In this document: positions 1 to 64,000 of the stretch, piece by piece
Layout: every line of letters starts with the position of its first letter
How positions within the stretch are numbered: position 1 is the first letter of the stretch
Assembly (NCBI GenBank): GCA_030950375.1
Contig: JAUZRN010000033.1
Coordinates: 1-64,000 of the forward strand
DNA from: Rhodothermus sp.
GTDB taxonomy: Bacteria; Bacteroidota; Rhodothermia; Rhodothermales; Rhodothermaceae
Reading direction: 5' to 3'
Length of the DNA stretch: 64,000 nt
Translations under genes and position numbers: made by a program
Notes under the pieces: generated by a model
Told to the model about the DNA's origin: nothing
Database searches by the model: none
The model's input: only the letters and a program-made list of their open reading frames with translations

Positions 1-1019
1 TGCATTTCCCGTTCCGAGGCTACCGTAATATCCGTATAGTTTTCGGATGCATGAAACGTCATGATCTCCTGCTCCACATAGGGATGCACCACATCCGTAT
101 CGATAATGTCTGTGAAGATAACCTCTGCTGTCCGTTTATTATCCGGCGTTGGCTGGATGTAGGTATCCCCGAAACGCATTTCCAGTCGGCTGTTGACCTG
201 CCACCCGATTCCGGCCACCACCACATCCGGTGCGCTGGGATCCAGATCCAGCACCACCCGCTCATCTGGATCCACCAGGGCCAGCGCCGCCTGTGCATCA
301 GCGACCGCTCCGGCATCATTCACCAGCGCGTTCACCTGCACATTCCCCGGGAAAATGAGGGCACGAAGCGCCCGGCTATATTTCGCCCGTGCCCGGAACA
401 TGAGCAACTGGCCCCGCAGATTATCATCGTTCAGGTCTTCGGCAATGGCAATGGCCTTGTCCAGGTAACCGATGGCCGTCGCATAAACCTGATCCAGGTT
501 TTCCCGACCAATCGGTGGGCCTGGCTCTTGCCGGTTGGAGAATGCAAAGTCATCAAACATATCCCCAATGACCACATAAATGATCGCGCCATAGAGATAG
601 GCTCGAGCCAGCGCCCGTCTATCTGTCAGCGCCCCTTCCTCCTGGAAGCTTTCCAGACGTTTGATTACCTCATCTGCCCACCACCGCGCTTCCGCCACAT
701 ATGGAAAGGCGGCGTCCGTGAACTCGTTAAAAGGATCGTCAATATTCCCAAAGTCCAGCTGTTGCCAGGCATCTCGCGATCCCACCCACACCAATTCATC
801 GGTTGCTGTAGAGTAAGGCGCCATCATTGCATAGACAGCGCGTGTCACCGCAGCTTCCACGCCATTGACCATAGGAACAACCGCTGCGGGATTCCCCAGA
901 TCTTCCTCAACCAGGTTGTTCGGGTTGTTGACATCCAGCAGATTACATCCTGTGAGCCCCAGACTCAGGATTAAACCAAGGGCCCACAACCCTGTCCGAA
1001 TTCCCTTATCGTAACGCAT
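1..1019 (-). CDS. SusD/RagB-family outer-membrane lipoprotein, 3' end outside window
   Basis: The first 339 codons of a SusD/RagB-type nutrient-binding lipoprotein are present; the C-terminal part lies beyond the left edge. The N-terminus has a hydrophobic signal ending in a lipobox (LGLTGC, Cys25), followed by NLLDVNNPNN, a typical SusD-like start. Later segments such as ALARAYLYGAIIYVVIGDMF and the stretch around RAKYSRALR resemble the helical TPR-like SusD core. SusD proteins sit on the cell surface and close over the SusC channel to capture substrate. The gene starts 19 bp after the stop of the SusC gene at 1039-4266, and GGAGAG precedes the ATG by about 6 nt, so the two form one operon. 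The substrate cannot be read from the sequence because no glycoside hydrolase or other enzyme is visible next to it. Confidence 0.9.
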   Translation of the reverse strand, partial: MRYDKGIRTGLWALGLILSLGLTGCNLLDVNNPNNLVEEDLGNPAAVVPMVNGVEAAVTRAVYAMMAPYSTATDELVWVGSRDAWQQLDFGNIDDPFNEFTDAAFPYVAEARWWADEVIKRLESFQEEGALTDRRALARAYLYGAIIYVVIGDMFDDFAFSNRQEPGPPIGRENLDQVYATAIGYLDKAIAIAEDLNDDNLRGQLLMFRARAKYSRALRALIFPGNVQVNALVNDAGAVADAQAALALVDPDERVVLDLDPSAPDVVVAGIGWQVNSRLEMRFGDTYIQPTPDNKRTAEVIFTDIIDTDVVHPYVEQEIMTFHASENYTDITVASEREM

Positions 1020-1038
1020 GGCAGTCTCTCCGTGTGGG

Positions 1039-4000
1039 TTAGAAGCCAAACCGAACCGTGAAGGTTACGCGCCGCGGCAGTATGAAGCCAAAGGCATCTA
1101 CGCCATCAAGGTAGTTCTGCGAAAGCTGACTACCACTGCCGCGTCCCACTGCATTGACTTCAGGATCCGGCCCGTCGTAGCGCGTCCAGAGTGCCAGGTT
1201 ACGCACGCCCAGCGTGAACGAGAGCCGATCGATCCCCCAGAGTCGCTGAAGCTGCGAGCGCGGCACGTCATAGGTAAGGCTGAGCTCCCGCCAGCGCAGG
1301 AAATCGGCGGGTTTGATCGTGTTCAGACCACTGAATGGAGCCAGCGCCAGCAATTCGTTCAGCCAGCGCTCCAGCGCCCGCAGCCGTACCTGCGGATCAT
1401 TCTTAGGATTGCCGTTGGCATCTATCCCACCGGTCGCATAATCACGCACTACCTCCGCAGACCACGGCAGGTTACGGCCAATGACCGGGTTCGCCTGACG
1501 GAAGGCAAACGTCAGATTGTTAACGTAATAGTTACCGGCCTTGAACTCAAAGGCGGTATAGAGTCGGAAATTGCGCAGGAATCGAATCGTCGCTCCGAAA
1601 GATCCCTGCCAGTCTGGGGTGGGCTTCCCAAGGTAGTGATCCAGCAGATCCCCATCCCCATCTTCATCGGCCAGCAACACGAGGGCCAGCGACTGCGGCA
1701 TGCTAACCCGTCCATTGGCCGGATTAATCAAATCTTCCGGGGTCAACGTGGCCAGGTAAGCCAGCACCTCATCCCGCGTATCTGGCTGGCCATCCCCGTT
1801 GAAATCAACCGGCAAACGATTGGGATCCGTGGGCAAGAGCTTAGCGCCAAAGTGCGCACCCGGTGCGTATCCTTCAATCAGGAAATTACGATAGCGCGGG
1901 TAACTACCACCCACCTTGATGGGCGGCGCGCCACCCATGTCCGTCACCTGTTCCCACAGGTACGAAGCATTGGCAAATACATCGATCGATAGGTTTTCAC
2001 TGTTGTAGAGATTGCCTTTCAGGCCCAGCTCGACACCACGCGCCTTCAGCTCTCCGATGTTGGTCAACTGACGGGCCCGGAATCCTCCCGTGACCGGGAA
2101 CTGCTTGTCTACCAGGGCATCGCTCACAACACGGTCCCAGTACGTGGCTTCTAAGGCCATCCGGTCCTGCCACAATCCCAGCTCTACGCCCACTTCCCAT
2201 TCAGTAGAAATCTCCGGCTTCAACTTGGGATTCCCCAGGTTACCGGGCGCAATACCTGGCCCACTGACCGAAGACAGCGGCACATATGTGGTCAATGCGT
2301 CGAAAGCACCCGGCTGCAGCCCGGATTGTCCGATGGCCGCACGCAACCGCAGGGAAGAAATCGGTCCCAACGGACGCCAGAACGGCGCATCCGAAGGAAT
2401 GAAGCTGAGCGAAGCCTTGGGATAGAACACAGCGTCAAACTCCGAACCAAAAGCACTGTTGGCGTCCAGGCGTCCGCCCACCGTCAGGAACAGATAGTCA
2501 TTGAAGCCAATCTGCTCCTGCGCAAAGATACCCAGGTTCACCACCTCCAGGAACGACTCAAACACGGACTGCTCGGCCGCTCCACCCGTCACGTCAATTC
2601 CTGGACCGGGGAAGCGCCGTCCTTCGGCCGACGACTCAATACGTCGCGTAATGAACCCCTGCGTTCCAAGGATAAAGACAGACTCCAGCGAAGAGGTCAG
2701 CCGCGTACGATGGGTCATCTTGATGTCGGCCGTGATATCCAGCGTGTTGAGGTCATCGATACGCCGCACTCCCTCTGGATTGTAACCGCTGAACTTGTCA
2801 ATATTCCATCCGAAGGGAAAGACTTCGCGGCTGAACTGGTTGACGACATCGACGCCAAAGGTGGCGTCAAACATCAACGGCCGAGAAGGACGGTAGTTCA
2901 GATTGATACTGCCAAAGAAACGATCCACATCCTGGGAGTAGATCTGCTGCAACCCTTCGTTGACCGTCATGAAAGCCGGTGAGCCCGTCTGGTTGTTGAA
3001 CCGTACCAGCTCGGGCTTACTGAACATGGCCAGCGTAAAGGCCGCAAAGATATTGTTATTGTTGTTGGGCGTCTCGTAGTGGCGCCGTGTCAACCCCGTC
3101 GATACACCGATACGCAGTTTATCGCTCGGGAAGATATTGACAGTTGCCGTCGCCTGAGCAATTCGGTTAATATCGGCTGAAAGCGTACGCACACCCGGCG
3201 GATAGCGCCGTCCCGTCTTGCCGCCAAACGGTCCATCCTCATCGGCCCAGCGCAGATTCAGGAAATAGGTAACCCCCGGCGTCCCTCCGGAAACAGAAGC
3301 GGCATAAGATTGCAAATATCCTGTTTCAAACAGCTCATGAATAAAGTTTTCCTGCACCAGTTCGAAGGGCCGCACGCTCCGCCCGAGATACTTCGACATG
3401 GTATCTGCAACCGCCTGATTCCATGCAAATCCTGTATTTGCAGGATAAATTCGCGGATACCAGGCGGCTCCCTGCTCGATCCGAAAACTAAACCGTGGGG
3501 GTCCTACCGCTCCCCGCTTGGTAAAGATCTGAATGACCCCATTGGAGGCTTCTGTCCCATAAAGCGTCGCAGCAGCTGCCCCTTTCAGAATCTCAATGCG
3601 CTCAATAGCTTCCGGGTCCAGATCATCCAGGCGTGAGGGAGAGCCTCCGCCTCCCGTTCCTACAAAGCCACCAAAACCTCCGCCCCGGTTGATCCGGATA
3701 CCATCAATGTAAACGACCGGCTCATTACTCTGCGAAAGAGAAGCCGACCCTCGAATGCGAATACGCGCCCCTTCTCCCGTAAGACCTCCTGAGGGTAATA
3801 CAGCCACAGAAGGCTCGCGCGCCAGCAACATCTCTGAGAGATTCTGCACCGGCGCCAACTCCAGTTCCGCCGCATTGATAGTGGCAATGGTGTTCCCCAG
3901 GCGCTTGACTTCGACCGGCCCACCAGCACCCGTTACAACCACTTCCTGGAGGTTCAGGGCCGTCTGATACAGCGCAAAATCGACCGTAACCGTCGCCCCC

Positions 4001-4266
4001 TCTTCTACGGTAACCTGTCGTGTTTCTGTACGATATCCAATAAAGCTGGCTTCCAGTGTATACGTCCCTGCAGGAACGCGCTCAATCGTGTAGTTTCCGT
4101 CAATATCCGTAGCCGCACCTCGCAACAGCTCGCGAATCACCACATTGACACCCGGAATGGGATCCTGTGTGTCGGCGTCAACCACGCGCCCCTTGATCGT
4201 CCCCTGTGCCAGCACACTTCCAGGCAGTAGTAGCAGCCACAACCAGAGCACATGTTTTGCGCGCAT
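1039..4266 (-). CDS. SusC/RagA-family TonB-dependent outer-membrane receptor
   Basis: A 1075-residue outer-membrane transporter. A signal peptide (MRAKHVLWLWLLLLPGSVLA) is followed by a carboxypeptidase regulatory-like beta-sandwich (about residues 22-105, with GRVVDADTQDPIPGVNVV), the plug domain (about 110-250, with RIRIRGSASLS, VYIDGIRI and IEILKGAAAATLYG) and a long beta-barrel ending in VTFTVRFGF with terminal Phe. The YG-T-EASNGVI motif at the plug end is typical of SusC. It pairs with the SusD-like lipoprotein that follows and should energise uptake of a large organic substrate through TonB. GGGAGAGG lies a few bases before the ATG. A promoter and a three-copy 21-bp-phased repeat lie upstream (4313-4408). 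Confidence 0.93.
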   Translation of the reverse strand: MRAKHVLWLWLLLLPGSVLAQGTIKGRVVDADTQDPIPGVNVVIRELLRGAATDIDGNYTIERVPAGTYTLEASFIGYRTETRQVTVEEGATVTVDFALYQTALNLQEVVVTGAGGPVEVKRLGNTIATINAAELELAPVQNLSEMLLAREPSVAVLPSGGLTGEGARIRIRGSASLSQSNEPVVYIDGIRINRGGGFGGFVGTGGGGSPSRLDDLDPEAIERIEILKGAAAATLYGTEASNGVIQIFTKRGAVGPPRFSFRIEQGAAWYPRIYPANTGFAWNQAVADTMSKYLGRSVRPFELVQENFIHELFETGYLQSYAASVSGGTPGVTYFLNLRWADEDGPFGGKTGRRYPPGVRTLSADINRIAQATATVNIFPSDKLRIGVSTGLTRRHYETPNNNNNIFAAFTLAMFSKPELVRFNNQTGSPAFMTVNEGLQQIYSQDVDRFFGSINLNYRPSRPLMFDATFGVDVVNQFSREVFPFGWNIDKFSGYNPEGVRRIDDLNTLDITADIKMTHRTRLTSSLESVFILGTQGFITRRIESSAEGRRFPGPGIDVTGGAAEQSVFESFLEVVNLGIFAQEQIGFNDYLFLTVGGRLDANSAFGSEFDAVFYPKASLSFIPSDAPFWRPLGPISSLRLRAAIGQSGLQPGAFDALTTYVPLSSVSGPGIAPGNLGNPKLKPEISTEWEVGVELGLWQDRMALEATYWDRVVSDALVDKQFPVTGGFRARQLTNIGELKARGVELGLKGNLYNSENLSIDVFANASYLWEQVTDMGGAPPIKVGGSYPRYRNFLIEGYAPGAHFGAKLLPTDPNRLPVDFNGDGQPDTRDEVLAYLATLTPEDLINPANGRVSMPQSLALVLLADEDGDGDLLDHYLGKPTPDWQGSFGATIRFLRNFRLYTAFEFKAGNYYVNNLTFAFRQANPVIGRNLPWSAEVVRDYATGGIDANGNPKNDPQVRLRALERWLNELLALAPFSGLNTIKPADFLRWRELSLTYDVPRSQLQRLWGIDRLSFTLGVRNLALWTRYDGPDPEVNAVGRGSGSQLSQNYLDGVDAFGFILPRRVTFTVRFGF

Positions 4267-4312
4267 AGCCTCTCCCGGAATGTTTTCAGTTGATCAATTT
4301 TTTCCTGTTCTT

Positions 4313-4345
4313 CGAAATTAGAACATTCTTTGCCATTACTTCAAG
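4313..4345 (-). promoter_or_regulatory. Candidate Bacteroidota-type promoter of the susC-susD operon
   Basis: Reading the minus strand, CTTG at 4345-4342 is followed after 21 nt by TAATTTCG at 4320-4313. This is close to the Bacteroidota -33/-7 consensus TTTG-N19-21-TAnnTTTG, with one mismatch in each element. The predicted start near 4306 gives a leader of about 40 nt before the susC ATG at 4266. Match by eye only. Confidence 0.45.
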
Positions 4346-4356
4346 ATTCCATGATA

Positions 4357-4408
4357 CTGAACGGTTGAAATAACGTGCTGAATGGTTCATAATCCTGGCT
4401 CAATGGTT
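4357..4408 (-). promoter_or_regulatory. Triple 21-bp-phased direct repeat, LytTR-type binding array
   Basis: Three 10-bp units lie exactly 21 bp apart: CTGAACGGTT at 4357, CTGAATGGTT at 4378 and CTCAATGGTT at 4399. On the minus strand they read AACCGTTCAG, AACCATTCAG and AACCATTGAG. LytTR-domain regulators are known to bind 9-bp direct repeats of the form [TA][AC][CA]GTTN[AG][TG] separated by 12-13 bp, that is one period of about 21 bp. ACCGTTCAG fits fully and the other two differ at one base. The array ends about 12 bp upstream of the -33 element of the susC promoter, a normal place for an activator. No LytTR protein is encoded in the window. Confidence 0.55.
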
Positions 4409-4516
4409 TACCGGGCCTCATCTGTATAGCGCTCCGGTCTGCGCATCTGCAATAAACAGGGCACCTGCTCCCTTTCCGGAACGAGGCTCCTGGCCTACGG
4501 TGCTTTTTACCATTAC

Positions 4517-4831
4517 CTACAGTCTCGCCGCAACATGCGGATACACGGTCAAAGAAACGAAGGCGTCAATAGGCAGACGCAGCGCTTTCAGTGCCCAGAG
4601 AGGCCCGGCCGGATCAAACGTAAAGGGCGCCAGCGTTCTGTCGGTACAAAAGAGCGGCAACGGGCAGGCTCCTGGTTGTCTTTGCTGCAGGATGGGAGCG
4701 TATCGCTTCAGGAAAACGGCGGACTCTGGAGGGTGACCCAGCACACACAGGCTGCGGTGGGCATCAAAATCTGTTGGCTGTGAATGTATAGCTCCACTTC
4801 GCTGAGCGTTCCACACGGGTGCTTTCGACAT
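4517..4831 (-). CDS. Uncertain small ORF downstream of the DUF4249 gene
   Basis: A 104-codon frame begins 10 bp after the stop of the DUF4249 gene, in the same direction. No family was recognised. The C-terminal half (CPLPLFCTDRTLAPF to LRLPIDAFVSLTVYP) has an ordinary protein-like mix with Pro, Leu and Asp, and codon use is not obviously unlike that of its neighbours. There is no signal peptide or membrane segment. It could be a real small gene or the remnant of one, since a second overlapping frame on the plus strand (4535-4783) looks no better. The sequence alone does not settle it. Confidence 0.35.
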   Translation of the reverse strand: MSKAPVWNAQRSGAIHSQPTDFDAHRSLCVLGHPPESAVFLKRYAPILQQRQPGACPLPLFCTDRTLAPFTFDPAGPLWALKALRLPIDAFVSLTVYPHVAARL

Positions 4832-4840
4832 AGTGGCAGG

Positions 4841-5734
4841 TCAACGTCCGACGATAAACGTATACTGCACCCGCGCATAGCTCCCAAAAACGCCCCGTCC
4901 CCCCGAGACATGTTCCAGAACAGCCGGGATCTCTCCAGGCGATAGGGTCGAGCCCCCGTGCTGTACAGACTGGGTTCGGATCAGGTCATACAGGTTGTCG
5001 TCCAGCGCGCTAATCGTCACGCGGTTGGGTCCGTAGAAGAGCACAGCCAGCCAGGGTAACCGTAGTCGGAGCGTCCCGTCAGGCATTTCCCTGTAGTTGG
5101 CCTCATTCAGAATAGGCGATCCACTTACGCGCAGCTCCTCGAGCGTAAAGGTGCTGTCTTCGTAGAGCGCGCGCCCCAGTGGGGTCAGATTCTCTTCGGT
5201 CGGCTCCAACGCCTCGGTGGTGATGATGTAGACGGCCTGGCGGCCGGGATACTCGCTACGGGTCATGAACAGTTCCAGGCGCACTTCGCTCTGATAGCGC
5301 ACGGAGTCAAGATTGGCGCCTAACACTCGAAAAGTGTCGGGTACTGTCGTTTCGGCCGTCAATAAGGTTCCGTCGGGCATTCGGGCCTCCAGCCGGTAGG
5401 TGCGCAACGGCCGCACGCGCACCCCTTGTACCAGAGGAACCGGCACATAGTAGCCGGGGGTGTCTGGATGCTCCGTATATGGATACCAGCGTTCGGGCAA
5501 GCCCTGCGCGTCTAACAGCGCAATGCGTACCTGCGCCCCGCGTACCCATACCGAGTCGGGCACATAGACTGCATCAAGCGGCATTGTCCGCGTCAGCCAT
5601 ACCGGCTGCAACGGCTCTCCCGCGATCTGGTACGACTCGACCACGTACTCCGGCGTGAATGAAACGGGTGCTACCTGATCGCAGGCAGCCCACCCGAACA
5701 TCCCAATCAGTATGCACCAGAAAACACGAGGCAT
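4841..5734 (-). CDS. DUF4249-family lipoprotein
   Basis: A 297-residue lipoprotein of the Bacteroidota DUF4249 type. The signal ends in a lipobox (FGWAAC, Cys18), followed by a beta-rich region with the family features VVESYQIAGEPLQPVWLTRT and TYRLEARMPDGTLLTAETTVP. Family members are typically encoded directly beside a TonB-dependent receptor with a carboxypeptidase-like N-terminal domain and are thought to be surface partners of it; their ligand is unknown. Here the gene starts 3 bp after the stop of such a receptor (5738-8005), so the two are clearly co-transcribed. Confidence 0.8.
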   Translation of the reverse strand: MPRVFWCILIGMFGWAACDQVAPVSFTPEYVVESYQIAGEPLQPVWLTRTMPLDAVYVPDSVWVRGAQVRIALLDAQGLPERWYPYTEHPDTPGYYVPVPLVQGVRVRPLRTYRLEARMPDGTLLTAETTVPDTFRVLGANLDSVRYQSEVRLELFMTRSEYPGRQAVYIITTEALEPTEENLTPLGRALYEDSTFTLEELRVSGSPILNEANYREMPDGTLRLRLPWLAVLFYGPNRVTISALDDNLYDLIRTQSVQHGGSTLSPGEIPAVLEHVSGGRGVFGSYARVQYTFIVGR

Positions 5735-5737
5735 AGC

Positions 5738-8005
5738 TCAAAACTGCAGGCTGAACGATAGGTTGGGTAACGGGATAGGAATCTGCGGTACTTCATTGCG
5801 CTTGACCTCTCCCTCGCGGTTAAACTCAAAGAAGTAGAACCACAGGTTACGTCGAGCATACGCGTTCAGCACCTGAAACTGCAGCGTATAGTCGGCCACG
5901 CCAAAAAAGCGGCCGTGACGCATCAGCCCTATGTCGAGCCGATGGTACGCCGGCAGGCGTGCATTGTTGTAGCCGGGTGTCAGAATTACGTTGCGTGTGT
6001 CGGCACCAAATGGATCCCGCGTGAGCCGATACCGACCCGACGGCTCCGTGTAGGCCTGTCCGGTGGCATAGGTAAAGACCGTTGAAAGTCGCCAATGACG
6101 TGACAGGTTAAAGCGGACCACCAGATTCAGGTCATGGGTGCGGTCGTACTTGGGAGGATAGAACTGTGGACGGCCGCGCTCGTCGAGGTTAACGCCCGGG
6201 AAGCGACGGCGCGTGCGGCTCCAGGTATAGCCCAGCAGTCCTGTCAACCGTCCTACGGAGCGTTGCAAAAGCACTTCCAGGCCATAGGCATACCCATCGC
6301 CTATCCGGAACAGGTCACGGTAAGCGAGTCCGGCCACGTTCGGTAGAAATGGATCAAATTCGAACAGCGCACGCATTGTACGGTAGTAGGCTTCTGTTTC
6401 TACATTGACGCCCGCCACCGGCTCCCATTTGGCGCCGATGACAAACTGGTCTCCCCAGGCCGGCTTTACCCCCTCGGCTACTGTCAACCAGACGTCAAAA
6501 GCGGTAATCAGCTCGCTGGAGATGAGCGTCAGATATTGATAATAGCGTCCATAACCAGCCTGCAAGCGCAGGTTAGCGCGCGGGCGGTACTCGATCGAAA
6601 GCCGCGGCTCCAGGCGCATATACCGTCCGCGCCCGAAATAGCTCAATCGGAGTCCTCCCTGTAACACCCAGAAGGCCGAAGGTCGAAACGTTTCCTGCAA
6701 GTAGAGCGCACCATAGAATGCATCAATGGAAGCCCGCATCCCCTCCTCCTCATCGAACCGATCCTGCAACCGAAAGCGAAACAGTCCACTCCAGTAGCCC
6801 AGTTTAAGGGTGTGCTTTTCGTCCGGAAAATACTCGAAGTCACCGCGCACCGACCAGTCTGTTACCGTGTTCCTGCGCTCAAAAGGTGTACCGGCCAGTT
6901 CGAAGGTTGGCAAACTGAAATAGTAAGAGCTGGTCAGCCGAAAACTCGCAAATACCCGTTCGGAAAACAGGTGCGTCCATCCGGCTGTAGCTGTGCGGTT
7001 ACCGTAAGTGACACGCAACTGGCTATCTGCCAGAAAAGGAAGCTGCAACACATCCTGCCCTGCATAAAAAGCCAGCGAGAACCGATCGTCGGCCGAGGCA
7101 TCAATATTCAATTTAGTGTTCAGATCATAAAAGTAAAACCGATCGGGCGCCCCCTCGACGTTTTGCCGACGCAGTACGGCCAGCAACGGTTCGATGGTTG
7201 AGCGTCGTACCGCGATCATCCAGGATCCCCACCGATAGGGGCCTTCCAGCATCAGCCGTGAAGCCAGCATGCCAATACTCAGTCGGCCATGCGTCTCATA
7301 GCGGTTGCCGTCTTTGTTATAGACGTCTAAAACTGATCCAAGACGGCCGCCATATTCTGCTGGATAGGCCCCTTTGTAGAGCCTGACGTCTTTGATGGCG
7401 TCAGGGTTGAAAGTGGAAAAAAAGCCAAAGACATGCGTTGGGTTATAGACGGTGGTGCCGTCCAGCAAAATCAGCGTCTGGTCCGGGCTTCCGCCGCGCA
7501 CATACAGTCCGCTCGAATAGTCGGAAGCGGCTTTGACCCCAGGCAGCAGTTGCAGCGTGCGGAATACGTCTGGCTCGAAAACGGCCGGCAGCTCCTGCAC
7601 CAGGCGGGTTTCCACCTGGGTGACGCCCAGGTTGCGGGCTTCCTCCAGTTCCCGTTCAGCGGTCACCACCACCTCGTCAGCCGTTAACGGCTCAGGCTCC
7701 AGTGCAATATCCAGCCGCCGGCTCTCACCGGGCTGAAGCGTCAAAGCGCGTTGAAAGAGGCGGTATCCGAGATATGACACGACCAAGGTATAGGTGCCAG
7801 GCGGAATTCCGGTCAGCGTAAAAAAGCCGGCCGCGTTCGTGGCCGTGCCATATGTCGTGCCCTTAAGCACGACGTTGGCCGAAATCAGCGACTCCCCCGT
7901 GGTAGCATCCCGAACGAACCCGCTGATCGTGGCCGGCTGCGCTCGACCTCCTACGGCCAACAGCAACCCACCGATCAGAACAAGCCAGCAGCCCCGCATG
8001 CCCAT
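5738..8005 (-). CDS. TonB-dependent receptor with carboxypeptidase-like N-terminal domain
   Basis: A 755-residue outer-membrane receptor. A signal peptide ending near GGRAQPA is followed by a carboxypeptidase regulatory-like domain (about residues 25-110, GFVRDATTGESLISANVVLKG), a plug (about 115-225, with SGLYVRGGSPDQTLILLDGTTV and VRLYKGAYPAEYGGRLGSVLDV) and a barrel ending in LSFSLQF. Plug motifs YVRGG, LLDG and YPAEYGGRLGSV are those of the receptor class linked to DUF4249 lipoproteins. The DUF4249 gene follows after 3 bp, and the phosphodiesterase gene ends 67 bp upstream in the same direction, so a three-gene operon is possible. Substrate unknown. Confidence 0.9.
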   Translation of the reverse strand: MGMRGCWLVLIGGLLLAVGGRAQPATISGFVRDATTGESLISANVVLKGTTYGTATNAAGFFTLTGIPPGTYTLVVSYLGYRLFQRALTLQPGESRRLDIALEPEPLTADEVVVTAERELEEARNLGVTQVETRLVQELPAVFEPDVFRTLQLLPGVKAASDYSSGLYVRGGSPDQTLILLDGTTVYNPTHVFGFFSTFNPDAIKDVRLYKGAYPAEYGGRLGSVLDVYNKDGNRYETHGRLSIGMLASRLMLEGPYRWGSWMIAVRRSTIEPLLAVLRRQNVEGAPDRFYFYDLNTKLNIDASADDRFSLAFYAGQDVLQLPFLADSQLRVTYGNRTATAGWTHLFSERVFASFRLTSSYYFSLPTFELAGTPFERRNTVTDWSVRGDFEYFPDEKHTLKLGYWSGLFRFRLQDRFDEEEGMRASIDAFYGALYLQETFRPSAFWVLQGGLRLSYFGRGRYMRLEPRLSIEYRPRANLRLQAGYGRYYQYLTLISSELITAFDVWLTVAEGVKPAWGDQFVIGAKWEPVAGVNVETEAYYRTMRALFEFDPFLPNVAGLAYRDLFRIGDGYAYGLEVLLQRSVGRLTGLLGYTWSRTRRRFPGVNLDERGRPQFYPPKYDRTHDLNLVVRFNLSRHWRLSTVFTYATGQAYTEPSGRYRLTRDPFGADTRNVILTPGYNNARLPAYHRLDIGLMRHGRFFGVADYTLQFQVLNAYARRNLWFYFFEFNREGEVKRNEVPQIPIPLPNLSFSLQF

Positions 8006-8072
8006 CTTTTCAGGTTCCGTCAGACTGGCGTTTTCTTACGAAAAGGTCTCTGGTCCGGTTGCTATGGTCTCC

Positions 8073-8906
8073 CTACGCCCGTAGCAGCGCTCCTGCCCGA
8101 TCTGGATAGTCTGTAATCAAGCCGTCGACTCCCATACGTAACAGCCGCCGCATGTCGCCAATGCGGTTGACGGTCCAGGGAATCAGGCGCATCCCGTGGG
8201 CATGGACCGCCGCTACCAGGTCCGTAGTGACCAGCCGATAGTCGGGGCCGTATACGTCCGGGACAAACCCCAGGCGTTCCAGTTGCCTTTCCAGCGGCCG
8301 GTGGTCCTGGCGTTCCACCAACAGCGATACGGCCAGTTCCGGGTACAACTGCCGGGCTACCTGGAGCACGCGCACATCGAACGAAAGCAGCGTGGTGCGC
8401 GCTGTCACCTCACAGGCGGCCACGACTGCCTGCACCCGTCGCACAAACGTCTCCGGGTCGGGCTGGTACGTGCCTTCCCATTCCGGCCGCGACTTGATTT
8501 CAATGCTGTAACTCACCGGCGACCGCCCCAGCTCCGCCGCATAGGCCTCGGCCCGGCGCAGCACCTCCTCCAGACGCGGCTTGGGTGCCGGCACCAGCTC
8601 CTGATGGGGAAAGCGCGGATGACGACGGCTCCCGCAATCAAACCGGACAATCTCAGCATAGCGCATGCGATAAAGGTTATAGCGCTTAAAAGGCCGTACC
8701 GGTCGCCCGGAGGGCTCCCGGCACAACGTGGCCGAAAACCAGGGCTCGTGTGAGACAACCACCTCGCCATCGCCCGCAATCACCACATCCATCTCCAATG
8801 ACGTGACGCCCAGTTCCATTGCCCGGGCAAAAGCCGGCCATGTATTCTCCGGCCGCAACCCCCGCGCCCCTCGATGTCCTTGAATGTCAAACGAACGTTT
8901 TTGCAT
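8073..8906 (-). CDS. Glycerophosphodiester phosphodiesterase
   Basis: A TIM-barrel GDPD of about 277 residues that hydrolyses glycerophosphodiesters to glycerol 3-phosphate and an alcohol. The family hallmarks are the N-terminal HRGARGLRPENTWPAF (catalytic His and Arg), LEMDVVIAGDGEVVVSHEP (metal-binding Glu and Asp, catalytic His) and the C-terminal IPWTVN and GVDGLITDYPD. There is no signal peptide, so it is probably cytoplasmic. The frame opens with GTG-ATG; the ATG at 8906 is taken here, with the GTG at 8909 as alternative. It precedes the receptor and DUF4249 genes in the same direction and may provide phosphate or glycerol from phospholipid headgroups. Confidence 0.9.
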   Translation of the reverse strand: MQKRSFDIQGHRGARGLRPENTWPAFARAMELGVTSLEMDVVIAGDGEVVVSHEPWFSATLCREPSGRPVRPFKRYNLYRMRYAEIVRFDCGSRRHPRFPHQELVPAPKPRLEEVLRRAEAYAAELGRSPVSYSIEIKSRPEWEGTYQPDPETFVRRVQAVVAACEVTARTTLLSFDVRVLQVARQLYPELAVSLLVERQDHRPLERQLERLGFVPDVYGPDYRLVTTDLVAAVHAHGMRLIPWTVNRIGDMRRLLRMGVDGLITDYPDRAGALLRA

Positions 8907-8927
8907 CACGCTATCTTTATTTGATCA

Positions 8928-8935
8928 CAAATATA
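8928..8935 (-). promoter_or_regulatory. Bacteroidota-type -7 element of the phosphodiesterase gene
   Basis: TATATTTG on the minus strand matches the TAnnTTTG -7 consensus fully. A weak -33 candidate (TTTC) lies about 21 nt upstream. The implied leader before the start codon at 8906-8909 is short, about 15 nt. Confidence 0.45.
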
Positions 8936-9106
8936 AATTTATTCAAGGTTTCTCCCGAAATAAAATGAGAACTTTTTTCATCTGAGGCGTTCGCCATTGT
9001 AGCAGCTTTTTGCTATTTTTAGTTGGTTTTTCGGCTTTGTTCGACTTTTGAAACCTTTTTGTGTTCGTTTTCAACCGTTTAACTATAACAGTCTGTTTGT
9101 CATAAA

Positions 9107-11665
9107 ATGGAAGCAGAAAAACCTCGCATTATACCTGTCAATATTGAGGAGGAAATGAAATCCTCCTATATCGACTATTCCATGTCAGTCATCGTCGGCC
9201 GTGCGCTACCGGACGTACGCGATGGGCTCAAACCGGTTCATCGTCGGGTGCTGTACGGCATGTACGAGCTTGGGCTGACCGCCAGTGCGGCTTACAAGAA
9301 AAGCGCTCGTATTGTCGGGGAAGTGCTCGGCAAATACCATCCGCATGGCGATGCGGCTGTTTACGATACCATGGTACGGATGGCGCAGGATTTTGCCATG
9401 CGTTATCCGCTGGTTGACGGCCAGGGCAATTTTGGTTCGATCGATGGCGACAGTCCTGCCGCCATGCGCTATACGGAAGCGCGCCTGACGCACCTGGCGG
9501 AAGAAATGCTCCGGGATATTGACAAAGACACGGTCGACTTCCAGGATAACTTCGACGGCTCGCTGAAAGAACCCGTAGTTCTTCCCGCTGCCCTTCCGAA
9601 CCTGATTGTCAATGGCGCCGACGGCATTGCGGTGGGGATGGCGACCAAGATTCCGCCCCATAACCTGGGCGAGACCGTCGATGCGCTCATTGCCATGATC
9701 GATCATCCTGAGATCTCGGTCGAAGAGTTGATCAAATATCTGCCGGCGCCCGATTTCCCCACCGGCGGCATCATTTACGGCTACAGTGGCGTAAAGGAAG
9801 CCTACACCACCGGGCGCGGTCGTATCGTGATCCGGGCCCGCATACATGAAGAAGAGATTCGGCCGGGCCGCCTGGCGCTGATCATTACGGAGATTCCCTA
9901 TCAGGTCAACAAAAGTAGTCTGATTGAAAAAATTGCCTATCTGGTACGGGAACGCCGCATCGACGGCATCACGGATATCCGGGACGAAAGCGATAGGGAA
10001 GGTCTTCGCGTCGTGCTGGAACTCCGCAAAGATGCCGTGCCGCTGGTGGTACAAAACCAGCTCTACAAATATACCCCCTGCCAGCAGACCTTCGGCGTCA
10101 ACATGGTGGCCCTGGTAAACGGACGCCCGCGCACGCTCACCCTTCGGGAGCTCATGCGCCACTATCTGGATCACCGACACGAAGTGATCACACGGCGTAC
10201 CCGTTTCGAGCTACGTAAGGCCGAAGAGCGTGCCCACATCCTGGAAGGCCTCAAGATTGCGCTGGACCACCTTGACCTTGTCATCAACATTATTCGCTAC
10301 GCTGCCGATCCGGACGAGGCACGCCAGCGACTCATGGCAGGCGTACTGCCGGAGCGACTCACGCCGGAACAGCGCAAGCGATTGGGCCTTCCTGTCGAAC
10401 AGCAGTCCCATTTCACCCTTACCGAAGCCCAAGCGAACGCCATTCTGGCCCTTCGGCTGAGCCGATTGACCGGGCTTGAACGGCAGAAAATCGAAGAAGA
10501 ATACCGGGCCCTGCTTCAGGAAATCGAACGGCTTCGAAGTATTCTGGCCAGCGAGCCCCTGCGCTGGCAGATCATCCGGGAAGAGCTGCTGGAACTGAAA
10601 CAAAAGTATGCCGATCCGCGACGCACGCACATCGACTATGCAGGCGGTGCTGACCTTGCCATTGAAGATTTGATCGAAGACGAACAGGTCGTGGTGACCT
10701 TATCGCACCAGGGATTGATCAAGCGTACACCGGTCCATATCTACCGGCAGCAGGGCCGCGGGGGCATCGGGATGAAAGCCAGCGGCATGCGTGCAGATGA
10801 CTATATCGAACATCTGTTCGCGTGCAAAAACCATGACTACTTGCTCTTTTTTACCGACCACGGCCGTTGCTACTGGCTACGCGTTTATGACATTCCTGAG
10901 GGTAGCCGTACCAGTCAGGGACGCTCCATTCGCAATCTGATCCAGATTGCCCCAGACGACCGCGTACGGGCTGTGCTGAACATCCGCAAAGAGGATTTTG
11001 AAAATCCAGACTTCCTGCACACGCACTATGTACTGATGGCCACGCGACAGGGACTGGTCAAAAAGACTGCGCTGGCTGCTTTTAGTCGGCCCCGTGCTGA
11101 TGGCATCATTGCCATCGCATTTGCCCGTGGGGACGAGTTGATCGAAGCCACCCTGACCGACGGCCGCACCCATGTGTTCCTGGCTTCGTCAGGCGGACGC
11201 GTGGTGCGCTTTGACGAATCCGATGTGCGTCCTATGGGACGTAATACGCGCGGCGTACGTGGCATTACACTGGAAGCCGGCGAACAGGTCATCGGTATGG
11301 TAGCTGTCCCTCCAGAGGCCGCTCCCTACCTCCTCGCCATCAGTGCCCATGGCTATGGTAAGCGCACCCCGCTGGCAGAATATCCTCTCCATCGGCGAGG
11401 AGGCAAAGGCGTCTGGACCATAAAGATTACCCCCCGCACAGGCCGCCTGATCGCTATCAAAGCCGTACACGATGCGGACGATCTGATGATCATCACCCAG
11501 AATGGCCTGATGATTCGTCTGCACGTGGCCGATATCAGCCGCATGGGGCGCCATACACAGGGAGTCCGACTGATTCAGCTCAAGCCCGGCGATGCTATTG
11601 CCGACGTCACCCGCCTGGTTACCGAAGCACAGGCTGACGAAGCGGTATCCGAACCGGCCTCCTGA
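9107..11665 (+). CDS. gyrA: DNA gyrase subunit A
   Basis: An 852-residue GyrA, the breakage-reunion subunit that with GyrB introduces negative supercoils. The catalytic Tyr122 lies in [10 protein letters not shown]. The quinolone-determining region reads [12 protein letters not shown], with Ala at position 83 where E. coli has Ser and Asp at 87. The C-terminal DNA-wrapping domain carries a GyrA box (HRRGGKG, residues 762-768), which supports gyrase rather than topoisomerase IV; the first box residue is His instead of the usual Gln. The ATG at 9107 gives the standard N-terminus ([22 protein letters not shown]). It is transcribed alone and followed by a strong hairpin terminator. Upstream, 8936-9106 is AT-rich, but no clear promoter pair could be fixed. 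Confidence 0.97.
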
Positions 11666-11695
11666 GCCGGCAGGCTATGCTCTCCGGTTTACGCC

Positions 11696-11733
11696 GGCGG
11701 CACTGGTCAGCAGACAGTGCCGCCGTTGTTTTA
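11696..11733 (+). terminator. Rho-independent terminator after gyrA
   Basis: A perfect 10-bp stem, GGCGGCACTG (11696-11705) with CAGTGCCGCC (11715-11724), and a 9-nt loop are followed by GTTGTTTTA. It lies 30 bp after the gyrA stop. Confidence 0.8.
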
Positions 11734-11884
11734 TCGGATGCTGTCGTAACATCCGCGCCACTGACCCTCAACACCATCAGGCCGCCTTTTTTACTGCAGC
11801 CTCGTACCTGATCGCGCAGAAGGTCTGCAAACTGTCGGCATCATTGTAGTTCTCGCCTGACCGATACGGCCGACTTTATCCCCA

Positions 11885-11914
11885 CAAAAAAGCCGGCCTT
11901 TTCCAGGCCGGCCT
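11885..11914 (-). terminator. Rho-independent terminator after lat
   Basis: On the minus strand GCCGGCCT (11912-11905), a short GGAA loop and AGGCCGGC (11899-11892) form a hairpin followed by six T. It lies about 20 bp past the lat stop codon. The plus strand has no T tract here, so it serves the minus strand. Confidence 0.85.
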
Positions 11915-11933
11915 CGAAACAGCCCGGATCGTC

Positions 11934-13292
11934 TCAGGAAGCGGGCTGCTGACGGGCCACATAGGCCAGCGCCCGTTGCAACCGCCGAAGTCCTTCATCG
12001 ACCTCCGCTTCTGTGATGATCAGCGGCGGGCGAAAACGAATTGAGCGCTCTCCGCAGCTCAGAATCAATACCCCTTCTTCCAGACTGCGCCGCTGGACAG
12101 CATCTCGAAAAGCCGGGGACGGCAGATCAAATGCGCACATAAGCCCCCGACCACGTATGTTCGTCATAAAGGGATGGGTTTCAGCCATCTCTTCCAACCG
12201 ACGCAGTAGATAGGCGCCCACACGCGCTGCATTCTCCACCAGACGATCTTCCTCAATGATCTCCAGGATCCGATCGAACCGAACCATATCAACCAGATTG
12301 CCCCCCCAGGTGGAATTCAGTCGACTCGACACATGGAACACGTTGTCCTCTACCTCATCCAACCGGCGACCAGCGAGGATGCCGCACACCTGCGTCTTCT
12401 TGCCAAAAGCAATGATATCGGGTTGCACCCCAAGCGCCTGATGCGCCCAGAATGCCCCGGTAATTCCAACGCCGGTCTGCACCTCGTCGAAAATCAAAAG
12501 CGCATCATTTTCGTCGGCCAGCTCTCGGAGCGCCTGCAGAAACTCGGGCCGGAAGTGGTTGTCGCCCCCCTCAGCCTGAATGGGCTCAATGATAATGCAG
12601 GCAATGTCATCTTTGTACTCGTAGAAGTACTGCTTGGCCTGTCGAAGGGCCAGCTGTTCCAGCTCAATCGTGCGCTCCAGATTTTCCTGAGTGAGCGGAA
12701 ATTTTAGCTTCGGATTGAGAACGCGCGGCCAATCGAACTTCGGGAAATACTGCGTCTTACGCGGATCGAAGGTGTTCGTGAGCGAAAGCGTATAGCCGGA
12801 GCGACCATGAAAGGCCTGGTCGAAGTGCAACACCCGATGCCCCACCTCCCGACGGTAGCCTTTCCGGAAGTTCTTACGTACCTTCCAGTCGAAGGCCGCC
12901 TTGAGCGCATTTTCCACAGCCAGCGCTCCGCCATCAATAAAGAAAGCATAAGGTAAGTAGTCTGGAATGCCTACCCGTTCGAAGGTCTGGACAAACCGGG
13001 CCATGTGGACGGTATAGATATCCGAATTGGTAACCTTGTTAAGGGCCGCCTCCATGAGACGCCTTTTGAAATCTTCATCTTCCAGCATCTTGGGATGATT
13101 CATCCCAACCGCACTGGACGCAAAGAAGCCAAAAAAGTCGATCAATTCGCGCCCGGTAAGCTGATCGTAAAGATGCACGCCCCGGCTCCGCTCCATGTCA
13201 AGCACTATCGGCAACCCATCGGTAAGCAGATGGCGGGCCAGGATGGGACGCACCATGTCGGGTGTGATCTGCTGCATCGTCACATGCTCCAT
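11934..13292 (-). CDS. lat: L-lysine 6-transaminase
   Basis: A 452-residue class-III PLP aminotransferase that moves the epsilon-amino group of lysine to 2-oxoglutarate. The segment PDIIAFGKKTQVCGILAG around residue 298 contains the PLP-binding lysine in the form seen in lysine epsilon-aminotransferases; LIFDEVQTGVG (Asp269) binds the PLP pyridine nitrogen. IDFFGFFASSAVGMNHPKM and the closing RFRPPLIITEAEVDEG are also family-typical. The start at 13292 is used, but a second in-frame ATG at 13277 (MQQITPDMV) is also possible. It stands alone between gyrA and lipA with its own terminator. Its product could feed lysine catabolism or piperideine-type compounds; the neighbours do not say which. 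Confidence 0.9.
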   Translation of the reverse strand: MEHVTMQQITPDMVRPILARHLLTDGLPIVLDMERSRGVHLYDQLTGRELIDFFGFFASSAVGMNHPKMLEDEDFKRRLMEAALNKVTNSDIYTVHMARFVQTFERVGIPDYLPYAFFIDGGALAVENALKAAFDWKVRKNFRKGYRREVGHRVLHFDQAFHGRSGYTLSLTNTFDPRKTQYFPKFDWPRVLNPKLKFPLTQENLERTIELEQLALRQAKQYFYEYKDDIACIIIEPIQAEGGDNHFRPEFLQALRELADENDALLIFDEVQTGVGITGAFWAHQALGVQPDIIAFGKKTQVCGILAGRRLDEVEDNVFHVSSRLNSTWGGNLVDMVRFDRILEIIEEDRLVENAARVGAYLLRRLEEMAETHPFMTNIRGRGLMCAFDLPSPAFRDAVQRRSLEEGVLILSCGERSIRFRPPLIITEAEVDEGLRRLQRALAYVARQQPAS

Positions 13293-13507
13293 AAGGCACG
13301 CTCTTCCGTTTGCTCAAGGAATGTGTTTTTGCAAAATACGAAAACCATACCTCTGCAAGCAGAACGTAAAGCAGGGCAAACTTGAAAGATCAGCGAAAGA
13401 CGCAGGATCCGAATGCCAGAGGCAGTGCATGCGGGACGGGATCATTTCGCCGCGAACCGTGTAGCCTTTCCCCGATTTGAACGCCTGGATTTTCAGCCGC
13501 ACAGACT

Positions 13508-14494
13508 ATGGCCGAGCAACACACTGAATCGCCCCGTCGTCGCTTTCTTCCGGGTGAAATTGAACTCAAGCGCGTCCCCAAAGAACCGCTTTTTCCAAAC
13601 GGTGATGGAGGACTCTTCGAGCTACCGGTGATCGATCCACCGCCGGTGGCCAACGAGCGAGGGCGTCGGCCTGCGTGGCTGCGTGCCAAGCTGCCCTACG
13701 GTCCCACCTATCGGCGCGTGCTGGACATCGTCGAAACCCATCGGCTGCACACGGTCTGCCAGAGTGCCCGCTGCCCGAATATGGGCGAATGCTGGACAGC
13801 CGGTACGGCCACCTTTATGATTCTGGGAAACGTCTGCACGCGCTCGTGTGGCTTCTGTGCTGTCAAAACCGGCCGGCCAGATCCGGTAGACTGGGACGAG
13901 CCACGTCGCGTAGCCGAAGCCGTGCGGCTGATGGGCCTTCGACACGCCGTCGTCACCTCTGTCGACCGTGACGACCTGAAAGACGGTGGCGCGGCCCTGT
14001 TTGCCGAGACAATCCGCCAGATCCGAGCCCTCAACCCGGGCGTAACCGTCGAAGTACTGATCCCGGACTTTCAGGGCAACTGGAATGCGCTACAATTGGT
14101 GTTAGACGAACGCCCGGACATTCTCAACCATAATATTGAAACCGTTCCCCGTCTCTATCGCCGCGTACGTCCCCAGGCCCGCTATGAACGCTCCCTGGAA
14201 CTACTCTGGCGTGCCAAACAGGCCGGTCTGCGTACAAAAAGCGGGATCATGGTTGGGCTGGGTGAGACCAAAGAAGAGGTACTGGCCGTGATGGACGACT
14301 TTGTGCGGATTCAGCTCGACATCATGACGATTGGCCAGTACCTGCAACCCACCCGAATGCACCTCCCCGTCGAGGAGTTTGTGCATCCCGAGGTCTTTCG
14401 GTGGTACAAAGAAGTGGGCGAAGCCAAGGGCATCGGTCACGTCGAAAGCGGACCGCTGGTGCGCTCTTCCTACCATGCTGAACGGCACGTCTGA
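13508..14494 (+). CDS. lipA: Lipoyl synthase
   Basis: A 328-residue radical SAM enzyme that inserts two sulfurs into octanoyl groups on lipoyl domains. Both iron-sulfur cluster motifs are visible: the LipA-specific [12 protein letters not shown] (Cys84, 89, 95) and the radical [11 protein letters not shown] (Cys110, 114, 117). [20 protein letters not shown] and [19 protein letters not shown] are also characteristic. The N-terminus is about 30 residues longer than in many homologues. It is divergent from lat, and no lipB or other lipoate gene is adjacent. Confidence 0.96.
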
Positions 14495-14768
14495 ACTACT
14501 CCACATCAAAGAGGCGGAGCTCCGCGGAGAACCGCGCCCGCTTAAGGGGTGCCTTACCACCACAGGCGGGTTCACACCGCCCTTACTCCTGCCCTTTAGG
14601 GACTATCTGGACATTCCTTATGAGTTCTGCCTTAAGCTCAGGTGCTCAACCACAGGTATTTGACGTGTGTATCATGCTTCCCTCTGAGCGCCTTTTCAGC
14701 TCCTTAGATATTAAAAGCCTGTCCTATCGTAGGTTAAGGTTTTGTGGGGCTTTCTATAAAGCAGGCGC
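14495..14768. other. Gene-free stretch rich in short inverted repeats, possible mobile-element scar
   Basis: No convincing gene was seen. The first half is dense in small inverted repeats: the 12-bp palindrome GCGGAGCTCCGC at 14514-14525, AAGG...CCTT, GGCGG-gttcaca-CCGCC and CCCTTTAGGG. The last resembles the hairpin with a TTTAG loop common at right ends of IS200/IS605 elements, but no TnpA or TnpB could be read. One frame on the plus strand runs open to 14663 without recognisable motifs. Could be a decayed insertion or a structured RNA. Confidence 0.3.
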
Positions 14769-14990
14769 TCAACGCTTCGCTTGACGGTCGGTCGAGGACA
14801 AAGGCTCCGGCTCCCAACGCGCCATAAGTTCCTGCCAGTAGGCCGGGTCAAGTAGAACGGCCACAGCCCTCCCCTGCCGTTGTACAATCACCGGCCCACG
14901 TGCCAGACGAGCTTTCAGGGCTGCGGTCGACTGTAAGCGAATCCTGGAAATTGCAACCGTTTCTGCCGTCGCTTCAAACTGGCGCTTCAT
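14769..14990 (-). CDS. Phd/YefM-type antitoxin-like protein without adjacent toxin
   Basis: The start at 14990 gives a 73-residue protein. ISRIRLQSTAALKARL followed by GPVIVQRQGRAVAVLLDPAYWQEL is the Phd/YefM pattern: a DNA-binding N-terminal fold followed by the VIV-R-GRAVAVL strand pair. The frame is open to an ATG at 15065, but the extra 25 residues are Lys- and Arg-rich and unlike the family, so 14990 is preferred even though its GGAG lies very close to the ATG. Such antitoxins repress their own operon and neutralise a RelE, Doc or VapC-like toxin. No toxin gene follows or precedes, so this is an orphan antitoxin or a solitary regulator. Confidence 0.6.
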   Translation of the reverse strand: MKRQFEATAETVAISRIRLQSTAALKARLARGPVIVQRQGRAVAVLLDPAYWQELMARWEPEPLSSTDRQAKR

Positions 14991-15153
14991 CGCTCCAGAT
15001 AGCCTATGTTTCCCAATTGAAGGGTATTTACGCAAAACCCGGTGTTTTTTGCCTTTCGTTACCATTTTATTACGCTTCGTATGGCCTGCTCATAAAGATA
15101 TCCTTTAGTTTACGGCTTGTACTGCATTGTTATAACAAAACCTCTGCACTGCC

Positions 15154-15366
15154 ATGAAACGGAATGTCGGGACCATCGATCGGGTGGTTCGTATCGGAAT
15201 TGCCCTCGTTATTGGCGTGTTGTACCTCACCGGCCAGCTCAGCGGTACAGCCGCTGTCATTCTGGGCATTGTGGCCCTTATTTTTCTGATTACCGGACTG
15301 GTCGGGAGCTGTCCGCTATACGCGGTGCTGGGCATGTCCACCTGCCCACGCAAAGCCAGCAGTTAG
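15154..15366 (+). CDS. DUF2892-family inner-membrane protein
   Basis: A 70-residue protein with the DUF2892 (YgaP-like C-terminal) pattern. It begins MKRNVGTIDRVVRIGIALV, has two hydrophobic segments (about residues 12-28 and 32-50) and ends with the cysteine-containing GSCPLYAVLGMSTC. The family is widespread, and members are sometimes fused to rhodanese domains, but its function is not established. It is a single-gene unit followed by a very strong terminator. Confidence 0.85.
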   Translation: MKRNVGTIDRVVRIGIALVIGVLYLTGQLSGTAAVILGIVALIFLITGLVGSCPLYAVLGMSTCPRKASS

Positions 15367-15380
15367 GCCAGCGTACACTT

Positions 15381-15417
15381 GGTACCGGCGCCCTGATAAG
15401 GCGCCGGTACCGCTTTT
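15381..15417 (+). terminator. Strong Rho-independent terminator after the DUF2892 gene
   Basis: A perfect 12-bp stem, GGTACCGGCGCC (15381-15392) with GGCGCCGGTACC (15400-15411), and loop CTGATAA are followed by GCTTTT. It is just downstream of the DUF2892 stop and in the gap that faces the end of the SCP2 gene. The minus strand has no T tract after the stem. Confidence 0.8.
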
Positions 15418-15431
15418 CCCATCAGCGACGC

Positions 15432-15764
15432 TCATCCCATGCGAAAGAGCGATTGGAATTTCATGGCCATCGGCAATGAACCGCTCACCTTGAGCTTGCC
15501 CATCATCATCAGCGTCATCGGGTTGGCCTCGCCGTTGTTGATCTTCAGCCAGTTCTCGGCCGAGGTAGTAACCGTGACGGTGGGGTTTTCGTGTTTCCCT
15601 TCCTTGATCTCCAGCGTCTTGTTTTTGATCACCAGGTAATATTCGCCCCCATCTTCACCGGTCAGGTTAAGTTGTACGACCCCCTCGACACCTTCGGCCT
15701 GGTCGGGCAAGAACCGCTCTTTGTAGGATTCAAGTACTTCGGGAATGCTGTTGTACTTGGGCAT
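15432..15764 (-). CDS. SCP2 sterol-carrier-domain protein
   Basis: A 110-residue stand-alone SCP2 domain, a small fold with a hydrophobic tunnel that binds lipids and acyl-CoA. The signature is in YYLVIKNKTLEIKEGKHENPTVTVTTSAENWLKINNGEANPM followed by MMGKLKVSGSLPMAMKF. There is no signal peptide, so it is cytoplasmic. It is the last gene of the leftward acyl-CoA cluster, 34 bp after the CoA-transferase stop. In eukaryotic HSDL2 an SCP2 domain is fused behind an SDR domain; a close relative of that SDR lies at the head of the same gene set (22170-23009), so this may be the detached partner that presents or stores acyl-CoA. Confidence 0.85.
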   Translation of the reverse strand: MPKYNSIPEVLESYKERFLPDQAEGVEGVVQLNLTGEDGGEYYLVIKNKTLEIKEGKHENPTVTVTTSAENWLKINNGEANPMTLMMMGKLKVSGSLPMAMKFQSLFRMG

Positions 15765-15798
15765 GGCACGTGCTACAGGTTGGTGATGATTTTTGGCT

Positions 15799-17013
15799 TT
15801 AATCTATCGCAGGAAGATCAGCCCCGAAAAGTCCTTCGGCAGCCAGTGTTTCAAGCTCTTCATCGGAGAATCCAGCTTCCTGCAACACCTGGCGGGTGTG
15901 AGCCCCTGGCGGAGGGCCCACATGCCGGTAGTCGGGAGAGGTCTTCGAGAACCGTACAGGAAAGCCTACCTGAGGCTGGGCTGGACCGTCTGATCGTGGA
16001 ACCGTGACTATCAACGCGCGCGCCTGCACCTGTGGATGTTGCGTCATTTCTTCCAGCGTCAGCACGGGCTCCACACACACGTCCTGTTCGGCGAAGATGG
16101 CCTGCCATTCGGCCAGGGTTCGGGTAGCGATCGCCTGCTGAATTTCCTTCTTGAGTCGTTGCTGGACGGCTGTATCCCAGACGTTGTAGCCGTACGGTGC
16201 CAGTTCAGGTCGACCGATGGCTTCACAGAAACCTTCCCAGAACTTGGGCTCCAGGCCGGCTACCGCCAGGTAGCGGCCATCGCGCGTGCGATAGCAGTCG
16301 TAGAAGCTACCCCCGTTCAGGGGTTCGGTCTCGTAACCTGGTAGATGGCCGGCGGCCAGGAAACCACTAACGGCCAGTCCATTGAAGGCGATGGCACAGT
16401 CGAGCAACGCCAGATCCAGGTACTGTCCTTCGCCGGTGCGCTGGCGGTGTACGACAGCAGCCAGGATGGCCAGGGCCGCAAACAATCCACCGGCCATGTC
16501 GGCCAGGGGCACGCCGGAGGGTATCGGTCCACTCTCCCGACGGCCACTGTGGCTCAGCAGTCCGGAAAGTGCCTGATAGTTCAGGTCGTGCCCGGCCCGT
16601 GCGCGATAGGGCCCGGTCTGGCCATAGCCGGTAATGGAGCAATAAATCAGCGCTGGATGCTCGGTGGCCAGCGTTTCGTAGTCCAGGCCCAGCCGCTGCA
16701 TGACGCCTGGCCGAAAGCCCTCCACCACGACGTCGTAGTGTCGCACGAGCCGACGGACCACGTTGGCCGCCGCAGGATGCTTCAGGTCGAGCGCTATTGA
16801 TCGTTTGGAACGGTGGACCCAGGCATGGCCAGCCGCGATTCCGGTATCGTCGTAAGGAGGCGCCAGGCGCATCAGATCAGGCCGGTCGGGTGATTCGATA
16901 CGCACCACTTCAGCCCCCAGGTCGGCCAGCAGCAACGTTGCGAAGGGGCCGGGTAGTAGCGTCGTGAAGTCCAGTACGCGCAGCGCGTGCAATGGTCCTG
17001 CCATTGCCTTCAC
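15799..17013 (-). CDS. CaiB/BaiF-family (type III) CoA transferase
   Basis: A 404-residue family III CoA transferase, or alpha-methylacyl-CoA racemase relative. HALRVLDFTTLLPGPFATLLLADLGAEVVRIE is the classic N-terminus; the catalytic Asp lies in VPLADMAGGLFAAL, and the C-terminus carries the usual VGFPVRFSKT and GAHTRQVLQEAGFS. It would move CoA between acids or epimerise 2-methylacyl-CoA. The start is GTG at 17013, overlapping the TetR stop as GTGA, so translation is coupled to the regulator; an ATG at 17004 is the alternative. Its place in the cluster fits a role in activating or recycling acyl-CoA of the pathway. Confidence 0.88.
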   Translation of the reverse strand: MKAMAGPLHALRVLDFTTLLPGPFATLLLADLGAEVVRIESPDRPDLMRLAPPYDDTGIAAGHAWVHRSKRSIALDLKHPAAANVVRRLVRHYDVVVEGFRPGVMQRLGLDYETLATEHPALIYCSITGYGQTGPYRARAGHDLNYQALSGLLSHSGRRESGPIPSGVPLADMAGGLFAALAILAAVVHRQRTGEGQYLDLALLDCAIAFNGLAVSGFLAAGHLPGYETEPLNGGSFYDCYRTRDGRYLAVAGLEPKFWEGFCEAIGRPELAPYGYNVWDTAVQQRLKKEIQQAIATRTLAEWQAIFAEQDVCVEPVLTLEEMTQHPQVQARALIVTVPRSDGPAQPQVGFPVRFSKTSPDYRHVGPPPGAHTRQVLQEAGFSDEELETLAAEGLFGADLPAID

Positions 17014-17621
17014 GGGTTGATCGAAACAGAGGGTTCCCGCACCACGCCCCCCAGGCTACGCCGCAATAGCGGCATCAGCCAGGTGGCTACCGCCTTTGGC
17101 GCCTCCTTGTCGGTCAAATGACGCCAGCAATGGACACCCTGCACCAGCCCGATGCACAGCTGCGCCATCGCATCCAGCTCCAAAGTCTCCCCAAAAATAC
17201 CCTGCGCCATGCCTTCTGCAATCACCTCTTTCCAGCAGTTCTCGTACTGCTGGAGTAGCGCCTCAAGGTTCATGGTGTGTACCTGCTGCAACGTCTCCCG
17301 GCTTTCACAATGCAGTAGCATCCAGCTTTCGCGATGCACCGTCAGGCTATGCAGGTGCTGTTCGACGAGGCGCGTTAGCTTCACTTCAGGCGACGCATTA
17401 CTTGCCACGATCTTCCGCGCCTGCTGTATCAACTGGCAAAGCGGTGCCTCCAATACGGCACGGATCAGATCGGCTTTACTGGTCACGTAATAAAAGAGTA
17501 CCCCCCGGGGCACCCCTAACTCGTCGGCCACATCCTGCAGTCGCGCCTGTCGCAGGCCCTTACGCCGGAATACCCGGGCGGCAACCCGGTAGAGTTCTGC
17601 TTCACGTCCGCTCCGAGCCAT
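17010..17621 (-). CDS. TetR/AcrR-family transcriptional regulator of the acyl-CoA cluster
   Basis: About 203 residues. The N-terminal helix-turn-helix reads ELYRVAARVFRRKGL, LQDVADELGVPRGVLFYYVTSKADL, and the C-terminal helices are typical of the FadR/PsrA-like group that sense acyl-CoA. The frame is open to an ATG at 17702, but the ATG at 17621 has AAAGGAAG 5-6 nt upstream and starts right before the HTH, so it is chosen. The gene lies inside the leftward operon, 78 bp after the receptor, and overlaps the CoA-transferase start. By context it should repress the two promoters that carry the inverted repeats at 22118-22131 and 23054-23067; the acyl-CoA substrate is the likely inducer. This link is inferred. 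Confidence 0.88.
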   Translation of the reverse strand: MARSGREAELYRVAARVFRRKGLRQARLQDVADELGVPRGVLFYYVTSKADLIRAVLEAPLCQLIQQARKIVASNASPEVKLTRLVEQHLHSLTVHRESWMLLHCESRETLQQVHTMNLEALLQQYENCWKEVIAEGMAQGIFGETLELDAMAQLCIGLVQGVHCWRHLTDKEAPKAVATWLMPLLRRSLGGVVREPSVSINP

Positions 17622-17698
17622 AGCGCTTCCTTTACGAGCCCCCGATACGCGGCAGGGCTCGGGGAACCGGTCCCGAACCCTGCCGTCCGGGTTGTGGT

Positions 17699-20380
17699 TC
17701 AACGACCGCCTACAGTGTAGGTGAGACGTGTGGTGATGAGCCGCCCCATCTTGGGCGCCCCAATGTACTCGCGACGCTCGTTGTTGAGCACGTTCTGCGC
17801 CAGCACATCGATGCGCAGACCAGGCGTCAGGCGACTCAGATCGTAACCCAGTCCCAGATCGAGCAGGAAGTAGCTGTTGATCGTGCCGGTAAAGATGCCC
17901 GAACGTACCTCAAACTTGTCCACATAACGACCGGCCAGACTGATCGACAGCCCGGAGGGTGCCCTGTATTCAACCCCTCCGTTCACCTTGTAGCGCGGCG
18001 CGTTCATCGAGATCTCGCGCCCGGTCCCCGGCTCACCCAGCTCCTCGTCGTCAAAGAAGTTGTCGCTTACCCACGAAAAATTACCGAACAGCGTCCATCG
18101 TGCATTAGGCGTCCACCGCACAGCAATGTCGGCCCCATAATAGTCCACGTCACCGAAGTTGACGTAGGTGAGCAGCAACTCGGGCTTGCGATTGGGATCA
18201 AAATTTTCGGTTGGCTCGATCAGGCCAATTGGATTGGCCGCCAGGATTGCAGCAGCCTGTTGGTAGATGCTGGCCAGCGTCTGACGATCTAACCCGTAAG
18301 CAGCCAGCTCATCATCCGTAAAGGCATTCATGATGGCCGCTGCCAGATCGCTGGCCACCCCGGGAGCTACCACCAGCGGCGTGAACGGTTGCAGCTCGCT
18401 GATAAAGTTCTTCTTGCGCGTGTAGTACAGGTCGATGGTTACCAGCAACTGGTTGGCAAAGAGCCCCTTGTAGCCCAGTTCGTAAGAGTTCGTGATCGTC
18501 TGACGGGCTGCTGGGACGTTCTCCAAGCTGGTAAGTACTTCGCCTTTTGTATTGACCATCAACCCTGAAGAGAATCCCTGAATCTGGCTGGCCTTACTTT
18601 GCAGAAAGGCCACCAGTGGGCCAGGTAACACGTTCTGCGCTGCCAGTCCGGCCGTAACCGCCTGATAGGCCACAACCAGCGGAATCCCTATCCCGGGCCA
18701 GGCCCGAACGCCTGGAATAAAACTGGAGGTCTGTACGGGGTTCGGGAAAGTCCACCCATTAACCGCGCCAACGCCACGTATGCCAAACGGCCCCCGATCT
18801 TCGATAAACAGGTCCAGAAAGAGGTTCACCCCTGGTGGTGTGGTGAAGGCCCGATTATAGGTGGTACGGAAGCTGTGCGTAGGCGAAGGCTTGAACACAA
18901 GGGCGATGCGGGGAGAAAACTGCGTTTTTCGGATCACATCGTCGTAATCCAGACGCCCGGTCACCACCACATCAAGCTGCTCTATCAGACGCGTCTCGGA
19001 TTGCACATAGCCGCCAATTTCGTTCATCTCGTCGCGTCCCTCAAAACGGCCGTGGATCGTCCCTCCAGTGCGGGGCACCGTCCGTCGGTAGTCGGCCCCT
19101 ACAATGAAGCTCTGGCGGTCGTCCAGAAGGCTGAAGCTGTACTGCGCCTGGGCAGCCATCAGAAACGATTTTTCATAGACTTCGATAGGCGTCCGGATAA
19201 AGTGCGTATTGCCATCATCGTTCAGGGTGTAAAAGACCTGCCCGAAAAACCTGCCACTCTGCAGGCGAAGCTGGGCAAAATAATTGGCAAAGTTGTCAAT
19301 GGCATTTTCGCCGGTATTGGCGAGGGTGATCTGCTTGATCGAAGAATAGCCGCCGGTAGCCGTCAGCGTCGTCTGCGGCCCCAGGCGATACTGAAGGCTG
19401 CCATAGACATACCCCTGCCACGTATTGTAGTCGCGTCCTCCCCAGCGCGGATGAATGGCATCCAGCATCTGGCGATCATGCGGATCGTTGGGATCCAGCT
19501 CCCAGTCCCGTCCCTGACTGTAATAACCTACGACTTTGTAACCCAGCCGGTCGTTGATGATGCCGGCATGACGCAGGGCCCCCTGAATGATCGATCGCTC
19601 ACCGCCGCCGAGCATCACCGAGGTGCCCGGATAAGTCAGCGGATCCTTTGTGATGAAATGGATCACGCCTTGCTCTACACCGGCCCCGTAGAGGGCTGAG
19701 TTAGGCCCTCGCACCACTTCGATACGGGCCAGATCGATCGGGGCGATGGGCATCGAGGAAAACTCATTGATGGCCAGGCTGGGCATGGTTGCCTGCCGAT
19801 AGTCAACCAGCGCATAGGTTTTGGCCACAAAGACCGAGTTGAATCCGCGCAGGGATATCTGAAAGCGATTCAGGCTGGACTGCGAAATATCCACGCCGGG
19901 TGTGTAGCGCAGGGCTGCGGCGGTGGCGTGCGTGGCGGTCTGTTCCAGCTCGCGTGCGTCCAGCACCGAAATCGACGCGGGCGACTCCAGTACTTTCTCC
20001 TGCCGACGCGAAGCGGTAACCACGACCGGGTTTAGCCCGAGCTCGACCGGCGCCAGCGTCAGATCGACCGTCACGGTGGCGTCGGCTGCCAGCGTAACGG
20101 TACGCCGGGCATCGGCATAACCCACAAAGCGAGCGACTACTTCATAGGTGCCGGCCGGTAGATTTTCCAGCCGATAGTGTCCCTCGAGATCCGTAGCGGC
20201 TCCTCGAAAAACGGTCGACTCACCGGCTCGATAGAGCACGACATTGGCCCCAGGTAGGGGATCGCCACTGTCGGCGTCGGTCACCCGCCCCTGTATCGTG
20301 GCCGTTTGCTGCGCAGCCGTCAGTCCAGGGCTTAGCATCAAGGCGACCAGCAATCCGATCCTTGCCAGCATATGGCTCAT
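17699..20380 (-). CDS. TonB-dependent receptor of the acyl-CoA cluster
   Basis: An 893-residue outer-membrane receptor. A signal peptide ending near GLTAAQQ leads into a carboxypeptidase regulatory-like domain (residues 28-110, GRVTDADSGDPLPGANVVLY), a plug (about 115-235, with VVVTASRRQEKVLESPASISVL, SLRGFN and IEVVRGPNSALYGAG) and a barrel ending in TTRLTYTVGGR. It has no SusD partner. Because it is flanked by an acyl-CoA synthetase and an acyl-CoA-type TetR regulator in one operon, it probably imports the acid degraded by the cluster. A weaker inverted repeat (TGAACACTGTTAA, minus strand, 20398-20410) lies upstream and partly resembles the cluster operators. Confidence 0.9.
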   Translation of the reverse strand: MSHMLARIGLLVALMLSPGLTAAQQTATIQGRVTDADSGDPLPGANVVLYRAGESTVFRGAATDLEGHYRLENLPAGTYEVVARFVGYADARRTVTLAADATVTVDLTLAPVELGLNPVVVTASRRQEKVLESPASISVLDARELEQTATHATAAALRYTPGVDISQSSLNRFQISLRGFNSVFVAKTYALVDYRQATMPSLAINEFSSMPIAPIDLARIEVVRGPNSALYGAGVEQGVIHFITKDPLTYPGTSVMLGGGERSIIQGALRHAGIINDRLGYKVVGYYSQGRDWELDPNDPHDRQMLDAIHPRWGGRDYNTWQGYVYGSLQYRLGPQTTLTATGGYSSIKQITLANTGENAIDNFANYFAQLRLQSGRFFGQVFYTLNDDGNTHFIRTPIEVYEKSFLMAAQAQYSFSLLDDRQSFIVGADYRRTVPRTGGTIHGRFEGRDEMNEIGGYVQSETRLIEQLDVVVTGRLDYDDVIRKTQFSPRIALVFKPSPTHSFRTTYNRAFTTPPGVNLFLDLFIEDRGPFGIRGVGAVNGWTFPNPVQTSSFIPGVRAWPGIGIPLVVAYQAVTAGLAAQNVLPGPLVAFLQSKASQIQGFSSGLMVNTKGEVLTSLENVPAARQTITNSYELGYKGLFANQLLVTIDLYYTRKKNFISELQPFTPLVVAPGVASDLAAAIMNAFTDDELAAYGLDRQTLASIYQQAAAILAANPIGLIEPTENFDPNRKPELLLTYVNFGDVDYYGADIAVRWTPNARWTLFGNFSWVSDNFFDDEELGEPGTGREISMNAPRYKVNGGVEYRAPSGLSISLAGRYVDKFEVRSGIFTGTINSYFLLDLGLGYDLSRLTPGLRIDVLAQNVLNNERREYIGAPKMGRLITTRLTYTVGGR

Positions 20381-20487
20381 GTTCGTCTCATGGTTGGTTA
20401 ACAGTGTTCACGCTCTGTTTCTATTACGTGCAGGGTCGTACCCGAACCAGGCAGTAGGGCATTCATACCGGCTCACTGCGGCGGCGC
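20381..20487 (-). promoter_or_regulatory. Spacer between acyl-CoA synthetase and receptor genes, weak operator-like repeat
   Basis: A 107-bp spacer. Minus-strand TGAACACTGTTAA at 20410-20398 is an imperfect inverted repeat with a 3-nt centre, one base shorter than the two cluster operators. No convincing -35/-10 pair is seen around it. It may be a weaker TetR site or chance. Confidence 0.2.
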
Positions 20488-22080
20488 TTACGCCTGTCCG
20501 GCCGCCTCTCGCTCACGCCGGACCAGTTCGCGCCGAAGAATCTTGCCTGAAAGCGTTTTCGGTATCTGGTCCACAAATTCTACCCGCCGGATCTTTTTGT
20601 AGGGGGCCACCCGTTCAGCGACGTAGGCCATCAGCTCGTCGGCTGTCACCTCCATGCCAGGCTTGCACACCACATACGCCTTGGGGACCTCACCAGCCTC
20701 CTCATCGGGGCTCGGTACCACGGCCACATCGGCCACGGCCGGATGTCCCTGCAGGACTTCCTCCAGCTCGGCCGGTGCCACCTGATAGCCTTTGTATTTG
20801 ATCAGCTCCTTGACCCGATCGACAATGTACACATAGCCATCCTGGTCAATCCGGGCCACATCGCCTGTATGCAACCACCCTTCCTTATCAAGCATGTCGT
20901 GCGTAGCCTGTGGATTTTTCCAGTACCCCTTCATGACCTGTGGCCCTCGCAGCCACAATTCACCCGTTTCGCCTTCCGGTACATCTTCATGCGTGGCCAC
21001 GTCGACAATGCGGAACTCCGTGTTCGGTACCGCCACCCCCACGGCCGTTAGCTTGATCGGGAAATCGCGTGGTGTGAAATGAGTCACCGGACTGGTCTCG
21101 GTCATGCCGTAGCCCTGTCGTACGGTCACGTGCAGCCGTTCGGCACACTGCCGAGCTACCGGCTCTGGAAGCGGTGCCGCGCCGGAGGTGACATACCGCA
21201 GACTGGACAGATCATACTGATCAACTACCGGATGCTTGGCCAGCGCCAGAATGATCGGCGGCACCAGAAAGGCCGTAGTAACCCGGTACTTCTGGAGCAA
21301 TGCCAGAAATTGCTCCAGGTCGAACCGCGGCATGGTCACCACCGTCGCGCCTGCGTAAAGCGCCATGCTCATAATAACGGTCATTCCGTAGATGTGGTAG
21401 AATGGCAGAATACCGATGAGCACCTCATCGTCCTCAAAGCGCTCGACGGCCATCGTCTGAACAATGTTCGCCACAATATTGTAATGCGTGAGCATGACCC
21501 CTTTAGGCCGACCGGTGGTGCCACTGGAGTATGGCAGCACTACCAGATCCTCCCGCGGATTGATGTCCACTACCGGCGGCTCCGTCCCATGCTGCAGCAA
21601 TGCAACCAGGGGCGTAGCCCCTTCGGCCTCGCCAATAACGATCACCTCCTCGATGCCGGTGCGTGCAGCCGCTGCCCGTGCATTTTCCAGAAAAGGCGGA
21701 ACGGTTACCAGAAACCGCGCGCCGGCATCTTCCAACTGATGCGTCAGTTCGTCGACGGTATAGAGCGGGTTCACCGTGGTAGTAAATCCGCCGGCCATAG
21801 CCACCCCGTAAAAGACCACCGCATACTCCGGCAGGTTCGGGCTGTAGAGGGCCAGCACATCTCCCTTGCGAAATCCCCGGGCAGCCAGGCCGGCCGCAAA
21901 GGCCTGCGCGCGCTCCCGAAGCTGGGCGTAGGTGAGCGTACGCCCGCTGAGCCCTTCAATCAAAGCTGGCTTATCCGGGTGTGCATCTACCCGCTGAAAA
22001 ACCATCTCCGGCAGTGAAATCTCCGGAATCTCTACGTCTGGAAAAGGGCTTCGATAAATACGCATGACGGCTTTTTTCAT
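20488..22080 (-). CDS. Acyl-CoA synthetase (AMP-forming), 4-coumarate-CoA-ligase-like
   Basis: A 530-residue ANL-superfamily ligase that activates a carboxylic acid with ATP and CoA. The P-loop is PYSSGTTGRPKGVMLTHYN, the A5 motif is RQGYGMTETSPVTH, the hinge is GWLHTGDVARIDQDGYVYIVDRVKELIKYKGYQVAPAELE and the A10 lysine motif is IPKTLSGKILRRELV. Overall layout matches 4-coumarate/medium-chain acid ligases, but substrate choice cannot be read. The frame begins at 22080, with a second ATG at 22065 (MRIYRSPF) that could also serve. A sigma-70-like promoter with an embedded operator lies upstream (22114-22142). In the lva analogy this would be the LvaE-type entry step. Confidence 0.9.
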   Translation of the reverse strand: MKKAVMRIYRSPFPDVEIPEISLPEMVFQRVDAHPDKPALIEGLSGRTLTYAQLRERAQAFAAGLAARGFRKGDVLALYSPNLPEYAVVFYGVAMAGGFTTTVNPLYTVDELTHQLEDAGARFLVTVPPFLENARAAAARTGIEEVIVIGEAEGATPLVALLQHGTEPPVVDINPREDLVVLPYSSGTTGRPKGVMLTHYNIVANIVQTMAVERFEDDEVLIGILPFYHIYGMTVIMSMALYAGATVVTMPRFDLEQFLALLQKYRVTTAFLVPPIILALAKHPVVDQYDLSSLRYVTSGAAPLPEPVARQCAERLHVTVRQGYGMTETSPVTHFTPRDFPIKLTAVGVAVPNTEFRIVDVATHEDVPEGETGELWLRGPQVMKGYWKNPQATHDMLDKEGWLHTGDVARIDQDGYVYIVDRVKELIKYKGYQVAPAELEEVLQGHPAVADVAVVPSPDEEAGEVPKAYVVCKPGMEVTADELMAYVAERVAPYKKIRRVEFVDQIPKTLSGKILRRELVRREREAAGQA

Positions 22081-22113
22081 CTGGTGAATATGGCTTCAAC
22101 AAGGCTTCACCAT

Positions 22114-22142
22114 AAAATAAACGTTCGTTCATTTTGGCGCAA
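22114..22142 (-). promoter_or_regulatory. Promoter of the acyl-CoA synthetase gene with embedded operator
   Basis: On the minus strand TTGCGC (22142-22137) and TATTTT (22119-22114) are separated by 17 nt. The inverted repeat TGAACGAACGTTTA (22131-22118) fills most of the spacer and runs into the -10. The same element occupies the spacer of the divergent SDR promoter. A repressor bound here would block RNA polymerase directly. Confidence 0.5.
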
Positions 22143-22169
22143 ACCCATCCAGGCGGGACCATTGACCAT

Positions 22170-23009
22170 TCAGACAAAAAGATCGGGCATAAGCTCGCCG
22201 ACCGATGGATCGACGGCGTAGGGCGTGAAGTCCGTCACTCCTACCTGTCGCAGCACCTCTTCGTCGATAAAGAACTGTCCTGTGCACTGCCGACTGGGTT
22301 GCGTCAGGATCACATGCGCCGCATCGGCCACAATCTCGGGTTTGCGGGAACGCCGCACCATCTCTTCGCCGCCCAGCAGGTTACGCACAGCGGCTGTTGC
22401 TATCGTCGTACGCGGCCAGAGTGCGTTCACTGCTACCCCTGCTTCTCGAAACTCCTCAGCCATTCCCAACACGCACATCGACATACCATACTTCGAAAGG
22501 GTATAGGCCAGATGGGGGGCGAACCAGCGCGGCTTCAAATTCAGTGGGGGAGCAAGGACCAGAATGTGCGGGTTTTCGGCCTGCATCAGATGTGGCAGAC
22601 AGGCCTGTGAACAGGCAAACGTAGCACGCACGTTTACCTGATGCATCAAATCAAAACGCTTCATCGGCGTCTCAAGCGTACCGGCCAGATAAATGGCGCT
22701 GGCATTGTTGACCAGAATATCAATCCGCCCGAAGTGAGCCACAGCCTGTTCCACCGCCTGCTGTATCTGATCTTCGAAGCGCACATCAACCGGAATCGGC
22801 AGCGCCTCCCCACCAGCGGCCTGGATCTCCTCGGCTGCGGTGTAGATGGTGCCCGGCAGCTTCGGATGGGGCGCTACCGTCTTGGCCGCAATTACGATAC
22901 GTGCCCCATCGCGCGCTGCACGAAGCGCTATCGCCTTACCGATACCGCGACTGGCTCCCGTGATAAAAATAACCTTACCGTTCAGCGAGCCGTCAGTAAC
23001 GAACGCCAT
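22170..23009 (-). CDS. HSDL2-like short-chain dehydrogenase/reductase
   Basis: About 279 residues, classical SDR fold. The Rossmann motif [20 protein letters not shown], the NNAS motif (ILVNNASAIYL) and active-site YTLSK are present. The run AAKTVAPHPKLPGTIYTAAE, the APPLNLKPRWFAPHLAYTLSKYGMSM region and NALWPRTTIATAA match the SDR half of eukaryotic HSDL2 closely as I remember it, unlike FabG. The catalytic Ser of the SDR tetrad is replaced by a residue in the LAPPLNL strand, which is also true of HSDL2. The ATG at 23009 is chosen because GGGAAG precedes it and the longer frame to 23075 would run through the promoter and operator. HSDL2 is a peroxisomal/mitochondrial lipid protein; here the SCP2 half is a separate gene (15432-15764). 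Confidence 0.88.
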   Translation of the reverse strand: MAFVTDGSLNGKVIFITGASRGIGKAIALRAARDGARIVIAAKTVAPHPKLPGTIYTAAEEIQAAGGEALPIPVDVRFEDQIQQAVEQAVAHFGRIDILVNNASAIYLAGTLETPMKRFDLMHQVNVRATFACSQACLPHLMQAENPHILVLAPPLNLKPRWFAPHLAYTLSKYGMSMCVLGMAEEFREAGVAVNALWPRTTIATAAVRNLLGGEEMVRRSRKPEIVADAAHVILTQPSRQCTGQFFIDEEVLRQVGVTDFTPYAVDPSVGELMPDLFV

Positions 23010-23046
23010 AGAACTTCCCAAACGCTTTCTTTCATGGAATGCATAT

Positions 23047-23075
23047 AGTATATTGAACAATCGTTCATCTGGCAA
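23047..23075 (-). promoter_or_regulatory. Leftward promoter of the divergent cluster with embedded TetR-type operator
   Basis: Minus strand: TTGCCA (23075-23070), a 17-nt spacer and TATACT (23052-23047). The perfect inverted repeat TGAAC-GATT-GTTCA (23067-23054) lies wholly inside the spacer. It matches the repeat before the acyl-CoA synthetase gene (shared form TRAACRWTCGTTCA on the plus strand). The predicted start is about 30 nt before the SDR ATG. The operator also lies about 30 bp upstream of the rightward crotonase gene, so it can control both directions; no clear rightward -35 was found. Confidence 0.6.
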
Positions 23076-23096
23076 TCCCCTGATTCCTCAATCGCC

Positions 23097-23891
23097 ATGC
23101 AGGAAGTGGTACACGAAGCCTTACTTTTCGAACACGATGGACCGGTAGCAGTCCTGACGCTGAATCGCCCCGAGCGTCGTAACGCGCTCAACCGCACGCT
23201 GGAAAAAGCGTTGCACACGGCACTTTTGCGCGTGCGCGACGACGAATCCATTCGGGCTGTCGTGCTGACCGGCGCCGGCCCGGACTTCTGTTCTGGAGCC
23301 GACCTGAGCGCTTTTCAGGAGATTCCTTCACCAGCCTTTGTACGCCGCCACCTGTTGCAGGTCTATGGCCCCATCGTCGAATTGATGACCACGATAGAAA
23401 AACCGATCATCGGGGCCATCAACGGTACGGCGGCCGGGGCCGGCTGCGCACTGGCGCTGGCCTGTGACCTGCGTGTCATGGCCGACAATGCCAGCCTGAT
23501 GCTGGCCTTCAGCAATATCGGTCTGGTGCCCGACATGGGAGCCACTTATCTGCTGGTGCGGCAGATAGGCTATGCGCGGGCTTTCGAAATGGCGGCCGAA
23601 GGGCAACGCCTTCCGGCCAGCCGCTGCCTGTCGTGGGGGCTGGCCAACCGGGTCGTGCCTGCCGGCCGCCTGCAAGAAGAAGCCCGGCGCTGGGCACGCG
23701 AGCTGGCCGCTCGCCCCACGCTTGCGCTGGGGCTGAGCAAAGCGGCTTTTTATTACGCATTTACGGCTACACTCCGCGAAGCAGTCGCTTTTGAGGCATT
23801 GCTCCAACAGCAATGCATTCAGAGCCACGACCACCAGGAGGGCGTCCGCGCCTTTCTGGAAAAGCGTCCCCCTGTGTTTACTGGAGATTGA
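23097..23891 (+). CDS. Enoyl-CoA hydratase/isomerase family protein, PaaG-like
   Basis: A 264-residue crotonase-fold protein. The oxyanion-hole segments FCSGADLSAF and AAGAGCALALACDL are present. The two glutamates of true enoyl-CoA hydratases are missing: the first position is Ala118 and the second is Asn140 (LAFSNIGLVPDMGATYLL). An aspartate in the VPDMG loop (Asp146) instead resembles 1,2-epoxyphenylacetyl-CoA or delta3-delta2-enoyl-CoA isomerases of the PaaG type. It therefore probably isomerises a double bond or ring rather than hydrating. First gene of the rightward operon; its stop is 3 bp from the amidase ATG. Confidence 0.87.
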   Translation: MQEVVHEALLFEHDGPVAVLTLNRPERRNALNRTLEKALHTALLRVRDDESIRAVVLTGAGPDFCSGADLSAFQEIPSPAFVRRHLLQVYGPIVELMTTIEKPIIGAINGTAAGAGCALALACDLRVMADNASLMLAFSNIGLVPDMGATYLLVRQIGYARAFEMAAEGQRLPASRCLSWGLANRVVPAGRLQEEARRWARELAARPTLALGLSKAAFYYAFTATLREAVAFEALLQQQCIQSHDHQEGVRAFLEKRPPVFTGD

Positions 23892-23894
23892 ACC

Positions 23895-25328
23895 ATGGAA
23901 CTCTGGAAGCTAACAGCGCTTGAGCTGGGCCAGTTGATCGCCCGTCGCGAAGTGCGGGCTGCCGAAGTCGTCACGCACTTTCTGGAGCGCATTGAGGCGC
24001 TGAATCCCTCGCTCAACGCTATCGTGACGCTCGATGCCGACGGCGCCCTGACTGCCGCCCGGGCTGTAGACGAACGGCTGGACCGCGGGGAAACGCTCGG
24101 TCCGCTGGCGGGGGTGCCAGTTACGATCAAGGACCTGACGGAAACCAGAGGGCTGCGTACTACTTATGGCTCAGCGCTGCTGCGCGATCATGTACCAGAA
24201 GTCGATGCAGTACTCGTCGAGCGTCTACGGCGTGCTGGGCTGCCCATCCTCGGCAAGACAAACACGCCAGAGTTCGGCGGCAAGTTTGACACAGAAAACC
24301 GTCTGTTTGGAGCCACACGCAATCCTTGGAAGCTTTCCCATAGCCCGGGCGGCTCTTCAGGCGGTGCCGCTGCCCAGGTAGCGGCCGGTATGGGCCCCCT
24401 TGCCCACGGCAATGACGGGGGTGGCTCGATCCGTGTGCCAGCCGCTTGCTGCGGCGTGTTTGGTCTCAAGCCTCAGTTTGGGCGCGTGCCCTTCTGGCCA
24501 CGCCAGGACAGCTGGGCTACCCTGAATCATGAAGGGCCCATTGCCCGGAGCGTACGTGACGCGGCCGCTCTGCTGGATCTCATGGCTGGCCCGGATCCCC
24601 GGGATCCCTATAGCCTGCCGGACCCCACCCCGTCGTTTCTGACTGCCTGTGAAGGTGACGTGCAGGGACTGCGCGTGGCCTGGAGTCCCACGCCGGGCTA
24701 TGGCCGCGTCGATCCCGAAGTGCAGGCGCTCTGCGAAGCGGCTGCTCGTACCTTTGAAGAGCTGGGCTGTCACGTTGAGGAAGTGTCTGCCCCGTTGGAC
24801 TTCCCCGCCGAAGCGTTCCTTGGTATCATTGTACCTCGCATGGTTACCCAGCTCGAACGAGACCTTCCCCCCGGCTTTGTCGAGCAGCTTGATCCGATGC
24901 TGGCTGCCTTTTTGCCCTACGCCGACCAGCTCTCGGCACGCGACGTAGCGCGCGCCGAGTTTGCTCGGCTCCAGCTCTACGACCAGGTCGAAACCCTCCT
25001 ACAGCAATACGACCTCTGGCTGCTGCCGGTCATGGCCGCTCCCCCCCATCGGTCAGGCGAGTTTGGCCCTACGGAAGTGGCTGGTCAAGCGGTCGAAAGC
25101 CCGCTGGAGCCATTTTTTACCTTCCCATTCAACCTGACCGGGCATCCGGCTGCCAGCGTACCTGCTGGTTTCACGCGTGACGGCCTGCCTGTCGGGCTCC
25201 AGCTCGTCGGCCGCCGTTTTGCCGAAGCCACCATCCTGCGCGCAGCCGCCTGCTACGAAGCGGCCCGTCCCTGGGACGACCGTTGGCCGACCATCGCCCT
25301 CACCCCCTCCAACCCTGACCAGCCATGA
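23895..25328 (+). CDS. Amidase-signature family hydrolase
   Basis: A 477-residue amidase-signature enzyme. The Ser-cisSer-Lys triad is visible: Lys79 in [10 protein letters not shown], the cis-serine in SPGGSSGGA (residue 154) and the nucleophile Ser178 in [13 protein letters not shown]. Closing segments [15 protein letters not shown] and [15 protein letters not shown] are typical of non-GatA amidases. The sequence does not give the substrate. It overlaps the next SDR gene by 4 bp (ATGA) and follows the crotonase by 3 bp, so it is clearly part of the acyl-CoA operon. That suggests that one compound entering the pathway is an amide, but this is inference. Confidence 0.9.
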
Positions 25329-26125
25329 GTGCCCGTACCTATCCGTTTACAGCCGACCTGAGTGGAAAAGTCGCCCTGATCACCGGGGCAAGCCGCGGCA
25401 TCGGCCGGGCCATCGCCGAAGCTTACGCAGCCGCCGGTGCCCGCGTGGTACTGGCTGCCCGCAAGCCGGAAGGGCTCGAAGCAACGGCCCAGGCCATCCG
25501 CCATCAGGGCGGCGAAGCCCTGGCCATCCCCACACACGTCGGCCATCCGGACGAAGTGGAAGCACTGGTGACACGCACTGTCGAAGCGTTCGGTGGCATC
25601 GACATCCTGGTCAACAACGCGGCAACCAATCCCCACTTCGGGCCGATCCTGACGGCTGAGCCATCGCACTGGGACAAGACCTTCGAAGTAAACGTCAAAG
25701 GATACTTCTACACCGCCCGCGCCTGCTACCCCCACATGAAGCAACGGGGCGGCGGCAAGATCATTAACATTGCCTCAATTGCCGGGAAACGTCCCCAGCC
25801 AGGCATGGGCGTCTATTGCGTTACGAAAGCGGCTGTGCTCATGCTGACCGAAGTGCTGGCAGCTGAACTGGCACAGGACAACATTCAGGTCAATGCGATT
25901 GTGCCGGGCTTCATACGAACCCGCTTCAGCCGAGTACTCTGGGAAACGCCTGCGCTGCACGATGCAATCGTGCAGCAGATCCCCCAGCGGCGCATGGCCG
26001 AGCCCGAAGAACTCGTCGGTCTGGCCCTGTTTCTGGCTTCAGCGGCGTCTGACTATATGACGGGAGCGGCACTCCCCATCGATGGGGGTCTCCTGATCGG
26101 CTATCCCCCGATGACAATGCCATGA
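25325..26125 (+). CDS. Short-chain dehydrogenase, FabG-like
   Basis: A 266-residue classical [19 protein letters not shown] binds the cofactor, followed by ILVNNAATN, then the catalytic Ser in [14 protein letters not shown] and the Y-x3-K in YCVTKAA. The C-terminus [10 protein letters not shown] fits the dehydrogenases commonly paired with acyl-CoA dehydrogenases. It probably oxidises a 3-hydroxyacyl-CoA or reduces a keto group. Start and stop overlap the flanking genes by 4 bp each. In the lva pathway an SDR (LvaD) reduces the 4-keto group before phosphorylation; this protein or the HSDL2-like one could fill that role here. Confidence 0.9.
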
Positions 26126-27360
26126 GCACCCACGCTTCACTCGGTCCCTTACTCGACGAAGTGCAGTCCTTCCTTGAAAGCCGTGTCTATCCGCTGGAGC
26201 AACGGCTGCTACGCGAAGGACTGCATGCGCTGACCGACGAGCTGCAGGCACTTCGTGCCGAAGTAAAGGCGCGGGGCTGGTGGTGTCCGCCGCTACCCCG
26301 ACGTCTGGGAGGCATGGGCCTGTCGCTCACCGAGTTTGCACATCTGAGTGAGCGTCTGGGCCGCACGCCGCTGGGGCACTACCTGTTCAACTGCCAGGCG
26401 CCGGACATCGGCAATATGGAGCTCCTGCTGGCGCATGGGACGCCAGCGCAGCAGGAGCGTTTTCTGATGCCTCTGGTACGCGGAGAAATCCGCAGTTGCT
26501 TTGCCATGACCGAACCGAAGCATGCCGGCTCCAACCCGGTGTGGCTCAGCACCATGGCGCGCCGTGAAGCTGATCACTATGTGCTTGAGGGCCATAAGTG
26601 GTTCGTTACCGGGGCCGACGGGGCGGCCTTCGCCATCGTCATGGCCGTAACGAACCCGGACGCTGAGCGGCCGCACGAACGGGCCAGCCTGCTTATCGTC
26701 CCGACGAACACGCCGGGCTTTTTACACGTACGTCGATTACCGGTCATGGGCGAGCTCGGGGCAGGTTGGATGAGCCATTCGGAGGTGCGTTTCGAGCGCT
26801 GCCGCGTTCCGGTGCACTATCGGCTGGGTCCTGAAGGGGCCGGCTTCGCGCTGGCTCAGGAACGGCTGGGACCGGGCCGCATCCATCATGCCATGCGCTG
26901 GATCGGGATCTGCGAGCGGGCGTTGTCGCTGATGTGCCGCCACGCCCTTCGCCGTGAGCTGGCACCCGGCCACGTGCTGGCCGACCAGCAGGTGGTCCGC
27001 CACGCCATCGCCGACAGCCGCGCTGAGATCGAAGCTGCTCGCCAGCTGATCCTTGCTACGGCAGAAAAGCTCGAACAGGCCGGCGCCCAGGCAGCCCGTG
27101 CGGATATTTCCCTGCTCAAGTTTTACGTGGCAGGCGTGCTGCAACGCGTGCTCGACCGCGCCCTGCAGCTACACGGAGCCCTGGGCATGACCGACGATAC
27201 CCCCCTGGCTTTCTGGTATCGGCATGAACGCGCCGCCCGCATCTACGACGGACCGGACGAAGTGCATCGCGACCTGGTGGCCCGCCTGGAATTGCGTCGC
27301 TACCTCGACCACGAAAACCCCACCCGCCATGTTCGTACAGGAACCACCCCAGCTGGGTAA
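26122..27360 (+). CDS. Acyl-CoA dehydrogenase of the ACAD10/ACAD11 (LvaC) type
   Basis: A 412-residue acyl-CoA dehydrogenase-fold flavoprotein. FAD and substrate segments [14 protein letters not shown] and [16 protein letters not shown] are normal. The core [28 protein letters not shown] and the C-terminal [19 protein letters not shown] match the dehydrogenase half of ACAD10/ACAD11. At the place of the usual catalytic Glu of medium-chain dehydrogenases there is Asp376 (YDGPDEVH). ACAD10/11 and LvaC act on 4-phosphoacyl-CoA made by a linked APH-fold kinase, removing phosphate to form an enoyl-CoA. The kinase is in the same operon (29106-30158). ATGA overlap with the upstream SDR; the next gene starts inside this one. 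Confidence 0.9.
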
Positions 27361-29029
27361 CACCTACGAATCCGATCGATTGCTCCGCAGCTATCTGGCA
27401 CGCACGCTCCCCCCGGAGATGCTGCAGGAAATCGAGCCTGAACTCCAGGAGCTGGGCGCGTTGGCCGGTGGCCCTCTCTACCGCCTCCAGCTTGAAGACC
27501 GGGAAAACGAGCCTGTTCACATTCCCTGGAATCCGTGGGGCGAACGCATCGACGCGATCCGCCTGACGCGCGTCTGGCAGGAAGCCGAGCCGCTGGCCGT
27601 ACGCTTCGGCCTGGTTGCCACGGCCTATGAACAACGTCATGGCCCGCTTTCCCGTGTGCACCAGTTCGCCAAAGTGTATCTGTTTGCCCCATCGACCGAC
27701 ATCTATGCCTGTCCACTGGCGATGACGGACGGCGCGGCCCGTACGCTGCTCGACAGCGGAAACCGGCGCCTGATCGAACGAGCCCTACCCCATCTGACCA
27801 GTCGAGACCCTGCCACGTTCTGGACCAGCGGCCAGTGGATGACCGAGCTGACCGGCGGCTCAGACGTCGGACGCAGCCAGACCATCGCCCGCCGCGATGC
27901 AGACGGCACCTGGCACCTCTACGGTCGCAAGTGGTTCGTCTCAGCTATCACCGCCCAGATGGCGCTCATCCTGGCACGCCCCGAAGGCAACCCGCCCGGC
28001 GGCCACGGCCTGGCCCTGTTTTATGCTGAGCTTCGCGACGAACAGGGGCACCCTCGGGGCTTTCAGATTCTGCGCCTGAAGGATAAGCTGGGCACGCGCA
28101 AGCTCCCTACCGCCGAAGTGTGGCTGGAGGGCCTGCCAGCCGAACCGGTAGCAGGCCTCACGCACGGCACGCGGGCCATCGCCCCGATGCTGAACGTCAC
28201 GCGTACCTGGAATGCCATCACAGCAGCGGCGCTCATGCAGCGTGGCCTCATGCTGGCCCGTGACTATGCCCGACGACGGATTGCCTTCGGCAAAACGCTG
28301 GCCGAACATCCCCTGCACCTCGATACCCTGGCCGGACTCCAGGCTGAAACGGCCGCGGCCTTTCACCTGGCTTTTTTAGTGGCCGAACTGATGGGGCGCA
28401 CCGAAACACGTACTGCATCGGATAGCGAACAGGCGCTATTGCGCCTGCTGACTCCGGTAGCCAAGCTCACCACGGCCCGCCAGGCGGTTGCTGTTCTCAG
28501 TGAAGTGCTCGAAGCTTTCGGCGGCGCCGGCTACGTCGAAGACACCGGCCTGCCGGTATTGCTGCGCGACGCGCAGGTGCTTCCCATCTGGGAGGGCACC
28601 ACAAACGTGCTTGCCCTTGATGTGCTACGGGCTCTTGAAGACATCGGCAGCCTGAAGCCCCTGGAGCAGGCCTTCGACGCCTGGCTGCAGGACCTGCCCG
28701 ACCCGCTCCTACCTCCAGCCCGCGAAGCCCGTAATGCCCTGCAAGCAGCCACAACCTGGTTGGCCAGCGTAACTGCCGATTCGATACGTCTTCAGGCCGA
28801 CGCCCGACGCTTTGCCCTCACATTAGGCCGCGCGACCGCTCTGGCCCTGCTGCTTCGACAGGCGACCTGGAGCCTCCAACGGAAGGACGGACATCCAGCC
28901 GCCGCTGCGCTGCGCTTTGCGCGACACGGCATCAACCTGCTGGCCACCGCCGCTCCACCAGCAGAAAGCCGGGCACTGGCACTGGACGAACCGTTTGTCC
29001 CACAAACTGCTTTTACACAACAGGTGTAG
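27329..29029 (+). CDS. Second acyl-CoA dehydrogenase, large AidB-like type
   Basis: About 566 residues, longer than standard acyl-CoA dehydrogenases and nearer to the AidB / isovaleryl-type large group. SGQWMTELTGGSDVGRSQT and WHLYGRKWFVSAITAQMAL are the flavin and substrate segments; RRIAFGKTLAEHPLH and EAFGGAGYVEDTGLPVLLRD are characteristic of this group. The catalytic Glu is present in LPIWEGTTNVLALD. A further ~140-residue helical tail follows. The frame is open to 27224, but the ATG at 27329 fits the family start ([15 protein letters not shown]) and gives a 32-bp overlap with the preceding gene. It likely performs the ordinary alpha,beta-dehydrogenation that the ACAD11-type enzyme does not. 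Confidence 0.87.
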   Translation: MFVQEPPQLGNTYESDRLLRSYLARTLPPEMLQEIEPELQELGALAGGPLYRLQLEDRENEPVHIPWNPWGERIDAIRLTRVWQEAEPLAVRFGLVATAYEQRHGPLSRVHQFAKVYLFAPSTDIYACPLAMTDGAARTLLDSGNRRLIERALPHLTSRDPATFWTSGQWMTELTGGSDVGRSQTIARRDADGTWHLYGRKWFVSAITAQMALILARPEGNPPGGHGLALFYAELRDEQGHPRGFQILRLKDKLGTRKLPTAEVWLEGLPAEPVAGLTHGTRAIAPMLNVTRTWNAITAAALMQRGLMLARDYARRRIAFGKTLAEHPLHLDTLAGLQAETAAAFHLAFLVAELMGRTETRTASDSEQALLRLLTPVAKLTTARQAVAVLSEVLEAFGGAGYVEDTGLPVLLRDAQVLPIWEGTTNVLALDVLRALEDIGSLKPLEQAFDAWLQDLPDPLLPPAREARNALQAATTWLASVTADSIRLQADARRFALTLGRATALALLLRQATWSLQRKDGHPAAAALRFARHGINLLATAAPPAESRALALDEPFVPQTAFTQQV

Positions 29030-29105
29030 GAACGTCCCCGAGTACGCCCCGACAGGGTTTCCCTTTCGCTCCTTCCTACCCGCAGACCAACCGACCTGTG
29101 CCTCC

Positions 29106-30158
29106 ATGAATGCCGCTCACGAACTGAGCGCGGTCCGCCCTGAAGCCCGCTTCGATGAAAATCGGCTGGCCGCTTTTCTACGCGGCAAGTTACCTGGCAC
29201 TGAACACCCGCTACGCGTGTGGCAGTTCACCGGCGGTGCCGCTAACCTGACCTATCTCCTTGATTACGGAACCCATCAGTATGTACTTCGACGCTCACCG
29301 CCCGGCCCCTTGCCGCGGGGTGGCCACGACATGCGACGGGAGTACACCGTGCTTTCGCGTCTCTGGCAGGCCTATCCACTGGCACCCCGCGCCTTCCTTT
29401 TCTGCGACAACCCAGAGATTGTAGGCACCCCGTTTTTTGTTATGGAACGGCGGCAGGGGGTGGTTGTGCGCACCGAGCTGCCCGAAGTGTTTCAGGGAAA
29501 CTCCGATGCACCACGCCGGATGGCGCTGGCGCTCGTCGACGCCCTGGCCGACCTGCACGCCGTGGACTTTCAGGCCATTGGCTTAGGCAAGCTCGGCCGA
29601 CCCGAAGGCTTTATCGATCGCCAGATCGAAGGCTGGTGGAAGCGATGGGAAGCTGCCCGCACCCTGGAGCTGCCCGATCTGGCGGCTGTCTATACCTGGC
29701 TACGAAAGCACCGTCCGATGCACTCCGAAACGTCTCTGGTACATAACGACTACAAACTCGACAATGTCATGTTTGACCCGGCTGACCCAGGACGCATCGT
29801 TGCCGTCTTCGACTGGGACATGTGCACCCTGGGCGACCCTCTCAGCGACCTGGGCGCGCTGTTAGCCTACTGGGTTCGGCCCGATGATCCACCCGTCTTT
29901 CGTGCCCTGACCACGATGCCGCTGGACGCGCGCTTCCCGACGCGGGATGAGCTGGTGGCACGCTATACGACTCGACGTGGTCGACCTCTGAACGATGTGC
30001 GCTTCTATCACGTTCTCGGACTCTACCGTGTTACCGTCATTGTGGCCCAGCTCTATGCCCGCTTTGTGCGCGGCCTGAGCCGCGATCCGCGCTACAAAGC
30101 ACTCGGTCGGGCCCTGCCTGCGCTGGCCCGCGCGGCCCGTACCGTGGCCGAAAGCTAA
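29106..30158 (+). CDS. APH-fold phosphotransferase, ACAD10/11 kinase-domain (LvaA) type
   Basis: A 350-residue kinase of the aminoglycoside-phosphotransferase fold. QFTGGAANLTYLL is the nucleotide loop, HQYVLRRSPPG carries the ATP lysine/arginine strand, GTPFFVMERRQGVVV is the hinge, and the catalytic loop is VHNDYKLDNVMF (Asp215, Asn220) with the metal Asp236 in FDWDMCTLGDPLSDLGALLAYW. These are the features of the N-terminal half of ACAD10/ACAD11 and of LvaA, which phosphorylate the 4-hydroxyl of 4-hydroxyacyl-CoA, rather than of antibiotic kinases. The frame is open further upstream, but the ATG at 29106 is the natural start. Last gene of the rightward operon, convergent with the oligopeptidase with a 4-bp gap. 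Confidence 0.9.
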   Translation: MNAAHELSAVRPEARFDENRLAAFLRGKLPGTEHPLRVWQFTGGAANLTYLLDYGTHQYVLRRSPPGPLPRGGHDMRREYTVLSRLWQAYPLAPRAFLFCDNPEIVGTPFFVMERRQGVVVRTELPEVFQGNSDAPRRMALALVDALADLHAVDFQAIGLGKLGRPEGFIDRQIEGWWKRWEAARTLELPDLAAVYTWLRKHRPMHSETSLVHNDYKLDNVMFDPADPGRIVAVFDWDMCTLGDPLSDLGALLAYWVRPDDPPVFRALTTMPLDARFPTRDELVARYTTRRGRPLNDVRFYHVLGLYRVTVIVAQLYARFVRGLSRDPRYKALGRALPALARAARTVAES

Positions 30159-30162
30159 AAGG

Positions 30163-32304
30163 CTAACGACTTCCTACCTCCACACCCGCCTCCCGGGGTA
30201 CCGCAAGCGCCCGCACCAGAAAAGCCCACTTGTCCGCTTCCATCTCGATACGCTTCTGCGTAGGAATGCCACCGCCATGTCCGGCTCGCGTCTCCACACG
30301 TAGCAAAATGGGATGCGCACATCCCTGAGCCCGTTGCAACGTAGCAGTAAATTTGTACGAATGTGCCGGTACAACGCGATCATCGTGATCGGCCGTCATG
30401 ATCAGGGTGGGCGGATAGCAGCGATGCAGCCGCACGTTATGCAACGGTGAATAGGCATAGAGAAAACGAAAATGCTCGGGATTATCCGGCGATCCATACT
30501 CCGGCACCCAGGCCCAGCCGATCGTGAATCGCGGATAACGCAGCATATCCAGTACCCCTACCTGCACAATCACCGCGCCGAACAGCTCCGGCCGCTGCGT
30601 AAGCACTGCGCCGGTCAACAAGCCACCATTACTGGCCCCTCCAATGGCCAGCCGTTTCGGCGAAGTGTATCCTTCGCGCACCAGATACTCCGCCGCTGCA
30701 ATAAAATCATCAAATACGTTCTGCTTGTTCTCAAGCATACCAGCCCGATGCCAGGCTTCACCATACTCCCCTCCACCCCGTAGATTGGCCACCGCATAGA
30801 TGCCGCCCATTTCCAGCCAGACCAGATTACTCGGATTGAACGAAGGGGTCAGGCTGATATTAAAGCCTCCATAGCCATACAGATAGACGGGATGCGTGCC
30901 ATCACGCACCAGGCCTTTGCGATGCACCAGAAACATCGGGACCTGCGTCCCATCCTTGCTCCGGTAGAAGACCTGACGCACCTCGTACTGAGCTACTTCA
31001 AAATCGATCTCCGGGGCATGAAAAACTTCGGTGATGCCGGTCTCCAGGTCGTGTCGGAAGATGGTGGTGGGGTAAACGAAGCTGGTAAAACTGAAAAACA
31101 ACTCTGAATCGTCCGGGCGACCGCTCACGCCTGAGACGCTCCCGATCGTAGGGAGTGCAATGGTATCCAGCGGTGTTCCATCCAGTGCATGCACGATCAG
31201 CCGGGTCTTCACGTCCTCAAGCGCCCGCACCACAAAACGCCCGCCTGCCAGCGTCACGGACTGGAGGACCGCTTCCCCTTCCGGAATAATCGTGCGCCAG
31301 TTGGCACGTGCCGGACGGGTAATGTCGATAGCAATCAGACGGCCATTCGGGGCCTCCAGGTTGGTCAGAAAGTAGAACGTCGTGCCCGTATTGCCCACAA
31401 ACTCATAGCGGGCATCAAAATCATCCAGCAATCGCACCACAGGCCCCTCGGGCTGTGTCAGCTCTTTGTAGTAGACGCGATTGCGCGTGTCGGTCCCTTT
31501 CCAGACATTGAGGATCAGGTAGCGTCCGTCATGCGTCACTTCGGCCCCAAAGCCCAGCTCTGGATCGTCGGGACGCTCGTAGATCAGGACATCCTGGGAC
31601 TGGTCTGTGCCCAGCCGATGGAAGTACAGCTTCTGGTTCCGGTTGGCCGCGGCCAGCGTGTCGTCCGTCGGCTCGGGATAGCGGCTGTAGAAAAAGCCGC
31701 TGTTGTCCGGTAACCAGGCAGCGCCACTGAACTTGATCCAGCGCAGCGTTTCGGGAAAATCTTCTCCGGTTGCTACGTCCCGAATGCGAAAGATCCGCCA
31801 GTCAGAGCCCGCCTCGCTAAGCCCATAGACCACGTAGCGGCCGTCCCGGCTGATGGCCAGCGTGGTAAGCGCAACGGTGCCGTCTTCGGAGAACGTATTG
31901 GGATCAATCAGCACGCGCGGTGCGCCTTCTTGCCCGTCCTGCACATAAAGAACCGACTGGTTCTGCAGACCATCGTTTTTGAAGAAGAAGTATCGCCCCC
32001 CTTCTTTCCGCGGCAATCCATAGCGGGGGTAATTCCACAGCTCGGTCAGACGTTGGCGGATCCAGGTGCGTTGCGGGATACTGTCGAGATAGGCAAACGT
32101 CAGGGCATTCTGCGCTTCAATCCAGCGGCGGGTCTGCTCGCTATCCAGCTCTTCCAGCCATCGGTACGGATCGGGCACCCGCACGCCGTGATAATCGTCC
32201 ACCACCAGTACCCGTGGCGTTTCCGGATAGACAAACTCCTGGGCCCATAGCGTCGACGCCGATAGTAACAGCAGCGTCAAGAGGGTGCAAGCATGCCGGC
32301 TCAT
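30163..32304 (-). CDS. Prolyl oligopeptidase (S9A), secreted
   Basis: A 713-residue serine peptidase that cleaves short peptides after proline. A signal peptide (ACTLLTLLLLSASTLWA) precedes the N-terminal seven-bladed propeller (YPETPRVLVVDDYHGVRVPDPYRWLE at its start). The catalytic alpha/beta domain shows nucleophile Ser558 in GGASNGGLL, Asp in TADHDDRVVP and His in RAGHGGG. The ATG at 32304 is chosen because AAAGGAG precedes it and the signal peptide begins there; the frame extends upstream to 32433 without support. Probably periplasmic. It may be co-transcribed with the secreted protein upstream (183-bp gap), but no promoter could be fixed in the gap. Confidence 0.95.
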   Translation of the reverse strand: MSRHACTLLTLLLLSASTLWAQEFVYPETPRVLVVDDYHGVRVPDPYRWLEELDSEQTRRWIEAQNALTFAYLDSIPQRTWIRQRLTELWNYPRYGLPRKEGGRYFFFKNDGLQNQSVLYVQDGQEGAPRVLIDPNTFSEDGTVALTTLAISRDGRYVVYGLSEAGSDWRIFRIRDVATGEDFPETLRWIKFSGAAWLPDNSGFFYSRYPEPTDDTLAAANRNQKLYFHRLGTDQSQDVLIYERPDDPELGFGAEVTHDGRYLILNVWKGTDTRNRVYYKELTQPEGPVVRLLDDFDARYEFVGNTGTTFYFLTNLEAPNGRLIAIDITRPARANWRTIIPEGEAVLQSVTLAGGRFVVRALEDVKTRLIVHALDGTPLDTIALPTIGSVSGVSGRPDDSELFFSFTSFVYPTTIFRHDLETGITEVFHAPEIDFEVAQYEVRQVFYRSKDGTQVPMFLVHRKGLVRDGTHPVYLYGYGGFNISLTPSFNPSNLVWLEMGGIYAVANLRGGGEYGEAWHRAGMLENKQNVFDDFIAAAEYLVREGYTSPKRLAIGGASNGGLLTGAVLTQRPELFGAVIVQVGVLDMLRYPRFTIGWAWVPEYGSPDNPEHFRFLYAYSPLHNVRLHRCYPPTLIMTADHDDRVVPAHSYKFTATLQRAQGCAHPILLRVETRAGHGGGIPTQKRIEMEADKWAFLVRALAVPREAGVEVGSR

Positions 32305-32487
32305 TTTGAATAGGCTCCTTTCGGTCTCTGGGAAGCTACGCTTCAATTTAGCAATATCGCCAGAGAAAAGCCCGGCTCCGCCCCATGCAAACGAGGATTG
32401 CCCGCTCCGGTACCGACATGTTCTTCCAGCCACCCCTGTTCCGGACGCGATGCTTCGGCGGCATCTTCGTGGCAGGGTTCTTCGTAT

Positions 32488-34197
32488 TCAGCGCACCAAC
32501 GTCACCAGCCGCTGGGCTATCTGACGTCTTCCGTCGGTTGCGCTCACTACTACCCGCACCACATACATCCCACTTGGCAGAGTCGGAGAAGCCGCCCAGT
32601 GCACTTCATAATGTCCCACCGCAAACTCTCCATCCATCAGACGGGCCACTTCTCGCCCCAGCAGATCGTACACGACCACCTGCACGTAAGCAGGCCGGGC
32701 GAGCAGCAACGGCATTGAGACCGACGTACGAAACGGATGAGGATAGGGCGGCAGCAACCGCACGGTGGCCTCCCGGAGATCGGGTATGGGCTCGGTATCG
32801 GTCACCACATAGGGTTGACCACTGACCATATTGACCATCCCTTCGTAGGTACGGGTCTGCGTTGAGGTAACTACCGTCAGCCGGGCATACCAGTAGCTGG
32901 AATCCGGTGAAGGCTCCTGATCGGTGTAATAGCCCCCGCCCATGAGCTGCACGATCAGATTGCGCACAGGTGTGACTGGATCGAAAAGCTGCGCAAATGT
33001 AGGATCCGCTTGTATGGAATCGGCCAGCATCTGCCGCCCCTGATCCAGCAGAATGGTCAGCGCCTGATCACTATCAATGAACGGTTCCGGGATCGGTAAA
33101 ATAGTATCCAATCCTTCCCCACTCAATACCGACGTTGTGACGCCCAGTGGATCCGCCCGAACCTGAATACGACGTCGCTGATCTGGAGAAAAGAATTCAT
33201 AAATCCAAGTGTATGCTTTACCGGAGCGCCGGGGACTGTTGGCAGCCACCAGCCCGATCAGATAGGCATCCGCGGCCTGTGCCTGCGCTGCGTTGCGTGC
33301 AATGTCCAGCCGCTCGCGCGCTGTGGCCAGCGTAAATGCATGCATTTCCAGCGTGATGTCGGTAGCGTCGGCATTCTCCAGGGTCACTGGATCAGGCTCT
33401 CCATCGCCGTTGCCATCGTAGTAACCCAGCGCCTCGATTACAAGCTGGGCCAGACTCCGATAGCGCACCGCTATCGGCCAGTAAGTACCGGGCCGGACGT
33501 GCTCGACCTGATAAGTACCTGATGCGCCAGCAATGACAGTCGCTGCGGCCACATCCCAGGCGGCAACCGTCTGCGTAAAACCGCGCAGTAGAAAGACCAC
33601 GGTGAAATCACGCTCATCCTGCACGACGGGTGCTTCAACTTCAAACACCGGACGTCCCAGTCCGGTAGCCTGTGCCTGGGCCAGTAGCATTCGGAGCAGG
33701 CGTGCCTGTGCAGCTATGAACGATGCCCGCTTGGCCGGTGACGCCGCAATTGTACCTGCTACCCGCAACGTCCCGATCGTATCGTCCGTCGTGTAGCGCA
33801 ACACGTAGGGCGTCGTCATGAACTGACCTTTTGCATGCTGCACAGCAAAGACCAGCCAGGTGTAGTCGGTCTCCGGTCTGTGTGTAACGGTATAAACGAC
33901 CACGTTTGGACATACCTGTCCGGCTGCTACCGACGGGCAATCAGTCCGCGGAGGCGTTTCCGGGATCAAATCAACCCGGCGGATACGCACAGCCCGCCGC
34001 GGCTCAAATAGAAAGGCCGTATTAAAGTCGGTCTGTTGCGAAACCGCGTCGTTAAAAACAAACCGAATCTGCGCATCAATCGGCACACTGACCGAGCCAG
34101 ACGTCGGTTCGGAACGCTCCACCTCAAAAGACTGGGCCCAAAGCGATGGATGCACGAGGCTCCAGACGACAATCAGACAGGCGATCCTTCTGTTCAT
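32488..34197 (-). CDS. Secreted protein with N-terminal Ig-like domain and T9SS sorting tail
   Basis: About 569 residues. A signal peptide (IACLIVVWSLVHPSLWAQ) is followed by an Ig-like domain of the SbsA type (SEPTSGSVSVPIDAQIRFVFNDAVS, residues about 28-120), a middle part with VQDERDFTVVFLLRGFTQ and a D-G-N-G-D-G-EPDPVT segment that may bind calcium, and a C-terminal sorting domain (YPHPFRTSVSMPLLLARP, VYDLLGREVARLMDG, LPSGMYVVRVVV). That tail is the type A signal of the type IX secretion system, so the protein should be exported to the surface or medium. Function of the middle is not recognised. ATG at 34197 is used; a TTG 27 nt upstream is in frame. Confidence 0.75.
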   Translation of the reverse strand: MNRRIACLIVVWSLVHPSLWAQSFEVERSEPTSGSVSVPIDAQIRFVFNDAVSQQTDFNTAFLFEPRRAVRIRRVDLIPETPPRTDCPSVAAGQVCPNVVVYTVTHRPETDYTWLVFAVQHAKGQFMTTPYVLRYTTDDTIGTLRVAGTIAASPAKRASFIAAQARLLRMLLAQAQATGLGRPVFEVEAPVVQDERDFTVVFLLRGFTQTVAAWDVAAATVIAGASGTYQVEHVRPGTYWPIAVRYRSLAQLVIEALGYYDGNGDGEPDPVTLENADATDITLEMHAFTLATARERLDIARNAAQAQAADAYLIGLVAANSPRRSGKAYTWIYEFFSPDQRRRIQVRADPLGVTTSVLSGEGLDTILPIPEPFIDSDQALTILLDQGRQMLADSIQADPTFAQLFDPVTPVRNLIVQLMGGGYYTDQEPSPDSSYWYARLTVVTSTQTRTYEGMVNMVSGQPYVVTDTEPIPDLREATVRLLPPYPHPFRTSVSMPLLLARPAYVQVVVYDLLGREVARLMDGEFAVGHYEVHWAASPTLPSGMYVVRVVVSATDGRRQIAQRLVTLVR

Positions 34198-34290
34198 AGG
34201 GGACAACACGCTGGTTAAGACCAACGGTTGTCCTCAAAAACGCAACGTACCGGTTGTCACGCTATAGCACTCTGGCGCAAAATAAACGGT

Positions 34291-34632
34291 TCAGCTTTCC
34301 GAGGTGCCAAATACGACTTCCAGCTCCCCTTCGGGCGGATGATCCAACCGTTCAGCTGGAAATTCCCGGTAGATACGACCCGCATACTCGAAAGGGCCGC
34401 ATGAAAAGTAATAATCATGCGTACCGGGACGCCGATAGAGCACCATCCCTTCCGGAGCGCCCAGTGTCCGATAGAATCGCTTGAAGCGCTGTAAAAAGAC
34501 CTCAACGCGATGCCGGCGCACTTCTTCCTCACTGAAATGAATGTGATACCAGTACCGCGCAGCCGGATGGCGCGTCCGGGAGCGTTTTGCTCGAGCACGC
34601 CCTGAGGCCGATGATGGCGAAGAAACCGACAT
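34291..34632 (-). CDS. Conserved-looking small hypothetical protein
   Basis: 113 residues, no family recognised. A basic, Ser/Arg-rich N-terminal tail of about 25 residues leads into a compact part with YWYHIHFSEEEVRRHRVEVFLQRFKRFYRTLG and DYYFSCGPFEYAGRIYREFPAERLD. No signal peptide or membrane segment. The second, overlapping minus-strand frame at 34257-34598 is less protein-like. It lies alone between the secreted-protein gene and moaA. Likely cytoplasmic; function unknown. Confidence 0.6.
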   Translation of the reverse strand: MSVSSPSSASGRARAKRSRTRHPAARYWYHIHFSEEEVRRHRVEVFLQRFKRFYRTLGAPEGMVLYRRPGTHDYYFSCGPFEYAGRIYREFPAERLDHPPEGELEVVFGTSES

Positions 34633-34730
34633 CCTCCCCCCTTAGCAGGATTTAGCAGGTTGTCCTACCGGGGGGATCGACCACGCCGCGCCGAACTTAA
34701 GCTGTTATTCTTCAGAAAAATATCGTATCC

Positions 34731-35822
34731 TCATCCGCCGATCGTGATCATCGGACGGTTAGGCATACGGGCCAGGTTGTACATGCCGGCATGACGGGCG
34801 TACTTGCGCCCGACAGCGGCACTGATCAGGTCCAGCAACTCCTCGTCAGTGGCTCCCTGCCGCATAGCGTCCCGCAGGCTGACCTCAGCCCGGCCGAACA
34901 GACACACCTTCAGGTTGCCATCGGCAGTAATACGCAGGCGGTTGCAACCTTCGCAGAAGGGCTCTGTCATCGAAGCGATAAAGCCCAGACGTCCTTCATG
35001 ACCGGGAATGCGGAACAGACGTGCCGTACCATGCGGGTCAAATGCGATAGGCTCCAGCGGATAGCGCGCTTCGATACGTGCACGCATCTCGGCCGCCGGC
35101 ACCAGCTGGCTATCGTTCCAGCCGTTGCCGTCAAACGGCATAAATTCGATAAAGCGCACCTCGACAGGCCGGTCTTTCGTCCAGGCCGCAAAGTCCAGCA
35201 GCTCGTCGTCGTTGAATCCCCGCAGCACAACGCAGTTCACCTTGAGCGGTCGATACCCTCGGGCAATAGCCAGATCAATGGCGTGGATCACCTGCTCGAA
35301 GCCTTTGCGGCGCGTCAGTATCTCGAACCGCTCGGGGCGCAGCGTATCCAGGCTGATGTTGAGTTGCGTCAGACCGGCTGCCTGCAGGCGCTCCAACTTC
35401 TTGGGCAACAGCAGGCCGTTGGTAGTCATGGCCAGCGTCTTTAATCCGGGCAGCCGGGACAGTTCGGCTACGATGCGCTCCACGCCCTTGCGCAGCAATG
35501 GCTCTCCTCCGGTCAGTCGGATCTTCGTGACCCCCTGGGACACAAAAAGACGGGCCAGGCGGATGATCTCTTCATCCGTCAACAAATGTTCTGGCGGCGT
35601 CCAGTCCAGCCCTTCCTCGGGCATACAGTAGCGGCAACGCAGATTGCAGTGCTCAATCAGTGAGATGCGCAGATAGGTATGCCGTCGACCGAAGCCATCG
35701 GTGAGCACCTCAGCCGCCGACCGCGCCGGATCATAAGTCAATCCAAAGTCTTCCGGAACCTGGGCAGGGTCTGCCGGACGATCCGGGGGCGTGTTATCAA
35801 GGATAGGCAAGTTATAGACCAT
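34731..35822 (-). CDS. moaA: GTP 3',8-cyclase, molybdenum cofactor synthesis
   Basis: A 363-residue radical SAM enzyme for the first step of molybdopterin synthesis. The N-terminal cluster motif is [15 protein letters not shown] (Cys59, 63, 66); the C-terminal cluster motif is [24 protein letters not shown]; the protein ends in the required Gly-Gly. The N-terminus is about 45 residues longer than the minimal enzyme. No other moa or moe gene is adjacent, so the pathway is dispersed. A TATTTTTG -7-like element lies upstream, inside the end of the GntR gene region. A molybdenum cofactor riboswitch was looked for in the short leader and not seen. Confidence 0.96.
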
Positions 35823-35902
35823 GACACTTGCCGGTTACCGCAACCGCGCAGGGACTATCTCCTTTCTCGGTAATTACGCAAAAATACAAAGCAAAAGCAA
35901 GG

Positions 35903-36700
35903 TTATTGTTTGGGCGGCGGTAGAAAGACAGGCTCAAATTCACGCAGCGGCATGCCTTCTTTGGGGGGAATGCGCCGTCGGCTATCGCGTTCCAGCACCA
36001 GCTCGTAGACGATGCGATCGCTTCGGTAAAAACGCTGCTGATAATAGACCACTTTCTCGCTACTGGTACACGAGATGCGATCGATGCGAAGTAGCGCCGT
36101 GCCTTCAGGCACCTGTAACCACCGAGCTGTTTCGGCGTCGGCGTTGACCGCAGCGATTCGGTAATACCCCCGCACAATGGGAATATGCAGTGTTTCCAGG
36201 ATGCTGTAGATGGTCTCCCGCTCCAGATTCTTTCCTTCCAGAAACTGGGCATAAAACGGCGTCAGCCACGTGCGATCGAATGCGATCGGCGCATCGTTCC
36301 CCAGACGCAGCCGATCCAGCCGGACCACCGTACTCCCTTCCGAGATACCCAGACGGGTAGCTACCTCGGCCGAAGCAGCTTCCGGCGCGAAATGCACAAC
36401 CTGCGAGCGCGCTTCAAGCCCGGCCCGGGCCATGTCTTCAGCAAAGTCGGTCAGCCGCACCAGTCCCTGCCGAATATGCGGCTGCTTCACAAACGAGCCC
36501 ACTCCCTGGCAGCGATAAATCAGCCCTTCATGCTCCAGGGTCTGTAAAGCTCGTCGCACAGTAATCCGGCTCACGCCGAAACGACGGCTCAGCTCATGCT
36601 CGGAAGGCAGCCGATCCTGGGGCTTGTAAACGCCCTGCTCAATCTGCTCACGCAACCAGTCACTGAGCTGCTGGTGGCGGGGTCGTCCAGGTCGCAACAT
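35903..36700 (-). CDS. GntR/HutC-family transcriptional regulator with UTRA domain
   Basis: 265 residues. The winged helix of GntR type (residues about 8-75, LPSEHELSRRFGVSRITVRRALQTLEHEGLI) is followed by a UTRA ligand-binding domain (about 95-245, with FAPEAASAEVATRLGI, VVRLDRLRLGNDAPIAFDRTWL and YQQRFYRSDRIVYELVLER). HutC-type members bind sugar phosphates, amino acid derivatives or similar small acids. No catabolic target is adjacent: it is flanked by moaA (same direction) and ndk (divergent). It may regulate itself or a distant locus. A perfect TAAGTTTG -7 element lies 35 bp before its start. Confidence 0.92.
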   Translation of the reverse strand: MLRPGRPRHQQLSDWLREQIEQGVYKPQDRLPSEHELSRRFGVSRITVRRALQTLEHEGLIYRCQGVGSFVKQPHIRQGLVRLTDFAEDMARAGLEARSQVVHFAPEAASAEVATRLGISEGSTVVRLDRLRLGNDAPIAFDRTWLTPFYAQFLEGKNLERETIYSILETLHIPIVRGYYRIAAVNADAETARWLQVPEGTALLRIDRISCTSSEKVVYYQQRFYRSDRIVYELVLERDSRRRIPPKEGMPLREFEPVFLPPPKQ

Positions 36701-36734
36701 ATCGTTTCAACTGAAAGCGTACAAAGCATCAGCA

Positions 36735-36742
36735 CAAACTTA
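36735..36742 (-). promoter_or_regulatory. Bacteroidota-type -7 element of the GntR gene
   Basis: TAAGTTTG on the minus strand fits TAnnTTTG exactly and lies 35 bp before the start codon. No good -33 TTTG was found at the expected distance. Confidence 0.35.
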
Positions 36743-36795
36743 ACGACAAAAAGACAACTTCAGGTTTTGAACGCATTTTTTCACCGGCAATTTCC

Positions 36796-36825
36796 TTTGC
36801 CTCGGCCTGATCTCCCGTATCTTTG
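36796..36825 (+). promoter_or_regulatory. Bacteroidota-type promoter of ndk
   Basis: TTTG (36796-36799), 18 nt, TATCTTTG (36818-36825). Both elements fit the -33/-7 consensus fully, with spacing one shorter than the usual 19. The ndk start lies 35 nt downstream. This is the clearest promoter of this type in the window. Confidence 0.6.
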
Positions 36826-36860
36826 GACGCATCTGTATCGCAGCAAGCAACCTACCGGAC

Positions 36861-37286
36861 ATGATGGAACAGACGCTGGCGATTCTTAAGCCTGACTGCG
36901 TACGGCGCGGTCTGATTGGCGAAGTGATTCGTCGGATCGAAGCCGCCGGTTTTCGCATTCGGGCCATGAAGATGGTACATCTGACCAAGCAGGAAGCCGA
37001 AGGCTTTTATGCCGTGCACCGGGGCCGACCGTTTTTTGAGGAGCTGACAACTTTTATGTCGAGTGGCCCCTGTGTACCCATGGTGTTGGAGAAGGAAAAC
37101 GCGGTGGCCGACTTTCGCGCCCTGATCGGCGCAACCGATCCGGCCGAAGCAGCCGAGGGCACGATCCGGCGCGAATTTGCCGAATCCAAAGGCCAGAACA
37201 TTGTGCACGGCTCCGACTCGGTCGAAAATGCCCGCATCGAAATCAACTACTTCTTCCCGACGATTGCACTGGTGGACCGCAGCTAA
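36861..37286 (+). CDS. ndk: Nucleoside-diphosphate kinase
   Basis: A 141-residue NDK that transfers the gamma-phosphate between nucleotides. The phospho-accepting His116 lies in [20 protein letters not shown], and [18 protein letters not shown] and [19 protein letters not shown] are the standard motifs. Two ATG codons in a row open the frame. Length matches the family. The coding end overlaps the start region of the following NamZ-like gene, so the two are probably co-transcribed. Confidence 0.97.
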
Positions 37287-38526
37287 CAGGCTGGGAGCTG
37301 GCCTTCTGTTACTGCTGCTGGCGGGCTGTTTCACCAAGGTCCCTTCAGAACGCGTACGCACAGGCGCCGAAGTGCTGGCCGCCCGCCACTTTGATTTATT
37401 GCGGGGCAAGCGGGTCGGGCTGATCACCAATCACACAGCCCGCATCGATACGATGCACCTGATCGATCGGTTGATGGCTGAGCCCGACGTGCACCTGGTG
37501 GCGTTGTTTGCGCCGGAGCACGGACTACGAGGCACAGCCGCGGCCGGTGAGGAGATTCGGGATGGGCGAGATGTGCGTACGGGTCTGCCGGTTTTCAGCC
37601 TCTATGGCGCCACGCGCAAGCCCACCCCGGAAATGCTGGCGAGCCTCGACGTGCTTGTGTTCGACCTGCAGGATGTGGGAGCGCGTTGTTACACGTATAT
37701 CTCGACCCTGGGGCTGGCCATGCAGGCCGCTGCTGAAGTCGGCATCCCATTCGTCGTACTGGATCGCCCGAATCCACTGGGTGGGACATTACTCTCCGGC
37801 TTCGTGCTGGAGCCGGCGCACGCTTCGTTTGTCGGGCTCTACCCCATTCCCCTGGTCTATGGCCTTACGATCGGCGAGCTGGCCCGGTTGATTCAGGGCG
37901 AACGATTATTGCCGAACGTGGCGCATCTGGAGCTGATTGTCGTGCCTCTGGAGGGATGGCACCGTCCCATGCAATGGCCTGATACGGGTCTGCCCTGGCG
38001 TCCGCCCAGTCCTAACCTGCCCACGTTCGAGGCAGCGCTGGCCTATCCAGGCACCGTGCTCTTTGAAGCTGTTGACGGAAGTGAGGGCCGCGGTACCGAT
38101 GCTCCCTTCCTGCAGGTAGGCACGTCCTGGGCCAATGCGCAGGCACTGGCCGATACGCTCAACGCTCGCCGCCTTCCCGGTGTCCGCTTCGAGCCCATCT
38201 CGTTCGTGCCGCAACCGCGTCCCGGTGCACCTCATCCTCGCTACGAGGGCACGCAGTTACACGGCGTACGCCTGCACATCACTGACCGCCGGCAGTTTCG
38301 GCCGGTTGTGACGGGCATCCATCTGCTGCATGCCTTTTACCATCAGGCGCCCCCCACCTACCGCGACACGTTCATACAGCGTCCGGACTGGCTGGCCCGT
38401 CTGGTTGGTACCGAGCGTCTCTATGAGCTGCTGCGCGCTGGAGCTTCGCCCGAAAGGATCATCGCCACCTGGCGCAACGAAGTGGCAGCATTTCAGGAGC
38501 GACGCCAGCCCTACCTCCTTTACTGA
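37228..38526 (+). CDS. DUF1343 / NamZ-like exo-beta-N-acetylmuramidase lipoprotein
   Basis: About 432 residues. A lipoprotein signal ends in LLLAGC, followed by the DUF1343 core: [63 protein letters not shown] and [10 protein letters not shown]. NamZ of this family removes non-reducing N-acetylmuramic acid from peptidoglycan fragments, so a periplasmic role in wall recycling is likely. The start is uncertain: ATG at 37228 overlaps ndk by 59 bp, while TTG at 37264 would give a shorter, more normal signal peptide. It is followed by other wall genes (dacB, mreD). Confidence 0.88.
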
Positions 38527-38786
38527 TTGGCCTTTGCAGCACGTGGCCGCCAGAGAATAGCCCAGATCACTTCCAGATAACCTGCCACAATAAGCACAGG
38601 CGCCACGTGGCGCGACCAGAAGCCGTCCAACTCATGCTCAATGGCCATGATCGTAAAACCCAGCACCACCAGCGCAACGCCTACCAGCAATAACTGATAA
38701 TTGCGGCGTGAAAAAACCATGGGCCGCCGGCCAGTAGCTGTTGGCCGTGTGCCTCTACGAGACCCCGTGCGCGGACGAGCACTCAT
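38520..38786 (-). CDS. DUF3098-family inner-membrane protein
   Basis: About 88 residues. A basic N-terminus (SARPRTGSRRGTRPTA) is followed by FSRRNYQLLLVGVALVVLGFTIMA and a second membrane helix (HVAPVLIVAGYLEVIWAIL). This two-helix layout with F-x-RRNY is the DUF3098 pattern found in Bacteroidota, often near cell-division or wall genes. The ATG at 38786 is preferred; the frame is open to 38831. It overlaps the end of the NamZ-like gene by 7 bp in convergent orientation. Function unknown. Confidence 0.75.
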   Translation of the reverse strand: MSARPRTGSRRGTRPTATGRRPMVFSRRNYQLLLVGVALVVLGFTIMAIEHELDGFWSRHVAPVLIVAGYLEVIWAILWRPRAAKANQ

Positions 38787-38878
38787 CGCTGAGTCATTCG
38801 ATATCCGTTCGAGCAGCGAACCTGAAGGCATCTATTCAGGTTCCACGCACGACCTGTTTCCAAGCCAGCGTCTGAACG

Positions 38879-40312
38879 ATGCGTCTGTCTCGCCTGCTGT
38901 ATCTGGCCCTCCTGGTCCTTCTAAGTACAACAGGCTGGCCTACATCACCCGTGCTTGAAGCCCGTCTGGAAAACGTGCGAAGCCATCTGGCCGCTGAGCA
39001 GGCGTTCTGGGGTGTATACGTGGCCGATGCAGCCAACGGTCAGGTGCTGGTTGCCCAGCATGCCGACCGAGGGCTCCTGCCGGCTTCTACCCATAAACTG
39101 CTGACCACAGCCACTGCGCTGGACCTGCTGGGTCCTGACTACCGCTACCGAACGGTCCTGTATTTCAATGGCCGTATCGATGGGACTACGCTGCACGGCG
39201 ACCTGATCCTGCGTGGCTCGGGCGATCCAACGTTCGGTAGCCCTTCCTGGCCCGGCCCCGATCCACTCAAGCAATGGGCACAGGAACTGGCCCGTATGGG
39301 CATTCGGCGGATTGAGGGACGCCTGATTGGAGATGATAATCGCTTCGACGATCGCCCTTATGCAGACGGCTGGGATATCGACTATGTCACCTCACAGATC
39401 AACCTGGGTCTGGGCTTTGCCGTCAGCGGCCTTTCCTACCACAACAACGTTGTACGCCTGCGCATGGAAGCTACCCGACCGGGGGCCTCCATCACAGTTA
39501 CCCAGGAGCCCTTTGCCTATCTGACCCTTGAAAACCGGGCCTACACCGCTGCCCGACGCTACGGCGAGGCGATTCAACTTGAACGTACATTTGCCTCCGA
39601 GCACCTCCGCCTGACCGGTTCACTGCCGATCAACCATCGAGGCACCATCGAAATTCCGGTAGCCCACCCTACCCGTTACACCCTGGAAGCTTTCCGCCAT
39701 TACCTGGAGCAGGCGGGCATTACCGTAGCAGCCGAACTGTTCGACGTGGACGACCTGCCCCGCCCTCCCCGCTACAATCAACGCCATGCGCTACTGGTGC
39801 ACTTTTCGCCCCCCCTGGCAGAGATCGTACGCGTCATCAATCATCAAAGCCATAACTTTTACGCCGAACAGGTTTTTCGGACCCTGAGTCCGGATGGATC
39901 GGCCGAAGGCGCTGCCCGGCGCATACGGGCTTTCCTGCATCGTCAGGGGATTGATACGCGGGGGCTCACCATTCGAGACGGCTCGGGACTTTCCCGCAAA
40001 AACCTGGTCCCTCCGGCTGTACTGGGCCAGCTACTGGTCGCTATGCAACACCATCCGGCACGTATTGCTTTCCAAGCATCACTTCCTCACGGCGGCGCGC
40101 CCGGTTCGACGCTGGCCGACCGACTGCAGGATATTCCTGTACGCGCCAAAACGGGCTCTCTGCTGCATGTACGCACGTTGAGTGGATACCTTACGACGCG
40201 CGATGGTCGTATGTTGGCCTTTGCGTTGATGGCGAACAATTATACCATCCCGACCTCTCGCATTGTAAATGCGCTGGATCAGATGGTTCGGACGCTATAC
40301 ATGACCCCTTAG
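38879..40312 (+). CDS. dacB: D-alanyl-D-alanine carboxypeptidase/endopeptidase (PBP4 type)
   Basis: A 477-residue class-C penicillin-binding protein. After a signal peptide (LLYLALLVLLSTTGWP) the active-site motifs appear: STHK (Ser70, Lys73), SHN in NHQSHNFYAEQVFRTL, and KTG in VRAKTGSLLHVRTLSGYL. The long insertion between the first two motifs, with the GDPTFGS segment, is typical of PBP4. It trims or cleaves peptidoglycan cross-links in the periplasm. It begins a small wall-related unit with mreD 4 bp behind it. Confidence 0.93.
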   Translation: MRLSRLLYLALLVLLSTTGWPTSPVLEARLENVRSHLAAEQAFWGVYVADAANGQVLVAQHADRGLLPASTHKLLTTATALDLLGPDYRYRTVLYFNGRIDGTTLHGDLILRGSGDPTFGSPSWPGPDPLKQWAQELARMGIRRIEGRLIGDDNRFDDRPYADGWDIDYVTSQINLGLGFAVSGLSYHNNVVRLRMEATRPGASITVTQEPFAYLTLENRAYTAARRYGEAIQLERTFASEHLRLTGSLPINHRGTIEIPVAHPTRYTLEAFRHYLEQAGITVAAELFDVDDLPRPPRYNQRHALLVHFSPPLAEIVRVINHQSHNFYAEQVFRTLSPDGSAEGAARRIRAFLHRQGIDTRGLTIRDGSGLSRKNLVPPAVLGQLLVAMQHHPARIAFQASLPHGGAPGSTLADRLQDIPVRAKTGSLLHVRTLSGYLTTRDGRMLAFALMANNYTIPTSRIVNALDQMVRTLYMTP

Positions 40313-40316
40313 GCCT

Positions 40317-40814
40317 ATGCCCGCTTTGCTACTGTCGCCCACTACTTTGGGCCGCCTGCTGAAAATAACCCTGCAGGGCGTGCTGGCTGTCCTGCTGCAA
40401 TGGCTGGTGCTCAACCGCCTGCGTCTGTGGGGGGCCTATCCGGACGCAGTACTGCTGTTTGTGGCTTATCTCGGACTGGCCTACGGCCGCCGTGTGGGTC
40501 TGGTGGGTGGGTTTACCAGTGGCCTCCTGTTGGATGCGTTGCTTGATAGCTGGGGACTGCATACGTTTACAAAAAGCTTGATGGGCTTTCTGACGGGCCT
40601 GTTTGCCCTGGAAAAACCGGAAGCGTTTCGTCCAACGCTAACGCAGGCCTTTCTGGGAGGGCTCGTACTGGCCCTGGTTCACAATGGACTGCTGGTGGCT
40701 CTGCTGGCCCTCTCAGCCGGTACGCGCACGGCCTTTATGATCGAAGTGCTCTGGCTGGGCAGTGCCCTGTACACTGCCGTCCTGGGTGTATTGATCGTTC
40801 TGCTCCGACCGTAA
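40317..40814 (+). CDS. mreD: Rod shape-determining protein MreD
   Basis: A 165-residue inner-membrane protein with five to six hydrophobic segments. LQWLVLNRLRLWGAYPDAVLLFVAYLGLAYGRRVGLVGGFTSGLLLDAL is the MreD pattern (aligned with the family's PDLxLL and GFxxGLLxD). MreD joins the elongasome that guides lateral wall growth. mreB and mreC are not here, so the mre genes are split in this genome. It follows dacB by 4 bp and precedes the dehydrogenase by 16 bp. Confidence 0.85.
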   Translation: MPALLLSPTTLGRLLKITLQGVLAVLLQWLVLNRLRLWGAYPDAVLLFVAYLGLAYGRRVGLVGGFTSGLLLDALLDSWGLHTFTKSLMGFLTGLFALEKPEAFRPTLTQAFLGGLVLALVHNGLLVALLALSAGTRTAFMIEVLWLGSALYTAVLGVLIVLLRP

Positions 40815-40830
40815 AAAAACGGTACAAGGC

Positions 40831-41724
40831 ATGGCTGCTGTTGCGGTGATCGGTCTGGGACGCATGGGCTATCCCATAGCGCACAATTTATTGAAAGCCG
40901 GCTACGACGTGGTCGTCTACAATCGCACCCCGGAAAAGGCCGCCCCGCTGGTTACCGAAGGGGCCCGACAGGCGCAATGCCCGGGTGAAGCGGCCCGTGC
41001 CACTGGCCTGGTGCTCACCATGGTGTCCGACGACGCGGCCCTGAAAGCCGTGGTGGAAGGCCCCGACGGCCTGCTGGCACAGCTGCCGCCCGGTGGCATC
41101 CATGTGGCGATGAGCACCATCAGCACAGAGCTCTCCACGCGTCTGAGCCGCCAACATCAAGCGCGGGGGCAGTTTTTTGTTGGGGCCCCTGTCTTTGGGC
41201 GGCCTGAGGCAGCCACAGCGGCTCAGCTCCGCATCGTGGTAGCAGGACCACCCGAAGCCATCGAGCGATGCCGTCCCGTGCTTGAGGTGCTTGGCAGCCG
41301 ATTGTTCCTTGTAGGCACATCGCCGGCAAAGGCGCACCTGGTCAAATTGGCCGGGAATTTTCTGTTGGCCTCGATGTTGGAAGCGCTGGGCGAGGCCTTT
41401 GCGCTGATACGCAAGGGCGGGCTGGAGCCGCAGCAATTTTTTGAAATCATCGATGCACTGTTTGGCTCTCCCATCTACCACAATTACGGCCAGCTAATCG
41501 CCACGCAACGCTACACGCCTCCGGGCTTTGCCCTACCGCTGGGCCTGAAAGATGTACGGTTGGCCCGGCAGGCGGCCCATGCCCTCCAGGTACCCATGCC
41601 ACTGGCTTCGCTGATAGAAAACCACCTCGTTGAAGCCCTGGCTACCGGATTGCAGGATGTTGACTGGGCAGCCCTGGCCGAGATTGCGGCCCGCCATGCC
41701 GGATTGCCTTCGGCCGCTTCTTAG
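40831..41724 (+). CDS. 3-hydroxyisobutyrate dehydrogenase-family oxidoreductase
   Basis: A 297-residue beta-hydroxyacid dehydrogenase. The NAD(P) motif VIGLGRMGYPIAHNLLKAGYDVVVYNRT fits NADP users (Arg after the last beta strand), the substrate loop is HVAMSTIST, and the catalytic lysine lies in HLVKLAGNFLL. Substrates in the family include 3-hydroxyisobutyrate, tartronate semialdehyde, glyoxylate and succinic semialdehyde; the sequence does not choose between them. Preceded closely by mreD and overlapping the thrA stop by 4 bp in convergent orientation. Confidence 0.88.
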   Translation: MAAVAVIGLGRMGYPIAHNLLKAGYDVVVYNRTPEKAAPLVTEGARQAQCPGEAARATGLVLTMVSDDAALKAVVEGPDGLLAQLPPGGIHVAMSTISTELSTRLSRQHQARGQFFVGAPVFGRPEAATAAQLRIVVAGPPEAIERCRPVLEVLGSRLFLVGTSPAKAHLVKLAGNFLLASMLEALGEAFALIRKGGLEPQQFFEIIDALFGSPIYHNYGQLIATQRYTPPGFALPLGLKDVRLARQAAHALQVPMPLASLIENHLVEALATGLQDVDWAALAEIAARHAGLPSAAS

Positions 41725-44192
41725 CGCATCTGTTCCAGCGCGCGTCGCAGATCCGATACGATGCCGGCGGCCGTAACCTGGGGACCGGCCCCCGGGCCAC
41801 GCACCACCAGTGGTGTGCGGCAGTAGTAGGCCGTGGTGAAGGCAATCAGATTGTCGGTACCCTGCAGGTTGTAGAACGGCGATTCGGGCCCCACGGCCCG
41901 CACCTCGACGGACAGGCGGCCGTCTTCGATCCGGCCAATGTAATGCAGGCGGCGCCCTTCCTGATGCGCAGCTTCGATACGTTCGCGCCAGTAGACATCC
42001 CACTCACCCAGTCGCGCCATGAACGTGTCCAGCGGCACATTGCGTAGCTCATCCGGTACCAGCGGCCGCACCGCCACGTCGCTGCGTTCAACCGGCATGC
42101 CCAGCTCACGCGCAAGGATAAGCAGCTTACGCGCCACGTCTTCACCCGAAAGGTCATCGCGCGGATCGGGTTCGGTGTAGCCGGCCTTACGCGCCGTCCG
42201 CACCGCCTCAGAGAATGGCACACCTTCGGCCATCTGATTGAATAAGAAGGCCAGCGTACCCGAAAACACGCCTTCGATCCGCCGTATTTCATCACCAGCC
42301 AGCAGCAGATCCTGCAGCGTTGCAATAACAGGCAGACCGGCACCTACGGTGGTCTCATAACGATAAGGAACCCGGCGTTCACGCGCGATCTCACGCAACC
42401 GTCGATAAAAGTCGTACGTAAGCGTGTTGGCCCGTTTATTAGGCGTAACGACAGCTACACCGGCCGCAAGCAGATCTGGATAGCGGCGCGCCACCTCTTC
42501 GGAAGCCGTCGCATCGACGACCACCAGGCGGCGTGGTCGCTCGTTGGTCAGCAGATGTACCAGCCGATCCAGGTCCATGGACTCGCCTTCTGCCTGGAGT
42601 CGTTCGCGGGCTTTGCTCCAGGGGATACCGGCCGGATGCCAGAGCATACGTTCGGCGGTCGCCAGACCGGCCAGCCGTAGCTCCAGGCCTTCCTCCTCAC
42701 GCAGGTGGGGAATCTGGCGGGCCAGCATATCCAGCAATGTCCCTCCAATCACGCCCGTACCGATCAAGAACAGATGCGCCCGCATTGTCCGCTGGATGAA
42801 CGTCTCATGCAACGCTTGCACGGCCCGCTGCGCATCTCGCTGGGCAATCACGGCCGAAATGTTGGTCTCGGCAGCGCCCTGCGCAATGGCCAGCACGTTC
42901 ACGTTCGCCTGGCCAAGCGCCGAGAACATACGCCCGGCCAGCCCCGGCTGGTGACGCATGCGATCGCCGACCACAGAGACCGTGGCACACTCGGGCACCA
43001 TGTAGATGCGCCGGATGCGTCCGGTCTCCAGCTCAAGGGCAAACGTTCGCCGAAGTGTCTCCAGGGCTGCTTCAGCCTCGGCTGCGCGTACTCCCAGGCA
43101 GAGACTCTGCTCACTGGAAGCCTGCGAGACCAGCAGCACGTTGATCTTTTGCTCGGCCAGCGCCAGAAATGCCCGCCCGGAAATGTCCGGTGTCCCCAGC
43201 ATCCCTGCCCCTTCCAACATGAGCACCGCGATATCTCGAATGGCCGTTACCGCCCGCACATACCATGGCGGTGGAGGAGCCTCAGACGTGATCAGCGTAC
43301 CTGGAGCCTCTGGATTCAGCGTGTTGCGAATGCGTAGCGGGATTTTTCGAGCCTGCAACGGTTCCATAGTACGCGGATGCAACACCCTGGCACCGAAGTA
43401 AGCCATTTCGGCCGCCTCCCGATAACTCAGGTGGGGCAGCACAAAAGCCTCGGGTACCAGCCGGGGATCGGCTGACATGACGCCATCGACATCCGTCCAG
43501 ATAATCACCAGCTCGGCCTCCAACGCTGCCCCCAGAATGGTGGCCGTGTAGTCGCTGCCTGACCTTCCCAGCGTCGTCGTAACCCCTTCTTTGGTCGAAC
43601 CGATAAAGCCCGTCACTACGACGATCTGATCTTCCGGAATCGCCGCAAAGCGCTCGCGGATCAGGTAGTTTGTGACCGAAAAATCGACGTTGGCCTCTCC
43701 GAAAGTGTCGTCCGTGCGAATCAGCTCGGTAGCCTCCAGGGCAATCGCCGGGCTACCGGCTGCCCGGAAGGCAGCCGCCACCAGTGGCGCCGAGAGACGC
43801 TCACCAAAGCTGATGATGGCGTCCCGCGTCCGAGGCGTACATTCGCGCAAGAGGTACAGGCCGTCCAGCAGTTCGGTCAGTGCCTGCCAGTGAGCGTTGA
43901 GCTGCACCTCAAGAGCCGTTCGCTCCTCCGAGGGCACAAGCGTCTCCAGCACCTCCTGATGTCGCTGCCGGAGCGCTTCGATGGTCGTGCGATGCGCACC
44001 AGTACGCGCCAGGGCTGCATCGATACAGCTCAGCAGTTGATCGGTCACCCCTCCCAATGCCGAAACCACCACAATCCGCCGAACCGTATCCGGCTCAGCC
44101 TGCACGAGCTGCACCACGCGCCGAATCCGATCGGCCGTGGCTACTGAAGTTCCTCCAAATTTATGCACTCGAATGGGACGTGCCTGTACCAT
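41721..44192 (-). CDS. thrA: Bifunctional aspartokinase / homoserine dehydrogenase I
   Basis: An 823-residue fusion that catalyses the first and third steps of the aspartate pathway to threonine and methionine. The kinase part (about 1-300) has VHKFGGTSVATADRI and LGRSGSDYTATILGAALEA; two ACT-type regulatory parts follow (about 310-465, AVLMLEGAGMLGTPDISGR and VSVVGDRMRHQPGLAGRMF); the homoserine dehydrogenase part begins near 470 (FLIGTGVIGGTLLDML) with VVTPNKRAN and GGDE/EGVFSGTLAFLFNQM. No thrB or thrC is adjacent. The ~200-bp leader has a small hairpin but no Thr/Ile-rich leader peptide, so classical thr attenuation is not supported. Confidence 0.96.
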   Translation of the reverse strand: MVQARPIRVHKFGGTSVATADRIRRVVQLVQAEPDTVRRIVVVSALGGVTDQLLSCIDAALARTGAHRTTIEALRQRHQEVLETLVPSEERTALEVQLNAHWQALTELLDGLYLLRECTPRTRDAIISFGERLSAPLVAAAFRAAGSPAIALEATELIRTDDTFGEANVDFSVTNYLIRERFAAIPEDQIVVVTGFIGSTKEGVTTTLGRSGSDYTATILGAALEAELVIIWTDVDGVMSADPRLVPEAFVLPHLSYREAAEMAYFGARVLHPRTMEPLQARKIPLRIRNTLNPEAPGTLITSEAPPPPWYVRAVTAIRDIAVLMLEGAGMLGTPDISGRAFLALAEQKINVLLVSQASSEQSLCLGVRAAEAEAALETLRRTFALELETGRIRRIYMVPECATVSVVGDRMRHQPGLAGRMFSALGQANVNVLAIAQGAAETNISAVIAQRDAQRAVQALHETFIQRTMRAHLFLIGTGVIGGTLLDMLARQIPHLREEEGLELRLAGLATAERMLWHPAGIPWSKARERLQAEGESMDLDRLVHLLTNERPRRLVVVDATASEEVARRYPDLLAAGVAVVTPNKRANTLTYDFYRRLREIARERRVPYRYETTVGAGLPVIATLQDLLLAGDEIRRIEGVFSGTLAFLFNQMAEGVPFSEAVRTARKAGYTEPDPRDDLSGEDVARKLLILARELGMPVERSDVAVRPLVPDELRNVPLDTFMARLGEWDVYWRERIEAAHQEGRRLHYIGRIEDGRLSVEVRAVGPESPFYNLQGTDNLIAFTTAYYCRTPLVVRGPGAGPQVTAAGIVSDLRRALEQMR

Positions 44193-44390
44193 AGGTTGCT
44201 CCAGAATCCATGATGTTGCACAATTTAGGCGTGGAATTTACAATGAGAAAGGGCGTCCGTCTTTTTAAAGACGCATTAAATCGCCGAAAGCGCTTTGCCC
44301 CAGCACGCATGAAAAAACGACGCATCGTTGCAGATCCGTTGACGTGAACGGAGCTTTTTTCGTAAGCTGGCGTTCCAGCGATCGAGATGT

Positions 44391-44466
44391 GGGGCCATAG
44401 CTCAGTTGGTAGAGCGCCACAATGGCATTGTGGAGGTCGCCGGTTCGAATCCGGCTGGCTCCACCA
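44391..44466 (+). tRNA. tRNA-Ala (anticodon GGC)
   Basis: A 76-nt cloverleaf with encoded CCA. The acceptor stem GGGGCCA/TGGCTCC contains the G3-T70 pair that identifies alanine tRNA; D-arm GCTC-AGTTGGTA-GAGC; anticodon stem CCACA/TGTGG with loop ATGGCAT, anticodon GGC at 44424-44426; T-arm GCCGG-TTCGAAT-CCGGC. It lies between thrA (divergent) and a 700-bp gene-poor stretch. Confidence 0.97.
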
Positions 44467-44471
44467 GAAGG

Positions 44472-44502
44472 CGGGGTGCTTTCAGACGGCATCCCGTTTT
44501 TT
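44472..44502 (+). terminator. Rho-independent terminator after tRNA-Ala
   Basis: Stem CGGGGTGC (44472-44479) with GCATCCCG (44489-44496), one G-U pair, loop of 9 nt, then six T. It lies just downstream of the tRNA. Confidence 0.8.
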
Positions 44503-45171
44503 AGTGCGTCTTTTCCAACGCGCTCTGCTCTCGTAACTCCGACAGGTAATACGTGCCAGCTTCCCTGTCGGGCAACCCCGTATACAGTGAACCGGCCAGG
44601 CGCAGTAGCTATAGCTGCCCGGCATGTGCTATTCAAACCGTTTGTCAGCAGCACGACCGAAACGGGATGGGTTACATTTCAGTATTGCCCCCAGTATTGC
44701 CCCCTGAGTCCAAAGGCAGCATCTACACGATGCCCTCCCAGAGAAGCACGCCGCTTCTCCTGACCCACGATGCCGTCGCCGGCTCTCTCTAGGCGATGCA
44801 GATTACAACCACATGATCGAGGCAACACCCGGCCGCGGGACCATACATCCGCTCATGGCCCGCCTCTAATCGTCAGACACTGCGCGACTGTACCCGAAAA
44901 TATGGGGCATGCACACCGATCATTTTGCCAGGATTATCTCGAGCGTGCCCCGTGTTGCCCCGTTCTGGGCAGGTTATCCCGGTCGAACGTGCACGTCTTC
45001 AGCGTACTTTCAAGTTCTGGCAAAGGCAGGCCCCTTTTTATCCATCGTCTCGACGATTTTTTCGTACGCTTCTAACGAAGAAGGGTGGTAGATTGATGGC
45101 TGAAAGCGTAACTTCGCTAACCGGAAAGCCCTTTTTGTCCTGAAATTTTTTCCAGGAAATCGGAGCCAACC
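44503..45171. other. Gene-poor stretch between tRNA-Ala and citrate synthase gene
   Basis: No convincing complete gene. It holds a 12-bp tandem duplication, CAGTATTGCCCC twice at 44680-44703. One plus-strand frame reads LGDADYNHMIEATPGRGTIH and stops near 44869, which looks like a broken coding remnant but matches no family I recognise. A position beside a tRNA gene is a common integration site, so a decayed element is possible. No integrase motif and no second copy of the tRNA 3' end were seen. The last 60 bp hold the gltA leader with CGGAG before the ATG. Confidence 0.4.
44680..44703. repeat. 12-bp tandem duplication
   Basis: CAGTATTGCCCC occurs twice head to tail, 214 bp downstream of the tRNA-Ala gene, in sequence without a gene. 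Confidence 0.8.
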
Positions 45172-46449
45172 ATGCCTACCGCCCGACTGATCCTTGACGA
45201 CACGACCATCGAGCTGCCTGTCCTTGAAGGTACCGAAGGCGAACGGGCCATTGATATTCGCAAGCTTCGGAGCCAGACCGGCTATATCACGTACGATCCT
45301 GGTCTGGCCAACACCGGTTCGTGCCAGAGCCGCATTACGTTCATTAATGGTGAGGCCGGAATTCTGCGTTATCGGGGCTATGCGATCGAAGACCTGGTGG
45401 CGCACTCTTCGTTTGTGGAGGTCAGCTATTTGCTCATCTATGGTGAGTTACCCACCCGCGCTCAGCTGGAGCAGTTTCAGGATCGCCTGACCCGCCACAG
45501 TCTGCTCCACGAAGACATGAAAAAGTTCTTCGAGGGCTATCCACCCAGCGCGCACCCGATGAGCGTCCTGTCGGCCATGGTGGCCTCGCTCTCAACCTAT
45601 TATCCAGATTCGGCGGATCCGGAAATTACCGAGCTCAACATGATCCGCCTGTTGGCCAAGCTGAAGACGATCGCTGCTTTTTCTTTTAAGAAATCCATTG
45701 GCCAGCCCTACGTCTACCCACGCAATGATCTCAGCTACACGGCGGACTTCCTGCACATGATGTTCGCTGTACCTTCGGAGCCTTATGAAGTACCGCCGCT
45801 TTTCGAGAAAGTGCTGGACGTACTGCTCATCCTGCATGCCGACCACGAGCAGAACTGTAGCACCTCGACCGTACGCATGGTGGGCAGCAGTGGAGCCGAC
45901 CTGTTTGCCTCTATCTCGGCTGGTATCAGTGCGCTTTCTGGACCGTTGCACGGAGGAGCCAATCAGGCGGTTATCCGGATGCTGGAAGCCATTCATCAGG
46001 ATGGCGGCAATTATCAGAAATATCTTGCCAAAGCCAAAGATCCGAACGATCCTTTTCGGCTGATGGGTTTTGGCCACCGCGTTTACAAGAACTTTGACCC
46101 GCGGGCCCGGCTGATTAAGAAGCTGGTCGATCAGGTCTTCAACGAAATGGGCATCCACGATCCGCTGCTGGAAATTGCCCAGAAGTTGGAAGAAGCGGCC
46201 CTGCAGGACGAATACTTCATTGAGCGAAAGCTCTACCCGAACATCGACTTCTATAGCGGCATCCTGTACCGGGCGATGGGCATCCCGACCAACATGTACA
46301 CCGTACTGTTTGCTATGGGCCGTCTGCCCGGCTGGATTGCCCAGTGGAAGGAGATGCGGGAGGACCCGCACACGCGCATTTACCGGCCGCGCCAGATTTA
46401 TCAGGGCGCCCCTTATCGGCCCTACGTACCCCTTGAGGCACGGGGCTAA
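45172..46449 (+). CDS. gltA: Citrate synthase
   Basis: A 425-residue type II (hexameric, NADH-sensitive class by length) citrate synthase that condenses oxaloacetate and acetyl-CoA. Catalytic residues are His260 (SGPLHGGANQAV), His302 (FGHRVYKNFDPRA) and Asp359 (YPNIDFYSG). The N-terminal beta-rich extension (ARLILDDTTIELPVLEG) and the YDPGLANTGSCQSRITFINGE segment are typical of the bacterial long form. ATG at 45172 has CGGAG 7 nt upstream. It stands alone and converges on the anti-sigma gene. Confidence 0.96.
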   Translation: MPTARLILDDTTIELPVLEGTEGERAIDIRKLRSQTGYITYDPGLANTGSCQSRITFINGEAGILRYRGYAIEDLVAHSSFVEVSYLLIYGELPTRAQLEQFQDRLTRHSLLHEDMKKFFEGYPPSAHPMSVLSAMVASLSTYYPDSADPEITELNMIRLLAKLKTIAAFSFKKSIGQPYVYPRNDLSYTADFLHMMFAVPSEPYEVPPLFEKVLDVLLILHADHEQNCSTSTVRMVGSSGADLFASISAGISALSGPLHGGANQAVIRMLEAIHQDGGNYQKYLAKAKDPNDPFRLMGFGHRVYKNFDPRARLIKKLVDQVFNEMGIHDPLLEIAQKLEEAALQDEYFIERKLYPNIDFYSGILYRAMGIPTNMYTVLFAMGRLPGWIAQWKEMREDPHTRIYRPRQIYQGAPYRPYVPLEARG

Positions 46450-46450
46450 C

Positions 46451-46469
46451 CCGGTATGACAGATACCGG
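46451..46469. terminator. Small hairpin between convergent gltA and anti-sigma genes
   Basis: CCGGTAT-gacag-ATACCGG, a perfect 7-bp stem in a 24-bp convergent gap. There is no T tract on either side, so a terminator role is only suggested by position. Confidence 0.35.
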
Positions 46470-46473
46470 TGTG

Positions 46474-46764
46474 CTATGCATTCGAAGGAGGCTCTTCAAA
46501 AAGCCGTTCGCGCAGAAAGGATAAGGTGTGTTCGATGAGTGCGGGTGGAGGTTCGGGAACGTCGGCTGCCTGGCGGACCAGCTCGATCGTTTTCCGGTAC
46601 TGATCCAGATAGGCCTGGCAGTCGTCGCAATCCTGTAGGTGGGCTTCAAAAGCAGCCCGCGTATGCGCATCCAGTGCGCCGTCCAGATAGGCTGCCAGAA
46701 AACGGTTGACGTCTTCACAGGTGAGCCGACGACGGCCCAGCCATCTCTGCAACCATGCTTTCAT
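46474..46764 (-). CDS. Zinc-finger (ZAS) anti-sigma factor
   Basis: A 96-residue soluble anti-sigma factor. The ZAS motif is seen as CEDVNRFLAAYLDGALD followed by HLQDCDDCQ (His42, Cys46, Cys49, with Cys16 as likely fourth ligand). A C-terminal helix (ALIEHTLSFLRERLF) could contact the sigma factor. No membrane segment is present, so the signal is probably cytoplasmic, such as redox or zinc state. Its ATG overlaps the stop of the sigma gene by 4 bp, which fixes the pairing. Confidence 0.88.
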   Translation of the reverse strand: MKAWLQRWLGRRRLTCEDVNRFLAAYLDGALDAHTRAAFEAHLQDCDDCQAYLDQYRKTIELVRQAADVPEPPPALIEHTLSFLRERLFEEPPSNA

Positions 46765-47363
46765 AGATCCTCTGGTTCGATATAGGGGCTGAGGAGTGCC
46801 CGCAATGCCTGCCGGGCCCGGTGCAAACGCACGCGAACGGCTCCTTCGCTCAGCTTCAACAGTTGCGCCACCTCTTCGGTAGAAAACCCCTCGATGTCAC
46901 GTAGCAATATGATTTCCCGGTAGTTGTCCGGTAGCCGGTCAATGGCTTCCCGGACCAGTCGGCGCAGATCCTCACGTGCTACCAGCACATCCGGTGGCCA
47001 GGGCCGATAGCGCTGGGCATACATCCCCTGAGAAAAGGCCGGCTGCAACCGATCCAGGTCTGCCTCTTCCATGGGAGCATAACGTCGGTTCTTGCGCAAC
47101 AGCACCCGTGCCTGATTCAGGGCAATGCCGTAGAGCCAGGTCGTCAACCGCGCATCGCCTCGGAACGTATTGATCCGGTAAAATGCCTGCAGGAAAGTTT
47201 CCTGCATAACATGCTTTGCGGCCTCCTCTTCCCCCAACATCCGCAGCAGAAAGCGAAACAGTCGTGGACTTTCTGCACGTACCAGGGCCTCAAAGGCGGC
47301 CGGATCACCTCGTTTCAGTGCCTCCAGGTCATACGCAGGGGATGTTGGGGAAAGATCGGACAC
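46761..47363 (-). CDS. ECF-type RNA polymerase sigma factor
   Basis: A 200-residue ECF sigma factor with regions 2 and 4 only. Region 2 spans about 15-90 (FRFLLRMLGEEEAAKHVMQETFLQAFYRINTFRGDARLTTWLYGIALNQA), region 4 spans about 130-190 (LPDNYREIILLRDIEGFSTEEVAQLLKLSEGAVRVRLHRARQALR). The start is GTG at 47363. It is coupled to a soluble zinc-finger anti-sigma factor directly behind it. No obvious ECF-type promoter repeat was located upstream within 50 bp, so autoregulation is not shown. Confidence 0.93.
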   Translation of the reverse strand: MSDLSPTSPAYDLEALKRGDPAAFEALVRAESPRLFRFLLRMLGEEEAAKHVMQETFLQAFYRINTFRGDARLTTWLYGIALNQARVLLRKNRRYAPMEEADLDRLQPAFSQGMYAQRYRPWPPDVLVAREDLRRLVREAIDRLPDNYREIILLRDIEGFSTEEVAQLLKLSEGAVRVRLHRARQALRALLSPYIEPEDL

Positions 47364-47411
47364 GACGTTGTATGCTGTGGTCCGTGACGCCCTGGCGTTA
47401 CAGGCCCGGTT

Positions 47412-48065
47412 TCAGGTCGAACGTTCGTTCTCTACCCATTGCACGGCGTGCTGCATGAGCTCGGCCGCATTGCGTAGGCCCAGTTTGGCTTTAATGCGCG
47501 CCCGGTAAGACTCGACGGTTTTGACGGAAAGGTGCAGCCGTTCGGCGATCTCCCGGGTGCTGAGTCCTCGTCCGGTCAACTCAAACACTTCCAGCTCCCG
47601 ATCGCTGAGCAGCTCAAGAGGCGACTGGCCGGCTGACCGTCGATGACCGGCCATGCTCATCAGCAGGCGCTCACTGACTTCTTCGCTTACATAGAGTCCG
47701 CCTGCCAGTACCCGGCGTACGGCCCTGACGATAACGTCGACGGCCTCAACCTTCATCACGTAGCCCCGCGCGCCGGCCCGGATCGCTCGCTCTGCATACA
47801 GCGCCTCGTCGTGCCGGGAAATAATCAGTACAGGCAGCTCTGGATTCCAGACATGCAGATGCTTGATCAACTCCAGACCGCTCATGCCCGGCAACGAAAT
47901 GTCCACGATAACCAGATCAGGCCGCACTTCGTCCAGCATACCCAGCGCTTCTTCCGCAGAAGCAGCCTGTCCGCACACCTCCAGATCGGGCTCGGCCTCC
48001 AGCGTCAGGGCCAGTCCTTTGCGGACCAGCGGGTGGTCATCGACGATCAAGATCCGTTTTTTCAT
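47412..48065 (-). CDS. NarL/FixJ-family response regulator
   Basis: 217 residues. Receiver domain about 1-120 with acidic pair Asp9-Asp10 (ILIVDDHPLV) and phosphoacceptor Asp55 (LVIVDISLPGMSG), followed by a LuxR-type helix-turn-helix about 150-212 (LSDRELEVFELTGRGLSTREIAERLHLSVKTVESYRARIKAKLG). It directly follows the histidine kinase gene (6-bp gap) and is its cognate partner. Targets are not indicated, but the ECF sigma gene follows 48 bp downstream in the same direction. Confidence 0.94.
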   Translation of the reverse strand: MKKRILIVDDHPLVRKGLALTLEAEPDLEVCGQAASAEEALGMLDEVRPDLVIVDISLPGMSGLELIKHLHVWNPELPVLIISRHDEALYAERAIRAGARGYVMKVEAVDVIVRAVRRVLAGGLYVSEEVSERLLMSMAGHRRSAGQSPLELLSDRELEVFELTGRGLSTREIAERLHLSVKTVESYRARIKAKLGLRNAAELMQHAVQWVENERST

Positions 48066-48071
48066 GATGCT

Positions 48072-50036
48072 TCAGGGGATCAGTTCGCTTTCCGGAAGCA
48101 CCTGCGAAGCATCGGCTGGCAACACACGGCCGGTCAGGGGGACGACGGCATGCACTTCGGTGCCTCCCTCTCGTCGCCGCCGGATTTCCAGATGACCGCC
48201 CAGCAAACGTGCCCGGTAGTGCATGATACGCAGGCCCATACCACGCGTCGCTGGAAGCTCTTCCGGGATGCCCACCCCATCATCACGTACCCACAGATGG
48301 AGTGCCTCGTCATCGGCCGCCAGCATGACGGTCACCGTCTGCGCCTGTCCATGCCGCACTGCATTGTTTAGCGCTTCCTGCACGATACGATACAGATGGG
48401 TGGCGACCAGGTTGTCGGCAACAGGTACTTCTTTTTCTGTTTGAAATATGCAGCGAATGCCGAAAAGCTGCTCGGCCTGACGGGTCAGGCGATGCAACGC
48501 CGCCTGCAGGCCGTTCGCCTCCAGTTCGACGGGAATCAGACCGCGCGCCAGCGTGCGGGCCTGCTGGTCAGCCTGACGAATCAACGCTGTCAGCTCTTCC
48601 AGTTCGCGGGCTTCAGGCCGTCCCTCGGCAGCCAGCCGACGGGCCAGACTCTGACTGATAAGCGCCATTCCGGTCAGCATCTGACCGAGCCCATCGTGCA
48701 GGTCCTGGCCAATACTACGTCGTTCTTCGTCGCTAATGCGCAGGATCTCCTGTTCCAGCCGCCGTGTCTCCGAAAGATCGCGTACGATCCCTGTAAATAG
48801 CCGTCGATCGGGCAGACGCACCTCGCTGACAGCCAGATACATGGGAAACGTCGTGCCGTCTTTGCGCAAGCCGGTCACTTCCCGACCACGCCCGATGATG
48901 CGACGACGACCGGTCTCAAGATAATTGCGGAGGTAGCGGTCATGCTGCTCCCGATAGGGTGCGGGCATCAGCACCGAGATATTCTGCCCGATAACTTCCT
49001 CGGCCCGATAGCCGAAAATGCGTTCAGCAGCCGGATTAAACAACAAAATTTGACCGGTCTCATCAATGGTGATGATGGCATCGACAGCCGTTTCCACAAT
49101 GGCGCGATAGCGCGCTTCACTCTCGCGCAATGCTTCTTCGTGTTCCTGGCGTTCGATCGCTGTGGCCAGCACATGCGCAACTGCCTGCAAAAAATGAATG
49201 TCGTCATGTGAAAAGACCCGAGGACGACAGGTATGCGCGCCCAGTACTCCCCAGGAACGGCCATCGACAAAGATGGGCACGCTCAGACCGGCCTGCACGC
49301 CATGCCGTTGGAGCAGTTCCGGACGGGCAAAGCGGGTCTCTCGAGCAAAGTCTTCCACAACGACGGCCCCTCCAGCGCGCAATGTATAGCCGGCCTGGGA
49401 GTCGGTGCCAGCCGGCACGCGGCATGTCCCCACCAATCCCTCCTGCCAGCCATAACCGGCCACCAGCAACAATTCGCGTTCCTCAGGAAGCAAACGGAGC
49501 ACCTGAGCCAGCTCAACACCCAGGGCAGCCGCCACGCGTTCTGTAGCATATTCCAGCAGTAACGGTAGCGGCATATTGGCAAGCGCCCGACGGCCCAGCT
49601 CAGACACGACGGCCTGCTGCCCGACCCGCACCTGGAGCTCACGCTCAATGTCCCAGCGACGTTGCCGGGCCCGTGCCCGTCGCACCAGCAGCTGCAGCCG
49701 TGCTTTCAGCAGGGCAGGCGGAGCCCCGACATCCAGCAGATCATCAACCCCCGAACCGAGCAGAACGTCCAGCGATTCGGGTGTGGTACGATCTGAAAGC
49801 GCCGCGACCAACACCACTTGCTCACCCCCGGCCGTCGCCCGCACCACCTCGACCTGTTCCCGAAGCCCTTCCGGATAGCCAAAAAGGATGAGCAGATGCG
49901 GCAACCTGTCCGGAGCCGGCGGTAAGGTGCCCAGCTGGAAGACAACACTCACCCCACCCTCCTCGCGAAGCAGCCGACTCAAATGTCGCCCCATGCTCCG
50001 CGAAGCGCCCCAGATTCCCACCTGTATCGGCATCAT
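48072..50036 (-). CDS. Sensor histidine kinase with GAF and PAS domains (NarX/HisKA_3 type)
   Basis: A 654-residue kinase without membrane segments. In order: an N-terminal receiver-like domain (about 1-125) that lacks the phosphoacceptor Asp (PHLLILFGYPEG at that strand), a GAF domain (about 140-295, with LSVPIFVDGRSWGVLGAHTC), a PAS domain (about 303-425, AIITIDETGQILLFNPAAERIFGYRAEEVIG), the HisKA_3 phospho-acceptor His447 (SIGQDLHDGLGQ) and an ATPase domain (EALNNAVRHGQ, DDGVGIPEELP, GMGLRIMHYRARLLGG). The signal is thus cytoplasmic, perhaps through a GAF or PAS ligand. It forms an operon with the response regulator. Confidence 0.92.
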   Translation of the reverse strand: MMPIQVGIWGASRSMGRHLSRLLREEGGVSVVFQLGTLPPAPDRLPHLLILFGYPEGLREQVEVVRATAGGEQVVLVAALSDRTTPESLDVLLGSGVDDLLDVGAPPALLKARLQLLVRRARARQRRWDIERELQVRVGQQAVVSELGRRALANMPLPLLLEYATERVAAALGVELAQVLRLLPEERELLLVAGYGWQEGLVGTCRVPAGTDSQAGYTLRAGGAVVVEDFARETRFARPELLQRHGVQAGLSVPIFVDGRSWGVLGAHTCRPRVFSHDDIHFLQAVAHVLATAIERQEHEEALRESEARYRAIVETAVDAIITIDETGQILLFNPAAERIFGYRAEEVIGQNISVLMPAPYREQHDRYLRNYLETGRRRIIGRGREVTGLRKDGTTFPMYLAVSEVRLPDRRLFTGIVRDLSETRRLEQEILRISDEERRSIGQDLHDGLGQMLTGMALISQSLARRLAAEGRPEARELEELTALIRQADQQARTLARGLIPVELEANGLQAALHRLTRQAEQLFGIRCIFQTEKEVPVADNLVATHLYRIVQEALNNAVRHGQAQTVTVMLAADDEALHLWVRDDGVGIPEELPATRGMGLRIMHYRARLLGGHLEIRRRREGGTEVHAVVPLTGRVLPADASQVLPESELIP

Positions 50037-50109
50037 CCTACAATTGACGGGCTAACGTGCGGCCTGATCACTCCCTCGAGGCTCACGCTCCAGGAAGTAT
50101 AGGTACCCT

Positions 50110-50283
50110 TCAGGCGGCACGCAAGCCAACGCAGCAGGTTCCCAGCACCACAGCCGCACTGCTCGCCGTGTCCAGCCGCGCCTCCGGTCCCAGCTTATAG
50201 GCCAGAAAAACAAAAAATGCCACCATAAGCACAAACACCAGTACGATGGTCACCAACAACCATCGAGACGTAACTTCCGCCAT
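50110..50283 (-). CDS. Small single-span membrane protein
   Basis: 57 residues starting at ATG 50283, preceded by CTGGAGAAG. One strong membrane helix (WLLVTIVLVFVLMVAFFVFLAY) is followed by a short tail with two cysteines (GTCCVGL). No family recognised. The frame is open to 50385, but the upstream part has no protein-like features. It sits between the kinase gene and the glycosyltransferase fusion gene, in the same direction. Confidence 0.5.
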   Translation of the reverse strand: MAEVTSRWLLVTIVLVFVLMVAFFVFLAYKLGPEARLDTASSAAVVLGTCCVGLRAA

Positions 50284-50353
50284 TGTACTTCTCCAGTAAG
50301 TTCCAGCAGGCACACCAACCCTTAATAACCATACTTGCTCAGAATTCGTCAAG

Positions 50354-52501
50354 TTAAAATGCCGCAATGAGCACAATATGATCACGCAAAGCCGGGTACT
50401 GCTCTAACAACGTGTGCATGCGACCACTCACTGGCCCGGGCCCTTGAGCAAAGCAGAATCGCTCCACTTCAAAGCCTGCCTCACTGACGACTTTGCAAAG
50501 CGTATACGGCGTAAACCAGAAGCGATGATCGGAGTTGATGATTTCCAGATGCTGACGAGCAGCTTGATAATTCAGCCACTTCAGCGCGTTCGGTACGGTA
50601 AGAATCAGACGGTCTACCAGATCTTGATACTTCTGATGGATCTGTTCCAGAAAAGCCACGGGATTCCCAATGTGTTCCAGCACTTCGCCCAGGACCATGT
50701 AATCCCAATGCTCCGCCTTCAGCGCTTCAGGCACCGGATCGGTGAGCACGTTGTGCCGGTAAATCGTATACCCGAACCGGCGCGCTACTGCAATGGCTTC
50801 TTCGTCTACGTCTAACCCAATGCATCGACGGGCTACATGCGCCAGCTCGGCATGCACCCAGCGTCCCTGATGCAGTTTCTGTTCAATCAACGGAGCATGA
50901 TCGGCACACCCCACATCCAAGATCGCCCGATCTGTCACCAGATGCTTCAACAAGTCTTGCCGGTAGACCAGCGGTGCTCCGGGACGCGCAATGGTCACCC
51001 TGAGCCCATTGTCAAATGCTGCGCCTGTCAGGTACGACTTCCAGGTAGCAATCTCGACCCATGCATTCCCATCATATGGGTGCACCTCCTGCTTTTTAGA
51101 GGTCCCGTTGACTCCATGCAACGGAGTACTCGGCAACTTCAGGGTCGTAAGCAGCGCCTCAATCGCTTCGATCTGTGCCGTCTGGTTGAAACGCTGAGCT
51201 ATCCAATCTCGATACCTCCAGCTGTCATACTCCTCCGCCCGAATCAGGTGAACAAATTCATCCACACTTCGGAACAACCACGACGCAGGGAATAGCTGTT
51301 CTGCTCCTCGAAAATGATGCACTACAGGCTTGAGGCCACAGGCAGCAGCTTCCAGAATGTTGTACGGACACCCTTCATGCACACTGGTCGAAATCAGGTA
51401 GTGCTTATCCTCCAACCAGGCATCAATATCTTCCACCCATCCCTCCATGATCACATGATCCTGAAGCCCCATGGCCTGGATCATGTGCTGCCAGTATACC
51501 TCAAAACACCAATCCTGATGAATACCGGCTACGAACAAACGATACCGCTTATCCTCCTGCACTAATCTATGAATACACTGAAGCAACAGAACTGGATTTT
51601 CCCGAGAGTTGATGTATCCCACATAGGCCAGATTGAACCCGGGTTGACGCTCCTTAAAGGCAAATCGCTCCAGATCAACGCCGTTCGGAATAACCGTTTT
51701 GTCTACCTGATAGGCGGCGAGAGGAAAATATGCCTCAAAGAGTTGCTGCATGTGGGGCGCCACAAATACCAGTCGGTCCACAAAATCCCAGTTCACCTGT
51801 CGAGGAAAATCAGCGAAAATCTCACGGCTGTGCAACCGACAGACGACGGCCGCGCGTTTTTCTAAATGCTGACTGGCCTCCACCAGGATTCGATCGCACC
51901 ATTCAAACCAGACAACATCGGCCCAGTCCAGCGCCTCCTGAATCTTCGACAGCTCCACCTGCTCTGTAAAATGGTACACGCGTACGTGGTGGCGTCGGGC
52001 CAGCCGTTCTTCTATATCAAAAATGAACCGCGTGTGCGGACCGCATACGAAGGCGACCTTGAGCACCTGCCGACCGGGTTCGGTCGGTTCGCCCAGATAG
52101 ATGCCGGGATGGGCATTCAGTGTCGCTTCCCACTGCTTGCGCGCAGCGCGTGCCAGATCCTTTTCATACTTGCGTTTCTGCTCACTATCGGGGATCCCTT
52201 CCTGGTAACGTAGAAACGTCTCGATAGCCAGGTCGAATTGATTATATCGAAGCAGCTGGTCGATCAGGTTGAAAAAGGCATTTTCATGGCGGGGATCTGC
52301 CTGCAATGCTCGCTCGAAGCACTCGACGGCTTTCTCCAATTGGCCCAACTCGGCATACGTCAACCCTGCATCGTTCAGGGCATAGGGATTCTCAGGATCC
52401 TTCTGCAGTACCGCCTCGAACGTCTGCAGGGCCTGGGTGTAAGCGCCTTTCAGAAACAGATCTTCTCCTTTCAGCAACTGGGTCTTTAGCTCTTCGCGCA
52501 T
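50354..52501 (-). CDS. TPR - glycosyltransferase - methyltransferase fusion protein
   Basis: About 715 residues with three parts. TPR repeats come first (about 1-115, ALQTFEAVLQKDPENPYALNDAGLTYAELGQ), then a GT-B glycosyltransferase of GT4 type (about 150-440, VDKTVIPNGVDLERF, FNLAYVGYINSRENPVLLL, HYLISTSVHEGCPYNILEAAACGLKPVV), then a class I SAM methyltransferase (about 500-700, ILDVGCADHAPL, CIGLDVDEEAIAVARRFGY, YMVLGEVLEHIGNP). ATG 52501 is chosen; a GTG at 52549 is the alternative. This build suits glycosylation and methylation of a surface polymer or protein. The flagellar operon begins 1.1 kb away, so flagellin is one candidate target, but no direct link is visible. Confidence 0.85.
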   Translation of the reverse strand: MREELKTQLLKGEDLFLKGAYTQALQTFEAVLQKDPENPYALNDAGLTYAELGQLEKAVECFERALQADPRHENAFFNLIDQLLRYNQFDLAIETFLRYQEGIPDSEQKRKYEKDLARAARKQWEATLNAHPGIYLGEPTEPGRQVLKVAFVCGPHTRFIFDIEERLARRHHVRVYHFTEQVELSKIQEALDWADVVWFEWCDRILVEASQHLEKRAAVVCRLHSREIFADFPRQVNWDFVDRLVFVAPHMQQLFEAYFPLAAYQVDKTVIPNGVDLERFAFKERQPGFNLAYVGYINSRENPVLLLQCIHRLVQEDKRYRLFVAGIHQDWCFEVYWQHMIQAMGLQDHVIMEGWVEDIDAWLEDKHYLISTSVHEGCPYNILEAAACGLKPVVHHFRGAEQLFPASWLFRSVDEFVHLIRAEEYDSWRYRDWIAQRFNQTAQIEAIEALLTTLKLPSTPLHGVNGTSKKQEVHPYDGNAWVEIATWKSYLTGAAFDNGLRVTIARPGAPLVYRQDLLKHLVTDRAILDVGCADHAPLIEQKLHQGRWVHAELAHVARRCIGLDVDEEAIAVARRFGYTIYRHNVLTDPVPEALKAEHWDYMVLGEVLEHIGNPVAFLEQIHQKYQDLVDRLILTVPNALKWLNYQAARQHLEIINSDHRFWFTPYTLCKVVSEAGFEVERFCFAQGPGPVSGRMHTLLEQYPALRDHIVLIAAF

Positions 52502-52577
52502 CGTACGTACCGGCAGGTGATAGGATAAAAGCTCCGTCGGTATCCCCACAAAGGCATTGCCATGCGTCCCTCGGAGC

Positions 52578-53444
52578 TTACGAGAGGCCCGGATAGCGAG
52601 GATCCAGATTGAAGAAAGCCTTCAGTGCGGCAAAAAGCGCAGGGTGACGGTGCGCCAGTAGGTCGGGACGCTCGAAAAAGTTTTCCACGGCCACGGCAAA
52701 AAATTCGGCTGCATTTGTGGCAGCATAGGGTCTCAGGAGCGAACGTCCCTGCCGGATCCTTACCATCTCCTGCCGGATCAGCCGTCGCCAGGCTTCAGCC
52801 GAGGCCGGGTCCAGGAGCGTCGGCATCCCGTCGGCCTCCAGGTCGCCAAAATCGAACACATGCGCCAGTTCGTGTAGCACCACATTGCTGCCATCATCAG
52901 GCACAGCCCATCCTTCCTTAACAGCTTTCACCGAAAGAATGATCGGCCCCTGGGCATGGGCCATACCGTCAAATTCGCCGGTAGTGTCCTCGTAGTAATC
53001 TTCGTCGAACCGGTCGGCATAAAACAGAATGGTGCGCCGTGCAGGCCATTCCCAGTCGGGCCGTCCATGCAACAGCAGCGCAGCACCGGCAGCCACGGCC
53101 AGTCGGAGCTCATCGGTGACCTCAACGCCCACCCCTTCAAACCGCTGTTCAGCCAAGAAAAACTGCACGTCCCGTTCAAAGCGGCGACGTCCTTCCGTAT
53201 TGAGCGCCCGATAGAATGGCACATGCGCATCCAGCCACCGACGCCAGGCTGCTGGAAAGGGGCGACGGGCCAGGCGCCAGCGCTGAAGTGGCCTTCGGCT
53301 TCCTACCAGCAACACGCCCACTGCCACTATCCCACCCGGCCAGCTTCCAATTCCTGCACGTAGTCCGACCAGGCCTGTCAGCCCCCCCAGGACCAACGCC
53401 AGCACTCCATAAAACCACACCGTAATGGGCCGTACAATCTGCAT
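52578..53444 (-). CDS. MtfA-type (M90) zinc metallopeptidase
   Basis: 288 residues. A hydrophobic N-terminal part (two segments, about 8-45) suggests membrane attachment. The catalytic domain carries the zinc motif HELAH in NVVLHELAHVFDFGDLEADG, with GVEVTDELRLAVAAGAALLLHG upstream and a C-terminal AATNAAEFFAVAVENFFERPDLL, all typical of the M90 family. MtfA in E. coli binds the Mlc repressor, but M90 proteins are broader in role. It is near the start of the flagellar operon but on the opposite strand. Confidence 0.85.
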   Translation of the reverse strand: MQIVRPITVWFYGVLALVLGGLTGLVGLRAGIGSWPGGIVAVGVLLVGSRRPLQRWRLARRPFPAAWRRWLDAHVPFYRALNTEGRRRFERDVQFFLAEQRFEGVGVEVTDELRLAVAAGAALLLHGRPDWEWPARRTILFYADRFDEDYYEDTTGEFDGMAHAQGPIILSVKAVKEGWAVPDDGSNVVLHELAHVFDFGDLEADGMPTLLDPASAEAWRRLIRQEMVRIRQGRSLLRPYAATNAAEFFAVAVENFFERPDLLAHRHPALFAALKAFFNLDPRYPGLS

Positions 53445-53558
53445 AGTATCGCCTGCCTTTCTCCGAATTCAAGGAAAAGTTGCCCGTTTTCCTGGAAAAT
53501 TATGCCTGTCGCCTGCCTGCCGTATCGGATAAATGCGCCTGTTTTCACAGGGATTCCC

Positions 53559-53574
53559 TTGGCAACGCTTTTGC
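53559..53574 (+). promoter_or_regulatory. Candidate sigma-54 promoter of the flagellar operon
   Basis: TTGGCAACGCTTTTGC contains the essential GG (53561-53562), exactly 10 bp, then GC (53573-53574), in the context TTGGCA-N6-TTTTGC. The consensus is YTGGCACG-N4-TTGCW, and 13 of 16 positions agree. The predicted start is about 30 nt before the flgF ATG. Many flagellar genes use sigma-54, but no enhancer-binding regulator or upstream activator site was found in the window. Confidence 0.4.
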
Positions 53575-53615
53575 CGGGACAGGGGCATGGTATCCACCGT
53601 CATCCTACCAGGCCT

Positions 53616-54344
53616 ATGCTGCTACGTTTGCAAAATGCTGCAGCCTCAATGACCGAAGCCATCCGTCAGCAGGAACGCCTGGCCAACAACCTGGCCAACG
53701 TCAACACGGCTGGTTTCAAGCAGGAACGGTTCTTTGTAGAGGCGCTGAATGAACGCCTCGACGTCGAACGTTCACCCCGCAGCGACCGTCGCCTGACGCA
53801 GTGGAATGACATGGCCCAGGGGGCTTTCGAGTACACCGGTAATCCCCTGGACGTGGCCATTGAAGGAGACGGATTCTTTGTGGTCACCGACGAGACCACA
53901 GGGGCCACCTTCTATACACGGGCCGGTCAGTTCCGCCTGGATGCCGAAGGCTACCTGCGCACGATTGATGGTCTGCTCGTCGAAGGTAGAGACGGCCCGA
54001 TTCAAATCTTGCCCCATGAGCGCAACCGTTCGCTTTCGATCAGCCAGGACGGCGTGCTTCGCGCCGACGAGCGCGAAGTTGCCCGTCTGCTCCTGGTGCG
54101 CTTTGCCCGACCGGAAGCCCTGCAGCGCGTGGAAGGTGCTCGCTTTGCGGCTCCTGACCAGGAGCCACTCCCGATCGAGTCGCCTCATCTACGTCCCGGG
54201 TTTCTGGAAAGCAGCAATGTAAACCCGGTGCTTGCCATGACGGAAATGATCGAGCACTTTCACCGCTTCGCCACCCAGCAGAAGGTCATCCAGACCACCG
54301 ACCAGCTGCTGGGCGCGATCACCCGTGAGCTCGGAAAATTCTAA
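53616..54344 (+). CDS. flgF: Flagellar basal-body rod protein FlgF
   Basis: About 242 residues. N-terminal rod motif RLQNAAASMTEAIRQQERLANNLANVNTAGFKQERF is followed by NPLDVAIEGDGFFVV and a C-terminal pair of helices (PGFLESSNVNPVLAMTEMIEHFHRFATQQKVIQTTDQLL). This is the proximal-rod layout, distinct from the next gene by its shorter length. The ATG at 53616 is used because the motif begins there; the open frame reaches 53502 without support. First gene of the flagellar operon; flgG follows after 18 bp. Confidence 0.9.
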   Translation: MLLRLQNAAASMTEAIRQQERLANNLANVNTAGFKQERFFVEALNERLDVERSPRSDRRLTQWNDMAQGAFEYTGNPLDVAIEGDGFFVVTDETTGATFYTRAGQFRLDAEGYLRTIDGLLVEGRDGPIQILPHERNRSLSISQDGVLRADEREVARLLLVRFARPEALQRVEGARFAAPDQEPLPIESPHLRPGFLESSNVNPVLAMTEMIEHFHRFATQQKVIQTTDQLLGAITRELGKF

Positions 54345-54362
54345 ACCAGCTGTTGTTTTCCC

Positions 54363-55151
54363 ATGCTGCGCGCACTCCGCACTGCTGCGCTGGGCATGAA
54401 TGCCCAGCAGACCAATGTCGACAACATTGCACATAACCTGGCCAATGTCAACACGACAGGCTTCAAAAACGCCCGGGTCGTGTTCCAGGACCTCCTGTAC
54501 CAGACGGTTCAGACGCCGGGCCAGGAAGAAGCAGAAGGACTCACCCCACCGGCTTCCCTGCAACTGGGCAGCGGGGTGGCCGTCGTGGCTACTGTACGCC
54601 AGTTCACCCAGGGTAGCCTGGTAGAAACCGGCAACGCGCTGGATCTGGCCATTAATGGCGATGGCTTTTTCCAGATCCGGCGTCCAGATGGCAGCATTGT
54701 CTACACACGTGACGGCACGTTCACGCTAAACGCCGACGGCACTTTTGTCACCCAGACCGGCCTCCCGCTGGAACCCGAGCTGAGCGTGCCCCCCGATACG
54801 GTCGAGATTCACATCAGCCAGGACGGGGTGGTGTCGGTCCGTCTACAGGGCGAAACGGAACGTGTAGAGATCGGCCAGCTTGAGCTGGCACGTTTTCCGA
54901 ATCCGGCCGGTCTGCGGGCCATCGGCGGGAACCTGTACGAGCAGACCGAAGCCAGCGGCTTTCCTATCTTAGGCCCCCCCGGTGAAGAGGGCTTTGGAAC
55001 GATCAGACAGGGCTTTCTGGAAGCAGCCAACGTGGACGTTGTGCAGGAGATGGTCAACCTGATCACGGCTCAGCGCGCCTACGAGATCAATTCGAAGATG
55101 GTCACCACCACCGAAGAAATGCTTCAGATGGCCAGCCAGATGAAACGATGA
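54363..55151 (+). CDS. flgG: Flagellar distal rod protein FlgG
   Basis: 262 residues, the usual size for FlgG. The N-terminal MLRALRTAALGMNAQQTNVDNIAHNLANVNTTGFKNAR and C-terminal GFLEAANVDVVQEMVNLITAQRAYEINSKMVTTTEEML are near-invariant in FlgG. The central part NALDLAINGDGFFQIRRPDG is also standard. It forms the distal rod that passes through the P and L rings. ATGA overlap with flgA. Confidence 0.95.
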   Translation: MLRALRTAALGMNAQQTNVDNIAHNLANVNTTGFKNARVVFQDLLYQTVQTPGQEEAEGLTPPASLQLGSGVAVVATVRQFTQGSLVETGNALDLAINGDGFFQIRRPDGSIVYTRDGTFTLNADGTFVTQTGLPLEPELSVPPDTVEIHISQDGVVSVRLQGETERVEIGQLELARFPNPAGLRAIGGNLYEQTEASGFPILGPPGEEGFGTIRQGFLEAANVDVVQEMVNLITAQRAYEINSKMVTTTEEMLQMASQMKR

Positions 55152-55861
55152 TGCTGCTGCTGTGGACCATCGGGATGTTGCTGGGGCTCGGGAAGCTGTC
55201 CGCCGCTGAACCGGTGAATGTACGGCTCCAGCAGGCGATCGACTCGCTGTTGGCCGAAGCGTTTCCAGCCCTCAAGGGCCATCTGGTACCCCGCCTGGTA
55301 CGCTATCAGGCTGTCGAAGCCAGCCGCTTCCGGCTTCGCCTGCCTCCTGCCGTTGACGATCCCACGGGTTCCTTGCAGGTTGAGATCTGGATGCCTGATC
55401 GACAGGGCACGTGGCGTAAAGCTGGCTGGGCCCTGTTTTATGTAGCCCGCTACGACTCGGTTGTCGTTACCCGCCAGATGCTCCAACGCAACGAGCCGGT
55501 CGATCCAGCGGCCCTGGAAATCGCCTGGCTGGAGACGACGCGGCTGCGCACACCACCCCTGACGCCTGCCCGGCTTCGCCAGTTGCAACAGCAAGGTCCC
55601 TTGCTGGCCAAACGTGCTGTAGCGGCCGGACAGATCCTGCGCGCCGATGACCTCCGTCCTCCTTATGCCGTCCAGACCGGCGAAACTGTCTGGATGCGTT
55701 ATCGGCGCGGCAGCCTCGTACTCCGCCTGCGTTGCCAGGCCCGCGCTGCGGGTTTTATTGGTGAAGTGATCGAGCTATATGCCCCGCAGACCCGGGCCAC
55801 CTACCGGGGCCGCATCGTAGCCCCGGGCCTGGTCGAATGGATTGCCACCCTTCAACCTTAA
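55148..55861 (+). CDS. flgA: Flagellar P-ring assembly protein FlgA
   Basis: 237 residues. A signal peptide (LLLWTIGMLLGLGKLSAAEP) is followed by the FlgA body and a C-terminal SAF-type domain: LLAKRAVAAGQILRADDLRP and RAAGFIGEVIELYAPQTRATYRGRIVAPG. FlgA is a periplasmic chaperone for FlgI. It is moderately diverged from proteobacterial FlgA, but the SAF pattern and the place between flgG and flgH are clear. Confidence 0.87.
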   Translation: MMLLLWTIGMLLGLGKLSAAEPVNVRLQQAIDSLLAEAFPALKGHLVPRLVRYQAVEASRFRLRLPPAVDDPTGSLQVEIWMPDRQGTWRKAGWALFYVARYDSVVVTRQMLQRNEPVDPAALEIAWLETTRLRTPPLTPARLRQLQQQGPLLAKRAVAAGQILRADDLRPPYAVQTGETVWMRYRRGSLVLRLRCQARAAGFIGEVIELYAPQTRATYRGRIVAPGLVEWIATLQP

Positions 55862-55873
55862 GCATCGCTACCC

Positions 55874-56458
55874 ATGCGTACGATCTTGCCCTTGTTGAAC
55901 CTGCTCTTACTGCTCAACCTGCCGGCTGTAGCCCAGTCGTCCCTGTATGCCGATTTTCGCGCAGTGCGACCGGGCGACGTCATTACTGTCATTCTGGCTG
56001 AACGTACGGCTGCCCAGCGCGAAAGCAATTACGAACACCTGGCCAATGCCAAGGTTGGTGGAGCCGGCGCTGTAAGCGGCACGCTGGGCGGACGTTTTAG
56101 CGCCGACGCCACGTTCGTACGCGAAAGCAAAGCCAATAACGAAACCTTCCAGCGTGACCTGCTGGAAGGTACCATTACGGCCCTCGTGATCGGCATCGAC
56201 TCGACTACGGGCAACCTGCTGATCCGAGGCGAACGCAAACTTAACATCAATGGCGTTACCCACCTGATGCGTATCTCCGGCACGGTACGCCCTTACGACG
56301 TACGCTACGACAACACGGTGTTTTCCTACCAGATTGCCAATGCCCGCATCGAATACCGGCAAAGTGGACTCCCCCGCAAATTTTTCCGCCCGGGCCTCCT
56401 TACTCGTCTGGGCGCTCTGGCCCTGATCGGTGCTGCTATTGCCCTCGGTGTTCAGTAA
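55874..56458 (+). CDS. flgH: Flagellar L-ring protein FlgH, without lipobox
   Basis: 194 residues. FADFRAVRPGDVITVILAERTAAQRE, LLEGTITALVIGIDSTTGNLLIRGERKLNINGVTHLMRISGTVRPYDV and ANARIEYRQSG are the FlgH core. FlgH is normally an outer-membrane lipoprotein, but this protein has no cysteine at all; the signal ends NLPAVAQSS, a type I site. The C-terminus adds a hydrophobic stretch (RLGALALIGAAIALGVQ) after ARIEY, where most homologues end within a few residues. It may anchor the ring in the outer membrane by this tail instead of a lipid. Confidence 0.9.
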   Translation: MRTILPLLNLLLLLNLPAVAQSSLYADFRAVRPGDVITVILAERTAAQRESNYEHLANAKVGGAGAVSGTLGGRFSADATFVRESKANNETFQRDLLEGTITALVIGIDSTTGNLLIRGERKLNINGVTHLMRISGTVRPYDVRYDNTVFSYQIANARIEYRQSGLPRKFFRPGLLTRLGALALIGAAIALGVQ

Positions 56459-56474
56459 AGAAGTCGTAAGTACC

Positions 56475-57584
56475 ATGCGTCCGTGGACTTTTTTCGCCCT
56501 GCTTCTCCTTCCCTTCCTGCCCGCAACCGGGCAAAACGCGGGACAGGCCCGCCTGAAAGATCTGGTTTCTATCGAAGGGGCTGCACCGATCCAGCTTATT
56601 GGCTACGGGCTGGTGGTCGGACTGGATCGCACAGGCGACCGGGCACGTGGCCGACGGGGATCGCCCTACACTGTACAGAGCATCGCCAACATGCTGCGTC
56701 GCTTTGGGATCACCATCGATCCTAACCTGCTCCGCGCACGCAACACAGCGGCTGTTATGGTTACCGCTACGCTGGACCCCTTTGCAGCGCCAGGCACCCG
56801 TCTGGACGTTACCGTCTCGGCGTTGGGCGATGCCCGCTCTCTCTCGGGTGGCGTCCTGCTCCAGACGCCACTCCAGGATCCCGCCACCGGTCAGGTGTAC
56901 GCCATCGCCCAGGGACCCGTCTCGACCGGTGCTGTGCTTGCCTCCAGCTTTGGCTCTTCCGTACAGATTAACCATACAAACACAGGCCGCGTGCCCGGTG
57001 GTGCGGTGGTGACAGCTACCCCCTCCGTAACGCTCAATAGCGCGCAGCTGGGGCTGGCCCTTAAACGTCCGGACTTTACCAACGCCACACGCATTGCCGA
57101 AGCCATCAACAACCGCTACCCGAACAGCGCCGAAGTCGTCCATGCAGGACTGGTACGCGTCCGCCTGCCCGACGGCATCGATAACCCGGCCCAGCTGCTG
57201 GCCGAGCTGGAACCACTGACCATCGACGTGGACCTTCCAGCCCGCGTCGTCATCAACGAACGCACCGGGACCATTGTAGCCGGTGGCAATGTGCGCATCA
57301 GCGAGGTGATGATCACCTACGGTAGCCTGGTCATCTCCACCCAGGCTGAACCGTTCGTGTCCCAACCGCTACCATTCAGTCAGGGAGAAACGGTCACCGG
57401 CGCACGTGCCACAATCGACGTGCAGGAAGAAGTGGCCCGCTCGGTGGTGTTAGGTCCCAACGCTAACGTTGCCCAGCTGGCCGCTGCCCTCAACGAGCTG
57501 GGACTGACAGCCCGCGACATCATTGCCATCTTCCAGGCCATTGAGCGGGCCGGCGCCCTCCAGGGAGAACTGGTCATTCTGTAA
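56475..57584 (+). CDS. flgI: Flagellar P-ring protein FlgI
   Basis: About 369 residues. A signal peptide (FFALLLLPFLPATGQNA) precedes RLKDLVSIEGAAPIQLIGYGLVVGLDRTGD, the family signature. NAAVMVTATLDPFAAPGTRLDVTVSALGDA, GTIVAGGNVRISEVMITYG and the ending LNELGLTARDIIAIFQAIERAGALQGELVIL are all as expected. FlgI forms the periplasmic P ring. The ATG at 56475 gives the signal peptide; the frame is open to 56430 inside flgH. Confidence 0.96.
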   Translation: MRPWTFFALLLLPFLPATGQNAGQARLKDLVSIEGAAPIQLIGYGLVVGLDRTGDRARGRRGSPYTVQSIANMLRRFGITIDPNLLRARNTAAVMVTATLDPFAAPGTRLDVTVSALGDARSLSGGVLLQTPLQDPATGQVYAIAQGPVSTGAVLASSFGSSVQINHTNTGRVPGGAVVTATPSVTLNSAQLGLALKRPDFTNATRIAEAINNRYPNSAEVVHAGLVRVRLPDGIDNPAQLLAELEPLTIDVDLPARVVINERTGTIVAGGNVRISEVMITYGSLVISTQAEPFVSQPLPFSQGETVTGARATIDVQEEVARSVVLGPNANVAQLAAALNELGLTARDIIAIFQAIERAGALQGELVIL

Positions 57585-57589
57585 GCGCC

Positions 57590-57937
57590 ATGACGGAAAA
57601 AATTCAGCCTACACTGGGACCAACGGGCATAACGGCCCTGCTGGGCGTGCGACGCCCCCATACACCCGAGGAAGCCGCCCGGCAATTCGAAGAGATATTG
57701 TTGCGTCAGTTCGTACAGGTCCTGACGCGTGACCTTTTTCGCGAATCGCTGACCGGCGATGAAGCGCCCGGCTGGCTGAGTTCCTACCGGGATACCCAGC
57801 GCGATGTACTGACCGACGTGCTGGCCCGTCACCTGGCCGAGCAGGGCCGCCTGGGCATTGCCGAGCTGCTGCTTCGCCAGTGGCAACAGACAGGCCACCT
57901 GTCCACTCCCAACCCTGAAGCCGAATCGCAACCATGA
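57590..57937 (+). CDS. flgJ: FlgJ N-terminal-type rod-binding protein, no muramidase domain
   Basis: 115 residues. PEEAARQFEEILLRQFVQVLTRDLF and YRDTQRDVLTDVLARHLAEQGRLGIAELLLRQ match the rod-binding domain of FlgJ. The peptidoglycan hydrolase domain found in proteobacterial FlgJ is absent, as in many other phyla, so wall opening must be done by another enzyme. Overlaps the next gene by 4 bp. Confidence 0.8.
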   Translation: MTEKIQPTLGPTGITALLGVRRPHTPEEAARQFEEILLRQFVQVLTRDLFRESLTGDEAPGWLSSYRDTQRDVLTDVLARHLAEQGRLGIAELLLRQWQQTGHLSTPNPEAESQP

Positions 57938-58458
57938 GCATTCCCTCGAACATATTGCAGCAGTTTGTTGAATCGATCAAAGCAGAGCTCAACCTGCTGG
58001 AGCAACTCGAACAGAGTTTCGAGACGCAGCTGGAAGCACTCCGAAGTCATCAGCACGAAATGTTGGAACAGGCCGCCATACGTACCAGCCAACTGGTAAC
58101 CCAGCTTGAGCGCTTGCAGCAAAAACGCGCAGGTAAGGGGCGCCTGTTGCGACGCTTGCTGCATCTGGATCTTGCAGCCCCCACCGAACAGCTACTGGCC
58201 GCCCTTGAAGCGCACCCGGAAAGCCAGGCAGCCGCTCGCACACTGCGGCAGCTGCAACAGCAACTCCAGGAACGACTGCATCAGACCCGCCAACGCTGTG
58301 AAACGCTTGAGTTTTCGCTGAAATACGCGATACAAATAGGACAGGAGCTCCTGGAGTTGCTGCAGCTCCTGAACCAACCGGCTCACCGCATATACACCCC
58401 CACCGGCCAGACCCGGCAGACCTGCCCGAAACGTTCCGTCGTCAACCGCCTGGGTTAA
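57934..58458 (+). CDS. flgN: FlgN-like flagellar export chaperone
   Basis: 174 residues, almost wholly helical and Leu/Gln/Glu-rich (LNLLEQLEQSFETQLEALRSHQ, QLEERLHQTRQRCETLEFSLKY). This fits FlgN, the chaperone for FlgK and FlgL, and the position just before flgK supports it. Sequence identity within this family is low, so the call rests on composition and context. Overlap with flgJ by 4 bp and 4-bp gap to flgK. Confidence 0.7.
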   Translation: MSIPSNILQQFVESIKAELNLLEQLEQSFETQLEALRSHQHEMLEQAAIRTSQLVTQLERLQQKRAGKGRLLRRLLHLDLAAPTEQLLAALEAHPESQAAARTLRQLQQQLQERLHQTRQRCETLEFSLKYAIQIGQELLELLQLLNQPAHRIYTPTGQTRQTCPKRSVVNRLG

Positions 58459-58462
58459 ACCT

Positions 58463-59857
58463 ATGAGCCTGAATCAATTGTTCAGCCTGACGCGCCGCTC
58501 ATTCCAGACGATTCAGGCGGCGATGAACACCATCGGGCAAAACGTAGCCAATGCGAATACTGAGGGTTATGCCCGTCGGCGCGTGACACTGCAGGCTGTC
58601 AACCTGCGCGATGCGGGCCTCTACACGGCCCTCCCGCCTCGGACGGCCACCGGTATGGGCGTCTCGGTAGCTACCTATGAGCGCCTGCGCGACCACCTGC
58701 TTGACGTGGCTGCCTGGGACGCACGCGCCAGTTTAGGGGCATCTGATGAGGAAACACGCATCTACCAGATCCTGGAAAGCCTGCTGGCTGCCGACAGTGA
58801 CACCGGTCTACCCGCGCTGCTCAACGACTTCTGGAATCGATGGACCGACCTGGCTAACCAGCCTACCGACACTGGCGTCCGCGAAGCATTGCGCGGACAG
58901 GCCCAGACGCTCATCGACACGTTCCGCCGATTGGCACGCGATCTGGACACGCTCTCTACGCAGACCACCGATGCGCTGCGTGACGCTGTCGATCAGGCCA
59001 ACAGCTTGCTCGAAGAGCTGGCTGCACTCAACGCTACCATTCGGGCGGCCCGCCAGCAAGGCAATCCGGATCTGGTGGCCGAAGATCGCCGCGATGAGCT
59101 CGTCCACAAGCTGGCTGAACTGCTTCCCGTCCAGGTTCAGACGCTGGAAGACGGCACCTACCAGCTGACCGTCAATGGCATGGCACTCGTGCAGGGCGAT
59201 CAGGTTATGCCGTTGACCCTGAACCTGAGCGGAAGCTCCCCGACGCTCACCTTCGGCAATACCGGGGTTGCTTTTCAAGCAACCGAAGGCCAAGACGGTC
59301 GCATCGGTGCGCAGCTTCGCATGCTGACCCAGACGCTCCCTGACGTCCGGCAACGACTCGATACCCTGGCCGCCACGCTGGTCACTGAAATCAACAGTCG
59401 ACATGCCAGTGGCTACGGCCTGGATGGCCTGAGTGGCCGCGCCTTTTTTGACCCTGCTGGTACGACAGCGGCTACCATCGCCCTATCGGCCGACGTGCTG
59501 GCCGATAGCCGAGCGATTGCCGCCTCCGGCGACCCAACCGCCCCCGGTGATAACAGCATCGCTCTCCAGATTGCCAGCCTGCGTGATGCCCTCCTCTTCA
59601 ACGGCGGTACCGAAACGGCCGAAACCTATGCCATCAACCTGGCCAGCCGCATCGGTGCCGCCGCACAGGACGCTACCGGTCGGCTGGAACGCTCACGGGC
59701 GACCATCGACCATCTGGATGCACTCCAGCAGGGCGTCATGGGCGTCTCACTCGACGAAGAGCTGACCAACATGATTCGCTTTCAGCAGGCCTATGCGGCC
59801 ACGGCTCGCGTGCTGGACACCGCCCGCACCATGATGGACACCCTGCTGAACCTCTGA
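58463..59857 (+). CDS. flgK: Flagellar hook-associated protein 1
   Basis: 464 residues. The N-terminal SLTRRSFQTIQAAMNTIGQNVANANTEGYARRRVTLQ and the C-terminal LDALQQGVMGVSLDEELTNMIRFQQAYAATARVLDTARTMMDTLLNL are the FlgK signatures. The middle is shorter than in enterobacterial FlgK. It forms the junction between hook and filament, together with FlgL, which follows after 14 bp. Confidence 0.95.
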   Translation: MSLNQLFSLTRRSFQTIQAAMNTIGQNVANANTEGYARRRVTLQAVNLRDAGLYTALPPRTATGMGVSVATYERLRDHLLDVAAWDARASLGASDEETRIYQILESLLAADSDTGLPALLNDFWNRWTDLANQPTDTGVREALRGQAQTLIDTFRRLARDLDTLSTQTTDALRDAVDQANSLLEELAALNATIRAARQQGNPDLVAEDRRDELVHKLAELLPVQVQTLEDGTYQLTVNGMALVQGDQVMPLTLNLSGSSPTLTFGNTGVAFQATEGQDGRIGAQLRMLTQTLPDVRQRLDTLAATLVTEINSRHASGYGLDGLSGRAFFDPAGTTAATIALSADVLADSRAIAASGDPTAPGDNSIALQIASLRDALLFNGGTETAETYAINLASRIGAAAQDATGRLERSRATIDHLDALQQGVMGVSLDEELTNMIRFQQAYAATARVLDTARTMMDTLLNL

Positions 59858-59871
59858 TCCCATAGCTGGCC

Positions 59872-60804
59872 ATGGATTCGCTACACATAGCTTTCACCCG
59901 ACAACAGAGCCTTTACCAGCTCCTGGCCGAACGTCAGATCCAGGAACGCCGCCTGGAGCTGGCCCGACTGCAAGAGCAGATGGCAACGGGCCGTCGCCTC
60001 AACCGTCCCTCGGACGATCCCGGCGCTTACACGCTGACCCAGGCGCTACGTCGTCTGAGCCAACGCTACGACCAGTACGAACGCACGCTGGCCCTTGGCC
60101 GTGCCTGGCTGAACGCTACCGAAGAGGCCCTCTCCTCGCTTGTCGAGCTGTTCAATAGCGCCTACGAAGAAGGCCTGCGGATGGCTACCGAAACCGCCTC
60201 CACCTCCGACCGCGCCACCACCGCGGATGTGCTGGAGCAGCGCCTCCAGGCCGTGCTCGACCAGCTCAACGCCCGCCATAACGGCGAATACCTGTTTGCT
60301 GGTACCCGCACTACCACCCAACCCTTCCAGCTCACTGCGGGGACCGTCAGCTACAATGGCAACAATCAGACACGCCTGCAGGAAATCGCGCCCGGCCTTC
60401 AGGTAGCCATCAACCTGCCCGGCAATGCCGTCTGGGAAGTCGATGAAAACGGCGACGGCACCCCGGACTTCACCATCACCGAAGCCTGGCAAGACCTGAT
60501 CAATGCGCTACGGGCCGATGACACCGCCCAGATTCAGAACGCCATGGCGCGTGTGGAAACTGCCCGCAACCATTTGCTCGACCGCATCGCGCAGGTAGGC
60601 GAAACCACCCGACGACTGTCGATGGCCGAAACAGAATTGCAGAGCGCCCGCCTGCGCCTCGAAGCGCAACGTAGCCAGCTGGAAGACGCTGACTTTGCTC
60701 AGCTCGCCGTCCAGCTACAACGCAACCAGTTAAGCCTCGAAGCTACCCTCCAGGTAACTTCTCGCCTGCTACAAACCAGCTTGTTAAACTATCTGGCGCC
60801 ATGA
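59872..60804 (+). CDS. flgL: Flagellar hook-associated protein 3
   Basis: 310 residues. The N-terminal coiled part RRLELARLQEQMATGRRLNRPSDDPGAYTL and the flagellin-like C-terminal pattern (RIAQVGETTRRLSMAETELQ, FAQLAVQLQRNQLSLEATLQVTSRLLQTSLLNYL) identify FlgL. Also ANLNARHNGEYLFAGTRT in the middle. ATGA overlap with the next gene, so the operon continues. Confidence 0.93.
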   Translation: MDSLHIAFTRQQSLYQLLAERQIQERRLELARLQEQMATGRRLNRPSDDPGAYTLTQALRRLSQRYDQYERTLALGRAWLNATEEALSSLVELFNSAYEEGLRMATETASTSDRATTADVLEQRLQAVLDQLNARHNGEYLFAGTRTTTQPFQLTAGTVSYNGNNQTRLQEIAPGLQVAINLPGNAVWEVDENGDGTPDFTITEAWQDLINALRADDTAQIQNAMARVETARNHLLDRIAQVGETTRRLSMAETELQSARLRLEAQRSQLEDADFAQLAVQLQRNQLSLEATLQVTSRLLQTSLLNYLAP

Positions 60805-61625
60805 TACACGGATCGTTTCTGGAAAACTTTCGACTGCCACCGCCTGCTTTTGATCGGCTGGAGCAGCTTGACGACCGACTCCGTCCGCTCTGGAAGGCGG
60901 TTCGTCGCCAGGAATCGCGACGCGTGCTGACCCAGGCCGCCCGCCTGTTGGATGCGCCGGAGATGAGCCTGGCTACCATGCGAGCCGGACTGCTCAACGC
61001 CCTGGCCGCCGCCCGCCTGCAGTTGCGCCACTATGAAGCCGCAGAACGCATGCTGCGGCTTTCGCTGGCTGCCCTGCCCACCCAGTGGATGGCTGCCCGC
61101 CTGCTGGTACACCTCTATGAAACGCAGCGTCGCTATGAGCCTGCATACGCCCTGCTGAGCCGCCTGCAGTCCCGGCCACCAGGGGCTACCTGGGATGAAC
61201 CCCTCTCCGAAACCGACTGGCACCTGGGCATGGCCGCCCTGGCCTGGCGGCTACGTCGGTGGCCGACCGTCAAAGCACACGTTCGCGCCGCCTTCCCTGA
61301 ACCCACCCGAATGCCCCTGGCGCTGCAGGCCGACCTGCTACGACTGGCCTTCTATCAAGCGTGTCCTGCGGAAGCGCTCGCCATGGCCCGCCATCTGCTC
61401 GAACACCAATCCGACGAACAGACCGTTGACATGCTCTTACAGATCTTCGTACAGCAGGGCTGGAAACAAGAAGCCTGCACCCTCTACCGCCAGGCCTACC
61501 ATCGCTATCCTGAAAGCGAACGCCTGCGCCGGCGTCTGGTGGCCCTCTGCCTGCAAACCGGCGCCATCGAAGAAGCCCGCCGCCTGGCCCGCCTGGGAGC
61601 CCTTTCGCTGGATGTAGAATCATAA
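60801..61625 (+). CDS. TPR-like helical protein in the flagellar operon
   Basis: 274 residues, helical throughout, with repeats of TPR/tetratricopeptide character (AARLQLRHYEAAERMLRLSLAALPTQWMAARLLVHLYETQRRYEPAYALLSRL and VQQGWKQEACTLYRQAYHRYPESERLRRRLVALCLQTGAIEEARRLARLG). No signal peptide, no membrane segment, no known name. It overlaps flgL by 4 bp and is followed after 12 bp by the HDOD gene. It could be a scaffold linking flagellar assembly to the regulators behind it. Confidence 0.7.
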   Translation: MIHGSFLENFRLPPPAFDRLEQLDDRLRPLWKAVRRQESRRVLTQAARLLDAPEMSLATMRAGLLNALAAARLQLRHYEAAERMLRLSLAALPTQWMAARLLVHLYETQRRYEPAYALLSRLQSRPPGATWDEPLSETDWHLGMAALAWRLRRWPTVKAHVRAAFPEPTRMPLALQADLLRLAFYQACPAEALAMARHLLEHQSDEQTVDMLLQIFVQQGWKQEACTLYRQAYHRYPESERLRRRLVALCLQTGAIEEARRLARLGALSLDVES

Positions 61626-61637
61626 TGAACCTGGATC

Positions 61638-62576
61638 ATGCCTGCGGCGCGCCCAATCCTGAGCCAACTGGAACTGCGGTGTCCACCGCTTCCCCAGACC
61701 CTGGTGGAAGCCATGAAGCTGCTCAACCAGCCCGACCGGCTGGAAGTGGGACCGGTCACCCGGCTGGTAGAACGCGACCCGGTAGTCGTCGCCCGCCTGC
61801 TGCAAATCGTAAACTCGGCTTACTACGGACTGCGCCGCACGGTCAGTAGCGTCGAACGTGCTGTCGTGCTCCTCGGTCCCCTCAGCGTGGCCGGCATCAT
61901 CGTCAGCATGCACATGCTCCGGCTACGTACCACGCTGCCCTCCTCGGCGCTGGCCTGCTTCAACCGTCTGGCTCAGCACTGTCAGGCCACCGCTTTCCTG
62001 ACGCGACACCTGCTCGAAATGCTGGGATCGCGCCCTAACGTCCGGGCAAGTGTGGGTTTTACAGCCGGCCTGCTCCATGATTTTGGCAAAATCATTCTAC
62101 TCTACAACTTTCCCCTCGAAGCGGTGGGCTTTTACGAACAACAGCGTCTCCGTGGTGAAATACAGGCACACGATGAACGTCAGCTGGAACAACTATTGTT
62201 CGGCTGCGACCATACGGAAGCCGGCGAATATGTGGCGCGCAAGCTGAATTTTCCAGACGTACTGGTCGATGTGATTCGCTACCACCACGTACCGGCACAA
62301 ACCCCACCCGTCAGTGAAGCCTACATGATCATGCCGGCGGTGGCCGTGGCCGACCTGGTTGCCCGCACCATGGGCTATGCCTTTACCCATCCGCTCACTG
62401 CCACACAATGCCTGCAAGATTCCGTCTGGCGACTGTTAATTGCACGCTACAAACTCACCGAATGGACTCCAGAAAGCCTGCTGGCCCACCTGCAGGATCA
62501 GCAGGAACACCTGGACCACCATATTCAACACCTGACCTTACCCAACGCGTTACAGCGTAACCGACGCTTCCTATGA
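61638..62576 (+). CDS. HDOD-domain protein
   Basis: 312 residues. The HDOD domain covers about 15-215 (PPLPQTLVEAMKLLNQPDRLEVGPVTRLVERDPVVVARLLQIVNSAYYGLRRTVSSVERAVVLLG and GLLHDFGKIILLYNFP). The HD pair in LLHDFGK is kept, but the other metal ligands of true HD phosphohydrolases cannot be checked by eye. HDOD proteins act in signalling, chemotaxis, polar flagella or stress control. ATGA overlap with the receiver-like gene that follows, so the two likely act together. Confidence 0.87.
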   Translation: MPAARPILSQLELRCPPLPQTLVEAMKLLNQPDRLEVGPVTRLVERDPVVVARLLQIVNSAYYGLRRTVSSVERAVVLLGPLSVAGIIVSMHMLRLRTTLPSSALACFNRLAQHCQATAFLTRHLLEMLGSRPNVRASVGFTAGLLHDFGKIILLYNFPLEAVGFYEQQRLRGEIQAHDERQLEQLLFGCDHTEAGEYVARKLNFPDVLVDVIRYHHVPAQTPPVSEAYMIMPAVAVADLVARTMGYAFTHPLTATQCLQDSVWRLLIARYKLTEWTPESLLAHLQDQQEHLDHHIQHLTLPNALQRNRRFL

Positions 62577-63022
62577 AAGTGCTGCTGGTAGAGCCCTCGC
62601 AGCTTCGATGCCGCATTAGCAACCTATTGCGGCTGGGCGGCATTGAAGAGGTTACGGAGACCACGAGCAGTGCCGAAGCCTATCATCTGCTCCAGCAACA
62701 GGCCTATGATCTACTGCTCGTTGGTCCCAATGTAGCAAATCCTTCTGGCCTGGAACTGCTTCGCAAGCTGCGTCAGATGCCGAATCATCAAGATATGGCC
62801 ATTCTGATTTTTCTGGAAATGCCTACCGACGAACTGGTACTGGCAGCAGCCGAACTGAACGTCGACGGGATCATCGTCGTGCCTTTTGAAGACGACTACC
62901 TGCTCTTTCGGGTGCGCGAGACGCTTCAGCAACTTCGCCAACGCCGTCTGGGAACCACTCGATCTGCCTACCGGAAACGTCTACACCTGGTCTCCCACAT
63001 TGACCCCAAGGCCTCTTCATAA
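62573..63022 (+). CDS. Degenerate receiver-domain protein
   Basis: 149 residues with the alternating beta-alpha pattern of a response-regulator receiver: MKVLLVEPSQLRCRISNLLRLGGIEEV, YDLLLVGPNVANPSGLELLRKLRQM, MAILIFLEMPTDELVLAAAELNVDGIIVVPFEDDYLL. The phosphoacceptor Asp is replaced by Gly (LLVGPN), the acidic pair is Glu-Pro instead of Asp-Asp, and the conserved Lys is absent (VPFED). It is therefore a pseudo-receiver that cannot be phosphorylated in the usual way. No output domain. It overlaps the HDOD gene by 4 bp. Confidence 0.8.
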   Translation: MKVLLVEPSQLRCRISNLLRLGGIEEVTETTSSAEAYHLLQQQAYDLLLVGPNVANPSGLELLRKLRQMPNHQDMAILIFLEMPTDELVLAAAELNVDGIIVVPFEDDYLLFRVRETLQQLRQRRLGTTRSAYRKRLHLVSHIDPKASS

Positions 63023-63122
63023 CGCAGAAACCGTTTCCAAAATAAACTCCGGCCTTCTTTTTCAATTTCATGGGCCTTAGATTCCGGACAAGTTCTCCGG
63101 CTGCAACCAATTCGGTTCGCCT

Positions 63123-64000
63123 ATGCATCTGACGTGGCCCGATTGGGTGCTCATTGCTACCTATTTTGTTGTTTCGCTGAGCATTGCCCTTTACTACTAT
63201 CGACGTGCCGGCAAAGACACCTCGGAATTCTTTCTATCCGGCCGCAATCTGCCCTGGTGGTTGGCCGGCACCAGCATGGTAGCGACCACGTTCGCAGCCG
63301 ACACCCCACTGGCTGTTTCGGAGCTGGTAGCCTACAACGGCATTGCTGGTAACTGGCTCTGGTGGAATTTTGCCCTGGGGGGCGTGCTCACCGTGTTTTT
63401 CTTTGCGCGGCTCTGGCGCCGCAGTGGCGTACTCACCGACGTCGAGTTTGTCGAACTGCGTTACAGTGGTCCGGCGGCCGCCTGGTTACGCGGTATTAAA
63501 GCGGTCTATTTCGGACTACTGATGAATGTGATCATTATCGGATGGGTATCGCTGGCCCTGGAGACGGTGATCGAAGCGCTGTTTCCCGATCTGACTTTCT
63601 TTGGCCGCACCTCATTCACCTTGCTGGGGACCGAGATAAGTGCTTCGCTCATGCTTGTTGCCCTGCTGGTGCTCCTGGTAGGCATTTACTCGCTGATTTC
63701 TGGCCTGTGGGGCGTGGCCGTCACCGATCTGTTCCAGTTCGTACTGGCCATGGTTGGCACTACGTTGCTGGCAATTTTTGCACTCAACCTGCCCGAAGTA
63801 GGTGGTCTGACCGGTCTCAAAGCGCAGCTACCGGAGACGACCTTTCGGATGCTCCCCACTATTGGCGAAGCCGTACAAGGCATTGGCGTGCTGGCCCTCT
63901 CGGCCACGGCCTTTGCTGCCTATGTGGGCATCCAGTGGTGGGCCAGCTGGTATCCGGGTGCCGAACCGGGCGGCGGTGGCTACATTGCCCAGCGCATGCT
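63123..64000 (+). CDS. Sodium:solute symporter family protein, 3' end outside window
   Basis: The first 292 codons of an SSS-family transporter. WPDWVLIATYFVVSLSIALYYYRRAGKDTSEFFLSGRNLPWWLAGTSMVATTFAADTPLAVSELVAYNG is the usual start, with at least seven membrane segments before the edge (including LLVALLVLLVGIYSLISGLWGVAVTDLFQFVLAMVG). The AGTSMVATTFA-type segment belongs to the sodium-binding helix 1. Substrate (sugar, amino acid, acetate or other) cannot be read from the N-terminal half. Separated from the flagellar unit by about 100 bp without a visible terminator. Confidence 0.88.
   Translation, partial: MHLTWPDWVLIATYFVVSLSIALYYYRRAGKDTSEFFLSGRNLPWWLAGTSMVATTFAADTPLAVSELVAYNGIAGNWLWWNFALGGVLTVFFFARLWRRSGVLTDVEFVELRYSGPAAAWLRGIKAVYFGLLMNVIIIGWVSLALETVIEALFPDLTFFGRTSFTLLGTEISASLMLVALLVLLVGIYSLISGLWGVAVTDLFQFVLAMVGTTLLAIFALNLPEVGGLTGLKAQLPETTFRMLPTIGEAVQGIGVLALSATAFAAYVGIQWWASWYPGAEPGGGGYIAQRM

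Follow-up and report, generated by a model that had tools for sequence, protein, structure and literature searches.

A putative LytTR-type operator of three direct repeats upstream of a SusC/SusD operon recurs at outer-membrane receptor promoters of Rhodothermus

Most binding sites of LytTR response regulators consist of 9-11-nt repeats separated by 11-13-nt spacers (PMC4847170). The promoters controlled by HdrRM/BrsRM and their relatives carry 9-bp direct repeats arranged as ACCACTTAC-12 bp-ACCACTTAC approximately 10 bp ahead of the -35 element; these systems mostly have two repeats, act on their own regulator operon and on bacteriocin genes, and include a membrane inhibitor (PMC6193735). Operators with three direct repeats are known for the CO-sensing proteins RcoM and CoxC, which control cox genes and whose LytTR domain reads the unit TTCNNGCA with 12-13-bp spacers (PMC11347149). 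The YpdB regulator of Escherichia coli reads a direct repeat of units approximately 21 bp apart (PMC4847170, PMC5552118). YpdA/YpdB and BtsS/BtsR of E. coli are LytS/LytTR kinase-regulator pairs turning on a nutrient transporter, and in this they resemble the system proposed below, whereas they are Proteobacterial, use two sites and target inner-membrane transporters. The BtsR motif is reportedly ACC[GA]CT[CT]A, which is close to the Rhodothermus unit. Uptake through SusC/SusD is a hallmark of Bacteroidota. The operons encoding it are usually controlled by hybrid two-component systems, AraC-type proteins or ECF sigma/anti-sigma pairs, all of which are pictured as local regulators. In the open-access literature searched, outside which most subscription papers lie, nothing described SusC/SusD as being under LytTR control or linked LytTR with Rhodothermus.

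The window analyzed here is the whole stretch of 64,000 nucleotides, positions 1-64000 of contig C33 of the source genome (G000; 3.03 Mb, 99.6% complete), from the thermophilic genus Rhodothermus. Its first genes and the promoter ahead of them, all on the minus strand, are as follows.

1 to 1019, minus strand: SusD-family lipoprotein gene (PF07980), next after SusC and extending past the window edge; the assignment was taken from the 99%-identical locus L052.
1039 to 4266, minus strand: SusC/RagA-family TonB-dependent receptor gene, 1075 aa (TIGR04056, 424.8 bits, above cut-off).
4313 to 4320, minus strand: -7/-10-like element TAATTTCG (TAATTTTG in genome G006; TAAAAT in four other orthologs).
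4339 to 4344, minus strand: -33/-35-like element TTGAAG, 12 bp past the array; TTGAA is kept in orthologs.
4357 to 4365, minus strand: promoter-proximal LytTR-like unit ACCGTTCAG.
4366 to 4377, minus strand: 12-bp spacer between the middle and proximal units.
4378 to 4386, minus strand: middle LytTR-like unit ACCATTCAG.
4387 to 4398, minus strand: 12-bp spacer between the distal and middle units.
4399 to 4407, minus strand: distal LytTR-like unit ACCATTGAG; the unit letters are the same in G006 (L052).

The initial annotation had placed three units at 21-bp steps about 12 bp before a -33 element and upstream of a SusC/SusD operon. These coordinates were right. Read along the minus strand, which also encodes SusC, the array runs ACCATTGAG-N12-ACCATTCAG-N12-ACCGTTCAG with a step of exactly 21 bp. 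From 5' to 3', the array is followed by 12 bp, TTGAAG, TAATTTCG, and 46 bp to the SusC start codon at 4266, and SusD is the next gene. The TAATTTTG form of the downstream element in G006 fits the Bacteroidota-type TAnnTTTG. A second receptor operon (4841-8005, minus strand), consisting of a TonB receptor gene and a small lipoprotein-like gene, perhaps of DUF4249, lies immediately before the susCD operon that carries the array, and the scan detected no strong array belonging to it.

The units of the focal triple have the consensus ACC[AG]TT[CG]AG, and with 9-bp units and 12-bp spacers the array follows the LytTR repeat rule; its 12-bp distance to the -35 element agrees with the LytTR feature of approximately 10 bp. 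Compared with the broad LytTR consensus, [TA][AC][CA]GTTN[AG][TG], the three units matched at 8, 8, and 9 of 9 positions, and the closest published repeats were ACCACTTAC and ACCAGTTAT (PMC6193735). Every sequence-level LytTR feature tested was thus present in the focal array, save autoregulation. We consider it very probable that the array is the operator for a LytTR-domain response regulator and the activator site of susCD, belonging to a trans-acting regulon of one or both LytTR systems of the genome; operator binding, activation and cooperativity are what we infer. In the proposed mechanism, a LytS-type kinase would phosphorylate the LytTR regulator, three molecules of which would bind one face of the DNA two helical turns apart, and the phosphorylated regulators, positioned just ahead of the -33/-35 element, would help RNA polymerase begin susCD transcription.

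The focal triple is not a chance product. The window contained 7 occurrences of the pattern ACCRTTSAG, where 1.65 would be expected, and 0 of 100 shuffles reached 7. The focal array was the sole equally spaced triple of alike 10-mers within the window, any such triple being found in 2 of 200 first-order Markov windows. Throughout the 3.03-Mb genome, the only exact unit pairs 10-14 bp apart were the two overlapping 21-bp pairs of the focal array. To examine the spacing without site selection, we scanned the seven whole Rhodothermus genomes for pairs of CCRTTSA with a variable gap (start-to-start 11-41 bp). Pairs at 21 bp accounted for 24 of the 98 found, the other spacings averaging approximately 2.5 and the second commonest, 27 bp, having 10; these counts are non-independent, including orthologous sites, and the 21-bp pairs collapsed by eye to approximately 15 distinct sites, still far over the rest. 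Some pairs at this spacing are probably located within coding regions. An earlier spacing test on hand-picked stretches was dropped as biased, because the stretches had been chosen by their matches, and was replaced with the seven-genome scan; a table of triple spacings of the arrays carries the same selection bias. Loose 21-bp pairs in G000 with up to three mismatches looked largely like coding noise and were set aside.

Conservation in relatives, which the initial annotation had proposed to look for, was found for both spacing and units. In G006, whose SusC is 99% identical, the units were letter-for-letter the same as in the focal array. The arrays at the SusC orthologs of four further genomes were diverged, reading TCTGTTCAG/ACCATTCAG/ACAGTTTAT in G005, TCTGTCCAA/ACGGTTCAG/ACCAATCAG in G003, TCTGCTCAG/TCAGTTCGG/ACGGTTTAG in G004, and CCTGCTCAA/GCAGTTCGG/ACGGTTTAG in G002, and all four were in the same place as the focal array and in phase. 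Unit columns were more alike than spacer columns in 5 of 5 ortholog families (0.68-0.83 vs 0.42-0.67). Of 63 units compared, 62 had C at position 2, and all had a purine at positions 4 and 8. Because a weight matrix had been used in finding part of the arrays, ascertainment inflates this conservation somewhat. Short motifs do arise randomly, and many loose 21-bp pairs resemble coding sequence, but the rarity of such a triple in the Markov windows, the strong genus-wide excess at 21 bp, and the retention of units over spacers in orthologous promoters leave a negligible probability that the repeats are a functionless chance feature.

The array was not confined to the focal promoter. A search model built from 11 arrays, using sequence only, was run on the seven Rhodothermus genomes and gave 29 matches at E <= 0.05 (E-values are rough), each assigned to a gene by neighbourhood or by orthology to an inspected site. 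Sixteen of the 29 preceded SusC/TonB-receptor genes: six belonged to the C33 SusC and its orthologs, and ten to others (three in the C58 family, two at C15, two at C32, two in G001, and one in G002, the last, L227, lying approximately 600 bp upstream of the SusC start and retained in the counts). Six preceded an 84-aa gene (C59; six genomes), six a ~250-aa gene (C25; six genomes), and one a GWxTD-domain gene in G001. Four matches were neither training arrays nor their orthologs, namely those at C32 in G000 and G006, the G002 SusC gene, and the G001 GWxTD gene; weaker matches of this kind, at E > 0.1, were G005:C166 and G004:2919366. A gene for a FadL-type outer-membrane protein (C11) had a weak array with an E of 0.33. 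In G000, four of the six matches at E <= 0.02 preceded true SusC genes, and arrays stood at four of its eight true SusC genes (C33, C58, C15, and C32, of which C32 was weak and C15 reversed), none being found at the remaining four. Units were degenerate at some promoters, including those of C32 and FadL, and distal units were degenerate in general. The expectation of more unit arrays at 21 bp was borne out in degenerate form, mainly at SusC promoters; the initial annotation was substantially right and had seen one promoter of a regulon.

Some of these sites had features of their own. The reversed triple (G000:C15:39415-39465; L095/L125) is opposite to its SusC gene and is kept in G006, with TTGACT 11 bp off. 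The 84-aa protein (MEALVK...IVYRG; G000:C59, L132 ~16576-16981) has orthologs at L228 and L221, and the ~250-aa protein (MERSFAR...; G000:C25, L231) has orthologs at L232, L148, L153, L157, and L214; neither had a Pfam or NCBIfam match.

The position of the arrays relative to the promoter was also conserved. In 7 of 8 array families, TTG began 10-12 bp past the array. It was found at 10, 11 or 12 bp in 6 of 6 C33 promoters and 2 of 3 C58 promoters, and at 10-12 bp also in the ~250-aa-gene family, at both G001 receptors, at the FadL gene, and at the reversed C15 array; one C58 promoter (20 bp) and the C59 family departed from this distance. Four C33 orthologs had TTGAA, an 18-bp spacer, and then TAAAAT. 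The array-to-TTG distance corresponds to the layout of published LytTR activator promoters. A LytTR protein on the array might repress susCD instead of activating it, as CoxC is a LytTR repressor acting on three direct repeats that overlap the -35 box (PMC11347149). However, at almost all promoters the Rhodothermus arrays stop 10-12 bp short of the -35 element and do not overlap it, which is the layout of an activator, and repression is in our judgment quite unlikely. Activation by a LytTR regulator, as proposed above, also differs from the HdrRM/BrsRM systems in that the Rhodothermus array has three repeats and stands at SusC promoters, and the candidate regulators are paired with kinases and have no array at their own operons.

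Two response regulators with the LytTR domain (PF04397) scored above the cut-off in G000, and exactly two were present in each of the seven Rhodothermus genomes. They are of two kinds, each conserved across the genus and approximately 38% alike to each other. The gene on C9 of G000 follows a His_kinase-type kinase gene and is divergent from a gene for an outer-membrane beta-barrel receptor, and that on C19 is located after a PDZ/GAF/His_kinase gene and is followed by two genes named by sequence alone, one SpoIID-like and one receptor-like. A search for the array at either LytTR operon of G000 found none, and autoregulation was therefore not seen; autoregulation is common, not universal, in LytTR systems. 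The initial annotation had suggested looking for LytTR proteins near such arrays: the genome does encode two, but none lies beside the focal array, nor was a LytTR gene found beside the other array-bearing operons inspected. This indicated that a candidate regulator would act in trans.

The absence of an adjoining LytTR gene at the inspected operons, together with the fact that the unit by itself is no proof of a protein family, leaves room for a conserved operator of a non-LytTR protein that likewise recognizes direct repeats spaced by two helical turns, such as an unrecognised activator. AraC is the best-known other binder of direct repeats at 21-bp steps. However, no protein with HTH_18 (AraC-type, PF12833) was matched in the 99.6%-complete G000, whereas 9 of 14 control genomes were positive. 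On this basis we rejected AraC regulators, as well as hybrid two-component systems with HTH_18, as readers of the array. Moreover, the unit, the 12-bp spacer, and the 10-12-bp distance to -35 jointly match published LytTR promoters, and we regard a non-LytTR reader as unlikely. The target operon is of the same kind as that of the hybrid two-component, AraC, and ECF/anti-sigma systems of Bacteroidota. In contrast to those controllers, besides the lack of HTH_18, no regulator gene was seen adjoining the susCD operon, and a Pfam scan of the focal SusC gave CarbopepD_reg_2, Plug, and barrel domains with no STN (anti-sigma signalling) domain at the N-terminus. A LytTR-type operator, as the initial annotation had read the array, is thus supported by the spacing, the units, the -35 distance, the presence of the regulators, and the absence of AraC-type proteins.

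Several SusC genes, the GWxTD-domain gene and the two uncharacterised genes for the 84-aa and ~250-aa proteins would make up the predicted regulon, perhaps along with the FadL gene. One of the two LytTR two-component systems, or both, would control it in trans. Recurrence of the array before importers suggests that one of these systems may switch on outer-membrane nutrient uptake. One LytTR-like operator, read by a regulator acting in trans, would here serve several SusC genes of a genome that has no AraC-type protein, and if true, such global LytTR wiring of SusC/SusD would be a mode of control of which we found no description. Since there are only two candidate regulators and each has its kinase, this prediction can be tested directly; the kinase signal, if found, would tell what the cell senses when opening its outer-membrane intake.

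Outside Rhodothermus, the array signal is weak. The model gave 13 matches at E <= 0.1 in 53 other Rhodothermales genomes against approximately 5 expected. No array stood out in a search of distant SusC orthologs (52-63% identity) of Roseithermus and others, including the 63%-identical Roseithermus SusC, and two sampled relatives with no LytTR gene (G020 and G029) had no model match at E <= 0.1. A pair, ACGGTTCAT/ACCATTCAC, was present ahead of a SusC-like gene in G034 (L241). In three genomes of one Rhodothermales genus (L234, L235, and L236; ~1400-1550, minus strand), a conserved intergenic pair, ACCATTCA[AC]-N12-ACCAATTAT, is followed by a conserved segment of approximately 95 nt. The segment contains a stem-loop and GGAGGAGG, as well as a hairpin and T run resembling a terminator. 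There was no ORF longer than 44 aa near this segment and no Rfam match, and the segment is a candidate LytTR-controlled small RNA. We tentatively entertain the broader idea that one conserved LytTR system is a master activator of much uptake (SusC/SusD, TonB receptors, and FadL) and that in related Rhodothermales the array also drives a small RNA. In G022 (L246 ~1501-1549, minus strand), a clean triple, ACCCTTCAA-N12-ACCATTCAG-N12-ACCATTGAT, was located ahead of a membrane histidine-kinase gene.
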